Shown: positions 1 to 64,000 of the stretch, one piece after another | Position numbering within the stretch: the stretch's first letter is position 1 | How the letters are laid out: every line of letters begins with the position of its first letter | Assembly: GCA_022842595.1 (NCBI GenBank) | Contig: JALHPF010000004.1 | Location: forward strand, 1-64,000 | Length of the DNA: 64,000 bases | Direction: 5' to 3' | Source: Rubrivivax sp. | Lineage (GTDB): Bacteria; Pseudomonadota; Gammaproteobacteria; Burkholderiales; Burkholderiaceae_C | Translations under genes and position numbers: made by a program | The notes under the pieces: generated by a model | Database searches by the model: none | Told to the model about the DNA's origin: nothing | The model's input: only the letters and a program-made list of their open reading frames with translations

Positions 1-241
1 CCGGCGGCGGTGGCGGCGGTGCCGGCTCGGGCACAGGCCTCGGCGCGGCCACCTGCGGCACGGCAGCCCACAGCTCGGCAACAGCGGCGGCCTCGGGCGG
101 GCGCGAGCGCCAGTCGACAGCCGCCGTCAGCGCGAACAGCAAGCCGATATGCGCACCCACGGCCAGCACCGCGCCGCGGCCCATGCCGCCAGGCGGCTGA
201 GGCAGCAGCGCGTCACGGCGGGCGATAGTGGCGGTGGCCAT
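1..241 (-). CDS. tolA: Cell envelope integrity protein TolA, N-terminal part (runs off the window start)
   Basis: Reverse-strand translation MATATIARRDALLPQPPGGMGRGAVLAVGAHIGLLFALTAAVDWRSRPPEAAAVAELWAAVPQVAAPRPVPEPAPPPPP: single N-terminal TM then Pro/Ala-rich; directly downstream of tolR. Confidence 0.8.
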   Translation of the reverse strand, partial: MATATIARRDALLPQPPGGMGRGAVLAVGAHIGLLFALTAAVDWRSRPPEAAAVAELWAAVPQVAAPRPVPEPAPPPPPP

Positions 242-259
242 CGGCGGTCTCGTGGCCCG

Positions 260-691
<432 letters not shown>

Positions 692-718
692 CAGCGACGC
701 CCGGCCGCCCGAGGGCGC

Positions 719-840
719 TGATGCGCCCCCTTGGGGGGCTGAGCCCGCACCGAGCGGGCGCCTGCGCGCCCGCGAGTGGCTGGCGAAGGCCTTGCGGCCT
801 GCCAGCCGCAAGGCAGCGAACGAAGTGAGCTTGGGGGCCA
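719..840. repeat. GC-rich palindromic intergenic repeat, copy 1 (between tolQ and tolR)
   Basis: Starts GCCCCCTTGGGGGGC, ends AGCGAACGAAGTGAGCTTGGGGGC, internal dyads GCCCGC-ACCGA-GCGGGC and CTGGC-GAA-GGCC-TTGC-GGCC-T-GCCAG; termini resemble 56264-56307. Confidence 0.6.
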
Positions 841-845
841 GTTCA

Positions 846-1559
846 TCAGCGGTAACCTGAAGGTGTGCCTGCCGTGGCCGAGCCGCTGGGCGGCGTGCCG
901 GCATTGCGCTGCAGGATGTTGCTGAACTCCTCGATGAAGCTCTCGAACTGGATCGCGATGCGGTCGATGTCGCGGGCGAAGCGGTTGTAGGCCACCACCG
1001 CTGGAATCGCCGCGAACAGGCCGATGGCCGTGGCCACCAGCGCTTCGGCAATGCCCGGGGCCACGGTGGCCAGCGTGACCTGCTGCAGGTTCGACAAGCC
1101 GACGAAGGCGTGCATGATCCCCCAGACCGTGCCGAACAGGCCGATGTAGGGCGAGACCGAACCCACCGTGGCCAGGAAGCTGAGCCTGCTTTCGACCACG
1201 TCCAGTTCACGCTGGTAGCTCGCGCGCATGGCGCGGCGCGCGCCGTCCAGCTGCACGCCGGCGTCCATGCGTTTTTCGCGCAACTTCAGGAATTCGCGCA
1301 TGCCGCTGGCGAAGATGCGTTCGAGCGGCGCGGTCTCGGCCTTGTTGTTCACGGCCTGCTGCATCTCGGTGAGGCTCTTGCCCGACCAGAATTCCCGTTC
1401 GAAGTCTTCGTTGGCATTGCGCACGCGCTTCAGGCCGAAGAGCTTGCCGAAGATGACGGTCCAGCTGGCCAGCGACATCGCGGCCAGGCCAGCCATCACC
1501 AGCTGCACCACCAGGCTGGCTTGCAGGACGAGCGATGTGATCGACATGTCGGCGTTCAT
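846..1559 (-). CDS. tolQ: Protein TolQ
   Basis: MotA/TolQ/ExbB proton channel features: VGSVSPYIGLFGTVWGIMHAFVGLSNLQQVTLATVAPGIAEALVATAIGLFAAIPAVVAYN. Confidence 0.95.
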   Translation of the reverse strand: MNADMSITSLVLQASLVVQLVMAGLAAMSLASWTVIFGKLFGLKRVRNANEDFEREFWSGKSLTEMQQAVNNKAETAPLERIFASGMREFLKLREKRMDAGVQLDGARRAMRASYQRELDVVESRLSFLATVGSVSPYIGLFGTVWGIMHAFVGLSNLQQVTLATVAPGIAEALVATAIGLFAAIPAVVAYNRFARDIDRIAIQFESFIEEFSNILQRNAGTPPSGSATAGTPSGYR

Positions 1560-1972
1560 GGCAGGTGTTCGCCCAATCTTGTAATGAGGGCGCCGGGAAT
1601 GCGCCGGGGTTTGAAGGTGTGCTGGTCGACACAGCCGATGCGGATCTCGCCTTCGGCCAGCAAGCGTGGCCCGCACCAGGCCTGCTGGGTCAGCTGCATC
1701 GACGCCCGGCCCATTTGCAGGGGCCGTACCGTCACGCGCAACTCGTCGTCCAGCCGGGCCGGCGACAGGTAGCGCAGCTGGGTGTCGCTGACGATGAAGA
1801 TCGCGCCCGTGCTTTCGCGCAGCGCCTGCTGCTGCAGCCCCAGGCTGCGCAGCCATTCGGTGCGGGCACGTTCGAAGAACTTCAGGTAGTTGGCGTAGAA
1901 CACCACGCCACCGGCGTCGGTGTCTTCCCAATACACGCGGATCGTTTGCTGGAACAGGGCGGGCTCAGTCAT
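1556..1972 (-). CDS. ybgC: Tol-Pal system-associated acyl-CoA thioesterase YbgC
   Basis: Hotdog-fold motif YWEDTDAGGVVFYANYLKFFERARTEWLR; overlaps the tolQ start by 4 bp. Confidence 0.93.
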   Translation of the reverse strand: MTEPALFQQTIRVYWEDTDAGGVVFYANYLKFFERARTEWLRSLGLQQQALRESTGAIFIVSDTQLRYLSPARLDDELRVTVRPLQMGRASMQLTQQAWCGPRLLAEGEIRIGCVDQHTFKPRRIPGALITRLGEHLP

Positions 1973-2018
1973 CGGCAGCGGGATTATCCCGTGCCGGCCG
2001 GCCTGGCCCCGCCAGCGG

Positions 2019-2477
2019 TCAGGGCAGGACGCGCCGGGCCACTGGGCCCCACAGCGGATGGCCCACTTCCGACTTGCTGAGTGCAAAGCCCGGATCAGTG
2101 GCGCGGGCGGCGCGGAATGCCGCTTCGCACTCGGCCAGGCGCTCGCTGGTGCAGGTGATGAAGGCCAGCAGCTTGTGCGCGCTGGCGCGGTCGCGCGGGC
2201 TCTGCAGGCCGGCGTCCAGGGCGCGGCGCAGGGCGGCTTCGGCCTGGGCGTACTGGGCGTCGTCGTAGGCGCGCATGCCGTCGAACAGGGCCCGTTCGGC
2301 GGGCCGTTCGAGCATCTCGGCCAGGCCCACGGGGGGCGGCGGTGTGGCGGGCGCAGCCGCAGGCGGTGCCGCACAGGCCGACAGCAGCGCCACGATGGCG
2401 ATAAACAGGGTCAGGCCCGGGCGGAACGGTTCGGCAGGCGGGGGCAGGCAGGCAGGCAGTGTGCGCAATCGGCTCAT
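2019..2477 (-). CDS. TssQ-like T6SS-associated lipoprotein with TPR-like repeats
   Basis: Lipobox LLSACA; AHKLLAFITCTSERLAECEAAFRAARATDPGFALSKSEVGHPLWGPV; directly downstream of a Ser/Thr kinase. Confidence 0.65.
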   Translation of the reverse strand: MSRLRTLPACLPPPAEPFRPGLTLFIAIVALLSACAAPPAAAPATPPPPVGLAEMLERPAERALFDGMRAYDDAQYAQAEAALRRALDAGLQSPRDRASAHKLLAFITCTSERLAECEAAFRAARATDPGFALSKSEVGHPLWGPVARRVLP

Positions 2478-2482
2478 GGCGG

Positions 2483-4276
2483 TCAGGGTCCGAAACGGTG
2501 GCGCAGCGTCGCCGGTTTGTCGGCATTCACCTGGACCGTGGCCACGAAAGGCGGAAAGTCCTCGTTGCGCACGGTGATGGTGTGCGTGCCTTCGTTGAGC
2601 GTCAGGCGTGTCAGTGGCGGTGTCGTGCCGGCGGGGGTGCCGTCGACCTCGACCCGGCCCCAGGGCGAGATGGCCAGCTGCACGCTGCCGGTGGCTGTTG
2701 CCGGGCGCACGGCAGAGGCAGGCGCCAGGGGCTTCGGCGCCGCAGGCCTCGGTCTGGTGGCCGCAGGGGCCGCCGGTTTGGCGCCGATGCTGCCCGGGGC
2801 GGGCGGCGCAGCTGCAGCCGTCGTCGCGGCGCCAGTCGCCGCGACCTCGGGTTCGACGGCTGGGCTCTTGGCGACTGATGCTGCACTGGCCGCAGGCGCC
2901 AGTTTTTCGCCCGGTGGCAGGGCGGCCAGCGCGGTGGCTGTGGCGGCAGTCTCCGCCCTATCGGCAGCGTCGGCGGCTGGCCGGCGCCGCAGCATCACGG
3001 CACCCAGGCCCACGGCCGCGAGCAAGCCACCCAGCAACAGCACCGGCCGCAGCCGCGCGGGCGGCGGGGCGGTCTTGCGCGGCGAGGGCGCAGTCACGTG
3101 TGGCGTCGGGGCTCGCGCCGGGCGGCTGGCATGGGTCTCGGTCCAGCGGCGCAAGCTCATCGACATCTCGATGGCATTGGCGAAGCGTTCGGTCGGGTCC
3201 CGCGCCATGGCCCGGGCGGCGATGTCCGAGAGCGCCTTGGGCACGCCCGGCCGCACTTCATGCGCCGGCGCCGGGTGCAGCGTGAGCACCGCGGTTTGAA
3301 TCTGCTCGACCGAATCGCCGCCGAAGGCCTTGCGGCCGGTCAGCAGCTCATACAGCACGGTGCCCAGGGCGTAGAGGTCGGTGCGGGCGTCCACGGTCTC
3401 GCCGCGCACCTGTTCTGGCGCCTGATAGTGCGGCGAGCCGGCCACCGTGCCGTCCAGCGCGGGTGCGGCCGTGCCGTTGGCGATGCGGGCGATGCCGAAG
3501 TCCAGGACCTTGGGCCGGTCGCGGCCGACGAGGAAGATGTTGGCGGGTTTGATGTCGCAGTGCACGACGCCGCGGCCATGCGCATAGGCCAGCGCGTCGG
3601 CCACGCGGCGCACCAGCACGGCAGCCACGCGCGGGCTGGGCACCCAGCCGCTGGCCAGCGCATGGCGCATGTCGCGGCCCTGCAGGCGTTCCATGGCGAT
3701 GTACACGCCATGCGCCGACAGCCCGGCATCGAATACGGTGACGATGTAGGCGTGGTTCAGGCTGGCGGCAGCCCGCGCCTCGTTCAGGATCATGCCGTCG
3801 AGCGACACCCGCAGCGGTGTGGGCAGGTCGAACTGCAGCGTCTTCACGGCCACGGTGCGTGACAGCAGCGGGTCCCAGGCCTCGTGCACCTGGCCCAGGC
3901 CACCCTGGCCCAGGCGCGACTTCAGCGCGTAGCGGCCCACGTGCGACAGCGTCGGCTGCGACTTCGTGACGGTGTCGGCTTCGGCTTCTTCGGGGCTGCG
4001 GCCGCTGGTGCCGGTCCTGCCTGGCGGGCGCGAGTCGCGGATCTGGCTGTCCATGACCTGCGAATCGACCTGGGAATCAACTTGCGAATCGACTTGCGAG
4101 TCCATCACGTCGCTCGGCGTGGGCTCGTCCTGCACGTCGATGTCCAGGTCCGGGGGGTCGAAATCGCGCGCGGCAGGGGGCAACGTGGCCTCGGTCGCGG
4201 CGAATTCCGTCGTCGCGTCGTTGCCCCGGTCGCGTTCCGTGCGCTTGCTGCGCTTGCCAAAGAAGTGATAACCCAC
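2483..4276 (-). CDS. Serine/threonine protein kinase with C-terminal TM and PEGA-like domain
   Basis: GRYALKSRLGQGGLGQVHEAWDPLLSRTVAVK, VVHCDIKPANIFLV, DFGIARIA, TM segment LRPVLLLGGLLAAVGLGAVML, C-terminal VEVDGTPAGTTPPLTRLTLNEGTHTITVRNEDFPPF. Confidence 0.9.
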   Translation of the reverse strand: MGYHFFGKRSKRTERDRGNDATTEFAATEATLPPAARDFDPPDLDIDVQDEPTPSDVMDSQVDSQVDSQVDSQVMDSQIRDSRPPGRTGTSGRSPEEAEADTVTKSQPTLSHVGRYALKSRLGQGGLGQVHEAWDPLLSRTVAVKTLQFDLPTPLRVSLDGMILNEARAAASLNHAYIVTVFDAGLSAHGVYIAMERLQGRDMRHALASGWVPSPRVAAVLVRRVADALAYAHGRGVVHCDIKPANIFLVGRDRPKVLDFGIARIANGTAAPALDGTVAGSPHYQAPEQVRGETVDARTDLYALGTVLYELLTGRKAFGGDSVEQIQTAVLTLHPAPAHEVRPGVPKALSDIAARAMARDPTERFANAIEMSMSLRRWTETHASRPARAPTPHVTAPSPRKTAPPPARLRPVLLLGGLLAAVGLGAVMLRRRPAADAADRAETAATATALAALPPGEKLAPAASAASVAKSPAVEPEVAATGAATTAAAAPPAPGSIGAKPAAPAATRPRPAAPKPLAPASAVRPATATGSVQLAISPWGRVEVDGTPAGTTPPLTRLTLNEGTHTITVRNEDFPPFVATVQVNADKPATLRHRFGP

Positions 4277-4332
4277 GGTGCAGCAGCTTACGCACCGCGG
4301 CCCGGCCCGAAGGCGGGAAAAGGGAGGCCGTG

Positions 4333-5529
4333 TCAGCCCAGTTCGCGGGCCAGCCGGGCCACGGCAGTTTCCAGCTGTGCCATGCTGCTGGCGAAAGACA
4401 GGCGTACGAAGCGACCGGCCGCGGCCGGGCCGAAGTCGCGCCCCGGGGTCAGCGCCACATGGGCGCGGCGCATCATCTCGAAGCTGAATTCCCAGCTGCT
4501 GGGCATGGCCGGCGTGAGGAAGCGCGAGCAGTCGGCCCAGACGTAGAAGGCGCCGTCGGGCGCCACCGGCACGTCGAACCCGATGCGCTGCAGCGCCGGC
4601 ACGATGAAGTCACGGCGGCGGCGAAACTCGTCGCGCCGGGCTTCGTATTCGGCAATGGCGGCGTCGTCGAAGCAGGCCAGCGCGGCGTGCTGGGCCAGCG
4701 TCGACGGGCAGATGAACAGGTTCTGCGCGAGCTTTTCCACCGGCGCCACCAGTTCCGGAGGCAGCACCATCCAGCCCAGCCGCCAGCCGGTCATGCTGAA
4801 GTACTTCGAGAAGCTGTTGATCGAGACGATGTCCTCACCCAGCGCCAGTGCGCTGTGGCCGAAGGCCGATTCGTAGCTCAGCCCGAGGTAGATCTCGTCG
4901 ACCAGGGTGACGCCGCCGCGGGCGCGCACCACCTCGGCGATGCGCGCCATCTCGCCTGGCGCGATCGACGTGCCGGTGGGGTTGCTCGGCGACGCAAGCA
5001 GCACGCCGCGCGTGGCCGGCCCCCAGGCTGCGGCGACGCTCGCGGCGTCGAGCTGGAAACGTTGCTCGGGCCCGGCCGGGAGCAGCTGCGCCCGGGCCCC
5101 GGCGGCGGCAACGAAGTGCCGGTTGCAGGGGTAGCTGGGGTCGGGCATGAGCACGTCGTCGCCGGGCTCGAACAGTGCCAGGCAGATGAGCTGCAGGGCC
5201 GCCGAAGCCCCGGCCGTGACGACGATGCGCGCCGGGTCGATCTGCAGCCCGAACCTGGTGTCGTACCAGGCGGCGATGCGCTCGCGCAGCGCCGGCAGGC
5301 CGGTGGCCTGCGTGTACTGCGTGTGGCCGCCCGCCAGGCAGGCCTGGGCCGCGGCGAGCACGGGTGCGGCGGCCGTGAAGTCCGGCTCGCCGATGTTCAG
5401 GTAGATCATCGGCTCGCCGCCCAGCGCCGGGTCGCAGGCCGGGCTGCGCGCAATCTCCTGGGCCGCCTTGGCACATTCCATGACCCAGAACGGGTCGATG
5501 TGCTGCAGCCGGGTGGCTGTTCGGATCAC
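4333..5529 (-). CDS. Pyridoxal phosphate-dependent class I/II aminotransferase
   Basis: LNIGEPDFTAAAPVL, SNPTGTSI, VDEIYLGLSYE, SINSFSKYFSMTGWRLGW. Confidence 0.92.
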   Translation of the reverse strand: MIRTATRLQHIDPFWVMECAKAAQEIARSPACDPALGGEPMIYLNIGEPDFTAAAPVLAAAQACLAGGHTQYTQATGLPALRERIAAWYDTRFGLQIDPARIVVTAGASAALQLICLALFEPGDDVLMPDPSYPCNRHFVAAAGARAQLLPAGPEQRFQLDAASVAAAWGPATRGVLLASPSNPTGTSIAPGEMARIAEVVRARGGVTLVDEIYLGLSYESAFGHSALALGEDIVSINSFSKYFSMTGWRLGWMVLPPELVAPVEKLAQNLFICPSTLAQHAALACFDDAAIAEYEARRDEFRRRRDFIVPALQRIGFDVPVAPDGAFYVWADCSRFLTPAMPSSWEFSFEMMRRAHVALTPGRDFGPAAAGRFVRLSFASSMAQLETAVARLARELG

Positions 5530-5558
5530 GGGGAATTCACGCCCACATCAGGCGCCGG

Positions 5559-6089
5559 TCATGCGCGCGGGCGGTGCGGCCGCGGCGGGCGCGGTTGGCT
5601 GGCTTCGACCGGCCGCAGTTCAGCCGAGGCCTTGTCGAGCACGCCGTTGACGTACTTGTGGCCGTCGGTGCCACCGAAGGCCTTGGCCAGTTCCACGGCC
5701 TCGTTGATGGCCACGCGGTAGGGGATGTCCAGGCAATGGGTCATTTCGTAGCAGCCGATCATCAGCACGGCATGTTCCACCGGCGAGAGCTGGGCCACCG
5801 GGCGGTCGATGTGGCGGGCCAGCACGGCATCGAGCGTGGCAGCCTGCTCGATGCCGCCATGGAGCAGCGCATCGAAGTGGGCGCGGTCGCATTTGCCGAA
5901 GTCGTCCAGCTCACGCAGGTTGGCGATGATGTCGCCTTCGCTGGCGCCTGACAGCAGCCACTGGTACAGGCCCTGCAGCGCAAATTCACGCGCGCGGCGG
6001 CGGCCCGACTTGGGCTGCGGCTTCTTCGGCGCCGGGGCGGCTGGATCGGGGTTGGCGGCGGCCGCGGCGGCGGGGGTGTCGTCGCTCAC
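5559..6089 (-). CDS. nusB: Transcription antitermination factor NusB
   Basis: [18 protein letters not shown] ... [47 protein letters not shown]; adjacent to ribH. Confidence 0.95.
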
Positions 6090-6562
6090 GAAAGCTCTTC
6101 CAGCAGGTTGGCCATCTCGACGGCCACGCGCGCGGCGTCGCGGCCCTTGTCCTCGGCACGGGCCCAGGCCTGCGCTTCGTCCTCGACGGTGAGGATGGCG
6201 TTGGCCACGGGCAGGCCATGGTCCAGCGCGACGCGCGTGACGCCAGCGCCGCTTTCGTTGGCCACCAGCTCGAAGTGGTAGGTCTCGCCGCGAATGATGC
6301 AGCCCAGGGCGATGAGCGCGTCGAAGTCGCCCGAAGCGGCCATGGCCTTCAACGCGATCGGAATCTCCAGCGCCCCCGGCACCTGCACCAGCCGGATGTC
6401 GCCGGGGTCGACCTCAAGGCGGTCGAGCTCGGCCAGGCAGGCGCTGGCCAGCTTGCTGGTGAGGGCGTCGTTGAAGCGGGCGCGAACGATGCCGATGCGC
6501 AGGCCTTCGCCCAGCAAGTCGGCCAGCAGTTCGTCGGTGGTGCCTTTGTCGGCTTCCAGCAT
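6086..6562 (-). CDS. ribH: 6,7-dimethyl-8-ribityllumazine synthase
   Basis: [54 protein letters not shown]. Confidence 0.96.
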
Positions 6563-6578
6563 GGTGTCGTGTTCTCGT

Positions 6579-7685
6579 TCAGGCGGCCTTGCCCGGGGCG
6601 GGGCGGAAGCCGGTGATTTCCAGGCCGTAGCCGGTCATGCTGGGCATGCGCCGCGGGTTGCCGAGCAGCTGCATGCGGCGAACGCCGAGTTCGCGCAATA
6701 TCTGCGCGCCCACGCCATAGGTGCGCAGGTCCATCTGCGCACGCGGCGCCGGCGCTGCGGCTTCGGCGGGCAGAAGCTGTGGCAGCAGGTGGGCGGCGTC
6801 CTGCCCGCAGTTGAGCAGCACGGCGACGCCGTGGCGGCTGGCCTGCAGCGCCTGCAAAGCCGCCGGCAAGGGCCAGGAATGGCCGCTGTGGGCGCTGTCC
6901 AGCAGGTCCAGCGCGGTGAAGGGTTCGTGCACGCGCACCGGCACCTCGTCCTGGGCCGACCATTGCCCATGCGACAGCGCCAGATGCACGCCGCCGCTCT
7001 TGTCGCGGAAGGCGGTGCAGTCGAACGCACCCTGCGGGGTCTGCAGGCGGCGGCTGCCGGCGCGTTCGATCAGGGTTTCATTGCGGCTGCGGTAGCCGAT
7101 GAGGTCGGCGATCGTGCCGATCTTCAGGCCATGCTCGCGCGCAAAGACCTGCAGGTCGGGCAGGCGCGCCATCGTGCCGTCGTCCTTCATCACCTCGCAG
7201 ATCACGGCCGCGGGCTGAAGTCCGGCCATGCCGGCCAGGTCGCAGCCGGCTTCGGTGTGGCCGGCGCGCATGAGCACGCCGCCGTCCTGGGCTTGCAGCG
7301 GGAAGATATGGCCAGGCTGCACGAGATCGCTGGCCTTGGCGTCGCGCGCGACAGCCACCTGGACGGTGCGCGCGCGGTCAGCGGCCGAGATGCCCGTGGT
7401 GACGCCGGTGGCGGCTTCGATCGACACGGTGAAGGCGGTGCCGTGCTTGGTACCGTTGCGGCTGGCCATGGGCGGCAGCTGCAGGTATTCGCAGCGCTCG
7501 CGCGTGAGCGTCAGACAGATCAGGCCACGCGCGTGGCGAGCCATGAAATTGATGGCTTCGGGGGTGACGTGTTCGGCAGCGAGCACGAGGTCACCCTCGT
7601 TTTCGCGGTCTTCCTCGTCGACGAGGATGACCATGCGGCCGGCAGCCAGTTCAGCCACCAGCTCGGGGACAGGGGAAATCGACAT
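6579..7685 (-). CDS. ribBA: 3,4-dihydroxy-2-butanone-4-phosphate synthase / GTP cyclohydrolase II-like bifunctional protein
   Basis: [42 protein letters not shown]-terminal GCH II-like region ending in [38 protein letters not shown]. Confidence 0.93.
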
Positions 7686-7817
7686 GCCCGGATTGTAGGT
7701 GGCCACCCAAGACGGGGATGTCGCCAGGGTGCCTGCGGCCGCACCCGCATCAAGACGCGCAGGATCCGCAGATCCCGCCCGGATACCCGCCTGAGAGTGC
7801 CCGAGAGGGCCTGAGAA

Positions 7818-8618
7818 TCAGACCGCGTCGACCGCGCGCAGGCGCAGCATGCTGCGCCGCTTGATCGATGGCAGGACCAGGCCCAACCCGCAAGCGAAGA
7901 GGATCAAGGTCTGGGGCTCGGGGACTGCAGTTCCCACGACGAGGTCATCGAGGCCGACCAGGTCGTAGCTGTCGATGTCGTCGGGATCCAACTGGGTCAG
8001 TGTGAAGACCACTCGATTGAAGCTGATCTCGGTGTTCAGATACCCGTAGAACAACAGCGAACCATTCTGGCCGCCACCCGGCCCTACAAGGATGTTGTCG
8101 ACGAGGGGCTGATCGCCATTGAACAGGGCGAGCCTCAGCGACCCGCCGAAGTCTCCGAAATCGGTCCCGTAAAAGCCGATGGCCTGGACGCCGGAAGTCA
8201 GCGTCAAGGTGAACGAGGCACTCGTTTCCCACCAATTGCCGGCGCCGGGGGAAGATGTGTTGAAGCGCCCGGTGCTGACGCCACCGATGAAAGTCCGGTT
8301 CTCGATGAGCGTCGTCCCGAGCGCACCAGGGTTGCGGTACATCGCTCCTGCTCCGCCCAGGACCGCTTGCGGGCTGACCACGGTGGGCTGCGTGCCGGCG
8401 ATGAAGGACGCTCCGTCGAAGCTTTCCCTGGCGTCGGTCAAGAGGCTGGCAATGAAGGCGTTGCGCGCGGTCTGCGCCGATCCGCCAGGCGGCACCACGC
8501 CAGCCGCGAAAGGGTCGTTGCCGAAAAAGATGCGCACTTCCGCACCCGATGGTCCCGCGCCAAACGCCGCGACGGCGGCTAGCAATACGCTTGGAATCAG
8601 TCGCTTGGGGCTGGGCAT
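7818..8618 (-). CDS. PEP-CTERM sorting-signal protein (secreted)
   Basis: N-terminal signal peptide MPSPKRLIPSVLLAAVAAFGAGPSGAE; C-terminal VPEPQTLILFACGLGLVLPSIKRR. Confidence 0.82.
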   Translation of the reverse strand: MPSPKRLIPSVLLAAVAAFGAGPSGAEVRIFFGNDPFAAGVVPPGGSAQTARNAFIASLLTDARESFDGASFIAGTQPTVVSPQAVLGGAGAMYRNPGALGTTLIENRTFIGGVSTGRFNTSSPGAGNWWETSASFTLTLTSGVQAIGFYGTDFGDFGGSLRLALFNGDQPLVDNILVGPGGGQNGSLLFYGYLNTEISFNRVVFTLTQLDPDDIDSYDLVGLDDLVVGTAVPEPQTLILFACGLGLVLPSIKRRSMLRLRAVDAV

Positions 8619-8770
8619 GAACGCTCCGGGAAAGCACCCCAGTTCGTTGGCTGCCGCACAAAGGCCCACACGGGCCAAGATGCAAGCAAACGTGTCTGGG
8701 TTGGCGGGATACTAGCCTTGCGCCCCGTCGCAACAACCCCCCATTCAAGCGGCGCCGGCCAGGGCGAGCG

Positions 8771-9928
8771 TCACAGTGATGAAAGCGTCTGCGAGTGCCA
8801 GAAGTCGTCGTCGACACGCTTCAGCCGCAGACGCAGGTCGGTTCCCAGTCGTTCTGCCTGCAGCCATTCGAAGCGCGGCGCGTCGCCCAGCGCAGCCAGG
8901 GGCTGCCAGTCAACCATGCCCCGGCCCGGTCCCAGCAGCAGCGGCGCCTGGTAGACCAGCAGTTCGTCGACCAGGCCTTCACGCAGCAGGGCACCGCTGA
9001 GCGCCGCACCGGCCTCGACATGCACTTCGTTGGCGTCGCGGGCGGCCAGCCAGGCCAGCAGGGCGTGCAGGTCGATGCGGCCTTCGGCGGTGGCGGCCAG
9101 GGCCACGGTCTGCGCGCCGGCGCTGCCCAGGGCCTGGGCCCGCCGCGCAGCATCGGCGTCGCCATGAACGCCGGCAACGACGCAGCCGCCGGGCAGGCTG
9201 ATCAGTTGCGCGTCGGCCGGCGTGCGGAATTGGCTGTCTGCCACCACCCGCAGCGGCTGCCAGCTGCCCGCACGGCCGCGCACGTCCAGGCGCGGGTTGT
9301 CGGCGATCACGGTGCCGACACCCGTGACGACGACCGAAGCGCGCTGGCGCCAGGCGTGGCCGTCGGCGCGGGCTTCGCTGGACGTGATCCATTGGCTGCT
9401 GCCGTCGGGCAGCGCGGTGCGGCCGTCGAGGCTGGTCGCCAGCTTCATGCGCACCCAGGGCCGACCGCGTGCCACGCGCGAGAAGAAGCCGATGTTCAGC
9501 TGCCAGGCGGCAGCGGCCAGATCGGCGTCGACACCGTCGACCACCACACCGGCAGCGCGCAGACGTGCCGCGCCTTGGCCCGCCACCTGTGCAAAGGGGT
9601 CACGCACGGCCACCACCACCCGCGCCACGCCCGCGGCCACGAGCGCGTCGCAGCAGGGCGGTGTGCGACCGTGATGGGCACAGGGCTCCAGCGTTACCCA
9701 GGCGGTGGCCCCGCGCACCTGGGCGCCTGCGGCGGCGGCCGCGCGCAGGGCCATGACTTCGGCATGGGCCTGGCCCGGCGGCTGGGTGGCACCCACGCCG
9801 AGTACTTGCCCGTCGGCATGCCCGATGACGCAGCCCACGCGCGGATTGGGCTCGGTGTTGCCGATCGCCGTGGCGGCCAGCGCCAGGGCTTCGGTCATGC
9901 GCTGTCGGTCCAGTACGGCCTGCTGCAT
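8771..9928 (-). CDS. ribD: Bifunctional diaminohydroxyphosphoribosylaminopyrimidine deaminase / 5-amino-6-(5-phosphoribosylamino)uracil reductase
   Basis: GNTEPNPRVGCVI, HAEVMAL, TAWVTLEPCAHHGRTPPCCDALV, RPWVRMKLATSLDGRTAL. Confidence 0.96.
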   Translation of the reverse strand: MQQAVLDRQRMTEALALAATAIGNTEPNPRVGCVIGHADGQVLGVGATQPPGQAHAEVMALRAAAAAGAQVRGATAWVTLEPCAHHGRTPPCCDALVAAGVARVVVAVRDPFAQVAGQGAARLRAAGVVVDGVDADLAAAAWQLNIGFFSRVARGRPWVRMKLATSLDGRTALPDGSSQWITSSEARADGHAWRQRASVVVTGVGTVIADNPRLDVRGRAGSWQPLRVVADSQFRTPADAQLISLPGGCVVAGVHGDADAARRAQALGSAGAQTVALAATAEGRIDLHALLAWLAARDANEVHVEAGAALSGALLREGLVDELLVYQAPLLLGPGRGMVDWQPLAALGDAPRFEWLQAERLGTDLRLRLKRVDDDFWHSQTLSSL

Positions 9929-9982
9929 GGCCGGCAGTATCCCAGGGCCGCGTTGCCCGGCCGCTTCAGGGCAGCCTGCGGG

Positions 9983-11236
9983 TCAGATGTAGGGCTGGAT
10001 GCCGTTCTGGTGGACGCGGGTGTTGGCGTTGACCATGTCGGTGCTCGAAAGCGCGTCCACCGGGCAGGTGTGTGAACCGCTGATCACGAGGAAGTTCTGG
10101 TCGCGCAAGGCTGCGCCGCGGACGCTGCCGTCGACGGTGTAGTCCAGCGGATGGGCGCTGTTCTTCGAGGTGGACGTGCCGTCGCCGGTGAGCGTGGTGT
10201 AGCGACACACGGTGCGCTCGTCCCCTTCCCGGGCGTCGCCGGTGCCAATGGTCCAAAGGCCCACGGTGGAGCCGACAAAAGCCAGCGGCAGCACACGCAA
10301 CCGGCCCGACCACTTGCGGTCCGGGTTCGAATAGATGGCGCAGTAATAGGCCACTGGTCGTGCCGATTGCTCGAATTCCTGGGGACTGTCGTCGAAGCAC
10401 TCGTAGCCTGGGCTGGGGTGGCCTCTGCTCGCCAGGGTGAGTTCCATGTCCAGGTTCAGCGCCAGCCCGGTGGGGGCTTCGGCCTCCGCCTCGTCGGGCT
10501 GGGCTGCCGGGTTGGCGAAGTTGACGTAGCCCGAGAGCAACTGCGCCGTCCGGCTGGTGTCACAACTGTCCAGGGTGGCAGCCACGGCCGTTGCCTGGAG
10601 CGTGTCGGTTGAAACATCGGTCTCGATGGCGCAAACCCGTTCGATCACGCCGCTGACGTTGTTGAAGACCCAGGCCACCTTCCTGCCCGTGGTCTGGGGC
10701 GGCACGAAGCCGCTGGTGCCGTCGCCGAAGTTCTTCGCCATACGCGGTATCAGCGGGCTACGGTTGTTCACGCGACGCGCAATACCCTGGTTCTGCGGCA
10801 GCACCAGGGCACCGGCCAGTTCCGGCGAAATGCCGGCGATCGTGGTGTTCAGGGAGACGTTCTGGTCCTGGCCCGTGCGATCGGTCCAGCTGACGTTGAC
10901 TGCAACGGTCAGCGGTGCCGGTGCCTGCTGCACGGGCACGGTGCGGCGGACGGCGTAGGTCGCGTTGCGGCCGACGATCTGACTGTCCAAGCTGGCGATG
11001 TCGGCGAAGTTGACGCCGGGGCCACCCTGCAGGGTGGCGAAGGCGCGCCAGCGCTCGATCTCCTGTTGCGCCAGGCGCAGGGCTTCGGCGCGCTGCCTGG
11101 ATACGTCGCTGTTGCTGCGCAGCGTGGCTTGCAGGCCGACGATGGCCACCAGACCAAAAGCCATGACCGCCAGGGCGACGACGGCCTCGATGAGCGAAAC
11201 GCCGCGCCGCACTCGTTGGAAACGCAAGGCATTCAT
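9983..11236 (-). CDS. pilV: Type IV pilus modification protein PilV (unusually long)
   Basis: Prepilin leader RRGVSLIEAVVALAVMAFGLVAIVGLQATLRSNSDVSRQRAEALRLAQQEIERW. Confidence 0.82.
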   Translation of the reverse strand: MNALRFQRVRRGVSLIEAVVALAVMAFGLVAIVGLQATLRSNSDVSRQRAEALRLAQQEIERWRAFATLQGGPGVNFADIASLDSQIVGRNATYAVRRTVPVQQAPAPLTVAVNVSWTDRTGQDQNVSLNTTIAGISPELAGALVLPQNQGIARRVNNRSPLIPRMAKNFGDGTSGFVPPQTTGRKVAWVFNNVSGVIERVCAIETDVSTDTLQATAVAATLDSCDTSRTAQLLSGYVNFANPAAQPDEAEAEAPTGLALNLDMELTLASRGHPSPGYECFDDSPQEFEQSARPVAYYCAIYSNPDRKWSGRLRVLPLAFVGSTVGLWTIGTGDAREGDERTVCRYTTLTGDGTSTSKNSAHPLDYTVDGSVRGAALRDQNFLVISGSHTCPVDALSSTDMVNANTRVHQNGIQPYI

Positions 11237-12609
11237 TGGAAATCCCTCCAGCCGCCCGGAACCCGGACGAACGATCCCGAGCGATGCAGCAGGTGTTGCA
11301 TCACGTCGCGGTTGAAAACGATCCGGCCACCGGCGGTGGCATCGAGGGCGTCTTCGACGAATGCGCCACCCTGGATTTCGGGTGTGCCTGTCCAGGCGCC
11401 GGACTGGCTGTAGACGAAGCCGAAGATGCGCACGTTGGCCGTGGCGACGACGTTGCCCGTGGCGACAATGACGACCGGGCCGGTGTTGGCCGGGTCCGCA
11501 GGGTTCGGCGCGCTGCCGATGTCGCCGGCAGCGTCGAGCACGAGGTCGCCGTTGATCCAGATGACACGGCCCGGGTTCTGGTTGACCAGGGTCGCCAGCG
11601 TCTGGCAGCCGGGTGCCAGCGGGCAGTTGATGGCCGCAGGCTGGAACTGGTAGGTGTTGGGTAGCGTGCCGAAGACCGAATCGAACACGCGGTTGGGGTT
11701 CATCGGGGGCACGGCCACCTTCAGCGAATTCGGCGAAACATCGTTGAGCAATTCGTCGTTCTCGACGAAGGAGTCGCCGTTCGACCCGGGTATCGACAGC
11801 AGGCTCATACCCGCCGAGTTGATGGCGCCACCTGCCTGCACCGTGACGCCGCCGCTGTCAGGATCGGTATTCACGACCTGCAAGGCGCCGCCCAGCACAC
11901 TGTCGCGAACGGTCAGGGCGGCGGCCGGAGTCGATGGCAGGGCCGACTTCAAGGCCACCATCGCATGGACTGTGGCCCGGCCTTCCTGCGCTGCGGCGGC
12001 GCCGGGGAAATCCAGGCAGGCCGGGTCGAGGCTGGTGCAGCCGTTGACTTCGATCATCACCAGGCCGGGCCTGGTGACGACCGGCGTATTGACGTTCGGC
12101 ACGAGCGGGTCGTAGATGCTGAAGCGGACACGGAATGCCGGGAATGGCCCGGCGCCGACAGGCGCAGCGAGTACGGGTGCGCCCTGAACCGGGCAATCGC
12201 ATACCCAGTCGCCGCCGTTGAACACACAGCTGGGCATCAGCGGAACGGGCGGTGCTGGCGCGATCGGCGCCGCCGCCAGGGGGTCGGCCACCGGTATGAG
12301 CTGGCCGTCGTCGTCGATATTCAGATAGCGCTGTCGGAACGATGTGGCGTTGGCCGCGGCGCCTGCTTCGCGGCAGTTGTTGCCGATGCGGCCGCCGTTG
12401 AGCATGGCCAGCGCCCATTCGACACCGGCTTCTGCAGCTTCGATGGCCTGTGTCGACCGGTATTGGTTGGCCGAGGTGCGCTGCTCGAAGATGAGATTGC
12501 GGCTGCTGTAGGCCCCGGCCAGTGCCATGATGAAGAACAGCACCATCACGGCAATGAGCGAAGCCGCACCGCGAGGGTGGGGGGAGGTGGGCTGGGGGGC
12601 GCTTGTCAT
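11233..12609 (-). CDS. PilX-like pilus assembly protein (unusually long)
   Basis: PilX N-terminal type: PRGAASLIAVMVLFFIMALAGAYSSRNLIFEQRTSANQYRSTQAIEAAEAGVEWALAMLNGG; overlaps pilV by 4 bp. Confidence 0.72.
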   Translation of the reverse strand: MTSAPQPTSPHPRGAASLIAVMVLFFIMALAGAYSSRNLIFEQRTSANQYRSTQAIEAAEAGVEWALAMLNGGRIGNNCREAGAAANATSFRQRYLNIDDDGQLIPVADPLAAAPIAPAPPVPLMPSCVFNGGDWVCDCPVQGAPVLAAPVGAGPFPAFRVRFSIYDPLVPNVNTPVVTRPGLVMIEVNGCTSLDPACLDFPGAAAAQEGRATVHAMVALKSALPSTPAAALTVRDSVLGGALQVVNTDPDSGGVTVQAGGAINSAGMSLLSIPGSNGDSFVENDELLNDVSPNSLKVAVPPMNPNRVFDSVFGTLPNTYQFQPAAINCPLAPGCQTLATLVNQNPGRVIWINGDLVLDAAGDIGSAPNPADPANTGPVVIVATGNVVATANVRIFGFVYSQSGAWTGTPEIQGGAFVEDALDATAGGRIVFNRDVMQHLLHRSGSFVRVPGGWRDFQ

Positions 12610-12619
12610 GGTGTGGCGT

Positions 12620-13318
12620 TCAGCCCGGCGGGCAGGCCATGCCCGGGTTGGCAGGATCGTTGAAGCGCACCCAGTCGTTGCGCAGCCGTACACGGCTGTT
12701 GATCTCGCGCACCACCTGCGGGTCGCCCACGGCCTCGCCGCGGATGAAGATGACGAGCTCGCGCATCACCAGTTCCGGCCAGCAGTTCGATGTGCCATCG
12801 GCGCAGGGCACCGGGCAGGGCAGCCGACTCTGCAGGCCGGCGGCCGGCGTGATGGTGAACGCGGTGATGCGCACGGTGCGCGGGTCGGTGAGCTGCTGCC
12901 AGCCCCCGCCCATCTGGGCTTCGATCACGCCGTTGGCGAGCCTGTACCCGTAGGGCCCGTTGTCGCCGGCGTTGTAGTAGTAGGCAAAGCCCACTTCATC
13001 GAAATCGGGCGCCGTGGTGGTGATGTCGGCCAGGGCGTTGACCGTCGGGGCGACATCGGGTGTCGCGATGCCGGCCTGTGCGCCCTCGACACCCGCGAAG
13101 CCAGCGCGGCGCAATTGCCGAGTGATGATGTCGCCTGTGGCGCGCAGGTCTTGCTGCACCTGCAGTTCGACCGTCAGCTTGCGGTTGTCGCTCAACTGGC
13201 CGGCCACCAGCGTGACGGCGGCAGCGACGATGAACAGGCCGATGGTGACGCCCACCATCAGCTCGACCAGCGACATGCCGTGCTGGCGTCGGCGCTGGCG
13301 CAGGTGCGTGCCGGTCAT
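12620..13318 (-). CDS. pilW: PilW family minor pilin
   Basis: RQHGMSLVELMVGVTIGLFIVAAAVTLVAGQLSDNRKLTVELQVQQDLRATGDIITRQLRRAGF. Confidence 0.85.
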   Translation of the reverse strand: MTGTHLRQRRRQHGMSLVELMVGVTIGLFIVAAAVTLVAGQLSDNRKLTVELQVQQDLRATGDIITRQLRRAGFAGVEGAQAGIATPDVAPTVNALADITTTAPDFDEVGFAYYYNAGDNGPYGYRLANGVIEAQMGGGWQQLTDPRTVRITAFTITPAAGLQSRLPCPVPCADGTSNCWPELVMRELVIFIRGEAVGDPQVVREINSRVRLRNDWVRFNDPANPGMACPPG

Positions 13319-13944
13319 GGCTCGAATGCCGGGCATTCCGCCTCCTGCATCGTCGAGAGCGGCGGCTTGCAGACCATCGGCCGGCCCGAACGTTCGATCC
13401 AGGTGCGCAGCGTGCGTTCGCTGTCCAGGAAGGCGTCGATGCGGAAGTCGTCGATGGCCGTGGGGCCGGCGTCGTTCGGGTTCGACAACAGCCCGCCCGT
13501 GGCCGGGTCATAGCCGAACGACCGGCGAAACTGTTCGGGCGGCCCCAGAGGCCTGACCGTGACCGCGCTCCGTGCCGGAACCTGCACCGTTCGAACTTCG
13601 GTTCGGTCGACCATGCCGGCGCAGGCATTGCCGGGGCCCCGGGTGCAGTCGCAGGAGCCCTGCGCGCCCTGGACGAAGGGCGCCGTGTACATGGTGTAGC
13701 AGCTGAGGTTCTCGGTATTCCTGAAGGCCACCCGCACCACCGTGTTCCGCGAGATGGCCTCACTGCGCGCGAACTGCATGTCGGTCACCAGCTGGGCCTG
13801 GATGCCGCGCAGCCGCTGCATCTCGATCATGCCGGTGAAGGCAGGAATGGCCAGGGCGGCGATGATGGCGGCGACCGCCACCACACCCATCAGCTCCACC
13901 AGGGTGAAGCCGCGAAACAAGGCAGCGGCCTGAAAACGTCGCAT
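13315..13944 (-). CDS. GspH/FimT family pseudopilin
   Basis: FRGFTLVELMGVVAVAAIIAALAIPAFTGMIEMQRLRGIQAQLVTDMQFARSEAISRNTVVRV; start could also be 13968. Confidence 0.85.
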   Translation of the reverse strand: MRRFQAAALFRGFTLVELMGVVAVAAIIAALAIPAFTGMIEMQRLRGIQAQLVTDMQFARSEAISRNTVVRVAFRNTENLSCYTMYTAPFVQGAQGSCDCTRGPGNACAGMVDRTEVRTVQVPARSAVTVRPLGPPEQFRRSFGYDPATGGLLSNPNDAGPTAIDDFRIDAFLDSERTLRTWIERSGRPMVCKPPLSTMQEAECPAFEP

Positions 13945-13952
13945 CGGCAGCC

Positions 13953-14456
13953 CTAGCGTGCCCAGCAACGGCCGGGGTCGGGGTTCTCAGCGCCCCAGTT
14001 GATGCTGGTGGTGCCCGACCCGTAGGTCAGCACGCCATTGCTCGCCCGCACGCCTACCTGGCGGCAAGTGCCATCCTGTGACTGCGAATTGTCCTGATTG
14101 GCGGTGGCCACGAGCGTGTAGGCGGTTTCAGACAGGCCGTCGATGGTGAGCGAGTAGTAACCCGCCGCACTGTGGGGCGGCAGCCGCAGACCGTTGGGTT
14201 CGTTGCCGGCCCCTGCGGTGTTGAAGTTGGCATAGGCCAGGTTGTTCGAACGCCAGCGCTCCTGCGCCTGCTGCAGGGCGGTCAGCGCGGCAATGGCGTC
14301 GGCACGACGGCTCTTGCGCATCTGGTCGACGAAGCTGGGGTAAGCAACGGCCAGAAGAACGCCAACGACGAAGATGCCGATCATCAGCTCGATCAGGGTG
14401 AACCCGCGCCCGGGCCTCAGCCGGCGCGGGCTCGCTGGAATGCTGGCTGCGGTCAT
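13953..14456 (-). CDS. Type IV pilin, PilE-like
   Basis: GRGFTLIELMIGIFVVGVLLAVAYPSFVDQMRKSRRADAIAALTALQQAQERWRSNNLAYAN. Confidence 0.87.
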   Translation of the reverse strand: MTAASIPASPRRLRPGRGFTLIELMIGIFVVGVLLAVAYPSFVDQMRKSRRADAIAALTALQQAQERWRSNNLAYANFNTAGAGNEPNGLRLPPHSAAGYYSLTIDGLSETAYTLVATANQDNSQSQDGTCRQVGVRASNGVLTYGSGTTSINWGAENPDPGRCWAR

Positions 14457-14561
14457 CAGACGGATTATGTGAATTGCGTCATGGCTTGCCGCCCACCGCT
14501 CATCGCGTGGCGGCTCCCGCCCGTCGTGGCAAAGCCGCCACAGCGGCGCCGGGCCACGCCT

Positions 14562-15128
14562 TCAGCATGTCGGGTACCCGGTCACGCCATTGGGGCTGCA
14601 GGCCCGGGTTCGGCCCATGATGTTGACGATCTGGTGCACTGCCGCGCCGCTGCGCGCCACGACGCGCAGCGTTCCGGTCGGGGTGCTGGTGCCATGCACC
14701 GGGTGGAAAAGGATCGAACCGACGTTGGCGCGCACCTGAACCGGGCCGCCGGCCGGGAAGAACACCGTGCGTCTGGACTGCGCGCCGCCTACGCATTGCA
14801 CGGCGCCGCTGGCTTGACAACGACAGGCGTTGGCAGGGCCGTCGTGCACCACATAGCAGCTGCCGGCGGCGTCGGCCCGGAAGCTCAGGCGCTGGCCGTC
14901 GGCCTGGGCCACGGCCAGGCTGCGTGTGTGCTGGATGTCGGTGGCGAGCTGCGCCGCCGTTCCTTCCAGGTGTCGCCGTTCGGCAAGCTTGCCGAAGCTG
15001 GGCAGGGCCGAACCCAGCAAGGTGATCACGATCGCCAGCGCGACCAGGCATTCGATCAGCGTCAGGCCGCGGTGGCAGGGAATCGAGCGGTTGATGGGAC
15101 GGCTGAGGCGGCGGCACGGTGTCTTCAT
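14562..15128 (-). CDS. GspH/FimT family pseudopilin (second copy)
   Basis: HRGLTLIECLVALAIVITLLGSALPSFGKLAERRHLEGTAAQLATDIQHTRSLAVAQADGQRLSF. Confidence 0.83.
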   Translation of the reverse strand: MKTPCRRLSRPINRSIPCHRGLTLIECLVALAIVITLLGSALPSFGKLAERRHLEGTAAQLATDIQHTRSLAVAQADGQRLSFRADAAGSCYVVHDGPANACRCQASGAVQCVGGAQSRRTVFFPAGGPVQVRANVGSILFHPVHGTSTPTGTLRVVARSGAAVHQIVNIMGRTRACSPNGVTGYPTC

Positions 15129-15285
15129 GGGGCGGCTCCGGTTCGGTAGGTCGTGCCGCCACTTTAGGAATCTGCCGGCGCCGCCGCGACCCGCGGTGGT
15201 GGGTCGCAGGCGTAGCCCTGTGGTGTGCCCCCGGCCGGCCACGCGCGCCCACCCCTGGTCAGGGGCCCCCGGGCCGGGGGGGCGA

Positions 15286-15729
15286 CTAGATGTCCCGGAT
15301 CAGTTGCCGGAAGGCGTCGACATCCTCGAACTGCCGATAGACCGAGGCGAATCGGATGTAGGCCACCTTGTCGATGCGCTTGAGTTCGCGCATCACCAGT
15401 TCGCCCACCCGTGCGCTCGGTACTTCGCGCGCACCGGTGGTCAGCAGCTTGTCTTGTATTCGTTCGATCGCCGAGTCCACCTGCTCGACACTCACCGGCC
15501 GCTTGCGCAGGGCCAGCACCATGCTGGCGCGCAGCTTCGCCGGGTCGAATTCGACCCGGGCGCCGTCCTTCTTCACGACCGCCGGCAAGCTGATCTCGCT
15601 GCGCTCGTAGGTGGTGAAGCGCTTGTCGCAGCTCAGGCAGCGCCGGCGGCGCCGGATGGCGTCGCCTTCCTCGGATTCACGGGTCTCGACGACCTGGGTC
15701 TCGTCGTGGCTGCAATACGGGCAGCGCAT
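15286..15729 (-). CDS. nrdR: Transcriptional regulator NrdR
   Basis: Zn ribbon [43 protein letters not shown] and ATP-cone region. Confidence 0.97.
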
Positions 15730-15747
15730 GCGCAGCTGCCGGGCTGG

Positions 15748-16998
15748 CTAGCGGTAGACCGGGAAGTCGCGGGTGAGCACGGCGACCTTGGCGCGCACCC
15801 CGGCCAGACGGCCCTCGTCATGCGGCTGGTCGAGCACGTCGGCGATCAGGTGCGCGGTCTGCCGGGCTTGTTCTTCCTCGAAGCCGCGCGTCGTCATGGC
15901 CGGTGTGCCCAGGCGGATACCGCTGGTGACCATCGGCTTCTGCGGGTCGTTCGGGATGCCGTTCTTGTTGCAGGTCATATGGGCGCTGCCCAGGATGGCC
16001 TCGGCTTCCTTGCCGGTCAGGTTCTTCGGCCGCAGGTCGACCAGCATGACGTGGCTTTCAGTGCGGCCGCTGACGATACGCAGGCCGCGCTCGGTCAGCG
16101 TGTCGGCCAGCACCTTGGCATTGGCCAGCACCTGCTGCTGGTAGACCTTGAATTCCGGGGCCAGCGCTTCCTTGAAGGCCACCGCCTTGCCGGCGATGAC
16201 GTGCATCAGTGGCCCGCCCTGGATGCCGGGGAACATGGCGCTGTTGATCTTCTTGGCAATCGCCTCGTCCTGGGCCAGCACGATGCCGCCGCGCGGGCCG
16301 CGCAGGCTCTTGTGCGTGGTGCTGGTCACGACGTCGGCATGCGGTACCGGGTTCGGGTACACGCCGGCGGCGATCAGGCCGGCGTAATGGGCCATGTCGA
16401 CCATGAAATACGCGCCGATGGCCTTGGCCACCTTGGCGAAGCGCTCGAAGTCGATGCGCAGGCTGTAGGCGCTGGCGCCGGCGATGATGAGCTTGGGCTT
16501 GTGTTCGTGCGCCAGCCGCTCCATCGCGTCGTAGTCGATGGCCTCGTTCGCGTCCAGGCCGTAGCTGACGACCTTGAACCACTTGCCGCTCATGTTCAGC
16601 GGCATGCCGTGGGTCAGGTGGCCGCCTTCGGCCAGGCTCATGCCCATGATCGTGTCGCCCGGGTTCAGCAAGGCGAAAAACACCGCCTGGTTGGCCTGGC
16701 TGCCACTGTTGGCCTGGACGTTGGCGAAGTTGGCACCGAACAGGGTCTTGAGGCGTTCGATGGCCAGGGTCTCGACGACGTCGACGTTCTCGCAGCCACC
16801 GTAGTAGCGCTTGCCGGGATAGCCTTCGGCGTATTTGTTGGTGAGCTGGCTGCCCTGGGCCTGCATCACCGCCGGGCTGGTGTAGTTCTCGCTGGCGATG
16901 AGCTCGATGTGCTCTTCCTGCCGGCGGTTTTCAGCCTGGACGCTGGCCCAGATCTCGGGATCGATCAGGGCCAGGGTGGATTGGGTGCGGTCGAACAT
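15748..16998 (-). CDS. glyA: Serine hydroxymethyltransferase
   Basis: [57 protein letters not shown]. Confidence 0.98.
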
Positions 16999-17150
16999 GG
17001 CAGTCCTCTGGTGTGGCGAAGGGCCGTCGGGCGGTGCGCAGCATCCTGCAAGCCTTGCGCGGTCAAGGACTGCCTACAAACAGGACAGACTGCCGGCAGG
17101 CCCGCCGCGGCTGGTCAGTGTAGCCGCGGACCTACTTTTCGGCCGCCCGC

Positions 17151-18083
17151 TCAGGGTTTTGCGGTCAGCAGTGCCACTTGGTCGGCGGGTGTTTCAGGCG
17201 CCGAAGCCGGGCTCTCGGCAGGCGCGGGCAGGGTGGCGTCGACATTCAGCAGCTGCGGCGCTGGCAGCGGCGGCGGGTTGTGCGGCGCATTCAGCGGCAC
17301 ACGCTTGCCATCGGCCACTGCGGCCAGGTAGGCCTGCTCCGAAAGTACCTTGCCGGCATAGCCGCCGTCGCTATCGAGAAAGGCCGCGCCCACGTAGTAC
17401 CGCAGCCCGTCGTGCAGGCTGCCGGCGCGCACGATGCAGTCCTTCAGCACCTGCACGCCCACCCGCAGGTTGCTGATGGGGTCGAATGCGGCGCGGTTGC
17501 CGCCGAACGACACGTACTTGTCGTCGTGGATGTGCGTCATCACCTGCATCAGGCCCTGCGCCCCCACGGGGCTCTGGGCGAACGGGTTGAAGCGTGATTC
17601 GATGGCCATCACCGCCAGGATGAGCGTCGGGTCGAGCTTGGCACGCTGGCCCAGCGCCCAGGCCTCTTGAACCAGCGCGCTGATGGGTTCGGGCGCCACC
17701 TTGTAGCGGCGCGAAATCCACTGCGCCACGGCCGCCTGCTGCCGCGTCAGGTCGCTGGGGTCGGCGGCGGTGGCGCGGGCCACGGCATCGGGGTCGGCGC
17801 TGACCGCCAGCATGTTGCCGGACGCCAGCTGGCGTTCCACCTGGCGCGTCTGCAGCCAGTCGAGGGCCACCACTTCCACCTGATGGCGGATGTCGGCACG
17901 CCCGACGGCGAAGATCAGCAGGGCCACGGCGGCCAGGCCCACGAGGGCCAGGGTGTTGTGGCTGACTTCCATCAGGCCATGGCCGACATCGCGTACGAAG
18001 ACGCTCGCCGACTGCAACGCGGACCTCTGCATCTCGCGCCAGCGCTGACCCTGCGGGCCGGCGGTCTTGGATAGGGGATTCAT
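17151..18083 (-). CDS. Lytic transglycosylase (SLT domain), membrane-anchored
   Basis: LDPTLILAVMAIESRFNPFAQSPVGAQGLMQVMTHIHDDKY. Confidence 0.88.
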   Translation of the reverse strand: MNPLSKTAGPQGQRWREMQRSALQSASVFVRDVGHGLMEVSHNTLALVGLAAVALLIFAVGRADIRHQVEVVALDWLQTRQVERQLASGNMLAVSADPDAVARATAADPSDLTRQQAAVAQWISRRYKVAPEPISALVQEAWALGQRAKLDPTLILAVMAIESRFNPFAQSPVGAQGLMQVMTHIHDDKYVSFGGNRAAFDPISNLRVGVQVLKDCIVRAGSLHDGLRYYVGAAFLDSDGGYAGKVLSEQAYLAAVADGKRVPLNAPHNPPPLPAPQLLNVDATLPAPAESPASAPETPADQVALLTAKP

Positions 18084-18309
18084 CGTGTTCTCCTCGCGCT
18101 CCGGGTAAGGGCGCCGCTGCGAGCGGCATCCTGGGGGCACGGCAATAATCGTTTTGGAGGCCGCCTCATGCATTCAGGCAGCGGGGCTGGTCTCTGTCAG
18201 CCCTGTTCGCCGTTCCGGGTTAACCCTAGATTGGCGATCTGGGCGCGATTCTAGGAACGGCTTCATATACGGTCAAGAATATGAAAACTGATAGTCAGAC
18301 CGAAAACGC

Positions 18310-19866
18310 ATGAAGTACCGCGATCTTCGTGACTTCATGACCCAGCTGGAAAGTCTCGGTGAGCTGCGAAAACTGGTTGATCCGGTGTCGCCGAAGCTCG
18401 AAATGACGGCAATCGGCGACAAGTTGCTGCGGGCCGGCGGGCCGGCCGTGCTCTGTACCCAGCCCACCGGTTACACAATTCCCTGCCTGATCAATTTGTT
18501 CGGAACCCCCAGAAGAGTGGCCTTGGGGATGGGCGCCGACAGCCTGGCCGACCTGCGCGACGTCGGCCGTCTGCTCGCCAGCCTGAAGGAACCCGAGCCG
18601 CCCAAGGGTCTGAAGGAGGCGGGCAAGCTGTTCCACATGGCCAAGGCGGTGTGGGACATGAAGCCGGCGCTGCAGCGCAGCGCGCCCTGCCAGGACGTGA
18701 TCATCGAAGGGGATGACGTCGACCTCGGGCGGCTGCCTGTCCAGCACTGCTGGCCCGGCGATGCCGGCCCGTTGATCACCTGGGGCCTGGTCATCACCCG
18801 CGGCCCGCAAAGCGTGGCCCAGCCGCGCCAGCGCCAGAACCTGGGCATCTATCGCCAACAGGTGATCGGCCCGCGCGAAGTCATCATGCGCTGGCTCGCC
18901 CACCGCGGCGGTGCGCTCGACTTCCGCGAATTTGCCCGCGCCAACCCCGGCCAGCCCTTCCCGATGGCGGTGGCACTCGGGGCCGACCCGGCCACCATCC
19001 TGGGCGCCGTGACTCCCGTGCCGGACACGCTGAGCGAGTACCAGTTCGCGGGCCTGCTGCGCGGTGGCCGCACCGAGCTCGTCCACAGCGGCGTGGGCGA
19101 GGGCGGCCTGATGCTGCAGGTGCCGGCCAGCGCCGAGTTTGTGCTGGAGGGCCATATCCCGACCGCGCCGGCGGGCTACGAAGGCGAGAGTGCCCATGGC
19201 GTGCGCGTCAAGGAAAAGGACGGCTACCTGCATGCGCTGGAAGGCCCGTTCGGCGACCACACCGGCTACTACAACGAACAGGACTGGTTCCCGGTGTTCC
19301 GGCTGTCGCGCATCACCCACCGGCGCGACCCGGTCTATCACAGCACCTATACCGGCAAGCCGCCGGACGAGCCGGCCATCCTGGGCGTGGCGCTGAACGA
19401 GGTGTTCGTGCCCATCCTGCAGAAGCAGTTTCCGGAAATCGTCGACTTCTACCTGCCGCCCGAGGGCTGCAGCTACCGGATGGCCGTGATCAGCATCAGG
19501 AAGGCCTACCCCGGTCATGCCAAGCGCGTGATGTTCGGGCTGTGGAGCTTCCTGCGCCAGTTCATGTACACCAAGTTCATCGTCGTCACCGACGACGACG
19601 TCGACATCCGCGACTGGAAGGAAGTGATCTGGGCGATCACCACGCGCATGGACCCGGTGCGCGACACGACGCTGGTGGAACATACGCCCATCGACTACCT
19701 GGACTTCGCCAGCCCCGTCAGTGGCCTCGGCGGCAAGATGGGCCTGGATGCAACGAACAAGTGGCCGGGCGAGACAACGCGTGAGTGGGGCCGCACGATC
19801 ACGATGGACAAGGCGGTCGACGCGCGCGTCGCGAGCATCGTCGCAGCCTTGCAGCGACCGATGTAA
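18310..19866 (+). CDS. ubiD: UbiD family decarboxylase (4-hydroxy-3-polyprenylbenzoate decarboxylase)
   Basis: [86 protein letters not shown]. Confidence 0.95.
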
Positions 19867-19937
19867 AGAGGGCTGCGGCCCATCGACCGGGCCCAGTTCC
19901 CCCTTGCGCCTGGGCGCAGGTCGGCGTAATCTTCAAG

Positions 19938-20080
19938 TGCGCTGAATGCAGCGCATCAAAGACGGCGCAGTCACTGCGCGTCAGGGGCGCTGCACCGATT
20001 CTCCGCAGAGCCCCAATGGTGGCGAAAGCCACCCGCCCCTCGGCCGGCAACGGTTCGAGGGGTTTCGCTTTATGGGGTTT
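19938..20080 (+). ncRNA. Candidate structured RNA or 3' UTR downstream of ubiD (multiple hairpins, two GNRA-type loops)
   Basis: TGCGCTG-AATG-CAGCGCA (19938-19955); GCGCAG-TCA-CTGCGC (about 19961-19982); GGTGGC-GAAA-GCCACC (20018-20033); CCCCTCGGCCG-GCAA-CGGT.T.CGAGGGG (20036-20062); possible closing helix GAGCCCCA/TGGGGTTT (20008-20015 with 20073-20080). Confidence 0.35.
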
Positions 20081-20084
20081 GCTT

Positions 20085-20330
20085 TCAGGTCGAGGGCGAC
20101 GTCGACGGCGGCCCCGCCACCAGCCGGATGCAGGCCGTTCCCAGCTGCACCACTTGCCCGGCGCGAAGCTTCGCGCCGCGTCGCAGCTCCACCTGGTCGT
20201 CCACCAGAACTTCGCCCGCGGCGATCAGTTGCTTGGCACCGCCGCCGCTGGGTGCCAGGCCGGTGGCCTTCAGCAGCGCGTCAAGCGTGATGTGCTCGCC
20301 GCGCAGCACGAATGGCGTGGGCTCAGCCAC
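20085..20330 (-). CDS. RNA-binding S4 domain protein (YbcJ-like)
   Basis: EHITLDALLKATGLAPSGGGAKQLIAAGEVLVDDQVELRRGAKLRAGQVVQL. Confidence 0.88.
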   Translation of the reverse strand: MAEPTPFVLRGEHITLDALLKATGLAPSGGGAKQLIAAGEVLVDDQVELRRGAKLRAGQVVQLGTACIRLVAGPPSTSPST

Positions 20331-20787
20331 GGTGCGTGGGGTCCACCCAGGCGACGCCTTCGGGCTTCTCTGCCGGTTCGATGTCCAGGTTCACGGCCAC
20401 GGCCTCGCCGTCGCTGCGGCACAGCACGCATTCCAGCGCCTCGGTGGCACTGGCGTTGATTTCCTGGTGCGGCACGAAAGGCGGCACATAGATGAAGTCA
20501 CCCGGGCCGGCTTCGGCAGTGAACTCCAGATGCTCGCCCCAGCGCATGCGCGCGCGGCCCTTGACGATGTAGATCACGCTCTCCAGCGGCCCGTGGTGGT
20601 GGGCGCCGGTCTTGGCGTTCGGGTGGATATGGACCGTGCCGGCCCAGAGCTTCTGTGCGCCGACACGCGCGAAGTTGATCGCGGCCTTGCGGTCCATGCC
20701 GGGCGTCTGCGCCGTGTTGGCGTCGAGCTGGTCGGCCGGGACGACGCGCACGCCGTCGTGTTTCCAGGGTGCTGGGGTATCGGTCAT
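20323..20787 (-). CDS. Cupin domain protein
   Basis: HIHPNAKTGAHHHGPLESVIYIVKGRARMRWGEHLEFTAEAGPGDFIYVPPFVPHQEINAS. Confidence 0.85.
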   Translation of the reverse strand: MTDTPAPWKHDGVRVVPADQLDANTAQTPGMDRKAAINFARVGAQKLWAGTVHIHPNAKTGAHHHGPLESVIYIVKGRARMRWGEHLEFTAEAGPGDFIYVPPFVPHQEINASATEALECVLCRSDGEAVAVNLDIEPAEKPEGVAWVDPTHRG

Positions 20788-20811
20788 GTGGGCGTTGATG
20801 GGTGTTGCGGT

Positions 20812-21153
20812 TCAGCCCGCCAGTGCCCGCTCGGCATCGCTGAGCTGGATCGGCAGGCCATGGGGCGTGCGAAGGGCGGCCGCTTCCCAGGCATGTTCAA
20901 GGGCATGCAGGCGCTCGGCGTCGGCCAGGCCCTTGCCGATGGCCAGGGTCTCCAGGGCGTCGAGCCAGTGGCGGTAGTAGGTGCTGCCGTCGTCTGGGTC
21001 GCCAGCCGCCTGCGCGCGGCCGATGGCAGCCGACAGTGCAGCGGCCCATTCCGTCCAGGCAAAGGCGCCACGTTCGTGCAGCGCCAGCACCAGCGCGAAG
21101 GCCTGGGCTTCCCAGGGCGCGGAAAACGGTCGTGGTGGCTGGTCGGGTGTCAT
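20812..21153 (-). CDS. Nitrile hydratase accessory protein / activator
   Basis: FSAPWEAQAFALVLALHERGAFAWTEWAAALSAAIGRAQAAGDPDDGSTYYRHWLDALETLAIGKGL; overlaps the beta subunit by 4 bp. Confidence 0.85.
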   Translation of the reverse strand: MTPDQPPRPFSAPWEAQAFALVLALHERGAFAWTEWAAALSAAIGRAQAAGDPDDGSTYYRHWLDALETLAIGKGLADAERLHALEHAWEAAALRTPHGLPIQLSDAERALAG

Positions 21154-21830
21154 GCCGCCGGCTCGAGATAGGGTTCCCAGGCGTCGACCGACACGGCAGT
21201 GCCGGGCTCGGCGCTGTCGCCCCACAGCGTGCGCCCGTCGAAGGCCACCGTGTACAGCCAGGTGGGTGACTCGTCGAACGGCGCGCCGGGTGCACTGGCG
21301 GCATGGCGGTCGGCGAACACATGCGCGCCATGCACCAGCACCACCTGCCCGACGTGGCCGCGCACGTAACGCGGCAGACGGGTGTGGCCAGCGGGGTGGG
21401 TGTTGCGGGCGAGCACGGCGTCGCCGACGGCAAAACGCGCTGGCGCAGCCGGTTCGCGCGCCGTGGGCGTGCCCCGCGCGAGCGCCGCTGCCACGGCCGC
21501 GGGCCGCAGCACGCGCGCCACCGGCGGCGCAGGGTGCAGGGCGTGGCCGGCCGCCAGCTCGTCGGCCTGCACCAGGCCGCGGGCCAGCATCAGTCGCTGC
21601 AGGCCCAGCAGCCAGATACCGTAGTAGCCGGCGGTCAGGTAGGTGGCCGGCGGCAGGCTTTCGCGCGCGGCGCGTGACTGGTCGATGTTCCACTGCCCGG
21701 TGGCGCCCATCGCCAACGTCAGCCCCAGTGCACGTCGTTCCCAGGGCGAATGGAACAAAGGCTCGTCGGCGCCTTCGGGCAGCACCGGGCCGAAACCGTG
21801 CAGACCACCCATGTCGTGGACGCCGTTCAT
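21150..21830 (-). CDS. nthB: Nitrile hydratase subunit beta
   Basis: [42 protein letters not shown] ... [43 protein letters not shown]. Confidence 0.93.
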
Positions 21831-22459
21831 GGGCTTGCTGCAGGGGCGGCAGCGGTGACTGGCAGGGCCAGACCGGTGCCGATCATCGAATCGCGGGTCA
21901 CCAGGGCGGCCAGTTGATCTTCGCTGAAGCCGTCCGACCCGGACGGGCGCAATGGCACCACCAGGTAGCGCACTTCGGCCGTCGAATCCCACACCCGCAC
22001 CTGCGTGCCTTCGGGCAGCGTCACGCCGAAGTCGGCCAGCACCGCCCGCGGCGCAGCCACGGCCCGCGAGCGATAGGGCGCACTCTTGTACCAGGCCGGT
22101 GGCAGGCCCAGTACCGGCCAGGGGTAGCAGCTGCACAGCGTGCAGACCACCATGTGGTGTTCCTGCGCGCTGTTGAACACGGCCACCATGTGTTCACCCT
22201 GGCGGCCGCTGTAGCCCAGAGAGGCGATGGCGGCGGTGGCGTCGCTGGCCAGCCAGTCGCGGAAGGCGCTGTCGGACCAGGCGCGTGCCACCACGCGTGC
22301 GCCGTTGTGCGGGCCGACATGGGTTTCGTAGGTCTCGATCAGCCGGTCGATGGCGGCGGGGTCGACGTAGCCCTTTTCGACGAGCAGGGTTTCCAGCGCG
22401 CGCACGCGCAGGTCCATGTCGTCAAGGTGGCTGTGGGGTTCTGCAGACGCGCTCACCAA
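21827..22459 (-). CDS. nthA: Nitrile hydratase subunit alpha, cobalt-type
   Basis: Metal-binding motif [23 protein letters not shown]; Thr in VCTLCSC is the Co-type signature. Confidence 0.94.
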
Positions 22460-22494
22460 GGCAGTGTACGGCGGGTCATCGTCGCGTCCGCATA

Positions 22495-24381
<1,887 letters not shown>

Positions 24382-24403
24382 CGTCGCGCGCCAGCGGTAG
24401 CCG

Positions 24404-25060
24404 TTAGTTGCGCTTGCCGAACAGGCCGGCGAACCAGCCCTTGATGACGGTCCACAGCAGAGCCAGGGCGTTCAGCTCGTTGGCCTTCGCGGGTGCCGGT
24501 GGCAGCGCCGGGCTGTCGGCGGCTGGCAGGGTGGTCGCGGTCTCGGTATCGGCATCGGCATCAGAGTCGCCCGCGGCTGCAGCCGATGGCGATGCCGGCA
24601 CTGCCAACGCCACCGCGGCGTTGTTGAAGTTGCCTGCGAACTGGCCGAGCATCGCGTCGGACACCGGCACCAGCAGCCGGCTGCCGAACTGCGCCAGCTT
24701 GCCGCTGACGAGGATCGTGGCCTGGCCGACCAGCACCGACGTGCCCGGTGTCTCGCCCAGCTCCAGGTGCGCCACCAGGTTCATCGACGCCGAAGAGCCA
24801 GCCTTGTCGGCGCCCTTGCCGAGCATCTTCAGTTGCCTGGCGGCGGCGTCGATGCCCAGGAGTTCGATGTCGCCGCCGAACAGCATCACCGCCGGGCCGA
24901 CCTTGCTTTTCACGGTGCCCTTGAAGTGGGTCTCGTCGATCTGTTCGGTGATCTGCGCGCCCGGCATGCAGGCGGCGGTGGCGCGGATGTCGCTCAGCAC
25001 CCGCCACGCTTGTTCGGGGCTGGCGGCGACGGGGTAGCGTTTGTCGAGTTTGACTTCCAT
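24404..25060 (-). CDS. CoxG-like SRPBCC protein (carbon monoxide dehydrogenase subunit G family)
   Basis: YPVAASPEQAWRVLSDIRATAACMPGAQITEQIDETHFKGTVKSKVGPAVMLFGGDIEL. Confidence 0.85.
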   Translation of the reverse strand: MEVKLDKRYPVAASPEQAWRVLSDIRATAACMPGAQITEQIDETHFKGTVKSKVGPAVMLFGGDIELLGIDAAARQLKMLGKGADKAGSSASMNLVAHLELGETPGTSVLVGQATILVSGKLAQFGSRLLVPVSDAMLGQFAGNFNNAAVALAVPASPSAAAAGDSDADADTETATTLPAADSPALPPAPAKANELNALALLWTVIKGWFAGLFGKRN

Positions 25061-25144
25061 GGCGGGCTTCGGTCCAGGTGATGTCGCCCTGCGTCGGAAC
25101 GGCAGGCACTGCGGCATTGTCTGCCGCGCGCACCGGGCCCGGTT

Positions 25145-25585
25145 TCAGCCGGCCTGGCTGCTGCCCTCCTGGCGCGGCCGTTCGCGCTGGCCCAGGGCGG
25201 GCTCTTTCAGGACGACGACGCGCGGCGTCGTGTCCATCCAGCGGCCGCGATCGGGGGGCGCGCGGCTCGGGTCGGCAGCCCGCGACAGCGCCTGGGCCAT
25301 CGCCGCCAGCCGGTTCTGGCGGTCGGTGGGCGGGTCGGCGGCTTCGAGCCCTTCCGGCTTCCCAGGCATTTCGCACTTTTCGGACGAATCAGTCTGGAGC
25401 GCGGCGGGTTGAGTGTCCAGGCGCACGTCGATCGACAGCCGGCGCGGGCTGGTTTCGGCGTGCGCGGCGCAGTCGAAGCGCCGGCCGGCTGCCTCTCGCA
25501 TCAGATGTTCCCAGCCGGCCACGACCGCCGCCGCCAGCACCAGGGCGCCGACGCCCCAAGCCAGCCAGGAAAGGATCTCGTTCAT
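25145..25585 (-). CDS. Hypothetical membrane-anchored protein
   Basis: N-terminal TM MNEILSWLAWGVGALVLAAAVVAGWEHLMREA then polar, Pro-rich tail; no family recognised. Confidence 0.5.
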   Translation of the reverse strand: MNEILSWLAWGVGALVLAAAVVAGWEHLMREAAGRRFDCAAHAETSPRRLSIDVRLDTQPAALQTDSSEKCEMPGKPEGLEAADPPTDRQNRLAAMAQALSRAADPSRAPPDRGRWMDTTPRVVVLKEPALGQRERPRQEGSSQAG

Positions 25586-25686
25586 ACCCGGGCTATCGGC
25601 GCAGCGGCCGCTGCACTTGAGAGCGACGGGTTTCCCGGTTTCCCCGCATGCCCCCGGGGTCGACACAAACCCTGGACAATCCACGG

Positions 25687-28038
25687 ATGTCACGAGTCGT
25701 CGAACGCCCAGCCGGACTGGCGCCAGGAGCCGCCGCCCCCAAGCCCATCACGGCCTACAAGCCGTACTGGGCCAAGCGGTTTGGTCCCGCACCCTTCCTG
25801 CCGATGAGCCGGGCCGAGATGGAAACGCTCGGCTGGGACAGCTGCGACATCGTCATCGTTACGGGCGACGCCTACGTCGACCACCCCAGTTTCGGCATGG
25901 CCGTGATCGGCCGCACGCTCGAAGCGCAGGGTTTTCGGGTCGGCATCATCGCCCAGCCCGACTGGCAAAGCGCCGACCCGTTTCGCGCGCTCGGCCGCCC
26001 GAACCTGTTTTTCGGCGTTGCCGCCGGGAACATGGATTCGATGATCAACCGCTACACCGCCGACCGCAAGCTGCGCAGCGACGATGCCTACACCCCCGGT
26101 GGCGTGGGCGGCCAGCGGCCCGACCGCGCCACCCTCGTCTACACCCAGCGCTGCAACGAAGCCTTCAAGGATGTGCCGGTGGTCATCGGCGGCATCGAGG
26201 CCAGCCTGCGCCGCATCGCCCACTACGACTACTGGCAGGACAAGGTGCGCCGCAGCATCCTCGTCGACAGCAAGGCCGACCTGCTGGTCTACGGCAACGC
26301 CGAACGCGCGATCATCGAGATTGCCCACCGGCTGGCGGCACGCGAGCCGATCGAGCGCATCACCGACGTGCGCGGCACCGCCTTCATGCGCCGCACCGAC
26401 GACCTGGGCGTGGCGGCGTTTGCCGACTGGTACGAACTGGATTCGACCGAGGTCGACCGGCCGGGGCGGGTGGACGAGTTCATCAACCCCTACCTCACCA
26501 CCGAGGAAGTGGCACAGGCCAAGGGCGCCAGCTGCAGCAAGGAAGGCGCTACGGAAGGCGGCCCGCCGGCCGAGCTGACGGTGGCCATGCCCGTTTCGCG
26601 CAAGTCCGGCGTGGCGGTCACGGGCGCGGTGAAGCTGCCGCCGCGCGAGAAGACCGTCGTGCGACTGCCCAGCTACGAGCAAGTGAAGAGCGACCCGGTG
26701 CTCTACGCCCACGCCAACCGCGTGCTGCACCTGGAAACCAATCCCGGCAATGCCCGCGCCCTCGTGCAGGCTCATGGCGAACGTGACCTGTGGGTGAACC
26801 CCCCGCCCATCCCGCTGGCCACGCCCGAGATGGACCACGTCTTCGACCTGCCGTATGCGCGCAGCCCGCACCCGGCCTATGCCGACGAGCAGGGCGGCCA
26901 CGACGGTTCGACGAAGATCCCGGCCTGGGAAATGATCCGCTTCAGCGTGAACATCATGCGCGGGTGTTTCGGCGGCTGCACCTTCTGCAGCATCACCGAA
27001 CACGAAGGCCGCATCATCCAGAGCCGCAGCGAAGACAGCGTGATTCGCGAGATCGAAGAGATGCGCGACAAGGTCAAGGGCTTCACCGGTGTCGTCAGCG
27101 ACCTCGGCGGGCCCACCGCCAACATGTGGCGCATCGGCTGCAAGAGCCCCGAGATCGAAGCCGCCTGCCGCAAGCCCAGCTGCGTGTATCCGGGCATCTG
27201 CCCGAACCTGAACACCGACCACGGGCCGCTGATCAAGATGTACCGCCGCGCACGTGCGCTGCGCGGCGTCAAGAAGATCCTGATCGGCAGCGGCCTGCGC
27301 TACGACCTGGCGGTGAAGAGCCCGGAGTACATCAAGGAACTGGTCACCTACCACGTGGGCGGCTACCTGAAGATCGCGCCCGAGCACACCGAAGGCGGGC
27401 CGCTGTCGAAGATGATGAAGCCGGGCATCGGCAGCTACGACCGCTTCAAGCAGCTGTTCGACCAATACAGCGCCGAGGCCGGCAAGAAGCAGTACCTCAT
27501 CCCGTACTTCATCGCCGCCCACCCGGGCACGCGGGACGAGGACATGATGAACTTGGCTCTCTGGCTGAAGCAGCATGGCTTCAAGGCCGACCAGGTGCAG
27601 ACCTTCTACCCCAGCCCGATGGCCACGGCCACGGCGATGTACCACAGCGGCCTGAACCCGCTGAAGGGCATCAGCCGCCAGACCGAAGGCCCCGACGCAC
27701 GCGCCGAGAAGGTCGACATCGTGCGCGGCGAGAAGCGCCGCCGCCTGCACAAGGCCTTCCTGCGCTGGCACGACCCGAACAATTGGCCGCTGCTGCGCGA
27801 TGCGCTGAAGACGATGGGCCGCGCCGACCTCATCGGCAACGGCAAGCACCAGCTCATCCCGACCTACCAGCCTGCCGCTGGTGCGGGTGGCGGCTACACC
27901 AGCACGCGCCGCAAGAACAGCACGGCCGACGGTGCGCGCACCTCGGTGGTGACGCAAGGCCGGGTGCTGACGCAGCACACCGGGCTGCCACCCCGACCTG
28001 GTCTGCCGCGGCCAGCGCCCAAGCGCAAGCCGCGCTGA
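25687..28038 (+). CDS. YgiQ family radical SAM protein
   Basis: [22 protein letters not shown] (CxxxCxxC), [52 protein letters not shown]. Confidence 0.95.
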
Positions 28039-28165
28039 AGGGCCGACGCGCCGGACCCGTGATCGCGGGGGTCGCCGGGCCATGCAAGGGGATGGCCGGT
28101 TCTCGTCGTCCGGCCTGCGTGGTACTTTCCTGCGATTCAAAAAAAGCCTTCGGGAACATCGAGAC

Positions 28166-29188
28166 ATGCAGCACCACCTGACCTCGCGACTCGCCGTCGT
28201 CGCCGCCCTGGGCCTCTGCAGCCTGGGCGCCTCGGCCCAGACCACCTCGCTGGGCGCCGCCGCACCCAGCTTCAGCGCCCTGTACGTCTTCGGCGACAGC
28301 CTGTCGGACAGCCGCAACAACTTGACCGCGTTCGGCGGGTTGACCGGGCCCAACCCCACGGGCGCGGCCTTCATCCCGACATTCCCGTACGCGCCGAGCG
28401 GCACCTACAGCAACGGCCCGACCTGGGTCAGCTCCTTTGCCAGCAGCCTGGGGCTGCCGAGCTTCGGCACCGCTTCCCTGCTCGGCGGCGGCAACTACGC
28501 CTACGGTGGCGCCACCACGAGCACCACCAGCCCGCCAGCGCCATTCCCGCCCAGCCTGCAGGCGCAGCTGAACACCTACCTGGGCAGCAACACCGTCAGC
28601 CCGACGGCGCTGTACGTCATCGCCGGGGGTGGCAATGACGCGCGGGCCGTGGCCACGGCCATCCTGAACGGGGCCGATCCCGTCAGCGCCACGGTGGCAG
28701 GGGCCACGGCCTACGCCACCACCACCGCCACGATGGTCGGCACGCTGCGCGCAGCCGGTGCCAGCAACATCGTGGTGTGGAATGTGCCCGACGTGGGCAA
28801 GACCCCCGCCGCCGGTTCCGGCAGCGGCTCGGCTGCCGATGGCGGCACGCTCATCGCCAGCACCTTCAACACCTTCCTCAGCGGTGCGCTGGCCGGCACC
28901 GGCGTGACGATCTTCGACAGCTTCGGCATCATCGGCAACGCCGTCGGCAACCCGGCCGCCTATGGCTTCGGCAACGTCACTCAGGCTTGCGGCTTTGCCG
29001 GCAATGGCTGCGGTGCGTCGAACGCCTTGTTCTGGGACGGCATCCACCCCACCGCCTTCGCCCAGAACTTCATCGCCAACCAGATGCTGGCCGTCGTGGC
29101 CGTGCCCGAACCCGCCGCGGTGTGGCTGTTCATGGCCGGCTTGGCGGGCCTTGGCGCACTGGCGCGTCGGCGCTCTGCAGCGCACTGA
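28166..29188 (+). CDS. GDSL-type esterase/lipase with PEP-CTERM sorting signal
   Basis: LYVFGDSLSDSRNN (GDS block), FWDGIHPTAFAQNFIA (DxxH), C-terminal VPEPAAVWLFMAGLAGLGALARRRSAAH. Confidence 0.9.
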   Translation: MQHHLTSRLAVVAALGLCSLGASAQTTSLGAAAPSFSALYVFGDSLSDSRNNLTAFGGLTGPNPTGAAFIPTFPYAPSGTYSNGPTWVSSFASSLGLPSFGTASLLGGGNYAYGGATTSTTSPPAPFPPSLQAQLNTYLGSNTVSPTALYVIAGGGNDARAVATAILNGADPVSATVAGATAYATTTATMVGTLRAAGASNIVVWNVPDVGKTPAAGSGSGSAADGGTLIASTFNTFLSGALAGTGVTIFDSFGIIGNAVGNPAAYGFGNVTQACGFAGNGCGASNALFWDGIHPTAFAQNFIANQMLAVVAVPEPAAVWLFMAGLAGLGALARRRSAAH

Positions 29189-30338
29189 CGAGCGCGTCCA
29201 GTTCGGCTCGTTCGTTGTAGGCCTGCACCGACAGCCGCACGAACACCTGGCCGGCGTGCTGCGTCACTGGCACCTCGATGCGGTGCCCTTCCTGCAACCA
29301 GCGGCGCAGGTCTTCTGCGCCCTGGCCCGCGGCCAATTCCACAGGAATGATCACCATCTGCCCATGCGCGCTGTCGGGCGAGGGCAGGGGCAGACCGTTG
29401 TGGGAGAGCACGCGGGCGCGTGTTTCGCAGGCCAGGGCGTGGCAGCGCTGCTGCCAGGCCGGCCAGTCGTGGCGCCGCTGGAATTCAATGGCTGCGGGCA
29501 CGCTGAGGAAGGCCGCCAGGTCGCGTGTGCCCTGCCATTGCAGCCGCCGCTCCAGCCGCGTGCGGCCGGTGTAGGCGTCAAAGCCGGTGTGGCCGTCCAG
29601 ACTGCCGCCTGATTCGTCGGCAACGTAGCCCCAGCTGACCACCGGCGCTTCGATCTCGGCCTGCCGTTCCGGCCGCACATGCAGGAATGCCGCCCCCTTC
29701 GGCGCACACAGCCACTTGTGGCAGTTGCCGGTGTAGTAGTCGGCGCCGACGGCTGCCAGGTCCAGCGCCACCTGGCCGGGCGCATGGGCGCCGTCGATCA
29801 CGGTGGTGATGCCACGCTCGCGCGCCGCCGCGCAGAGCTCGGCCACCGGCAGCACCAGCGCCGTGGTCGAGGTGATGTGGCTCACGAACAGCACCCGCGT
29901 GCGCGGCGTGATGGCGGCCAGCACGCGCGGAACCACCTCGCTCGCCTCGAACGGCAACGGCAAGGCCACTTCGCGGTAGTGCGCACCGGCGCGGGCGCAT
30001 ACCTGCTGCCAGGTGGCGACGCAGGCGCCATATTCGTGGTCGGTGCCCAGCACCTCGTCGCCGGGCCGCAGCCGCAGCGACCGAGCCACCGTGTTCACGC
30101 CGGTGGTGGCGTTGGGCACCCAGGCCAGGTCGTCGGCATCGGCGCCCAGAAACGCGCCCAGTCGACCCCGCGCCTGCGCCAGCAACTCACCCGAACGCCG
30201 GCCGAGGAAGGCCACCGGATTGCGTTCCAGTTCGCGCTGCCAGCGTTGCAGTTCGGCGAAGACCTCTTGCGGACATGCGCCGAAGGAACCGTGATTCAGG
30301 AAGCGGACCTCAGGGTCCAGCAGGAAGTGGCCGCGCAT
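29130..30338 (-). CDS. Class V aminotransferase family protein (isopenicillin-N epimerase-like)
   Basis: FLNHGSFGACPQEVFAELQRWQRELERNPVAFLGRR, DGAHAPGQVALDLAAVGADYYTGNCHKWLCAPKGAAFL. Confidence 0.9.
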   Translation of the reverse strand: MRGHFLLDPEVRFLNHGSFGACPQEVFAELQRWQRELERNPVAFLGRRSGELLAQARGRLGAFLGADADDLAWVPNATTGVNTVARSLRLRPGDEVLGTDHEYGACVATWQQVCARAGAHYREVALPLPFEASEVVPRVLAAITPRTRVLFVSHITSTTALVLPVAELCAAARERGITTVIDGAHAPGQVALDLAAVGADYYTGNCHKWLCAPKGAAFLHVRPERQAEIEAPVVSWGYVADESGGSLDGHTGFDAYTGRTRLERRLQWQGTRDLAAFLSVPAAIEFQRRHDWPAWQQRCHALACETRARVLSHNGLPLPSPDSAHGQMVIIPVELAAGQGAEDLRRWLQEGHRIEVPVTQHAGQVFVRLSVQAYNERAELDALVSALQSADAPVRQGPPSRP

Positions 30339-30384
30339 GGCGGGCAATGATGCCGCATGCTGCATCGCCGCCCTGGCGGCTGCG

Positions 30385-31287
30385 CTAGGCTGCGTCGAGC
30401 GCCACCTGCAGTGGCTCATGCCAGTCGCTCAGGTCGTCGGTACTGGCACCCAGCCAGTCCAGCGCCCGCGCATGGTGCTCGTTCCAGTCGGCCTCGGCGG
30501 CAAGGCCTTCGTGCATGCGCATCAGGTGTTCTGCCACCAGGCCGGCGGCCACCAGTGTCTGCACTTCGGGCTCCACCGTCGGGCTGCCGATCAGCCCCAG
30601 GTCGTGGTGCAGACGGATGGCCGTCACCACCGAAGGCCCTACGTGCCAGGCGCGCGCGACCATCGCGCCGACCACGGCGTGGTCGGTACGATGGTTGGCG
30701 TTTTCGGTGGCGATGAACGACCGGTCGATGCGGGCAGCCGCTTCCACGAGCGTGCCGCCGTAGCCCTTCACGCATTGCAGCAGCACCGGCTGGCCGACGT
30801 GGCTGAACAGGCCGTACAGATGCGCCAGGTCGGCGTCCTGCCCCGGCAGCCGCATGGCTATGAAATGCATCGCCGCAGCCCGCAAGGCCGACCGCTCCCA
30901 GAAGCGCCGCAGCTGCGGGTGGTTCACGGGCACGGTGTGGCGGATCAGAAAGCCGGTCATCAGGGCTGCCGTCTGATTCAGCCCCAGCCGGTTCATGGCC
31001 TGGCCGATGGTGTGTGCCGGCTGGCCCGAAGCATGCAGCGGCCCGTTTGCGTTGCGCAGCAGCGTGGCCGACATCGCGACGTCGCTGCCGGCGATGCGGG
31101 CCACCTCGTTCAGGTCGGGTTCGGCAGTCGCCATCGCCGCCTGCAAACGAACCAGCAGGTCCGGGCACGGCGGAATCTGGATCTCGCGAAGTGGCCCGGT
31201 TCGTCGGGCCTGGTCGAGCTCCTGGGCCACACGCTGGCTGGCGGGGAGAGCGGTGGCGGCGGGGGCAGGCAGGGTGGTTTCGTTCAT
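30385..31287 (-). CDS. HDOD domain protein
   Basis: [44 protein letters not shown] ... [24 protein letters not shown]. Confidence 0.85.
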
Positions 31288-31349
31288 GGCCTCTCGTTTA
31301 TCGGCGGAGTCCGACACGGCTGAAGGGCCGAAGCGGGCAGAATGGCGCA

Positions 31350-32270
31350 ATGGCAGGAAGCAGCTTTTTCGCACTTTTCGACGACATCGCCACGGTGCTG
31401 GACGACGTTGCCGTGCTCAGCAAGATCGCGGCGAAGAAAACCGCCGGCGTGCTCGGCGACGACCTGGCGCTGAACGCGCAGCAAGTCACGGGCGTGAAGG
31501 CCGAACGTGAATTGCCGGTGGTCTGGGCGGTGGCCAAGGGCTCCTTCGTCAACAAGCTCATCCTCGTGCCCTCGGCCCTGGCCATCGGCGCCTTCGCGCC
31601 CTGGCTGGTGACGCCGCTGCTGATGCTGGGTGGCGCCTTCCTGTGCTACGAAGGCTTCGAGAAGCTGGCGCACAAGTTCCTGCACGCGCCCGAGGAGGAC
31701 CAGGCGCGCAAGGCCGAACTCGAAGCTGCGCTGGCCGACCCGAACATCGACCTGGTGGCCTTCGAGAAGGACAAGATCAAGGGCGCCGTACGCACCGACT
31801 TCATTCTCTCGGCCGAGATCATCGCGATCACGCTGGGCACGGTGGCGAGCGCGCCCTTTGCCACGCAGGTGACGGTGATGTCAGGCTTGGCGCTGCTGTT
31901 CACGGTGGGCGTTTATGGCGTGGTGGCCGGGATCGTCAAGCTCGACGACCTGGGACTGTGGCTGACGCAGCGCCCCGGTGGCGCGCAGCAGGCCCTGGGC
32001 CGCGGCATCCTGGCGGCAGCACCCTGGCTGATGAAGACGCTGTCGGTGGTGGGCACGGCCGCGATGTTCCTGGTGGGCGGCGGCATCCTCGTGCATGGCA
32101 TTCCGGTCATGGCCCACGGCATCGAGGGTTATGCGCTCGGCCTGGGCACCTTGGCCCAGGCACTGCTGCCCACCCTGGCCAACGGCCTGGTGGGCGTGGC
32201 GGCGGGCGCCGTCATCGTCGGCGCCGTGGTGCTTGTGAAGAAGCTGATGCCGGCGGCCAAGCCGGCCTGA
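31350..32270 (+). CDS. DUF808 family inner membrane protein
   Basis: [74 protein letters not shown]. Confidence 0.93.
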
Positions 32271-32286
32271 ATCAGGCCGACGCGGC

Positions 32287-32784
32287 TTACTTGTTGATCG
32301 CCAGCAGTTCCACTTCGAACTGCAGCACGGCGTTCGGCGGAATCGGCCCGCCAGGGGTGCCGCGTTCGCCATAGGCGATGGCGGCCGGACACGTGAGCTT
32401 GGCCTTGCCGCCGACTTTCATCTTCGCCACGCCTTCGGTCCAGCACTTGATGACACGGTTCAGAGGGAAGCTGGTGGGTTCGCCGCGCGAGTAGCTGCTG
32501 TCGAATTCCTTGCCGTCGGGGAAGCTGCCGCGGTAGTGCACCTTCACGCTGTCCGTCGCCATCGGCGAGGCGCCGCTGCCTTCCTTCATCACCAGGTACA
32601 CCAGCCCGGTGTCGGTGACAACCGCACCCTTGGCCGCCGCGGCCTTCGCCAGCGGGTCGGCGGCGGTGGCCTGGGCCCAGGCGCTGCCAGGCAGGGCCAG
32701 GGTGACGGCCAGCGAAGAGGCCAGCAAAGCGGCTTGCGCTAGGCCGCGCTGGGGGAGAAGGAAGGTGCGGGAAGATTCGGTCAT
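32287..32784 (-). CDS. FKBP-type peptidyl-prolyl cis-trans isomerase
   Basis: DSVKVHYRGSFPDGKEFDSSYSRGEPTSFPLNRVIKCWTEGVAKMKVGGKAKLTCPAAIAYGERGTPGGPIPPNAVLQFEVELL. Confidence 0.95.
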   Translation of the reverse strand: MTESSRTFLLPQRGLAQAALLASSLAVTLALPGSAWAQATAADPLAKAAAAKGAVVTDTGLVYLVMKEGSGASPMATDSVKVHYRGSFPDGKEFDSSYSRGEPTSFPLNRVIKCWTEGVAKMKVGGKAKLTCPAAIAYGERGTPGGPIPPNAVLQFEVELLAINK

Positions 32785-32795
32785 GGGCATTCCGG

Positions 32796-33293
32796 TCAGG
32801 GTCGTGGAGGAACGAAAGTTTCGGTGAACCAGCGGTCGATCATGCGCTGCTCGTACGGCAGGCCGCCATCACGTGCTGTGATGCTGCGCTGGCTGAACAG
32901 GTAGTTCATGTCGGCCAGGTCTCTTTCACCCGATTTCAGCGTGGTGCTGCCGGCCTGCAGCACATAGCGTAGCTTGATGCGCGGCCAGTCGACGCTGCCG
33001 CGAACGATCCGCACGTCGCGCGCCGATCCGGGCTTGAGTTCGCCCGCGAGGTCGACATCGAGGACTTCGATCTTCAAGCTCTGGCCATCGGGCAGCTGCC
33101 GCGCCAGCCGCTGGAACGACTGATTCAGGCTGGCCTGGTTGCGTTCGCGTTCATAGTTGCCGAAGCCGAAGTCGACGAACTTCTCGGGCTCGATGTAGGC
33201 CATTTCGACGGTGCCCGCGGCATGCGCAGGCCAGGCCAGGGCCGACAAGGTGGCAACGGCAGACACCCCCATGGCGAAACGGGATCGGTGCAT
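32796..33293 (-). CDS. DUF3016-like periplasmic protein
   Basis: Signal peptide; VEMAYIEPEKFVDFGFGNYERERNQASLNQSFQRLARQLPDGQSLKIEVLDVDLAGEL. Confidence 0.75.
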   Translation of the reverse strand: MHRSRFAMGVSAVATLSALAWPAHAAGTVEMAYIEPEKFVDFGFGNYERERNQASLNQSFQRLARQLPDGQSLKIEVLDVDLAGELKPGSARDVRIVRGSVDWPRIKLRYVLQAGSTTLKSGERDLADMNYLFSQRSITARDGGLPYEQRMIDRWFTETFVPPRP

Positions 33294-33344
33294 GGCGGTC
33301 TCCTTCACGCAAAGTGGCAGATGGGTGGACCCCTCATCTTGCGC

Positions 33345-35156
33345 TCAAGTTCCCCGGCTGTCCTTCAGCGTGGTGATGCGGTTGAACACCGGCGCACCGC
33401 TGGCATGCTGCACTCGGTCGGCGACGAAGTAGCCGTGGCGCTCGAACTGGAAGCGGTCTTCGCGCTGCGCGCCGGCCAGGGCGGGTTCCAGCCAGGCCTG
33501 CACGACACGCTTGCTGTCGGGGTTCAGCACCTCGCGGAAGTCGCGGCCACCGGCATCGGGCTGGGCCTCGGTGAAGAGGCGGTCGTACAGGTTCACCGTG
33601 GCCGGCACGGCGTCGTGCGCGCCCACCCAGGTGATCGTGCCCTTGACCTTCACCGCATCGGCGCCGGGGGTGCCGCTCTTGGTGTCGGGCACCACGCGCG
33701 CCAGCACCTTCGTCACCTGGCCGGCCGCGTCCTTCTCGCAGCCGGTGCATTCGATCACCATGCCGTATTTCAAGCGCACCTTGTTGCCGGGAAACAGGCG
33801 GAAGAAGCCCTTCGCCGGCACTTCGGCGAAGTCGTCGCGCTCGATCCACACCGTCTCGCCCAGGCCGAACTGGCGCTGGCCGAGTTCCGGCCGCTGCGGG
33901 TGCGCCGGCGCCTGGCAGGGTTCGACATGCGTGCTGCTGCCGAAGACCTCGGCCCAGTTCGTCAGCGCCAGCGGCACCGGGTCCAGCACCGCCATCGCGC
34001 GCGCTGCCTGGCCTTCCAGGTCGTTGCGCAGGCAGCCTTCGAGCACGCTGTAGTCGAGCCAGATGTTCGTCTTGCTGGCGCCGCTGCCGTCGGCCATGGC
34101 GCGGATCGACGCCGGCGTGTAGCCGCGCCGGCGCATGCCGAACAAGGTGGGCATGCGCGGGTCGTCCCAGCCTTCGACGATGCCTTCGTCGACCAACTCG
34201 CGCAGCTTGCGCTTGCTGGTGACGACATAGCTCAGGTTCAGCCGGCCGAATTCGTATTGCCTGGGCAGCGGCCGGTTCAGAAGGCCCATGTCGGCCAGGC
34301 GTTCCAGCAGCCAGTCGTACCAGGGGCGCTGGTCTTCGAATTCCAGCGTGCAGATGCTGTGGGTGATGTTCTCCAGCGCGTCCTCGATCGGGTGGGCGTA
34401 GGCGTACATCGGGTAGACGCAGAAGCGGTCGCCGGTGTTGTGGTGGGTGGCGTGCTTGATGCGGTAGAGCGCCGGGTCGCGCAGGTTGATGTTCGGGCTG
34501 GCCATGTCGATCTTGGCGCGCAGCACCGCAGCACCATCGGGCATCGTGCCGCTTTGCATCTCGGCGAAGCGGGCGCGGTTGTCGGCCGGGCTGCGGTCGC
34601 GGAAGGGGCTGTTGGTGCCTGGCGTGGTGAAGTCGCCGCGGTTGGCGCGCATCGCTTCGGCGCTTTGTTCATCGACATAGGCCAGGCCGGCGTCGATCAG
34701 CGCCTCGGCCGCGCGCAGCATGAAGTCGAAGTAGTTGCTGGCGTAGTAGAGGTGGCTGGTGCCGTTGGCTTCCCAGTCGAAACCCAGCCAGTGCACGGCC
34801 TCGACGATGGCGTCGACGTATTCCTGTTCTTCCTTCTCGGGGTTGGTGTCGTCGAAACGCAGGTGGCACACGCCGCCATAGTCGCGCGCCAGGCCGAAGT
34901 TCAGGCAGATGCTCTTGGCATGGCCCACGTGCAGGTAGCCATTGGGCTCGGGCGGGAAGCGGGTGCGGATCCTGGCCGGGTCGGGCGTGCCGGCGGCATG
35001 GTGCGCGCCATCGCCCGGGCTGCCGCCGAAGCGGCGCTGGGCCCAGGTGCCGGCCTCGAGGTCGCGTTCGATGATGCCGCGCAGGAAATTGGCCACGACA
35101 GCAGCCGGTTTCGCGGCGTTGCCGGGAGCATTGTTGGGGGGGGTGTCATGTGCCAT
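33345..35156 (-). CDS. glnS: Glutamine--tRNA ligase
   Basis: RFPPEPNGYLHVGHAKSICLNFGLARDYGGVCHLRFDDTNPEKEEQEYVDAI; SYVVTSKRKLRELVDEGIVEGWDDPRMPTLFGMRRRGYTP. Confidence 0.97.
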   Translation of the reverse strand: MAHDTPPNNAPGNAAKPAAVVANFLRGIIERDLEAGTWAQRRFGGSPGDGAHHAAGTPDPARIRTRFPPEPNGYLHVGHAKSICLNFGLARDYGGVCHLRFDDTNPEKEEQEYVDAIVEAVHWLGFDWEANGTSHLYYASNYFDFMLRAAEALIDAGLAYVDEQSAEAMRANRGDFTTPGTNSPFRDRSPADNRARFAEMQSGTMPDGAAVLRAKIDMASPNINLRDPALYRIKHATHHNTGDRFCVYPMYAYAHPIEDALENITHSICTLEFEDQRPWYDWLLERLADMGLLNRPLPRQYEFGRLNLSYVVTSKRKLRELVDEGIVEGWDDPRMPTLFGMRRRGYTPASIRAMADGSGASKTNIWLDYSVLEGCLRNDLEGQAARAMAVLDPVPLALTNWAEVFGSSTHVEPCQAPAHPQRPELGQRQFGLGETVWIERDDFAEVPAKGFFRLFPGNKVRLKYGMVIECTGCEKDAAGQVTKVLARVVPDTKSGTPGADAVKVKGTITWVGAHDAVPATVNLYDRLFTEAQPDAGGRDFREVLNPDSKRVVQAWLEPALAGAQREDRFQFERHGYFVADRVQHASGAPVFNRITTLKDSRGT

Positions 35157-35200
35157 GCCTGGATTTTCTCACCCGGGCCGGGTTAGGCTTGCCGGCAGCC

Positions 35201-36760
35201 ATGAACTCGATGAACGAACCCCTTTCAGCCGCACCGGCCAGCATCGCCGACATCCGGGCCCTGCGCGACCGCGGCGAGATCACCCGCGCCATCGAAACGA
35301 CCGAGCACTCGCTGCCCTTGTTGCCGGCGTCCGCACGTGGACCGATGCTGCTGATGTCGTCCCAGCTGCACGCAACCGCCGGCAACGCGCTCGAGGCATT
35401 GCGGGCTGCCGTCGCCGCGCACGAGGTCAGCCAGGCCGCCGGCGACGAGATCGAAGCCTGCCGGGCCTTGACGGCGCTGGCCGGCGCCTTGCGGCTCGCG
35501 GGCGATCATGCGTCGGCGATCCGCACCCTGGAACAGGCCGAAACCCTGGTGCGTGGCCTCGAAGCACCGCTGGAGTTGTCCGCGGTGCTGCGCACGATGG
35601 CCATCAGCAGCTCGATCATCGGCCGGCACCAGCATGCGCTGTCATGCATGGCCGAGGCCAGCCAACTGCTGGGCCGCCACGGCACGCCGGCCGATGCGAT
35701 GAGCGTCCGCATGTCCATGTTGAACGCGCGCAGCCGCCATGCCGACAGCCTGGAAACGGCCGAACGCGAGGCTGGCCTGCTGTCGCTCCTGGGCGAATGG
35801 CAGCAGCTGGCGGAGGACGCGCGTGCCGCCGGGCAGCGGCTGACCGAGGTCAAGGCCGAGGGCAATTTCGCGATCGAACTGTCGATGCTGGGCCGGCACG
35901 CCGACGCCGCGCGCGCCTTGGCTGCACTGCGCCCGCAATATGCTGCGCTCGGGCTGCGGCCCAACGAAGGCCTGTGCCTGGGCGAGCTCGCGCGTTGCCA
36001 GCTCGCGCTGGGCGACGCCGCAGCGGCCCGTGACAGCGCCCTGCAGGCCGTGGCCCTGCTCGACGGCGGTGGCGCCGTCGACGACCTGCGTGAAGCCTTC
36101 GAACAACTCAGCGCTGCCCACGAGGCGCTGGGCGATCACGCGGCAGCCCTGGCCGCGCTGAGACGGGTCCTCGAACTGCAGCGCCGCCAGCGCGACGACG
36201 AGGCTCGTGCTGCCGTGCTGCAGCGTGAACTGCGCATTGAACTGGCGCGGCTGACCGACCAGTGGGCCCGCCACGCGACACAGGACCCGCTGACGGGCCT
36301 GGCCAACCGCCGCGCGCTGGACCAGTGGCTGGGTCAGCAGCTGCCGCGTGTCGAGCAGGGCCAGCCGCTGGTGCTGCTGCTGATGGACCTGGACCACTTC
36401 AAGTCGGTGAACGACGGCTTCGGCCACGCCATCGGCGACCTCGTACTCCAGCGCGTGGCCGAACTGCTGCGCCCGCTGTGCCGCGACGCCGACCTGGCGG
36501 TGCGCTACGGCGGCGAAGAATTCCTGCTCGCGCTGTCTGGCGTGGCGATTCCCGACGCCTTGCGCGTGGCCGAACGCGTGCGTGCCGTCATTGCCGGGCA
36601 ACCTTGGGGCGAAGTGGCCCCCGGCCTCGCGGTGACGGTGAGCGTCGGCCTGGCCTCGGCACTGGAGGTCGGTGATGCCCAGGCCCTGTTCACGCTGGCC
36701 GACCGGCGGCTTTACGCTGCCAAGCTGGGCGGCCGCGACCGGGTGGTGGCGGCCGGGTAA
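35201..36760 (+). CDS. Diguanylate cyclase with N-terminal TPR-like region
   Basis: DPLTGLANRRALDQWL, DLDHFKSVNDGFGHAIGDLVLQ, RYGGEEFLLAL. Confidence 0.92.
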   Translation: MNSMNEPLSAAPASIADIRALRDRGEITRAIETTEHSLPLLPASARGPMLLMSSQLHATAGNALEALRAAVAAHEVSQAAGDEIEACRALTALAGALRLAGDHASAIRTLEQAETLVRGLEAPLELSAVLRTMAISSSIIGRHQHALSCMAEASQLLGRHGTPADAMSVRMSMLNARSRHADSLETAEREAGLLSLLGEWQQLAEDARAAGQRLTEVKAEGNFAIELSMLGRHADAARALAALRPQYAALGLRPNEGLCLGELARCQLALGDAAAARDSALQAVALLDGGGAVDDLREAFEQLSAAHEALGDHAAALAALRRVLELQRRQRDDEARAAVLQRELRIELARLTDQWARHATQDPLTGLANRRALDQWLGQQLPRVEQGQPLVLLLMDLDHFKSVNDGFGHAIGDLVLQRVAELLRPLCRDADLAVRYGGEEFLLALSGVAIPDALRVAERVRAVIAGQPWGEVAPGLAVTVSVGLASALEVGDAQALFTLADRRLYAAKLGGRDRVVAAG

Positions 36761-36764
36761 GGCC

Positions 36765-37625
36765 TCACATGCCCTTGAACAGGTGGGCGTAGAGGCGGCT
36801 GGCCGTCAGTTTGTCGGGCCGGCCATGCAGCGTGAGCGTGACCTTGCCTGATTCCTCGCGCCGCGCCATCGCGATGCAGCGCGCCTGCACCACCGTGCCG
36901 CGATGCACCTGCCAGAACACCTGCGGGTCGAGTTGCGGCAGCAGTTCGCGCAGCGACATGCGGATCAGGTGTTCGCGCTCGGCGGTGATCACGCGCACGT
37001 ACTTGTCGGCGGCCTCGAAATAGAGGACGTCGCGCACCGGCACCATGTGCACGAGGTTGCCGACCTGGGCCTGCACCACTTCCAGCCGCGGCCCGGGCGC
37101 CGGCGCGGCACCGCCCAGCAGTGCGCGCAGCTGGGCCAGGGTGTGCTGCAGGCCGGGGTCGGCCTTGGGCGCCGTGTCATGGGCAGCGGCAGAGACAGAG
37201 ACAGAGGCAGAGGCTTCAGGTCGGGCCCGTTCTGCCAGCCGTGCCTGCAGTCGCAGCACGCAGGCCGCCAGCCGCTGACGGTCGAGCGGCTTGACGAGAT
37301 AGTCCACCGCCTGGGCTTCGAAGGCCTGCAGCGCGTACTGGTCGTAGGCGGTGACGAAGACGAGCAGAGGGAACGCGGGTCCGCTGCCCGTGTCCGGCCA
37401 GTCCTCGGCGAGGGCCTGCGCGGCTTCCAGGCCCGTGCTGCCGGGCATGCGGATGTCCAGGAAGCAGACATCGGGTTGCAGCGCCAGCGCCTGGGCGACG
37501 GCGCTGGCGCCGTCGCCGACGCTGGCCACCACCCGCAGATCTGGCCACAGCGCAGCCAGATCGGCGCGCAGACCGGCTGCGAGCAGGGGTTCGTCTTCGG
37601 CGATCAGGGCGCGAGGCAGGTTCAT
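36765..37625 (-). CDS. LytTR family response regulator
   Basis: Receiver RALIAEDEPLLAAGLRADL, VCFLDIRMPGSTGLEAAQ, LVFVTAYDQYALQAFEAQAVDYLVKP; C-terminal LytTR YFEAADKYVRVITAEREHLIRMSLRELLPQLDPQVFWQVHRGTVV. Confidence 0.95.
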   Translation of the reverse strand: MNLPRALIAEDEPLLAAGLRADLAALWPDLRVVASVGDGASAVAQALALQPDVCFLDIRMPGSTGLEAAQALAEDWPDTGSGPAFPLLVFVTAYDQYALQAFEAQAVDYLVKPLDRQRLAACVLRLQARLAERARPEASASVSVSAAAHDTAPKADPGLQHTLAQLRALLGGAAPAPGPRLEVVQAQVGNLVHMVPVRDVLYFEAADKYVRVITAEREHLIRMSLRELLPQLDPQVFWQVHRGTVVQARCIAMARREESGKVTLTLHGRPDKLTASRLYAHLFKGM

Positions 37626-38863
37626 GGCAAGGTGCGTCGGGAAGTGGACAGGGCAGCGTGTGTGGCGGTGGCTGGCGCGGCTGCTGCAGGCGCCGAGGGC
37701 ATGGGAATGATGGGCAGGCGCACGCTGGCGCGCGTACCCTCGCCGCCCGGGGCGTCGTGCAAGGCCAGGCTGGCGCGTTCGCCGTACAGCGTGGCCAGCC
37801 GCTCACGCACGCCCGACAGACCGAAACCACCGGCCGGGCGCCCCGGGGCTGCCGTCGCGTTGGTCGCGGCCGCGGTGCGGCCGACGCCGCTGTCCTGCAC
37901 ATCGAGCACCAGCATGTCGCCCTCGCGGCGCGCCGTCACGACCACCAGGCCACCCTCGACCTTGGGTTCCAGCCCGTGCTGGATGCTGTTCTCCACCAGG
38001 GGCTGCAGCAGCAGCGGCGGCACCGGCAGCTGCTTGAGCTCGTCCGGCAGTTCCAGCTGCACCTGCAGGCGCGGGCCCATGCGCACGGCCATCAGGGCCA
38101 GGTAGTCCGACAGGCGGGCGAACTCGTCGGCCAGCGGGTGTTCGCCGCGGCGCGAAGCCTGCAGGGTGGCGCGCAGGAAGGCGATGAGATGGTCCAGCAT
38201 GGCCTGGGCGCGGGCGGGCTCCAGGCCGATCAGCACGCGCAGGTTGGCCAGCGTGTTGAACAGCATGTGCGGTTCCAGCTGGCTTTGCAGCAGCCGCAGC
38301 TGGGTTTCAGCGGCCTGGCGCTGCGCCGCTTCGGCCTGGGCGCGGGCGCTGGCCAGGCGCTCGGCGGCACTCACCACCAGGATCAGCACCAGTGTCGCCA
38401 GGCCCGAGATGACGAGCGTGAAACGCGTCGTCGCGCTGTCCAGGTTGAACAGGCTGGGCGAGCTGAAGCCGAAGATCGCATCGGCCGCCATTTGCCCGAG
38501 CGGCGGGCCCACCAGCACACACAGCGCCGCCGAAGGCAGCGTGCCGGCCCAGCCGCTGAGGTAAGGGCCTGGCGAAGGTGGCAGCCGCCGCAGGCTGCGC
38601 AGCCGGTCGTAGCCCCAGGCCTGGGCGAACCAGCTCAGGTCGTTGACGATGGTGCAGCACAGACCGATGCACAGCGAATAGGTGATCTTGATCGAGAAGC
38701 GCCCGCCGTCCAGCGCCACCAGCAGCGCGGCGATGCCCAGGCAGACGCCGAGCAGGACGAGTACCGTGCGAGGCAGGCGCTGGCGCCAGCGTCGCAGCAC
38801 CGATGCCAGCGCGTTGGCCGGGGGGGCGGTGGGGGTGCCGGCAGCGAGGCCCGTATTCAGCAT
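37622..38863 (-). CDS. LytS-like (His_kinase family) sensor histidine kinase
   Basis: LRLLQSQLEPHMLFNTLANLRVLI, PPLLLQPLVENSIQHGLEP; overlaps the LytTR gene by 4 bp. Confidence 0.93.
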   Translation of the reverse strand: MLNTGLAAGTPTAPPANALASVLRRWRQRLPRTVLVLLGVCLGIAALLVALDGGRFSIKITYSLCIGLCCTIVNDLSWFAQAWGYDRLRSLRRLPPSPGPYLSGWAGTLPSAALCVLVGPPLGQMAADAIFGFSSPSLFNLDSATTRFTLVISGLATLVLILVVSAAERLASARAQAEAAQRQAAETQLRLLQSQLEPHMLFNTLANLRVLIGLEPARAQAMLDHLIAFLRATLQASRRGEHPLADEFARLSDYLALMAVRMGPRLQVQLELPDELKQLPVPPLLLQPLVENSIQHGLEPKVEGGLVVVTARREGDMLVLDVQDSGVGRTAAATNATAAPGRPAGGFGLSGVRERLATLYGERASLALHDAPGGEGTRASVRLPIIPMPSAPAAAAPATATHAALSTSRRTLP

Positions 38864-38951
38864 GTGGCCAGTATCGCGCCGCGCTGGCAGTCGTCGGGCC
38901 AGGCCTGCGACGGAACGGCGCCGGCGGTCGCGAAACCGCGACCGGGGCGGT

Positions 38952-41693
38952 TCAGGAGCCGAGAAGCTGACGTCTCGCGCGTGCTTCGGCGGCTCCGGCG
39001 CCCGCCACGAACAGGTCGCGCCCGCGGCCTGCAGCCTTGGCGGCCAACAGCCCGCGGTCGGCGCGCTGCCAGAGCGTGTCCGGGGTGTCGCCGGGCTGCG
39101 CCTCGGCCACGCCCGCCGAGAAGTTGACGCGCAGTTCAGGCTGGCCAGGTGCCAGAACGGCTGCCTGAAGCGCGGCACGCGCCTGTGCGAGCACCCGTTC
39201 GGCGCCGGCTCGGCCGCTGTTGGCCAGCACCAAAAGGAACTCTTCGCCGCCGATGCGCCCGAGCATGTCGCCCTGGCGCAGCAGACCCGCGATCTTCTGC
39301 GCGAAGCCCACCAGAACGCCGTCGCCGGTGCCGTGGCCGTGACTGTCGTTGATCTGCTTGAACAGGTCGATGTCGATCACGGCCACGGCCATGGGTATGC
39401 GCAGTTCAGCCGCCTGCGACATGAGCCCCTGCAGGCAGCCGAACACATGGCGCCGGTTGGGCAGGCCGGTGAGTGGGTCGGTGATGCTGGCGGTGAGCGC
39501 GGCGTCGCGCGCGCGGCGCAGCTCGGCTTCGTTCACCTTGAGCGAGGTGACATCGTCGAGCACGCACAGTTGCCAGCCGTCGGCGGCGGTCTCCTCGGTC
39601 ACGCGCATCCATCGGCCGTCGGTGAAGTCGGACTCGAACACCCGACGCGCTACTTTCCGGTAGCTCTTGCGCACCTTCGCCAGCCAGCGGTCGATGTCGG
39701 GGTTCTCGATCAGCAGCCCGGCCTGCTGCTTGTGGGCGTGGCGCATGATCTCTTCCCAGCTCGGCGTCAATCCCAGTCCCCGGCAATGGGTCCGCAGGTA
39801 GCGGTGATTGGCATACGCCAGGCGTTCCTGGGGGTCGAACAGGGCGACGGCGACATCGGTGTCGTCCAGATGGCGCAGCAGCCGTTCGGCCACGACGGCG
39901 CGCGGCAGCGGCAAGGCGGGCGCCGGCATACCGCTGCCGGCAGCGGCTACCGGGTCTGCTGGCTGCGCGCGTCGTGACTTCAGCCAGGCCGTGGCCTCGG
40001 CCGCGCCGAGCGGGCGGGCATACAGATAGCCCTGCGCCTTTTCGCATTGCAGGGCAGCCAGAACCCGGGCCTGCGCTGGTGTCTCCACGCCTTCGGCCAC
40101 CGTCTGCATGCCCAGGCTTCGCGCCACCAGCATCGTGGCTTCCACCAGCACGCGGTGGTGGGTGCTGGTGTCGATCTGACTGACGAAGGACCGGTCGATC
40201 TTGATCACGTCCACCGGCCACTGGTGCAGGCTCGACAGCGACGAATACCCGGTGCCGAAGTCGTCCAGCGCCAGCCGCACGCCCAGCCGCTTGAGCTGGT
40301 GCAGCCGGGCCTGGATCGACGTGTCCTCGGCAGCCAGGCTTTCGGTGATCTCCAGCTGCAGGCAGCTCGCTGCCATGCCGCTGGTGGCCAGCGTGTCGCC
40401 CACCGCGTCGAGCAGGCCGGGCTGCGTGAGCTGCGCTCGCGACAGGTTGACCGACAGGATTGCGGGTGCCTGCACGCCCAGCTCCTGCTGCCACTGCACG
40501 AACTGGCGGCAAGCCAGGTTCAGCACACGCAGGCCCAGTGGCACGATCAGGCCGGTTTCTTCAGCGGCGTTGATGAACTCCACCGGCGGCACCACGCCGC
40601 GCTGTGGGTGCTGCCAGCGCACCAGCGCTTCCACGCCAGCAACGCCGGCCGAGCCGGCCACGCTGTCGGCCGCCAGCTCGACGATGGGCTGGTAGACGAC
40701 AAAGAGTTCGTCTTCCTGCAGTGCCAGGCGCAGTTCGCTTTCGATCGTGGCTCGGCGCTGCGCGCGCGTCTTCATCGCAGCCTCGAAAACACAGAGGCGC
40801 CCGCCGCCGCTGCGCTTGGCTTCGCGCATGGCCATGCTGGCGTGCTGCAGCACGGCCTCGGCATCGACAGCGCCGTCCCGTCCCAGGACGACGCCCACGC
40901 TCACCCCGCTGTGGACCGCCACCGCCCCGATGCGGTAGGGCTGGCTCAGCGCATCGACCAGCCGCTGCGCCACCACGCTGGCCAGCTGGCGGGCATCCGG
41001 TCCTTCGAGCACGACCACGAATTCGTCCACGCCCAGCCGGGCAGCGGTCTGCCACTGGTCGGCGGCCTGCCTGGCGGTGTCGCGCTGGCGCAGGGTGCCG
41101 TTGATGCGCGCCGCCATCAACCGCAGAAGTTCGTCGCCAGCGGCGTGGCCGAGCGTGACGTTGACCCGATTGAAGCGGTCGCCGTTGATGAACAGCACCG
41201 CGAATTCACGGCCGGCCTGGTGCGGGCCTGCGGCCAGCGCCGTTTCGATACGTTCGAGCGCGACGCTGCGGTTGGGCAGGGTCGTCAGCGGGTCGATCCG
41301 GCTGGCATCGCGGACTTCCGAGGCCACGCGCTCGCGTTCCTGTCGCACCTCGACCGTGATGTCGCTGATGCTCGCCATCAGCGTGTCGGCGTCCAGGCGC
41401 AGCAGCCGTATGGACAAGGTTCCCTGCTGCACCTGCAGACGCAGGCCTTCGCAAACCGAGCCCCCTGGCCAGGCCGCGGCTGTGGCCTGCGCACGCAGCT
41501 GCGGTGCGGCGCCATCCAGCACCTCGAACAGGTTGGACAGGTCGCCACCATGAACCAGCGGCATCATCAGTTGCGCCGCCATCGGGTTGATCATGGTGAT
41601 CGTCCCGTCCAGCGTGGTCTGTACCAGGCCGATGGGGGCCTGGTAGAGAAACTGCATCAGCGCTTCGGTGCTGGCTGGGCTGGATTCGCTCAT
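38952..41693 (-). CDS. PAS-GGDEF(degenerate GVDEF)-EAL-PAS-GGDEF protein
   Basis: MQFLYQAPIGLVQTTLDG; DPLTTLPNRSVALERIE/RLGVDEFVVVLEG; EALVRWQHPQ, LEITESLAAED, LDDFGTGYSSLSSLHQWPVDVIKIDRSFV, AEGVET, AQGYLYARP; then DPLTGLPNRRH/RIGGEEFLLVLA. Confidence 0.93.
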   Translation of the reverse strand: MSESSPASTEALMQFLYQAPIGLVQTTLDGTITMINPMAAQLMMPLVHGGDLSNLFEVLDGAAPQLRAQATAAAWPGGSVCEGLRLQVQQGTLSIRLLRLDADTLMASISDITVEVRQERERVASEVRDASRIDPLTTLPNRSVALERIETALAAGPHQAGREFAVLFINGDRFNRVNVTLGHAAGDELLRLMAARINGTLRQRDTARQAADQWQTAARLGVDEFVVVLEGPDARQLASVVAQRLVDALSQPYRIGAVAVHSGVSVGVVLGRDGAVDAEAVLQHASMAMREAKRSGGGRLCVFEAAMKTRAQRRATIESELRLALQEDELFVVYQPIVELAADSVAGSAGVAGVEALVRWQHPQRGVVPPVEFINAAEETGLIVPLGLRVLNLACRQFVQWQQELGVQAPAILSVNLSRAQLTQPGLLDAVGDTLATSGMAASCLQLEITESLAAEDTSIQARLHQLKRLGVRLALDDFGTGYSSLSSLHQWPVDVIKIDRSFVSQIDTSTHHRVLVEATMLVARSLGMQTVAEGVETPAQARVLAALQCEKAQGYLYARPLGAAEATAWLKSRRAQPADPVAAAGSGMPAPALPLPRAVVAERLLRHLDDTDVAVALFDPQERLAYANHRYLRTHCRGLGLTPSWEEIMRHAHKQQAGLLIENPDIDRWLAKVRKSYRKVARRVFESDFTDGRWMRVTEETAADGWQLCVLDDVTSLKVNEAELRRARDAALTASITDPLTGLPNRRHVFGCLQGLMSQAAELRIPMAVAVIDIDLFKQINDSHGHGTGDGVLVGFAQKIAGLLRQGDMLGRIGGEEFLLVLANSGRAGAERVLAQARAALQAAVLAPGQPELRVNFSAGVAEAQPGDTPDTLWQRADRGLLAAKAAGRGRDLFVAGAGAAEARARRQLLGS

Positions 41694-41722
41694 CTCGCGC
41701 GCAAGGTGCCGGGTCGTGTGGC

Positions 41723-43057
41723 CTACACCGCCACGGCTGCGGCCGTAGGGGCAGCACTGCTGGCGGTGAGTTCAGGCTGCCAGCGCACCACCCGGTTACG
41801 ACCCTGGGCCTTGGCGGCGACCATCGCGCGGTCTGCGCGGGCGATCAGGACGTCGACGCTGTCGATGTCGGCGTCCATCGTCGCCAGGCCCACGCTCACC
41901 GTGTAGCGGATCGGCACGCCATCGACGTGCACGGTCTGGTTGGCGATGGCCTGGCACAGGCGCGAGGCACCGGCTTCGGCGCTGTCGAGCGTGGCGCCGG
42001 GCAGGAGCACGATGAACTCTTCGCCGCCCAGGCGGGCCACCACGTCCATGGCGCGGAAGGTGGCCGACAGGCCCGCTGCCAGGTGGCGCAGCACGGCGTC
42101 GCCGGCGGCGTGGCCGTGGCGGTCGTTGATGGCCTTGAGGTGATCTGCATCGATCAGCAGCAGGGACAGCGGCCGCGGCGTGCGTTGCCAGCGCTGCAGC
42201 TCGAGCTCGGCCGCTTCGTAGAGGGTGCGGCGGTTGGCCAGGCCCGTCAGGTGGTCGCTGCCGATGGCGCGGCGCAGGGCGTCGCTGGCGTCGCGGCGGT
42301 CGCTGACGTCGCGGATGATCAGGCTGTAGCTGGCGTCCTCGGCGGGCCGGTCGCCCGGGGCATCCAGGGGTGCGATCAGGCAGCTGCCCCAGAAGCGGCT
42401 GCCGTCGGCGCGCAGCAGCCAGCCTTCGTCGACGCTCCAGCCACTGCGGTCGGCTTCGAACAAGCGGTCCTTCACGCCTTCGGCTGTGATGGCGTCGGGC
42501 GCGTAAAACAGGCTGTAGGGTCGGGCTTCGGCGCTGGCGCGGGTATGGCCGGTGACACGCTGCACGCTGGCATTCCACGCCTGCACGCAGCCGTCCTGGT
42601 CCAGCGTCATCAGCGCGTAGTCCTTCAGGCCCGTGACGATGGTGTTCAGCCAGGCCTGGCTTTGCCGGAGTTCACGTTCACGCACGACCTGCTGCGTGAC
42701 GTCGCCCAGCACCGCCATGATGCGGCCGGCGTCCAGCTTCAGCAGGCTCAGCGACAGGTACTGCACGGCGCGGCGGTCGGCTGGGTTCAGCGCCACGCGC
42801 AATTGCAGACCATCGCAGACCTTGCCATGCGTGGGTTCGAATTCGGCCACGCGGTGGCGCAGATCGGGCGCGACTGCTTCGAGCGCTGTGAACAGGTTGC
42901 TCAGGCCGCTGTCGCGCGACAGCGGCATCAGCAGCTGCGCGCACAGCGGGTTCACCATCAGGATCTCGCCATCCAGCCGTGCCTGCAACAGCCCGATCGG
43001 GGCCATGTACAGGAACTGGACCAGCGCTTCGTAGTCTTCCTCCAGGCCGGTGTCCAT
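41723..43057 (-). CDS. PAS-PAS-GGDEF diguanylate cyclase
   Basis: VQFLYMAPIGLLQARLDGEILMVNPLCAQLLMPL (paralogous to the next protein's N-terminus), second PAS, DHLTGLANRRTLYEAAE, RLGGEEFIVLLPG. Confidence 0.93.
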   Translation of the reverse strand: MDTGLEEDYEALVQFLYMAPIGLLQARLDGEILMVNPLCAQLLMPLSRDSGLSNLFTALEAVAPDLRHRVAEFEPTHGKVCDGLQLRVALNPADRRAVQYLSLSLLKLDAGRIMAVLGDVTQQVVRERELRQSQAWLNTIVTGLKDYALMTLDQDGCVQAWNASVQRVTGHTRASAEARPYSLFYAPDAITAEGVKDRLFEADRSGWSVDEGWLLRADGSRFWGSCLIAPLDAPGDRPAEDASYSLIIRDVSDRRDASDALRRAIGSDHLTGLANRRTLYEAAELELQRWQRTPRPLSLLLIDADHLKAINDRHGHAAGDAVLRHLAAGLSATFRAMDVVARLGGEEFIVLLPGATLDSAEAGASRLCQAIANQTVHVDGVPIRYTVSVGLATMDADIDSVDVLIARADRAMVAAKAQGRNRVVRWQPELTASSAAPTAAAVAV

Positions 43058-43059
43058 GA

Positions 43060-43452
43060 TCAGAGGCTGCGCTGCACCAGCACATAGCGCCAGGTGCCGC
43101 CCGGAGCCGCCAGCAGGCGCAGCTTCACCTTCACCGGCCGCATGCGCAGTGTCAGCACGTAGTCCACCGTGGCGTCGAGCGCACTCGAGGTTTCCTTGGC
43201 CTCTTCGAAGCGCTGCGCCACCATGAAGTTGTTCATGCAGGGTGCGACCACGGTGAACAGCGGCTGGCCCAGCACCCGGGCCGGGGACAGCCCGGCGGCC
43301 TTGCTTTCGAAGGCGTTGTAGCGGCCGACGGCGCCGGTCGCATCGATGCCGATGACGCCGAAGTCCAGCGCGTCGAGTTCGTCGCTGGCCAGGCCGTCGA
43401 GTTCGTTCAGGAGGCCGGCATCGGCAAAGGAAGTGGCATGGGCAGTGGTCAT
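43060..43452 (-). CDS. Photoactive yellow protein-like PAS protein
   Basis: LDFGVIGIDATGAVGRYNAFESKAAGLSPARVLGQPLFTVVAPCMNNFMVAQRFEEAKETSSALDATVDYVLTLRMRPVKVKLRLLAAPGGTWRYVLVQRSL; aligns by eye to Halorhodospira PYP with Y42, E46 and chromophore C69 (VAPC) equivalents. Confidence 0.85.
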   Translation of the reverse strand: MTTAHATSFADAGLLNELDGLASDELDALDFGVIGIDATGAVGRYNAFESKAAGLSPARVLGQPLFTVVAPCMNNFMVAQRFEEAKETSSALDATVDYVLTLRMRPVKVKLRLLAAPGGTWRYVLVQRSL

Positions 43453-43588
43453 GGTCGGACACCGGGTTGGCGAGTGGGTTCTCACGGGGCTATCGGTGGC
43501 CCCGCTGCAAACTTGAACCCGGTGTGCGGCATTTCCGCCACGCGGTGCCCGGTGTCCTGCCGGGAACCGCTGCCCGTCCAGAGGGCTG

Positions 43589-44076
43589 TCAACGCCGGGC
43601 GAGATGCGCCCGAATCGCTTCCACGCGCTGGCGGTTGGCGCCCAGGTCGCTCTCCCCCAGCCGCGAGGCCGAGCGCACCTGCACGACACCGGCGGCGGGG
43701 TCGAGCCAGAACTCGACATCGTCGGTGTACTTCATCAGCGGTGTGCTGAACTGCGCATAGATGTAGCCGGGCTCGGCCTTGATCACCACCGCGCCGGGAG
43801 CGGTGCGCACCACCTGCAGCAACGTCGCCATCGTGGCCGCACCGTCGCCGTTCTTCAGCGCCAGCGGCGCTATCTGCGCACTGGCAACCCTTGCATGACC
43901 GGGCCAGAGGCCGGCCTGGCTGCTGACGCTGTTGGGGCTGTTCGACGGCGCCTTCAGCTTGCCGTCACGCACGCCCAGGTCGTCCGGCGCGGTGCCCTTC
44001 AACAGCCCGGCCTGGCCCACCCCCACGGCGGCCACGGCCAGCAGCAGCAAACCCCAGAAAACCCGCTTGAGCCACT

Positions 44077-44080
<4 letters not shown>
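43589..44080 (-). CDS. DUF1499 family protein
   Basis: [22 protein letters not shown] ... [51 protein letters not shown]. Confidence 0.9.
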
Positions 44081-45627
<1,547 letters not shown>

Positions 45628-45700
45628 GGCGGCCTTTCAGGTGCGTGACTTCATGGGTGTGACTGTGGAAGTCTAGCGGCGGGCCGCTATCGTCGCGGCC

Positions 45701-46654
45701 GTGAACCTCCCGTCGCCCCCTGAATCGCTGTCCTCCGCCGAACGCCGGCGCTGGGTGACGCCCGAGCCGCTCAACGTCGCCCCGGAACTCGTCGGCCTGC
45801 CGCTGGCCACGCCCTGGCGGCGAGGCGTGGCGATGGCGCTCGACCTGGCGGTGGTGGCGCTGGTGGCCGAGTCCGGCGACCTGTGGCTCTTTGCCGGGCT
45901 GGTGCTGGTGGTGGTGCAACTGCGCAACCAGCGCCATGCCAAGGAAGACCGCAAGCGCCTGGGCTGGCTGCTGGCGGCACTGCTGGTGTGGCTGGCAGCC
46001 AGCCAGGCCTGGAGCCTGTGGCAGGCGCCGAAGCGCGAGCCTGCCGCCGCCGAGCGCGTGCTGGCCCGGGCTGGCGCGGCCAGCGCGGCGGCTCCGGCGT
46101 CTGGCGCGGCACCTGGTGCGGCGACCGGTTCTGCGCTGCCGCCTGCTGTCGCTGACGACGAAGACGACCCGGCCGAAACCCAAGGGCAGCACATTGCCCG
46201 GCTCGAGGCCGAGCTCGAGAAGGCCCGTGCCGCGCGACCCATGACGGTGCGCGAGCAGGCCGAAGAGCTGGCCGAAAACGTGGCCGCGCGCTTCGGCTGG
46301 GGCATCGTCTATTTCTCGCTGCTGCCGGCCTGGTGGGGCGGGCAGACGCTGGGCAAGCGGGCGCTCAGGCTGCGTGTGCTGCAGCTCACGGGCCAGCCGG
46401 TGACGGTGATGACGAGCCTGAAGCGTTATGGCGGCTATGCCGCCGGCATGGCCACCGGCGGGCTGGGCTTCGCGCAGATCCTGTGGGACCCCAACCGGCA
46501 GGGTCTGCAGGACAAGGCCGCGCATACCGTGGTCGTGGACCTGCGTGCACCCCGGCGTTCGCCAGCCGCGGGCTTTCCACAGGCCGAAGCCGCACAGCCC
46601 GCCGCCATACTCGCGCCCGTGCCGCACCGCCCGCCCGAGGAACCGCGCCCCTGA
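45701..46654 (+). CDS. RDD family membrane protein
   Basis: LPLATPWRRGVAMALDLAVVALVA ... TLGKRALRLRVLQLTGQPVTVMTSLKRYGGYAAGMATGGLGFAQILWDPNRQGLQDKAAHTVVV. Confidence 0.82.
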   Translation: MNLPSPPESLSSAERRRWVTPEPLNVAPELVGLPLATPWRRGVAMALDLAVVALVAESGDLWLFAGLVLVVVQLRNQRHAKEDRKRLGWLLAALLVWLAASQAWSLWQAPKREPAAAERVLARAGAASAAAPASGAAPGAATGSALPPAVADDEDDPAETQGQHIARLEAELEKARAARPMTVREQAEELAENVAARFGWGIVYFSLLPAWWGGQTLGKRALRLRVLQLTGQPVTVMTSLKRYGGYAAGMATGGLGFAQILWDPNRQGLQDKAAHTVVVDLRAPRRSPAAGFPQAEAAQPAAILAPVPHRPPEEPRP

Positions 46655-47133
46655 TGAGAATGCTAGAAAACCTGGCCCGACTGTGTGCGGTGCTGGCCGG
46701 CCTGCTGTTGACTGCCATCACGCTGATGACCTGCGTCAGCCTGCTGGGCCGCAACACCACCGGCTGGACGATCAACGGCGACTTCGAGATCTCGGGCTTC
46801 GCCGCCGGCGCGGCCATCGCCTTGTTCCTGCCGCTGTGCCAGGTGCGGCGCGGCAACATCATCGTCGACTTCTTCACCACCCGCGCCCGTGCCCGCACCC
46901 AGCAGCGACTGGACCGCCTGGGCGCCGCGCTGCTGGCCGGGGTGATGGCCTTGCTGACCTGGCGCACGGCGCTGGGCGGCGCCAGCGCCTACCAGTCGCA
47001 GGCGGGTTCGATGATGCTCGGCGTGCCTGAATGGTGGGTGTACGCCGCGATGGTGCCGGCACTGGCACTGACCGCGCTGATCGCGGCGTTGCAGGCCGTG
47101 CAGGGTTTCGAACGGGTGGGGTCGCCGGCATGA
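46654..47133 (+). CDS. TRAP transporter small permease (DctQ family)
   Basis: LLTAITLMTCVSLLGRNTTGWTINGDFEISGFAAGAAIALFLPLCQVRRGNIIVDFF. Confidence 0.9.
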   Translation: MRMLENLARLCAVLAGLLLTAITLMTCVSLLGRNTTGWTINGDFEISGFAAGAAIALFLPLCQVRRGNIIVDFFTTRARARTQQRLDRLGAALLAGVMALLTWRTALGGASAYQSQAGSMMLGVPEWWVYAAMVPALALTALIAALQAVQGFERVGSPA

Positions 47134-48446
47134 CGCCGATCACGCTGACGGTGCTGATCTTCGGCGTGATGCTGCTGCTGATGGCGCTGCGGGTGCCGAT
47201 CGCCGTTTCCATGTTCAGCGCTGGTGCCACAGGCTATGTGCTGCAGGCCGGCTGGCTGCCGCTGGCGAGCTTTCTCAACACCCAGGCCTTTGCGCGCTTC
47301 GCCAGCTACGACCTGAGCGTGATCCCGCTGTTCATCCTGATGGGCAACTTCGCGACCCAGGGCGGGCTGTCGCGCTCGCTGTTCGAGTTCGCCGCGGCGG
47401 TGATGGCGCGCTTCAAGGGCGGGCTGGCGATGGCGTCGGTGCTGGCCTGTGCGGCCTTCGGCGCGATCTGCGGCTCGTCGGTGGCCACCGCCGCCACCAT
47501 TACCCAGGTGGCCTTGCCCGAGATGCGCAAGCACGGCTATTCCGGCCGCCTGGCCACCGGCACGCTGGCGGCGGGCGGCACGCTGGGCATCCTGATCCCG
47601 CCTTCGGTGCCACTGGTCATCTACGCCATCCTCACCGAACAGAACATCGCCAAGCTGTTTGCCGCGGCCATGGTGCCGGGGCTGATCGCGGTGCTGGGCT
47701 ACATGCTGGCGATTGCGGTCTATGTGCGCCTGGTGCCCGGCCATGCGCCCGAACACGACGAGGTGCCGGCGGTGACGCTGCGTGCCTTGTCAGGCATCGT
47801 GCCCATCGCCGCGGTGTTCCTGGTCGTCTTCGGCGGCATCTACGGCGGTCTGTTCACGCCCACCGAAGGTGCGGCGGTGGGCGCGGCAGCCACCTTCGCC
47901 GCCGCCCTGGCCAAGCGTGAATTGACCTGGGCGAAGTTCAAGGAATGCTTCTACGCCACGGCGGTGTCGTCGGCGATGATCTTCATGATCTTCCTTGGCG
48001 CCGACCTGATGAACGCGGCCCTGGCGCTGACCCAGGTGCCGGCGCAGCTGGCCACGCTGGTGCAGGGCCTGGGCTGGCCGCCGCTGGCCGTGGTGGGCGG
48101 CATCCTGCTGCTCTACGTGGTGCTGGGGGCGGTGATGGACGAGCTGAGCATGCTGCTCCTGACCATCCCGATCTTCTTCCCGGCCATCATCGGCCTGGAC
48201 TTCGGACTGCCGCGCGAGAGCGTGGCGCTGTGGTTCGGCGTGATGGTGCTGATGACCGTGGGCTTCGGCCTGCTGGCGCCGCCCGTGGGGCTGAACGTCT
48301 ATGTCGTCAACAGCCTGGCTGGTGGCGTGCCCATTGCCGAAAGCTACCGCGGCGTGATGCCCTTCCTGGCCAGCGACGTGCTGCGCACGCTGCTTCTGCT
48401 GTTCTTCCCGATGCTGTCGCTCTGGGTGGTGCAGTTCGTTGGCTAG
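47130..48446 (+). CDS. TRAP transporter large permease (DctM family)
   Basis: LMALRVPIAVSMFSAGATGYVL, LFILMGNFATQGGLSRSLFEFA, AAFGAICGSSVATAATI, GGTLGILIPPSVPLVIYAILTEQNIAKLF. Confidence 0.95.
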   Translation: MTPITLTVLIFGVMLLLMALRVPIAVSMFSAGATGYVLQAGWLPLASFLNTQAFARFASYDLSVIPLFILMGNFATQGGLSRSLFEFAAAVMARFKGGLAMASVLACAAFGAICGSSVATAATITQVALPEMRKHGYSGRLATGTLAAGGTLGILIPPSVPLVIYAILTEQNIAKLFAAAMVPGLIAVLGYMLAIAVYVRLVPGHAPEHDEVPAVTLRALSGIVPIAAVFLVVFGGIYGGLFTPTEGAAVGAAATFAAALAKRELTWAKFKECFYATAVSSAMIFMIFLGADLMNAALALTQVPAQLATLVQGLGWPPLAVVGGILLLYVVLGAVMDELSMLLLTIPIFFPAIIGLDFGLPRESVALWFGVMVLMTVGFGLLAPPVGLNVYVVNSLAGGVPIAESYRGVMPFLASDVLRTLLLLFFPMLSLWVVQFVG

Positions 48447-48673
48447 CAGCATGGCCGGGCATCGGCCGTGCATCGGTGGCCTTGTTTCCTGAGCTCCTTC
48501 CACTCGACGGGCACAGACTGTTCCTGCGCGGGCTGGGTGCCGCCGGGCGGTGCGGAGTGAGGCGTGAAGCCCACGAAGCCATGGAACGCCAGAACCGGGC
48601 GATGCCGGCGCACCTGCGCGGTGGAAGCACGCTAACGGCTCGTTGCGGTCGTTCGCTTGCCACCGTTTCCCTT

Positions 48674-48803
48674 GGATCAGGCGGCTGGGGTGTGTTGCTC
48701 CGCTCATGTCCCCGGCCGGCTGCCGACCTAGTGCCTGCGGCACCAGGTCGGCAGCCGGCTCCTCCTTTACTTCGCTGCGCAACACACCCCAGCCACCTGA
48801 TCC
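48674..48803 (+). other. Large hairpin element A: variable outer and inner stems around conserved internal-loop strands
   Basis: Outer stem GGATCAGG.GGCTGGGGTGTGTTGC (48674-48698) / GCAACACACCCCAGCC.CCTGATCC (48779-48803), one mismatch; loop strand TCCGCTCATGTCCCC (48699-48713); inner stem GCCGGCTGCCGACCT-a-GTGCC-TGC-GGCAC-c-AGGTCGGCAGCCGGC (48715-48759); loop strand TCCTCCTTTACTTCGCTGC (48760-48778). Confidence 0.85.
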
Positions 48804-48841
48804 GGCCGCGGGTTTTTGCATTCCACCGTTGCGCGCCAACA

Positions 48842-48982
48842 CCTTGGCGGGCTGGGTGAGTCGGGTGGCCCCCGCAGTGAAGTAAAGGAGGAGCCATGGG
48901 TCCGCCTGAAGCCGCAGGCTTCGGGCGGGCCCATGGCGGGGGACATGAACGGAGGGGGCCACCCGACTCGCCCAGCCCAAGG
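48842..48982 (-). other. Large hairpin element B: same architecture and loop motifs as A, opposite orientation, different stems
   Basis: On minus strand: outer stem GGCTGGGCGAGTCGGGTGGCCCCC / GGGGGCCACCCGACTCACCCAGCC (48954-48977 with 48850-48873); loop strand TCCGTTCATGTCCCCC (48938-48953); inner stem GCCATGGGCCCGCC.GAAGCC-TGC-GGCTTC.GGCGGACCCATGGC (48893-48937); loop strand TCCTCCTTTACTTCACTGC (48874-48892). Confidence 0.85.
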
Positions 48983-49059
48983 GGCCAACGTAGCGTGCCG
49001 TTGGCACGCAAACCGAAGTCCGCAACAGGCCGAGAGCAGTCCCGCCTGAACCCGTGCCG

Positions 49060-50031
49060 CTAAAGGGCCAGGAAAGCCTGCACTGCAGGAAGCGCAGCCG
49101 CAGGGTCTTCTTCGTGCGGTACATGCCCCAGCCGGGGCAAGACGATCAACTGCGCGCGCGTGGCAGCCGGCAGCGCACGCAGGTAGTCCTGCGCATTGGC
49201 CACCGGAATCATGGCGTCGAGCTCGCCCCACACCAGCAAGGTGGGCGCCTGGACGCGTGCCAGCAGTGGCGTGGGTTCCTCCAGGCGCAGCTGCCGAAGG
49301 CGTTCGATGACGGCGCCGCGCGCGCCCGGGGCCAGCAGCAGCTGGTGGTAGCGGCTGACGGTGTCCTCGCCCAGCCGGGCCGGGTCGCCATAAGCTGGCG
49401 CCAGGCCGGCGCGCAGCGCCACGCGGGGCAGCACATGGGGTAGCAGTCCGGCCATCCAGCCCACGTCGGGCGGCTTGCCGTAGTCGAAGCCGGGGCTGGC
49501 AAAGCCATCGGGCGCCACGAGCACCAGGCGGTGCACACGCTGCGGATGCAGGGCCGCCAGCCGCCAGGCCAGGCGGCCACCCATCGAGTGGCCCACCAGG
49601 CTGGCCTGAGGCAGCCCCAGCGTGTCCATCAGCGCCAGCAGCTGGGCCAGCGCGTGGTCGTCGTCGTAGCGGCCGGCCGGGTCGGGCGCAGTGAGGCCAG
49701 AGCCGGGCAGGTCGACGCGCACGACCCGGTGCGTCGCCGCCAGTCCCTGCGCCCAGGGCTCCCAGGTGTGCAGGCTGCTGCCGAAGCCATGCAGCATCAG
49801 CACCGGCGGGCCGGTGGCGGCGCCGGCCGCCGTACCGCTTTCGCGCACATGCCAGCGCAAGCCGCCCGCTTCGACGAAGCGGCTGGGCGGCGCGGCGTAG
49901 CGGGCTTCGAGTTCGGCGCGCGGCAGGTCGGGCGTCCAGGCCCAGCCGGCGCCCAGCAGCAGGGCCAGTAACAGCAGGGTCGCCAAGATCGTGGTCTTTC
50001 GTCGCGCAGCAGGTGGAAGCATTCCGCGCAT
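49060..50031 (-). CDS. Alpha/beta hydrolase
   Basis: PPVLMLHGFGSSLHTWEPWAQGLAATHRVVRVDLPGSGLT, ASLVGHSMGGRLAWRLAALHP, VWGELDAMIPVANA, LGHVPHEEDP; start uncertain. Confidence 0.93.
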   Translation of the reverse strand: MRGMLPPAARRKTTILATLLLLALLLGAGWAWTPDLPRAELEARYAAPPSRFVEAGGLRWHVRESGTAAGAATGPPVLMLHGFGSSLHTWEPWAQGLAATHRVVRVDLPGSGLTAPDPAGRYDDDHALAQLLALMDTLGLPQASLVGHSMGGRLAWRLAALHPQRVHRLVLVAPDGFASPGFDYGKPPDVGWMAGLLPHVLPRVALRAGLAPAYGDPARLGEDTVSRYHQLLLAPGARGAVIERLRQLRLEEPTPLLARVQAPTLLVWGELDAMIPVANAQDYLRALPAATRAQLIVLPRLGHVPHEEDPAAALPAVQAFLAL

Positions 50032-50135
50032 TCTGGCCGCTGCGGCCATGCCGCCCCAGGGAAAGCCTGGGTCTGGCGGCGGCGGCTGATGCGGGTTCGC
50101 CGGCCTACAATTTTTCCGGCAACCGGAGCCCATCA

Positions 50136-51176
50136 ATGCAACGTCGTTCCTTCGTCCAGAGTGCTGCTGCAGCCGCCGTGCTGGGCGTGCCCCACCTCAG
50201 CGGCCTGGCCCAGCAGACCGTCACGCTGAAGTTCCATACCTTCATGGCGCCGATGTCCAACGTATGGCTCACCATGCACAAGCCGTGGATGGAGAAGGTG
50301 GAAAAGGACAGCGGCGGGCGCATCAAGTTCGAGGCCTACCCCGCCATGCAGCTGGGCGGCACGCCGGTGCAGCTGTACGACCAGGCCCGCGACGGTGTCG
50401 TCGACGTGGTCTGGACCCTGCCGGGCAACACGGCTGGCCGCTTCCCGCGCATCGAGGTCTTCGAGCTGCCGTTCATGATGAACAACGCCGAAGCCACGTC
50501 CAAGGCCTACTGGGAGTACTTCCAGACGCAGTGCCCTGACGAGTTCAAGGAAACCCAGGTCATCGCCGTCCAGGTGCACGGCCCGGGCGTGATCCATACC
50601 GTCAACAAGGAAATCAAGAGCGTGGCCGACCTGCGCGGCCTGAAGATGCGGGGCCCCACGCGCCAGGTGACGAAGCTGCTGGGCAGCGTGGGTGCCATCC
50701 CCGTGGGCATGCCGCTGCCGCAGATTCCCGACGCGCTGAGCAAGGGCACGGTGGACGGCTGTGTCATCCCCTGGGAAGTGGTGCCTTCTGTCAAGGTGCA
50801 CGAGCTCACCAAGTTCCACAGCGAGTTTCCGGCGTCCGGCCCGGCGCTTTACACCACCACCTTCGTGATGGCGATGAACAAGGCCCGCTATGACGGCCTG
50901 GCGCCCGACCTGAAGAAGGTGATCGATGCCAACTCGGGCATGGCCGCCAGCGCCTTCCTGGGCCGCACCCAGCAGAGCAACGACCCCAACGGCCGCAAGA
51001 GCGCCACCGACCGCAACAACACCATCCACACCTTCACCGAAGCCGAGACGCAGGAATTCATCAAGCGTTCGGCCGCCATCGACGACGAATGGGTCGCCGA
51101 CATGGACAAGCGTGGCTTCAAGGGCGCGCAGCTGCTGTCGTCGGCCAAGGCTCTGATCGTGAAGCACAAGGGCTGA
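50136..51176 (+). CDS. TRAP transporter substrate-binding protein (DctP family)
   Basis: Signal peptide MQRRSFVQSAAAAAVLGVPHLSGLAQQ; VTLKFHTFMAPMSNVWLTMHKPWMEKVEKDSGGRIKFEAYPAMQLGGTPVQLYDQARDGVVDVVWTLPGNTAGRFPRIEVFELPF. Confidence 0.95.
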   Translation: MQRRSFVQSAAAAAVLGVPHLSGLAQQTVTLKFHTFMAPMSNVWLTMHKPWMEKVEKDSGGRIKFEAYPAMQLGGTPVQLYDQARDGVVDVVWTLPGNTAGRFPRIEVFELPFMMNNAEATSKAYWEYFQTQCPDEFKETQVIAVQVHGPGVIHTVNKEIKSVADLRGLKMRGPTRQVTKLLGSVGAIPVGMPLPQIPDALSKGTVDGCVIPWEVVPSVKVHELTKFHSEFPASGPALYTTTFVMAMNKARYDGLAPDLKKVIDANSGMAASAFLGRTQQSNDPNGRKSATDRNNTIHTFTEAETQEFIKRSAAIDDEWVADMDKRGFKGAQLLSSAKALIVKHKG

Positions 51177-51220
51177 AGGCCCCACCCCGCCCGGGCGCTG
51201 GCCGGGGTTTCCGGCGGCGA

Positions 51221-52402
51221 TCAGGGGCCCCAGGGCCGGGCCAGCGGTTCGCCGTAGAAGTTGCCCTGGCCCGGCGAGCGCACGCTTTTCCAGTAGGCCT
51301 CGATGAGCGTGTCGCCAGCGGCATAACGCTTGACCAGTACTGAAGCACGCGGGAACTTGGCTTCGAAGTTGCACGGCTCCTCGACCGTGCCATAGCTGCC
51401 GGTGGCGCCGGCTTGCAGCCAGGCCGTGGCAGGCATCTGGCCGAAACTGGGACCGCCGGGTTCGGTGACGCCGGCCAGGCTGGTCAGGTGGTCGGCCACG
51501 GCGCCGGGCAGCCACTGCTGGCTGGCTATCTGGGGTACGGTGGGCAGGCCGGTCAGATAGAACATCAGGTTGCTCTGGGCGACGACGAAGTCGCCGAGCC
51601 TGCCGCTGGCGTTGTCGATGTAGTTGATGGTCAGCCGGGGCACGGGCGGGCTCAGGGCCAGGCCCTGGAAGTCGGTGTAGCGCACGCTGCGTGGTGCATC
51701 GGTGGTGCGCATCAGTACCGCGCGGCCATTGGCCGAGTTCGCCGGGTTGGCCGGGTCGGCCGGGCTGGCGGCGCTGGCCGACCAGCGCCTGTCTGCCGAT
51801 ACGCCACGCGCGATCAGGGTTTCGGCTTCGGCCAGCGTGGTAGCGCCCAGCAGCATCGAAGGCCGGATGCGCAGGTCGGTGTAGGGCTGCCGTGTCGTGC
51901 TGTCGTAGTAGGCGCTGGCGGTCGTGGCCGCACAGCCGCCGCAATAGCCGGCGTCGTAGCCGAAGGCCAGCGCGCTCGTCAGCCCCATGCTGCAGGGGCC
52001 TGCCACGCGCGAAGGTTGCGACCAGGTCACCAGCGTGGCCTGCACATTGCCTGGCAGCCGGGCGTCGAGCGTGGCTTTCAGCGTGGCGAACTCCGCCGCC
52101 GTCAGAACCGCCCCGCCCCCGCGCGGCACGGCCAGGCGGATGACCTGGTGGGCCGGCACACCGCGTGCGCGCTGGTAGGCCAGGCCGATGGCCTCGCTGG
52201 TGGCGTCGCCTTCGGCAATCAGCACGGCCAGGTTGGCTGCCGTGAAGTCGGGGCCGGTGACAGGTGGCGTGGCAGGGTCGGGCGGGGTGCTGGCACCGCT
52301 ACCCCCACCACCTCCACCACCCCCACCGCAGGCGCACAGCAGGGACGACAGCGCCAGCAGGGCGGCCAGCCGGGTTCCGGGGAAGGGCAGGGTGATCGAC
52401 AT
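51221..52402 (-). CDS. TIGR03790-like family lipoprotein with Cys-polyGly N-terminus
   Basis: Lipobox LLCAC then (G)9; DFTAANLAVLIAEGDATSEAIGLAYQRARGVPAHQVIRLAVP; SMLLGATTLAEAETLIARGVSAD. Confidence 0.72.
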   Translation of the reverse strand: MSITLPFPGTRLAALLALSSLLCACGGGGGGGGGSGASTPPDPATPPVTGPDFTAANLAVLIAEGDATSEAIGLAYQRARGVPAHQVIRLAVPRGGGAVLTAAEFATLKATLDARLPGNVQATLVTWSQPSRVAGPCSMGLTSALAFGYDAGYCGGCAATTASAYYDSTTRQPYTDLRIRPSMLLGATTLAEAETLIARGVSADRRWSASAASPADPANPANSANGRAVLMRTTDAPRSVRYTDFQGLALSPPVPRLTINYIDNASGRLGDFVVAQSNLMFYLTGLPTVPQIASQQWLPGAVADHLTSLAGVTEPGGPSFGQMPATAWLQAGATGSYGTVEEPCNFEAKFPRASVLVKRYAAGDTLIEAYWKSVRSPGQGNFYGEPLARPWGP

Positions 52403-52510
52403 CACCCGAGCATAGGCCGCCGGCCCGTCCCTGCTGCCACCGGGCATGGCGTGCGAGCGTGACGGAAGGTGACTGGCTGACCGTCGTCCGTCGTTCGTCG
52501 TTTGTTGCCG

Positions 52511-53896
52511 TCAGCCCTGGTCTGCGTTCAGCGCCTGCAGGGCCCCGGCATGGGCGGCCTGCGCGTCGGCCCGGTCCAGGCTGGCCCAGCGGCCCGCCAC
52601 CATCACCGCGCTGAAGGGCCGCGCCGGCGCCGCGAACACCACGCCGTCCAGCAGATGGCCTGCCGGCAGGCCGGCCAAGGCATCGTCGTGCGGGTCCAGC
52701 ACCAGCAGGTCGGCGCGAGCACCCGCCACCAGGCCCCAGCGGCTGAAGCCGGCCGCCGCTGCGCCGCCGGCCAGAACGCGGTCGAACAGGCGCGCGGCGG
52801 TGGCTGGCTGCACGCCCGGCAGCGCGGCGACGTTGCGCTGGCGCAGCACCAGGCGCTGGCCGTATTCCAGCCAGCGCAGTTCCTCGGGCCAGCTGCGCGT
52901 GACCTGGCTGTCCGACCCCAGCGCAAGCGGCACCCCCGCGGCCAGCCAGCGTGGCAGGTCGGGCAGGCCGTCGCCGAGGTTGGCCTCGGTGCCCGGGCAC
53001 AGCACCACGCTGGCGCCGCTGGCGGCCACGGCGTCGATTTCCTGCGGCGTGGCGTGCGTGGCGTGCACCAGGTGCCAGCGCGCGTCCAGCGCGGCATGGC
53101 GCGTGAGCCATTCGATCGGCCGGCAGCCGGTGGCGGCCAGGCAGTCGTCGACCTCGGCGGTCTGTTCGGCCACGTGGATGTGCAGCGGGCCGCTGGCGAA
53201 ACCATGGGCCAGCGTGGCGATGGACTCGGGCTGCGCCGCGCGCAGCGAATGCACGGCGACGCCCGCCGTCACCAGCGGCCCGGTGCCATGCACCGCACGC
53301 TGCAGCGCCTGCACGTCGGCCACGGTGGTGGCAAAGCGGCGCTGGTCGGCGCGCAGTTGCGGCTGCGTGAAGCCGGCGCGTTCGTACAGCACCGGCAGCA
53401 GGGTCAGGCCGATGCCGCTTTCCTGCGCTGCGTGCGCCAGAGCCAGCGCCATCGCTGCGGGTTCGGCGTAGCGCTGGCCGTCGGGCGCATGGTGCAGGTA
53501 GTGGAACTCGCAGACCTGGGTGTAGCCGCCGGCCAGCAGCTCGTTGTACAGGTGGGTGGCCACGGCCTGCAGTTGCTCTGGCGTGATGCGCAGCGCCACG
53601 CCGTACATGCGGTCGCGCCAGCTCCAGAAGTCGTCGTGGGCGCTGTCGCGGCGTTCGGCCAGGCCGACGAAGGCGCGCTGGAAGGCGTGGCTGTGCGCAT
53701 CCACCAGGCCGGGCAGCACCGGACCGGGCAGCGCCTGGGCCTGCGGTGGGCAGGGCTGGTCGGGGGTGACGGCCTGCCAGTGGCCCCGGGCGTCGATGGC
53801 CAGCAGCACCTGCTGGCGCCAGGCGCCGTCGATCCAGGCGCTGGGCGCCCACAGCAGGCCCGGGTGGGAATGGGAATGGGAGATGGTCATGTTCAT
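52511..53896 (-). CDS. hutF: Formimidoylglutamate deiminase
   Basis: Amidohydrolase: GPVLPGLVDAHSHAFQRAFVGLAERRDSAHDDFWSWRDRMYGVALRITPEQLQAVATHLYNELLAGGYTQVCEFHYLHH; LHIHVAEQTAEVDDC. Confidence 0.94.
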   Translation of the reverse strand: MNMTISHSHSHPGLLWAPSAWIDGAWRQQVLLAIDARGHWQAVTPDQPCPPQAQALPGPVLPGLVDAHSHAFQRAFVGLAERRDSAHDDFWSWRDRMYGVALRITPEQLQAVATHLYNELLAGGYTQVCEFHYLHHAPDGQRYAEPAAMALALAHAAQESGIGLTLLPVLYERAGFTQPQLRADQRRFATTVADVQALQRAVHGTGPLVTAGVAVHSLRAAQPESIATLAHGFASGPLHIHVAEQTAEVDDCLAATGCRPIEWLTRHAALDARWHLVHATHATPQEIDAVAASGASVVLCPGTEANLGDGLPDLPRWLAAGVPLALGSDSQVTRSWPEELRWLEYGQRLVLRQRNVAALPGVQPATAARLFDRVLAGGAAAAGFSRWGLVAGARADLLVLDPHDDALAGLPAGHLLDGVVFAAPARPFSAVMVAGRWASLDRADAQAAHAGALQALNADQG

Positions 53897-53954
53897 CGGG
53901 GGTTTCGACCGATCCGCGCCCCGTGGCGTGGGAGCCCGGGCGACGGGTTCGGCA

Positions 53955-54395
53955 TCACTTCGCCAGCGGGCACAGCGCCCGGTCTGCCGCGCGGCGGTGC
54001 AGGACGAAGCTGCGGCCCGACTCGATGTCAAGGTAGCGATGCTGGTGCTTGTCGATGGCCAGGATGTCGGTGCAGAAGCGGCTGCCAGGGCGTACCCAGA
54101 AGGTATCGGTGGCGCTGTGTACCCGGTAGCACATCCGCCGCCCGCTGACGTCGAAGCTGCCGCGGCCTTCGAAGTACTGGCCATCGTCGGGGGTTCTTCC
54201 GCAGGCGCGGAACGACCCGTCGGCCAGGAATTCGTCGTAGGCCCAGCAGGTCTTGCCGCCGTCGTCGGAATTGCACCAGCTGCCCAGCAGTGCCGCCCGC
54301 AGCTGCGGGCCGGCAAGTTCGGCGGCCCGGCCTTCCGGCCCGGCGCCCAGGCTGGTCGCCGCGACCAGCAGCAAATGCATGACGAGGCGCCTCAT
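53955..54395 (-). CDS. Hypothetical secreted Cys-containing protein
   Basis: Signal peptide [81 protein letters not shown]; overlaps the upstream gene by 4 bp. Confidence 0.65.
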   Translation of the reverse strand: MRRLVMHLLLVAATSLGAGPEGRAAELAGPQLRAALLGSWCNSDDGGKTCWAYDEFLADGSFRACGRTPDDGQYFEGRGSFDVSGRRMCYRVHSATDTFWVRPGSRFCTDILAIDKHQHRYLDIESGRSFVLHRRAADRALCPLAK

Positions 54396-54970
54396 GCCGC
54401 CGCCGGCAGCCTGGCGTAGACGCAGCTGTGGCTCAGGCGGCCGTCGGGCTGGCGCATCACGTTGTGCAGCACACCTTCCAGCACGAAGCCACAACGTTCG
54501 GCCACGGCCCGCGAGCCCAGGTTGTCGGTGCCCGTCACCAGTTCGACGCGCTGGGCCTTGAGCTGTTCCAGGGCCCAGTTCGTCAGCGCCGAGACGCATT
54601 CCTTGGCGTAGCCCTTGCCGGTGTCGCTGGTTCGCACCCAGTACCCGACCTCGGTCCTGGGCACCGACCAGTCGGTGCGGTGCAGTCCCGCCGATGCGAC
54701 CAGCCGGCCTGTCACTTTGTCGAAGGCGAGGTAAGGCAGGTCGGTGCGAAGCAGGAAGTTGGCTTCGGCCCGCCGACAGCGGATCTCCGCGGACTGGCGC
54801 GTGGTTGCCTCGGCCACCCAGGGAATGAACCAGAGCGAGGCGCGCAGGGCGTCGATCGACTCCAGCAGCGCCTCATGCAGCGCACCGGCGTCGTCGGCGC
54901 AAAAGGGGCGCAGCAGCAGTCGCGGGGTTTCAATGGCCCTCGGCACGGCGACGAGGAGGGGGTCGGTCAT
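54392..54970 (-). CDS. GNAT family N-acetyltransferase
   Basis: [26 protein letters not shown] ... [64 protein letters not shown]. Confidence 0.93.
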
Positions 54971-56193
54971 GACGGGTTCCCGGCCGCATGTTCGACGCCT
55001 GCGGCAACCACCCGGCGGCAGGGGTTGCCGCCGAAGGCATAGGCCAGCTCGCCGGGGTGGTCCCGGTCCCACACGGCGAAGTCGGCACGAAGACCGGCGC
55101 GCAGCACGCCGCGGTCGGCAAGGCCCAGCGCGCTCGCGGCGTGCCTGGTGACGCCGCGCAGCGCTTCCTCGGGTGTCAGCCGGAACAGCGTGCAGGCCAT
55201 GTTCACCATCAACAGCAGGCTGCCGGTGGGGCAGGAACCGGGGTTATGGTCGCTGGCCACGGCCATCGGCACACCGGCGTCGCGCAGGGCCTGCACCGGT
55301 GGCAGCACCGTGTCGCGCAGGAAATAGTAGGCGCCGGGCAGCAGCACGGCCACGCAGCCGGCCGCGGCCATGGCACGCACGCCATGGGGCGACAGGTGTT
55401 CCAGATGGTCGCAGCTGAGTGCGCCGAATTCAGCAGCGAGCGCGGCGCCTTGCTGGTCGCTCAGCTGTTCGGCGTGCAGCTTCACCGGCAGGCCGAGTGC
55501 GCGCGCGGCTTCGAACACGCGGCGTGTCTGGGCCGGGGTGAAGCCGATGCGGTCGCAGAAGGCGTCCACCGCATCGACCAGTCCCGCGGCGTTCTGCGCC
55601 GGCAGCCAGCGGCAGACGGCGTCGATGTAGTCGTCGGGCCGGCCCTCGAATTCGGGGGGCAAGGCGTGCGCGCCCAGCGAGGTGGTGCGCACCGACAGCG
55701 GCAGTTCGCGCCCCAGCCGGCGGGCCACCGCCAGGCAGCGCGTTTCGTCGGCCTCGTTCAGGCCGTAGCCGGACTTGATCTCCATCGTCGTCACGCCTTC
55801 GGCCATGAAGCCGCGGGCCCGGCGCGCGGCGCTGGCGAAGAGTGTGTCGCTGCTGGCCGCACGCGTGGCCGCCATGGTCGAACGGATGCCGCCGCCGGCA
55901 CGGGCAATCTCCTCGTAGCTGGCGCCGTTCAGGCGCGCCTCGAATTCCAGCGCGCGCTGGCCGCCGTAGACCAGATGGGTGTGGCAGTCCACCAGCCCCG
56001 GCGTGACGAGCGCGCCGCCCAGGTCGTGTTCCTGTTCGATGCGCAGCCCGGCAGACAGATCGGCGCTTCGGCCGACCCAGAGCAGGGCCTGTCCGTCGAC
56101 GAGCAGGGCGCCATCGTCGATGAGCCCCCAGCCGCGGGCGCTGTCCAGCGTCACCAGCCGCGCGTTGCGCCAAAGGCTCAGGCGTTTGCTCAT
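54967..56193 (-). CDS. hutI: Imidazolonepropionase
   Basis: [102 protein letters not shown]. Confidence 0.97.
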
Positions 56194-56263
56194 GGCCCGC
56201 ACCCCCAGACCGAAGGTTCAGGCTTCCCGCCACGGAACCGGCGCCGCCGGGCCGTTGGTGGAC

Positions 56264-56307
56264 GGCTCCCCCGGGGGGTAGCGAGCGCAGGCGAGCTTGG
56301 GGGCTCC
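56264..56307. repeat. GC-rich palindromic intergenic repeat, copy 2 (between hutD and hutI)
   Basis: GGCTCCCCCGGGGGGTAGCGAGCGCAGGCGAGCTTGGGGGCTCC; shares the CCCCC..GGGGGG...AGCGA...GAGCTTGGGGGC pattern with 719-840. Confidence 0.6.
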
Positions 56308-56309
56308 AT

Positions 56310-56864
56310 CTACCGCACCACCAGGCAGTAGGCCGGACCGGCGCCGTGCACGAGCCACGGGTCGGGGTCGGCACTGTCGGACCACAGCAGATCGCCGGCC
56401 ACCAGGGTTTCGGTCAGGTGCTCGATGTCCACGGCGGTGGGGCCGGCGGCATACACGGCGCGCCAGCGTGTCGCGCCGTCGATGCTGGCGCCGCTGTCGG
56501 CGCGCCACATCTGGGCATCGCCCAGGCCGCGGCGCACCATCAGGTTCAGGTCGGTGGTGGCGCCACTCAGCAGCGTGCAGCCGGGTGCCGCTTCGCCATC
56601 GAACGCCAATGGCCGCGAAGCCGGCGACAGCCGCCGTTCACCTTCGGGCAGGCTCAGCACGACCCCGGCGCCGTCGAGCACCGCAAACCAGCGGTCGATG
56701 CCGGGGAAGGCAGAGAAGGGCCCGTCCTGTTCGATGCGGGCGACGCTCACGCGCACCTGCCAGGCCTGCACCTGCGGCCAGGCCAGCAGCTCGCGTGTGC
56801 TGCCGCCGCTGTTGCGCCAGGCCTGCACCGGCACCTGGCGCAGGTTGATGCGGTGGATGTTCAT
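56310..56864 (-). CDS. hutD: HutD family protein
   Basis: QVPVQAWRNSGGSTRELLAWPQVQAWQVRVSVARIEQDGPFSAFPGIDRWFAVLDGAGVVLSL. Confidence 0.92.
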   Translation of the reverse strand: MNIHRINLRQVPVQAWRNSGGSTRELLAWPQVQAWQVRVSVARIEQDGPFSAFPGIDRWFAVLDGAGVVLSLPEGERRLSPASRPLAFDGEAAPGCTLLSGATTDLNLMVRRGLGDAQMWRADSGASIDGATRWRAVYAAGPTAVDIEHLTETLVAGDLLWSDSADPDPWLVHGAGPAYCLVVR

Positions 56865-57571
56865 GGCGTGAACTGACCTTCCAGCTGATACAGGGCCCCG
56901 GGGTGCACCAGGCGGGCGATGGTGATGGCGGCGTCGACGGTGAAGGTGCGGCGCACCACCACCAGGCAGGGCGCGTCTGGCGCGATGGCCAGCAGCTGGG
57001 CTTCCTGGGTCGTGGGCCGAGCGGCTTCGATGGTGTACTGCGCCCGCCACAGCGCGGTGGCGCCGAACAGGTACTGCGTGGGCGTGGTCTGCGTGAAGTC
57101 GGCCTGCAGGTAGCCGGGGGCGCAGGCCGGATTGACATAGCGGTCTTCGCATTGCAGCGCCACGCCGTTGTCGAAGTGGACGATCAGCGTGTGGAAGACC
57201 TCGCCACCGGTTGCCACGCCCAGCTGTGCGGCCAGCGCCTCGGGCGCGGCCTCGGCGCACTGCAGGTGCACCACGGCCTGGTGGCTGTGCCCGCGCGATT
57301 CGATTTCCTCGTGCAGGTCGCGGATGTTCAGCGTGCTGCTGACATGGTGCAGGACGCCGGCGAAGGTGCCCACGCCCTGGGTGCGCTGCACCAGCCCTTC
57401 GGCCTGCAGCTCGCGCAGCGCGCGGTTGACCGTCATGCGGCTGACGCCGAATTCGGCCACCAGCTCGGCTTCGGATGGCATCAGCGCGCCGGGCAGCCAG
57501 CGGCCGCTGGCCAGCCCCTGCTTCAGGTACTGCTTGACGCGTGCGTAGGGTGCGAGCGTTGGGGTCAACAT
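56861..57571 (-). CDS. hutC: Histidine utilization repressor HutC (GntR family)
   Basis: YARVKQYLKQGLASGRWLPGALMPSEAELVAEFGVSRMTVNRALRELQAEGLVQRTQGVGTFAG; UTRA-like C-terminus; divergent from hutU. Confidence 0.93.
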   Translation of the reverse strand: MLTPTLAPYARVKQYLKQGLASGRWLPGALMPSEAELVAEFGVSRMTVNRALRELQAEGLVQRTQGVGTFAGVLHHVSSTLNIRDLHEEIESRGHSHQAVVHLQCAEAAPEALAAQLGVATGGEVFHTLIVHFDNGVALQCEDRYVNPACAPGYLQADFTQTTPTQYLFGATALWRAQYTIEAARPTTQEAQLLAIAPDAPCLVVVRRTFTVDAAITIARLVHPGALYQLEGQFTP

Positions 57572-57583
57572 GGGCCAAATGGT

Positions 57584-57610
57584 ACTTGCCTAGAGTTGTC
57601 TAGACAAGTA
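57584..57610. promoter_or_regulatory. Candidate HutC operator
   Basis: Perfect 12-bp palindrome TTGTCTAGACAA (57596-57607) preceded by the related half-site TTGCCTAGA, in the divergent hutC-hutU intergenic region. Confidence 0.65.
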
Positions 57611-57644
57611 GAGTTCGCAGACTGTTTTGCTCTAGGGGCCCGCC

Positions 57645-59384
57645 ATGACCGACCTGTCCAGCATCCATCAAGCCGTTCCTGCCGCCGCGGCCGCGCCGGC
57701 CGCGGTTTCGGGGCCGCGCCCGGTGCGTTCGCCGCGCGGCAGCGAAATCAGCTGCGTCAACTGGCTGACCGAGGCCGCGCTGCGCATGCTGCACAACAAC
57801 CTCGACCCCGAAGTCGCCGAAAACCCCGACGCACTGGTCGTCTACGGCGGCATCGGCAAGGCGGCACGCAACTGGGCCTGCTTCGACGCCATCTGCGCCA
57901 GCCTGCGCCGGCTGCAGCCCGACGAGACCCTGCTGGTGCAAAGCGGCAAGCCGGTGGGCGTGTTCCGCACCCATGCCGACGCTCCGCGCGTGCTGATCGC
58001 CAATTCGAACCTGGTGCCGAAATGGGCCACCTGGGAACATTTCGACGAACTCGACCGCAAGGGCCTGATGATGTACGGCCAGATGACGGCCGGCAGCTGG
58101 ATCTACATCGGCAGCCAGGGCATCGTGCAGGGTACCTACGAGACCTTCGTCGAAGCCGGCCGGCAGCACTTCGGCGGCGATCTGGCGGGCAGGTGGATCC
58201 TGACCGCCGGCCTCGGCGGCATGGGGGGTGCCCAGCCTCTGGCCGCCACCTTCGCCGGCGCCGTCAGCCTGAACATCGAATGCCAGCAGAGCCGCATCGA
58301 CTTCAGGCTGCGCAGCCGCTATGTCGACGAGCAGGCTACCGACCTGGACGACGCGCTGGCCCGGGTGGCGAAGTACACGGCCGCGAAACAGGCGGTGTCG
58401 ATCGCGCTGCTGGGCAATGCCGCGGAGATCCTGCCCGAACTGGTGAGACGCGGCCGAGACGGGCAGATTCGGCCCGACCTGGCCACCGACCAGACCAGTG
58501 CCCACGACCTCGTCAACGGCTACCTGCCGGCAGGCTGGTCGGTCGAGCAGTGGCAGGCCGCGCGTGCCGATGCCAGCCAGCACGCTGCGCTGCGCGAGGC
58601 GGCGGCAAAGAGTTGCGCCGTGCACGTGCAGGCCCTGCTCGACCTGCAGGCGATGGGCGTGCCCACCGTCGACTACGGCAACAACATCCGCCAGGTCGCC
58701 TTCGACGCCGGCGTGAAGAATGCCTTCGACATCCCCGGCTTCGTGCCGCAGTACATCCGCCCGCTGTTCTGCCGCGGCGTGGGCCCGTTCCGCTGGGTGG
58801 CACTCAGCGGCGACCCCGAGGACATCCGCAAGACCGATGCGAAGATGAAGGAACTGTTCCCCGAGAACAAGCCCCTGCACCGCTGGCTGGACATGGCTGG
58901 CGAGCGCATCGCCTTCCAGGGCTTGCCGGCGCGCATCTGCTGGATCGGCCTGGGCGACCGCCACCGCGCCGGCCTGGCCTTCAACGAGATGGTGGGTAGC
59001 GGCGAGCTGAAGGCGCCGATCGTCATCGGCCGCGACCACCTGGACAGCGGCAGCGTTGCCAGCCCTAACCGCGAGACCGAAGGCATGCTGGACGGCAGCG
59101 ACGCCGTCAGCGACTGGCCCCTGCTCAACGCCCTGCTCAACACCGCCGGCGGCGCCACCTGGGTCAGCCTGCACCATGGCGGCGGCGTGGGCATGGGCTA
59201 CAGCCAGCACAGCGGTGTCGTCATCGTCTGCGACGGCACGCCCGAAGCCGCCAAGCGCATCGAACGCGTGCTCTGGAACGACCCCGGCACCGGCGTGATG
59301 CGCCATGCCGACGCCGGCTACGACATCGCTCGCGCGTGCGCCATCGAACAGGGCCTGGATCTTCCGATGCTGGGAGCCGCCTGA
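57645..59384 (+). CDS. hutU: Urocanate hydratase
   Basis: [103 protein letters not shown]. Confidence 0.98.
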
Positions 59385-60934
59385 TGCTGTTGCGCCCGGG
59401 TGAACTCACGCTGGAAGAACTGCGCGCCATCCATGGCGGGGCAGATACATCGGCTCGGCCCCAGCCGCTGGTGATGGACCCGCGCGCGCTGCCGGGCATC
59501 CTGGCCAGCGCGGCGGTGGTGAAAGCCGCGGCCGAAGGCCACGCTGCCGTCTACGGCGTCAACACCGGCTTCGGCAAGCTGGCCAGTACGCGCATCAGCG
59601 AGGCCGACCTGGCCACCCTGCAGCTGAACCTGATCCGCAGCCACAGCGTGGGCGTGGGCGAGCCGCTGGCCCCTGCGGTGCTGCGTGTGATGCTGGCGAC
59701 CAAGGCCGCGAGCCTGGCGCGCGGCTATTCGGGCGTGCGGCCGGTCGTCATCGACACGCTGCTGGCCGTGCACAACGCTGGCCTGGTGCCTTATGTGCCC
59801 AGCCAGGGCAGCGTCGGCGCCAGCGGCGACCTGGCACCGCTGGCGCACATGACGCTGGCGCTGCTGGGCGACGGCGAATTCCTGCACGACGGCCGCCGTG
59901 TGCCGGCGGCGGCCCTGCTGCAGCAGCACGGCATTGCGCCACTGGTGCTGTCGGCCAAGGAAGGCCTGGCGCTGATCAACGGCACCCAGACCAGCACCGC
60001 GCTGGCGCTGCATGCGCTGTTCAGCTTCGAGCCGGTGCTGGAAGCAGCGTTGGTGATCGGCGCGCTCACGGTCGACGCCGCACGTGGCAGCGACGGCCCC
60101 TTCGACCCGCGCATCCACGCCCTGCGCGGCCAGCCCGGGCAGATCGACGTGGCGCAGCATTACCGCGCCCTGCTGGCGGGCAGCGCCATCCGCGCTTCCC
60201 ACCAGGAAGGCGACGACCGCGTGCAGGACCCGTACTGCCTGCGCTGCCAGCCGCAGGTGGTGGGCGCCTGCCTCGACCAGCTGCGCCATGCCGCGGGTGT
60301 GCTGCTGCGCGAGGCCAACGCCGTCACCGACAACCCCCTGGTGTTCGCCGAAGACGGAATGATGATTTCCGGCGGCAACTTCCACGCCGAGCCCGTGGCG
60401 CTGGCAGCTGACGCGATGGCCTGTGCCATCGCCGAAGTGGGGGCCATCGCCGAACGCCGCATCGCGATGCTGATCGACAGCAACGTCTCGCGCCTGCCGC
60501 CCTTCCTGACGGCCCATGCCGGGCTGAACAGCGGCTTCATGATCGCCCACGTGACCGCCGCCGCACTGGCCAGCGAGAACAAGAGCCTGGCCCACCCGGC
60601 CAGTGTCGACAGCCTGCCGACCAGCGCCAACCAGGAAGACCATGTGTCCATGGCCACCTTCGCGGCGCGGCGGCTGCTGCCGATGATCGACAACGTCGCC
60701 CACATCCTGGGCATCGAATGGCTGGCGGCAGCCCAGGGCATCGAATTCCTGCGGCCGCTGCATAGTTCGTCGCCGCTGGAGGCCGCGCACGCGCTGCTGC
60801 GCCAGCGCTGCCCGGCGATGCCGAGCGACCGCTACCTGGCGCCCGACATCGAAAATGCCAGCGCCCTGGTGCGCGGCGGGCAGGCGGCACAGGTGCTGCA
60901 AGGCCTGGCCGGGCCGGTACTAATCGGCGGCTGA
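59384..60934 (+). CDS. hutH: Histidine ammonia-lyase
   Basis: VYGVNTGFGKLASTRI, MIO motif QGSVGASGDLAPLAHM, SHSVGVGEPL, TDNPLVF; start overlaps hutU stop. Confidence 0.97.
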   Translation: MLLRPGELTLEELRAIHGGADTSARPQPLVMDPRALPGILASAAVVKAAAEGHAAVYGVNTGFGKLASTRISEADLATLQLNLIRSHSVGVGEPLAPAVLRVMLATKAASLARGYSGVRPVVIDTLLAVHNAGLVPYVPSQGSVGASGDLAPLAHMTLALLGDGEFLHDGRRVPAAALLQQHGIAPLVLSAKEGLALINGTQTSTALALHALFSFEPVLEAALVIGALTVDAARGSDGPFDPRIHALRGQPGQIDVAQHYRALLAGSAIRASHQEGDDRVQDPYCLRCQPQVVGACLDQLRHAAGVLLREANAVTDNPLVFAEDGMMISGGNFHAEPVALAADAMACAIAEVGAIAERRIAMLIDSNVSRLPPFLTAHAGLNSGFMIAHVTAAALASENKSLAHPASVDSLPTSANQEDHVSMATFAARRLLPMIDNVAHILGIEWLAAAQGIEFLRPLHSSSPLEAAHALLRQRCPAMPSDRYLAPDIENASALVRGGQAAQVLQGLAGPVLIGG

Positions 60935-61002
60935 ACCCGTCTAGACAGCACCGCGGCCGCCGCCGCGCTGCAGTTTCCTGCGCCTGCGCCGAAGAGGCAG
61001 GC

Positions 61003-62025
61003 GTGAAGCACTTCGCCGCCCTGCTGCGGGCCGTCAACCAGGAAAACGATGCGCTCGCCGAGCACCGGCAAGCCATCGTGAAGAGCCTGTGCCTGCTCGC
61101 CGGCTTGCTGCTGGCCGGCATCGTTGCCATTCATGTCTACAACCGGGTCTGGCACCTGGCGGCGATGAACGGGGCCATTTCGGTCATGTTGCTGTTCAGC
61201 GCGTGGCGGATGTGGCCCGGGCGGCCCGCGCCTTTGCCTTTGCTGTTCATGGGCTTGATGCTGATCAGCGTCGTCCTGCTGTCCGTGCACGTGCAGGGGA
61301 TCGTCGGTGTGGTGTGGAGCTTCCCGCTGATCTTCGTCTGCTATTTTGCCTTGCCACGGCGACAGGCCACCGTGCTGACGGCGCTCTTGATCGTGGGCGT
61401 GGCGGCGCTGTCCTGGCCGGCGCTGGGGACGGGCGTGACGCTGCGGGTTCTGGTGTCGCAGGTGTTCGTGGTGCTGATGGTCAACGTGGTGCTCAGCCTC
61501 GTCGGTGAACTGCAGCAGGCGCTGCTGGCGCAGGCCGTCACCGACCCGCTCACCGGTGCCTACAACCGCCGTCACCTGCAGACGCACCTGGATGCCTTGT
61601 CCCGGACCACCGGCGGCACTTCTGCGCCAGGCCCCGGCAACGCTCTGCTGGCCCTGGACATCGACCACTTCAAGGACATCAACGATCGCCACGGCCACGA
61701 CGTCGGCGACGAAGTGCTGCGCCGGCTGGTCACGGTGCTGAACGCGCGCAAGCGCATGAACGACCTGCTGTTCCGCACCGGCGGCGAGGAATTCATGCTG
61801 CTGCTGCCGCGGATCGACGAAGCCGCTGCCCTGCAGACCGCCGAAGACCTGCGTGAACGCATCGCCAGCAGCCCGCTGCTGCCGGGGCAGCGCGTCACGG
61901 TGTGCATTGGTGTCAGCGTGCTTCAGCCCGGGCAAGACCCGCGCAGCTGGCTCAAGCGCGCCGACATGGCGCTGTACGCCGCCAAGCGCGCCGGCCGCAA
62001 CCGGGTGGTGGCTGCCGCAGCCTGA
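61003..62025 (+). CDS. Membrane diguanylate cyclase (GGDEF)
   Basis: Several TM segments then DPLTGAYNRRHL, LDIDHFKDINDRHGHDVGDEVL, RTGGEEFMLLLPRI. Confidence 0.93.
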   Translation: MKHFAALLRAVNQENDALAEHRQAIVKSLCLLAGLLLAGIVAIHVYNRVWHLAAMNGAISVMLLFSAWRMWPGRPAPLPLLFMGLMLISVVLLSVHVQGIVGVVWSFPLIFVCYFALPRRQATVLTALLIVGVAALSWPALGTGVTLRVLVSQVFVVLMVNVVLSLVGELQQALLAQAVTDPLTGAYNRRHLQTHLDALSRTTGGTSAPGPGNALLALDIDHFKDINDRHGHDVGDEVLRRLVTVLNARKRMNDLLFRTGGEEFMLLLPRIDEAAALQTAEDLRERIASSPLLPGQRVTVCIGVSVLQPGQDPRSWLKRADMALYAAKRAGRNRVVAAAA

Positions 62026-62082
62026 AGCCGGAAGCTGCCGGCTGGTGCTCAAGCTCGGTCAGATGCTGCCGAAAACAGCGCC

Positions 62083-63114
62083 ATGAGATCGTGGCATCTG
62101 TCGTGGAAACATCTGTGGGCCGAAGACTCGCTGGCAGCCTTCCGCGACCGCATTGCCCAGCATCTGTGTGTGTTTTCGGCTGTCTTGCTGCTGCCGTTCA
62201 CCATCAACCACCTGCTCATGGGCCGGCACATGCTGGGCACCATCATCCTGCTGGCGCAGGGCGTGCTGTTCGTCAACGGCTACAGCCTGCGCCACGGCCG
62301 CGCCACACCGGTGCCGATGTGGATCATGGTGCTGGCTTTCTGTTCTGCCGTCGTTGCGTCGGTGCTGGGGCAGGGGCTCGACACCGTCGTCTGGGCCTTC
62401 CCGGCGCTGTTCATCGGCTACTTCCTGCTGCCGCGGCGGCAGGCGCAGTTGGTCAGCCTGCTGCTGGTGGTGGCGGTGCCGGTGGCGGTGTTCTCGGTGG
62501 CGGGCACCGCCTCCGCGGTGCGTGCCCTGGCGGCGCTGGTGCTGACGCTGGCGATGATCAATGTCGTGCTCAGCGTCATCGGTGAACTGCAGGTGGCGCT
62601 GGTGCAGCAGGCCATCACCGACCCGCTCACCGGCGCCTGGAACCGCCGGCACTTCGACGAACTGCTGGTGCAGATGCAGGCCCCGCCGGTTCCCGGCACG
62701 AACGGCGCCAGCCGCCCGCCGAACGTGCTGCTGGCGCTGGACATCGACCATTTCAAGGCCGTCAACGACCGCCATGGCCATGCTGTCGGTGACGCCGTGC
62801 TCAAGGCCCTGGTGCAGCTGGTGAACCAGCGCAAACGCGAAGGCGACCAGCTGTTCCGCACCGGCGGCGAGGAATTCGTGCTGCTGTTGCCACGCATCCG
62901 GCTCGACGACGCGCGCCGCGTTGCCGAAGAACTGCGCCAGTTGGTCGAGAACACCGAGCTCGCGCCGGGCCTGCGTGTCACCGTCAGCATCGGTCTGAGC
63001 CCGCAGGTGCCGGGCCAGGTGGCCAGCCCCTGGCTGGCGGCAGCCGACGGCGCGCTTTACGAAGCCAAGCGCAGCGGCCGCAATCGGGTCGTCATGGCGC
63101 CCGTGGCGGCCTAG
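62083..63114 (+). CDS. Membrane diguanylate cyclase (GGDEF), paralog of the preceding gene
   Basis: TM segments then DPLTGAWNRRHF, LDIDHFKAVNDRHGHAVGDAVL, RTGGEEFVLLLPRI. Confidence 0.93.
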   Translation: MRSWHLSWKHLWAEDSLAAFRDRIAQHLCVFSAVLLLPFTINHLLMGRHMLGTIILLAQGVLFVNGYSLRHGRATPVPMWIMVLAFCSAVVASVLGQGLDTVVWAFPALFIGYFLLPRRQAQLVSLLLVVAVPVAVFSVAGTASAVRALAALVLTLAMINVVLSVIGELQVALVQQAITDPLTGAWNRRHFDELLVQMQAPPVPGTNGASRPPNVLLALDIDHFKAVNDRHGHAVGDAVLKALVQLVNQRKREGDQLFRTGGEEFVLLLPRIRLDDARRVAEELRQLVENTELAPGLRVTVSIGLSPQVPGQVASPWLAAADGALYEAKRSGRNRVVMAPVAA

Positions 63115-64000
63115 CCACCGCGGCCAGCGCCCGCCCGGCCCAGGCCGCGCCGCGCACGCCTGAATCGTCGCCGTGCAGCGCAGTGGCCAGACGGGTGCGC
63201 ACCGGCCCCGGGCTGCCTGCGGAAAACACCCACGCACCCCAGAGCATCGGCACCTTTTGCAGCAGATGCGGCAGCCGCGACAGCCCGCCACCGAGCACGA
63301 TGACGTCAGGGTCGAGCAGGTTGATCACGGCCGCCAGTGCCCGCGCCAGGCGTTGCGCATGGCGGTCGAGCGTGGCCTGGGCGGCGGCGTCGCCGGCTGC
63401 GGCCGCAGCCACCACCGCTTCGGCCGAGAGCGCCCGCGCGGTGCTGCGCCGGTGGTCGGCGGCCAGGCCGGTGCCCGAGACATAGGTCTCGATGCAGCCC
63501 GCGTGGCCGCAGTAGCAGGGCGGCAGTGGCTGGTCGGCGGCTTCCTGCCAGGGCAGCGGGTTGTGGCCCCATTCGCCGGCCAGGCCGTTCGGCCCGGTGA
63601 GCACGCGGCCCTGCACGGCAATGCCGGCACCGGCCCCCGTGCCCAGGATGGCGGCGAACACGACATCGGCACCGGCCCCGGCGCCGTCGGTGGCTTCCGA
63701 CCAGGCCAAGCAGTTGGCGTCGTTGGCCAGCGCCAGCGGTTGGCCCAGCAGGCGCTGCAGGTCGGCGCGCAGCGGCTGGCCGTTCAGGCAGGTGGAATTG
63801 CAGTTCTTCATCAGCCCGGCAGCGGTTTCGCTGCCCGGGCTGCCGACGCCGATGCTGGGCGCGGGCAGGCCCAGCGCCCGTGCCGCGGCCCGGCCCTGGT
63901 CGACCAGCGTGGCGACCGTGTGCAATGTGGCGATGTAGTCGCCGGCCGGTGTGGGCAGGCGAGCTTGCCAAAGCCGGGTGCCGTCGGCCGCCAGCAGCAC
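63092..64000 (-). CDS. ROK family sugar kinase (5' end outside the window)
   Basis: GVGSPGSETAAGLMKNCNSTCLNGQPLRADLQRLLGQPLALANDANCLAWSEA, LGTGAGAGIAVQGRVLTGPNGLAGEWGHNPL, Zn motif CYCGHAGCIETYVSG. Confidence 0.93.
   Translation of the reverse strand: MLLAADGTRLWQARLPTPAGDYIATLHTVATLVDQGRAAARALGLPAPSIGVGSPGSETAAGLMKNCNSTCLNGQPLRADLQRLLGQPLALANDANCLAWSEATDGAGAGADVVFAAILGTGAGAGIAVQGRVLTGPNGLAGEWGHNPLPWQEAADQPLPPCYCGHAGCIETYVSGTGLAADHRRSTARALSAEAVVAAAAAGDAAAQATLDRHAQRLARALAAVINLLDPDVIVLGGGLSRLPHLLQKVPMLWGAWVFSAGSPGPVRTRLATALHGDDSGVRGAAWAGRALAAVARPPRAP

Follow-up and report, generated by a model that had tools for sequence, protein, structure and literature searches.

A family of large paired hairpins, whose stems stay paired as their sequences change, is represented in the 64,000-nucleotide stretch of Rubrivivax DNA analysed here (the window) by two hairpins, A and B, that sit between convergent genes for a DctM transporter and an alpha/beta hydrolase. 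The family has a defined structure and strand polarity, a paired layout and a dispersed distribution; it is present or absent at orthologous loci and both hairpins are long retained where it is present. The account that we favour, on which our confidence is evenly balanced, is that of a non-autonomous insertion element whose hairpins would be read as single-stranded DNA by a candidate trans-acting factor, so that protein recognition, DNA rather than RNA as the folding molecule and mobilisation in trans would all be parts of one model. In that model a dispersed, non-coding, non-autonomous element of about 330-600 bp would have the two large inverted hairpins as its core.

The window element spans approximately 48636-49032 (397 bp) with inverted repeats at both ends, a feature that it shares with MITEs, and its parts are collected in the table. 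Complete copies elsewhere in the Rubrivivax genome are flanked by inverted CGAACGWCCGCAACSKGCCG repeats 336-594 bp apart, and of 158 hairpins outside this genome 45 are followed by repeats like these, where a reversed control gave 8. The 30-nt outer arms of the window hairpins are 90% complementary and the folding energy of the region is −232 kcal/mol (z = −15.2 against shuffles). The preliminary description had placed A at 48674-48803 on the plus strand, and the coordinates hold but the folding strand, as judged from the G.T bias considered below, is the minus strand; B, given there as 48842-48982 on the minus strand, is indeed a hairpin, but its start lies 7 nt outside the stem and it folds on the plus strand.

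Features of the element and its flanks in the window, with position, strand and supporting evidence
Feature	Position	Strand	Evidence
Upstream flanking gene, TRAP transporter DctM subunit	47031-48446	+	PF06808, E 9.6e-83
Left terminal inverted repeat CGAACGACCGCAACGAGCCG	48636-48655	−	inverted copies flank nearly all complete copies in the same genome
Hairpin A, outer stem GGATCAGGTGGCTGGGGTGTGTTGC / GCAACACACCCCAGCCGCCTGATCC	48674-48803	−	R1 match 48670-48805, E 6.5e-19
Hairpin A, 3' loop strand GGGGACATGAGCGGA	48699-48713	−	loop-strand comparison
Hairpin A, inner 21-bp hairpin with 3-nt loop, variable module	48715-48759	−	inverted repeat
Hairpin A, 5' loop strand GAAGTAAAGGAGGAG	48759-48773	−	loop-strand comparison
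Spacer between hairpins A and B	48804-48848		family gap typically 33-56 nt
Hairpin B, outer stem GGGCTGGGTGAGTCGGGTGGCCCC / GGGGCCACCCGACTCGCCCAGCCC	48849-48978	+	R1 match 48847-48982, E 1.2e-18
Hairpin B, 5' loop strand GAAGTAAAGGAGGAG	48879-48893	+	loop-strand comparison
Hairpin B, inner hairpin, variable module	48894-48937	+	fold
Hairpin B, 3' loop strand GGGGACATGAACGGA	48939-48953	+	loop-strand comparison
Right terminal inverted repeat CCGAAGTCCGCAACAGGCCG	49013-49032	+	inverted-repeat comparison
Downstream flanking gene, convergent, alpha/beta hydrolase	49060-50136	−	PF00561, E 3.9e-33

A covariance model (R1), trained on 77 copies from other genomes only and with no sequence from the window, matched the 64 kb at hairpins A and B alone (97.3 and 96.0 bits). 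Among these 77 non-redundant and diverse copies 95.0% of 2618 cells are paired, compared with 63.4% when shuffled and 37-40% when slid, and the covariation score is 0.825 against 0.205. Two-sided compensatory change is seen in 32 of the 34 pairs, bearing out the compensatory stem changes first noticed between A and B. The stem is built of 23 + 9 pairs and the two strands of its internal loop measure 14 and 11 nt; each strand is, as had been said, nearly identical between A and B. Loop columns are also near-invariant across the 77-copy set, which was itself selected by the loop motif. The loop strands had been thought unpaired: their conservation stands, but they are not fully unpaired, since columns 31-35/81-85 read G-C, C-G, tandem G.A/A.G and A-T and the 'internal loop' is thus partly helical. 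Copies found by the model in other genomes have the first three 'loop' positions paired, and among relatives G.A can be exchanged for G-C, A.G for A-T or G-C, and A-T for G-C or C-G, leaving GTAAAGGAGGAG / CGGGGGACA as the constant loop core. In the favoured model this core, lying over a tandem G.A platform, would be the part recognised, and the stems would need only to pair.

The inner hairpins and the loops are exchangeable modules. One copy (L045:623, G000:C64) is without any inner hairpin (GAAGTAAAGGCGGGGGACATGAGCGG), which makes the inner hairpin a separable module, and L248:1275-1660 (G000:C45) joins a B-type outer stem to the loop of a third hairpin type, so modules recombine. This third type, found in the same genome (L156:3210-3527, L009, L250, L252), combines an outer stem of 31 bp (TGCAAAGGCGGGCTGGGGCTGGCT...) with loop strands of another, G-rich sequence (GCATGGGAGGCGCCGAGGAG), and in most complete copies it is this type, not A, that is paired with B. 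Elsewhere (L008, L031, L043, L044) a longer insert, GGAGCGAGCCCGGACACAAACAGTCC...GGACTGTTTGTGCCTGGCGAGCGCCCAGGGCG, takes the place of the inner hairpin.

The opposed tandem arrangement noted in the window is general in the family: 65 close pairs occur among 100 loci, 64 of the 65 are divergent with most gaps 33-56 nt, and the folding strands of paired hairpins point outwards from the spacer, the sequence of which is not conserved in relatives. Where both partners could be assigned a stem type, by a rule drawn up after inspection of the data, the 23 pairs were 21 AB, 2 BB and 0 AA. The pair of hairpins would, in the insertion-element model, form the opposite ends of a single unit, much as in a REPIN doublet.

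Identity between copies within the Rubrivivax genome reaches 97% over 544 bp, and the suggestion of polymorphic presence at orthologous loci is upheld by empty sites at the window locus and elsewhere. At the window locus three relatives are empty, with the gene ends 23-38 bp apart, and related species lack the element at two more loci, although deletion could account for some empty sites, as partial deletions are seen. No target-site duplication is apparent at complete copies or empty sites. Among open reading frames within 3 kb of copies, no transposase cluster stood out in the families listed by neighbourhood clustering, and no repeat pair around a long open reading frame, as might mark an autonomous relative, was noticed at the terminal-repeat positions or on the small contigs that were looked at, in an assembly that holds no contigs below about 4 kb.

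One intra-operon site in another genus could be tracked by its flanks and is common to 25 species. Both hairpins are intact or recognisable in 25 of 25 loci, a figure that describes occupied sites only, since the query was itself an occupied site and loci were ordered by their likeness to it. Divergence per base there is 35-38% in stems and 7-12% in loops, the coding flanks being 84-96% identical in the sampled species, and yet 96.9% of cells are paired, with two-sided change in 30 of 34 pairs. In six other species the two genes nearly abut and show no sign of an insert, in still others remnants or one hairpin are present, and a second tracked site behaves in the same way. Such very fast stem turnover at fixed sites could mean that the covariation is mainly mutational, intrastrand template switching correcting long palindromes with no selection on pairing, and the chimeric hairpins L296 and L301, with arms of two different types, are what loop recombination followed by correction should give. 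A mainly mutational origin is nevertheless improbable, as it explains neither the near-invariant loops nor the retention of both hairpins at 25/25 occupied sites, nor a G.T bias tied to orientation; correction should also remove G.T pairs. The mixed arms of L296 and L301 in themselves suggest recombination in the conserved loop, and the 25/25 retention suggests a function at the site and not parasitic spread alone. It is possible, and is put forward tentatively, that the family is a class of paired single-stranded DNA hairpin sites with a purine loop read by a candidate protein, kept for a benefit to the host and with stems renewed by loop recombination and re-pairing.

Which strand folds is indicated by the wobble pairs. 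Across the 34 pairs of the 77 copies, the GAAGTAAAGGAGGAG strand has 173 G.T wobbles against 28 A.C mismatches, and this excess identifies the GAAGTAAAGGAGGAG strand as the folding molecule, on the minus strand for A and the plus strand for B; each window hairpin has one G.T wobble on its folding strand, equivalent to A.C on the opposite strand. At the intra-operon site in 25 species the operon-antisense hairpin has 40 G.T against 0 A.C and its partner 61 against 3 (gene directions being taken from L256). The same sign of bias in both hairpins argues against a replication or transcription bias, which would give opposite signs, and an antisense hairpin with a G.T excess argues against selection on the operon mRNA, for which the reverse is predicted. 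From base composition, then, the evidence leans towards single-stranded DNA, or a dedicated antisense RNA, as fitting better than operon mRNA. In the favoured model a candidate protein would read each hairpin as single-stranded DNA on the GAAGTAAAGGAGGAG strand.

A transcribed RNA element, with the hairpin bound or processed so as to affect mRNA stability or termination and with spread by an unrelated route, must be weighed here. The fold is very stable and tolerates G.U, sites lie 3' of genes and within operons (on Burkholderia plasmids, for one, where the genes on either side encode an aldehyde dehydrogenase and a hydrolase), one operon site is kept in 25 species, and any read-through transcript would reach the second hairpin in its sense orientation. 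The 40 to 0 excess in the operon-antisense hairpin tells against this RNA reading, as do the lack of a conserved open reading frame and of an Rfam match. It is further weakened in that TATAAT-like sites occur in 0 of 58 spacers against 3.5 expected, so that no bidirectional sigma-70 promoter was seen in the spacer; antisense transcripts from promoters of their own are possible. Overall we regard an RNA element as rather unlikely. A translated start (AAAGGAGG followed by ATG) was likewise rejected, there being no conserved reading frame in the element.

The idea of a repeated family is confirmed by covariance search and exact matches alike, with copies in other Burkholderiales and at least 42 in the genome of origin. 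These 42 are exact two-strand matches and a minimum, alongside about 50 copies of the loop motif; copy number is underestimated because many contigs begin or end inside copies, the repeats breaking the assembly. A wider collection scan gave more than 110 stretches among the matches listed, across Burkholderiales (Hydrogenophaga, Rubrivivax, Variovorax, Rhizobacter and others) together with Sulfurisoma and Pseudoxanthomonas. Within the family of the window organism exact matches occur in 37 of 301 genomes and 25 of 141 genera, a reversed pattern giving none, and R1 gave hits in 14 genomes out of 300 from the order and in 4 out of 387 from the class. Relatives are patchy in Burkholderiales and extend to one further gammaproteobacterial family. 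Divergent promoter regions are avoided, with 5 of 89 sites falling there. A phage or plasmid origin was rejected, since copies were found on 0 viral contigs and in 0 phage records of the viral and phage collections, and only 5 plasmid or chromid records carry them. On two conjugative plasmids, of Burkholderia anthina (L210) and Burkholderia sp. SFA1 (L212), the element lies inside a meta-cleavage operon, inserted between aldehyde dehydrogenase and hydrolase genes.

The element behaves as a REPIN doublet without being a REP. With REP, REPIN and BIME repeats it shares intergenic and dispersed sites, mostly off promoters, and inverted hairpin doublets at fairly fixed spacing, and with GGAG immediately 5' of the inner hairpin and one copy adjoining a RAYT-like gene, giant REP or REPIN elements moved by a RAYT (Y1 HUH transposase) might be envisaged. 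REPs are typically recognised by a 5' GTAG/GTGG tag, by size and by their RAYT (PMC6006769, PMC3733652), and have basal stems of 7-20 nt and bulges of 1-3 nt (PMC6006769). Here, in contrast to short REPs, each hairpin is of about 130 nt with a conserved internal loop of 11-14 nt strands, stems are not conserved even within one genome, and no GTAG/GTGG tag is present at the outer stem in three family alignments, GGAG being found 5' of the inner hairpin only. The RAYT link at which the preliminary description hinted is not borne out: 15 of the 20 element-free genomes have the Y1/RAYT transposase PF01797, as against 12 of the 24 that bear the element, and it is absent from the genome richest in copies. 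The adjoining gene (L156:3763-4449, G000:C27), closely followed by a glutamate-synthase-like gene, encodes a protein (MARLPRLVIPGLAHVVVQRG...) that scores far below the family cut-off and in which the HUH motif is replaced (LLDDQVLLLAQ); from its sequence it looks like an inactive transposase relative. A RAYT origin was rejected on this distribution and the missing HUH motif, and giant REPs seem highly improbable.

No match at E ≤ 1 was obtained between 44000 and 54000 with the 4227 covariance models of Rfam 15, and literature searches by loop sequence and description gave none. MITE-like palindromic repeats of the ERIC, RU and Correia/NEMIS type are non-coding, of 100-500 bp, dispersed, with inverted ends, and occur within operons and 3' of genes. 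Such repeats conserve sequence, in contrast to the present family where cross-genus conservation is mainly of loop and pairing. The attC sites of integrons are long imperfect palindromes with strand-specific folding and a variable inner part, but the resemblance is a general one, no cassette array being noticed and no recombination core recognised at copies. Burkholderiales-1, listed in Weinberg 2010 (PMC2864571), is a candidate structured motif, ambiguous as RNA and without Rfam accession; it comes from the same order and was compared by description, and the family is apparently undescribed on condition that it is distinct from this motif. The preliminary description, which also recognised no family, had named a lack of further copies, unpaired stems or a match in Rfam or among REPs as speaking against it; copies are numerous, their stems pair, and neither source gave a match.

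Should the single-stranded DNA reading be correct, a host role might be sought in operon control, in recombination or at the replication fork, for instance, and a large, strongly covarying element would be added to the few bacterial structures that apparently act as folded single-stranded DNA. The clear loop motif could serve as bait for finding the partner of the hairpin, a site occupied in 25 species and empty in relatives makes insertion and in-place function directly testable, and whole-stem exchange at fixed sites would be an unusual mode of evolution. At the window locus itself, the DNA from the DctM stop to the left repeat (48450-48635) has no counterpart in the three empty-site relatives and is possibly the remnant of an older insertion.

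Follow-up and report, generated by a model that had tools for sequence, protein, structure and literature searches.

A large-hairpin pair repeated in Rubrivivax and other Burkholderiales that may be a REPIN-like mobile element read as folded single-stranded DNA

Introduction

REPINs are believed to owe their movement to RAYT enzymes that act on folded single-stranded DNA (PMC3116915, PMC8266576), and the attC sites of integrons are likewise recognised as a folded single strand, the sequence of the stem being variable (PMC8266576). BRE is a GC-rich repeat of 75-91 bp from Bordetella and other Betaproteobacteria, including Rhodoferax and Polaromonas (PMC3110155). Burkholderiales-1 is given as a structured motif of uncertain status as an RNA and without an Rfam entry (PMC2864571).

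The repeat described here lies in a stretch of 64,000 nucleotides (the window) at positions 1 to 64,000 of contig JALHPF010000004.1, from a draft genome of Rubrivivax sp. (the host genome; GCA_022842595.1). It contains two large hairpins in inverted orientation. The stems covary, as does the purine-rich internal loop via non-canonical pairs, and the conserved hairpin is that of the G-rich strand whichever way the host genes run. The element has copies at numerous sites, the orthologous sites of congeners lack it, and within genomes it has been amplified as pairs. We give about even credence to the reading that this is a non-autonomous mobile DNA element, REPIN-like in being an inverted pair of large hairpins, that is recognised as folded single-stranded DNA by an enzyme that is apparently not RAYT.

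Results

Structure of the window copy

A preliminary description of the window reported two opposed hairpins with specific loop strands, and these are present in the sequence at 48674-48982. It also took the hairpins as the limits of the element and as two units in a REPIN/BIME-like inverted layout. The hairpins and the layout stand, but the element does not end there and the hairpins are not independent elements: both lie inside one 395-bp repeat with terminal inverted repeats, and the unit is the pair inside this larger mobile repeat.

The whole repeat (48637..49031), the ends of which are common to host-genome copies, runs from a terminal repeat through hairpin A, a spacer and hairpin B to the second terminal repeat. 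The terminal inverted repeats are 19 bp. The left one, GGCTCGTTGCGGTCGTTCG (48637..48655, plus strand), has one mismatch to the consensus GGCCCGTTGCGGTCGTTCG, and the right one, GGCCTGTTGCGGACTTCGG on the minus strand (49013..49031), forms the other end of the element and is more degenerate. Hairpin A has its conserved fold on the minus strand (48677..48799; 87.7 bits with covariance model R1, 0 non-standard pairs), with the 5′ loop strand GCGAAGTAAAGGAGGA at 48760..48775 and the 3′ loop strand GGGGACATGAGCGG at 48700..48713, both on the minus strand. The conserved fold of hairpin B is on the plus strand (48853..48975; 90.1 bits with R1, 0 non-standard pairs), as are its 5′ loop strand GTGAAGTAAAGGAGGAG (48877..48893) and 3′ loop strand GGGGGACATGAACGG (48938..48952); all four loop strands were assigned from the sequence and from loop covariation. 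The spacer between the outer stems is 53 nt by the model ends (48800..48852), the typical spacing being 50-54 nt. Model R1 was built from other genomes and one other host-genome copy. In a shuffling test the window hairpins gave z values of -7.6 and -7.2, and for each of them 0 of 200 shuffles were as stable. To judge from their translations, the flanking genes, whose 3′ ends face the element, presumably encode a TRAP transporter and an alpha/beta-hydrolase.

Covariation of the stems and internal loop

Near-perfect pairing of the stems had been reported and is correct, but it was described for the C-rich strand, and the complementary G-rich strand is more informative. Because each mismatch of the C-rich strand turns into a G.T wobble, the window stems are uninterrupted on the G-rich strand, with 21 of 21 pairs formed in the outer stem and 21 of 21 in the inner stem. 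The DNA fold energy of the G-rich strand is -56.0 kcal/mol for hairpin A and -53.0 kcal/mol for hairpin B, against -50.0 and -43.9 kcal/mol for the C-rich strand.

Alignment of 47 diverse hairpins is gapless across the 21-bp outer stem. All 21 pairs vary on both sides somewhere in this seed alignment, yet 96.3% of cells are paired (60.7% in shuffled and ∼40% in slid controls) and the covariation score is 0.905, compared with 0.20 after shuffling, which bears out the earlier proposal that the stems change in sequence while keeping their pairing, under selection for structure plus a fixed loop. Non-Watson-Crick pairs in the seed stems, read on the strand bearing GGAGG/GGGGGACA, are G.T rather than A.C at 96:6. 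Over all model matches the ratio is 501:22 in 273 outer stems, which were found by a G-U-aware model, though with scores far above threshold. Biased mutation during replication or transcription should not single out one strand, because the paired hairpins are oppositely oriented. Template-switch repair of palindromes was rejected as sole source of the covariation, as it would leave the strand asymmetry unexplained.

Columns 11-15 of the outer stem carry a conserved GGGTG and its partner amid an otherwise free stem, with columns 14 and 15 often T.G and G.T. This block is about one helical turn from the loop and may be a second contact.

The preliminary description regarded the loop strands as nearly invariant and unpaired. 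The strands are as it gave them, while the positions are mostly covarying non-canonical pairs. The invariance in the seed set is partly ascertainment, because the seeds were picked by exact loop strings, and loop variation was read from 299 aligned model matches in which exact strings were not required. In these matches GAA facing UGA interchanges with GGC/GCC or GAA/UUC, and the GAA/UGA face can be read as sheared G.A, A.G, then A-U. Within GGAGG/GGGGG, A faces G in 265 cases, this is swapped to G facing A in 28, and 6 are otherwise. The two differences between the loop strands of hairpins A and B (TTC[G/A]C and CG[C/T]TC) also face each other and make one compensatory pair, C-G in hairpin A and T-A in hairpin B. 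As the loop varies in this paired manner, much of it behaves like a non-canonical helix. Of 296 outer stems, 238 terminate in a 3x3 loop of the form GNA/GNA. The inner loops are for the most part C-GNA-G triloops (110 of the 150 triloops), the complementary TNC type occurs once and RNA-type tetraloops are few. The C-GNA-G triloop is reported to be an extraordinarily stable fold in DNA (PMC6582339).

Copy number and spread

A covariance-model search, as proposed in the preliminary description, revealed abundant further copies, with 51 matches in the host genome; in the family, 61 of the 121 genomes sampled, almost every one from a different genus, have at least one match. Many host copies lie no more than a few hundred bases from the end of a contig. 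The repeat is thus a probable cause of breaks in the assembly, and the copy number is a minimum. Searching the host genome for TCCTCCTTTACTTC found 46 copies that are exact and 3 that differ at one position; with the pattern reversed there were 2. Most of the TCCTCCTTTACTTC copies sit within the same hairpin type. Host-genome copies begin and end in GGCCCGTTGCGGTCGTTCG-like inverted repeats and are 395-576 bp long where both ends are visible; this consensus, at ≤2 mismatches, occurs at 60 places in the genome and its reversed pattern at 3. Other MITE-type ends, short and TTTTGTACG-like, were seen by eye in genome G649, and terminal repeats are not shared between genera. No target-site duplication is evident at the element ends, which are degenerate.

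Inner stems are swapped or replaced module-wise among host-genome copies. A second large hairpin type, with the outer stem GGGCTGGGGCTGGCTGTGGCGC and ∼230 nt inside, is the partner in many host copies (L008, L026, L028, L030 and others), and some hairpins of this type have their interior deleted between CGCCGAGGA repeats. Four copies (L044, L196, L197 and L040) carry a module CCGGACACAAACAGTCC..GGACTGTTTGTGCCTGG plus a CCCAGGGC hairpin, which either replaces the inner stem or lies within a hairpin of the second type, so that hairpins are nested within hairpins. Host copy L198 lacks the inner stem and its loop strands are joined directly (AGCGAAGTAAAGGCGGGGGACATGAGC).

The family sample includes another genome from this genus, which had 0 matches; two other genera had 48 and 62. 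Genomes with the exact loop, among the matches listed, belong to Hydrogenophaga, Variovorax, Rhodoferax, Rubrivivax, Methylibium, Aquabacterium and Sulfurisoma, and the matches listed from outside Burkholderiales are in Luteimonas, Pseudoxanthomonas and Lysobacter. A class sample of 196 genomes, run with stricter filters by which weak matches are lost, gave only 3 with a match, and one of the 3 is from outside the order. The exact loop pattern was absent from the viral contigs searched, and viral carriage was rejected.

Polymorphic presence at orthologous loci, another check proposed earlier, was found. At the sites of three other host copies, several congeners (of two to seven that were examined for each) have the two flanking genes joined and no element between them, although the insertion point could be placed only roughly because most congeners are ∼80% identical at these sites. 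Judged by sequence comparison, the empty orthologous sites show insertion; they belong to copies of the family other than the one at 48637-49031. No excision product or target-site duplication was seen at the compared sites. At the empty site in congener G706 that matches host C4:71390 (L282), a short palindrome, GGCCGCTGCGGGCC, stands where the host has terminal repeats, and may be either a remnant or the original target. In several genomes checked, one pair whose two stems differ from each other recurs as near-copies, and in Hydrogenophaga pseudoflava and others the stems are unrelated across loci and still paired.

Orientation and neighbouring genes

Inverted pairs are almost always arranged '-+', with the G-strands pointing outwards (121, versus 2 '+-'). 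The groups counted also include 6 single hairpins, and one '-+-' triple was found elsewhere. Most pairs have their outer stems 50-54 nt apart, with a cluster near 52, and smaller numbers are spaced near 103, 145-164 and 200. These distances possibly correspond to multiples of about five helical turns or to repeated spacer units. The spacers have no evident promoter and contain only weak GC-rich k-mers, such as GCGGTG. The genes on either side of a pair are co-directional or convergent, and divergent intergenic regions are avoided (P 0.003-0.005). Insertion beside intrinsic terminators was considered and not accepted (10 of 207 flanks versus 10 of 478 in the background, P 0.08). Neighbours are often catabolic or uptake operons, including pccBA, LivF-type ABC genes, aldehyde dehydrogenases, a LigB-like dioxygenase and TctC-like proteins.

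A host site for DNA structure, at which a nucleoid, topoisomerase or repair protein binds a cruciform or hairpin and which is spread by rare recombination with no dedicated enzyme involved, would fit the large perfect palindromic stems, the intergenic placement, the spacing near 52 nt with its minor group near 103 and the retention of old copies with unrelated stems. A role of this kind has been proposed for BIMEs. We hold it to be improbable here, as patchy presence between related genera and within a genus, insertion polymorphism and bursts within genomes suggest active spread, and only one strand is conserved, which a cruciform would not require.

In the pccB-pccA intergenic region the element is at the orthologous place in seven genomes (L047, L094, L099, L116, L157, L188 and L253), which are related by descent and not independent. 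Of 28 pairs, 18 have changed on both sides. In each genome the sense hairpin is the better of the two; it is intact, while the antisense hairpin has decayed. This looks like local adoption of one hairpin by the host.

Function in host transcripts should lead antisense hairpins to lose the strand signature, and they keep it. G.T:A.C is 129:6 in antisense and 102:4 in sense hairpins, and bit scores outside pccB-pccA do not favour the sense hairpin (29 of 55, with genes taken from ORF predictions made for this analysis). A general cis-acting mRNA element was rejected on the lack of sense bias in bit score or pairing and on the inverted pairs, with pccB-pccA the sole exception. We also consider it unlikely that the G-strand hairpin acts more broadly as a structured RNA in transcripts (intercistronic, in a 3′ region or as its own sRNA, possibly an autonomous one running outwards from the spacer), binding protein or, via AAGGAGG, the ribosome, with the copies spreading by some process unrelated to it. 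Such an RNA would explain why the covariation includes G.U and tandem G.A, which RNA helices also have, why the sites are in probably transcribed regions and why the sense hairpin is better conserved in the seven pccB-pccA genomes. It is at odds with a signature that is no weaker when the G-strand runs antisense to its operon, with the absence of a general sense bias, with triloops of the DNA-stable GNA type and few RNA tetraloops, and with spacers lacking an evident promoter. The preliminary description had left open the choice between a structured ncRNA and a hairpin recognised as single-stranded DNA. A structured element is confirmed, and the evidence leans to single-stranded DNA, the strand signature and GNA triloops being features that would favour a folded single DNA strand.

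Searches for a mobilising enzyme

A linked RAYT transposase had been suggested. No match to RAYT (Y1_Tnp, PF01797) was found in the host genome, a draft that is 94.9% complete, or in several other high-copy genomes, and across the 121 genomes PF01797 is not associated with the element (46 of 61 positives versus 43 of 60 negatives, P 0.68). Four RAYT loci of element-bearing genomes had 0 model matches. RAYT was rejected as the mobiliser on these grounds. That the repeat is a true REPIN, an inverted REP pair moved by a RAYT (Y1) transposase, is accordingly very improbable despite its inverted, intergenic pairs, tens of copies and strand-selective hairpins: in addition to the missing and unassociated PF01797 and the four RAYT loci without the element, GTAG is found near the stem base in just 11 of 248, and the hairpins are about 100-140 nt compared with 20-50. 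As REPIN membership fails on these points, a REPIN-like element with another enzyme is proposed. A conserved neighbour gene was also rejected as mobiliser; clustering of ORFs at 116 loci gave metabolic families that are common in these genomes (LivF-type ABC transport, acyl-CoA and aldehyde dehydrogenases, pccA/pccB) and no recurrent transposase.

Discussion

For a mobile hairpin pair recognised as folded single-stranded DNA, the following steps are envisaged. When the locus is single-stranded, for example as lagging-strand template, the G-strand would fold. A trans-acting protein that recognises folded single-stranded DNA would bind the two hairpins, each on its own strand, by their loop and stems, and the bound protein would copy or move the pair. 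The mobilising enzyme is apparently not a RAYT/Y1 transposase, and the host may afterwards retain some copies, as the pccB-pccA site suggests. It is from the conserved G-strand fold in a mobile pair that we infer an enzyme reading that fold.

Several observations count against this mobile element. ORF clustering yielded no recurrent transposase, and neither target-site duplication nor excision product was seen. Retention with compensatory change at pccB-pccA fits an RNA or host role there, and G.T and sheared G.A pairs are typical of RNA too. Old, unrelated and well-paired copies are something that mere transposition would not maintain. A wider claim is made more tentatively, namely that a mobile family read as folded single-stranded DNA, present in half of the sampled genera and in Xanthomonadales, is served by a non-Y1/RAYT enzyme whose recognition signal is the purine-purine core (G.G, A.G; possibly a two-tier G-quadruplex).

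If these readings are true, REPIN-like mobile hairpin pairs are not bound to RAYT transposases, and a second system reading folded single-stranded DNA is at work in Burkholderiales and Xanthomonadales. Stems that vary freely around a fixed loop amount to a natural selection experiment, useful for finding the binding protein. The repeat coincides with many contig breaks in the draft host genome, and such structured intergenic DNA could pass mistakenly for riboswitches or sRNAs.

No Rfam family scores above its gathering score for the hairpins, and weak hits to animal and plant miRNA models are far below threshold and reflect the chance resemblance of any long hairpin to such models. The motif was not found described in the literature, and the loop strings are absent from the relevant paper texts searched. 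The element is unnamed here. That it has already been described as BRE or Burkholderiales-1 is possible though doubtful, and would be compatible with any reading of the mechanism. BRE shares with it a GC-rich intergenic repeat of similar length, overlapping genera and features of mobility, but it is described as forming tandem arrays of variable copy number (PMC3110155), in contrast to the 121 '-+' inverted pairs found here. Burkholderiales-1 is alike by description as a structured motif in Burkholderiales (PMC2864571).

MRSC-65-2 (PMC11109978) is similar in that it has one long stem that covaries, occurs in dozens of copies in a genome and possibly acts as DNA; by description it differs in having conserved UYCCGG repeats, and loop strands such as those found here are not described for it. 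MITEs such as Correia/NEMIS and ERIC are short non-autonomous repeats and, like the host-genome version of the element, have terminal inverted repeats, but the conserved signal here is the hairpin structure plus loop, and the terminal repeats are not common between genera. With integron attC sites there is only a resemblance, as no cassette array or attC boxes were noticed. The REP unit of REPIN/BIME systems is a palindrome of 20-50 nt with GTAG, whereas the hairpins here are ∼100-140 nt with a fixed purine-rich internal loop (99 positions in the model), the stems of one pair are unrelated in sequence, and RAYT (TnpA-REP) is absent from the host and without association elsewhere. Shared with REPIN/BIME are the non-autonomous inverted hairpin pairs in intergenic positions, the tens of copies, the recognition of one hairpin strand and amplification within genomes.
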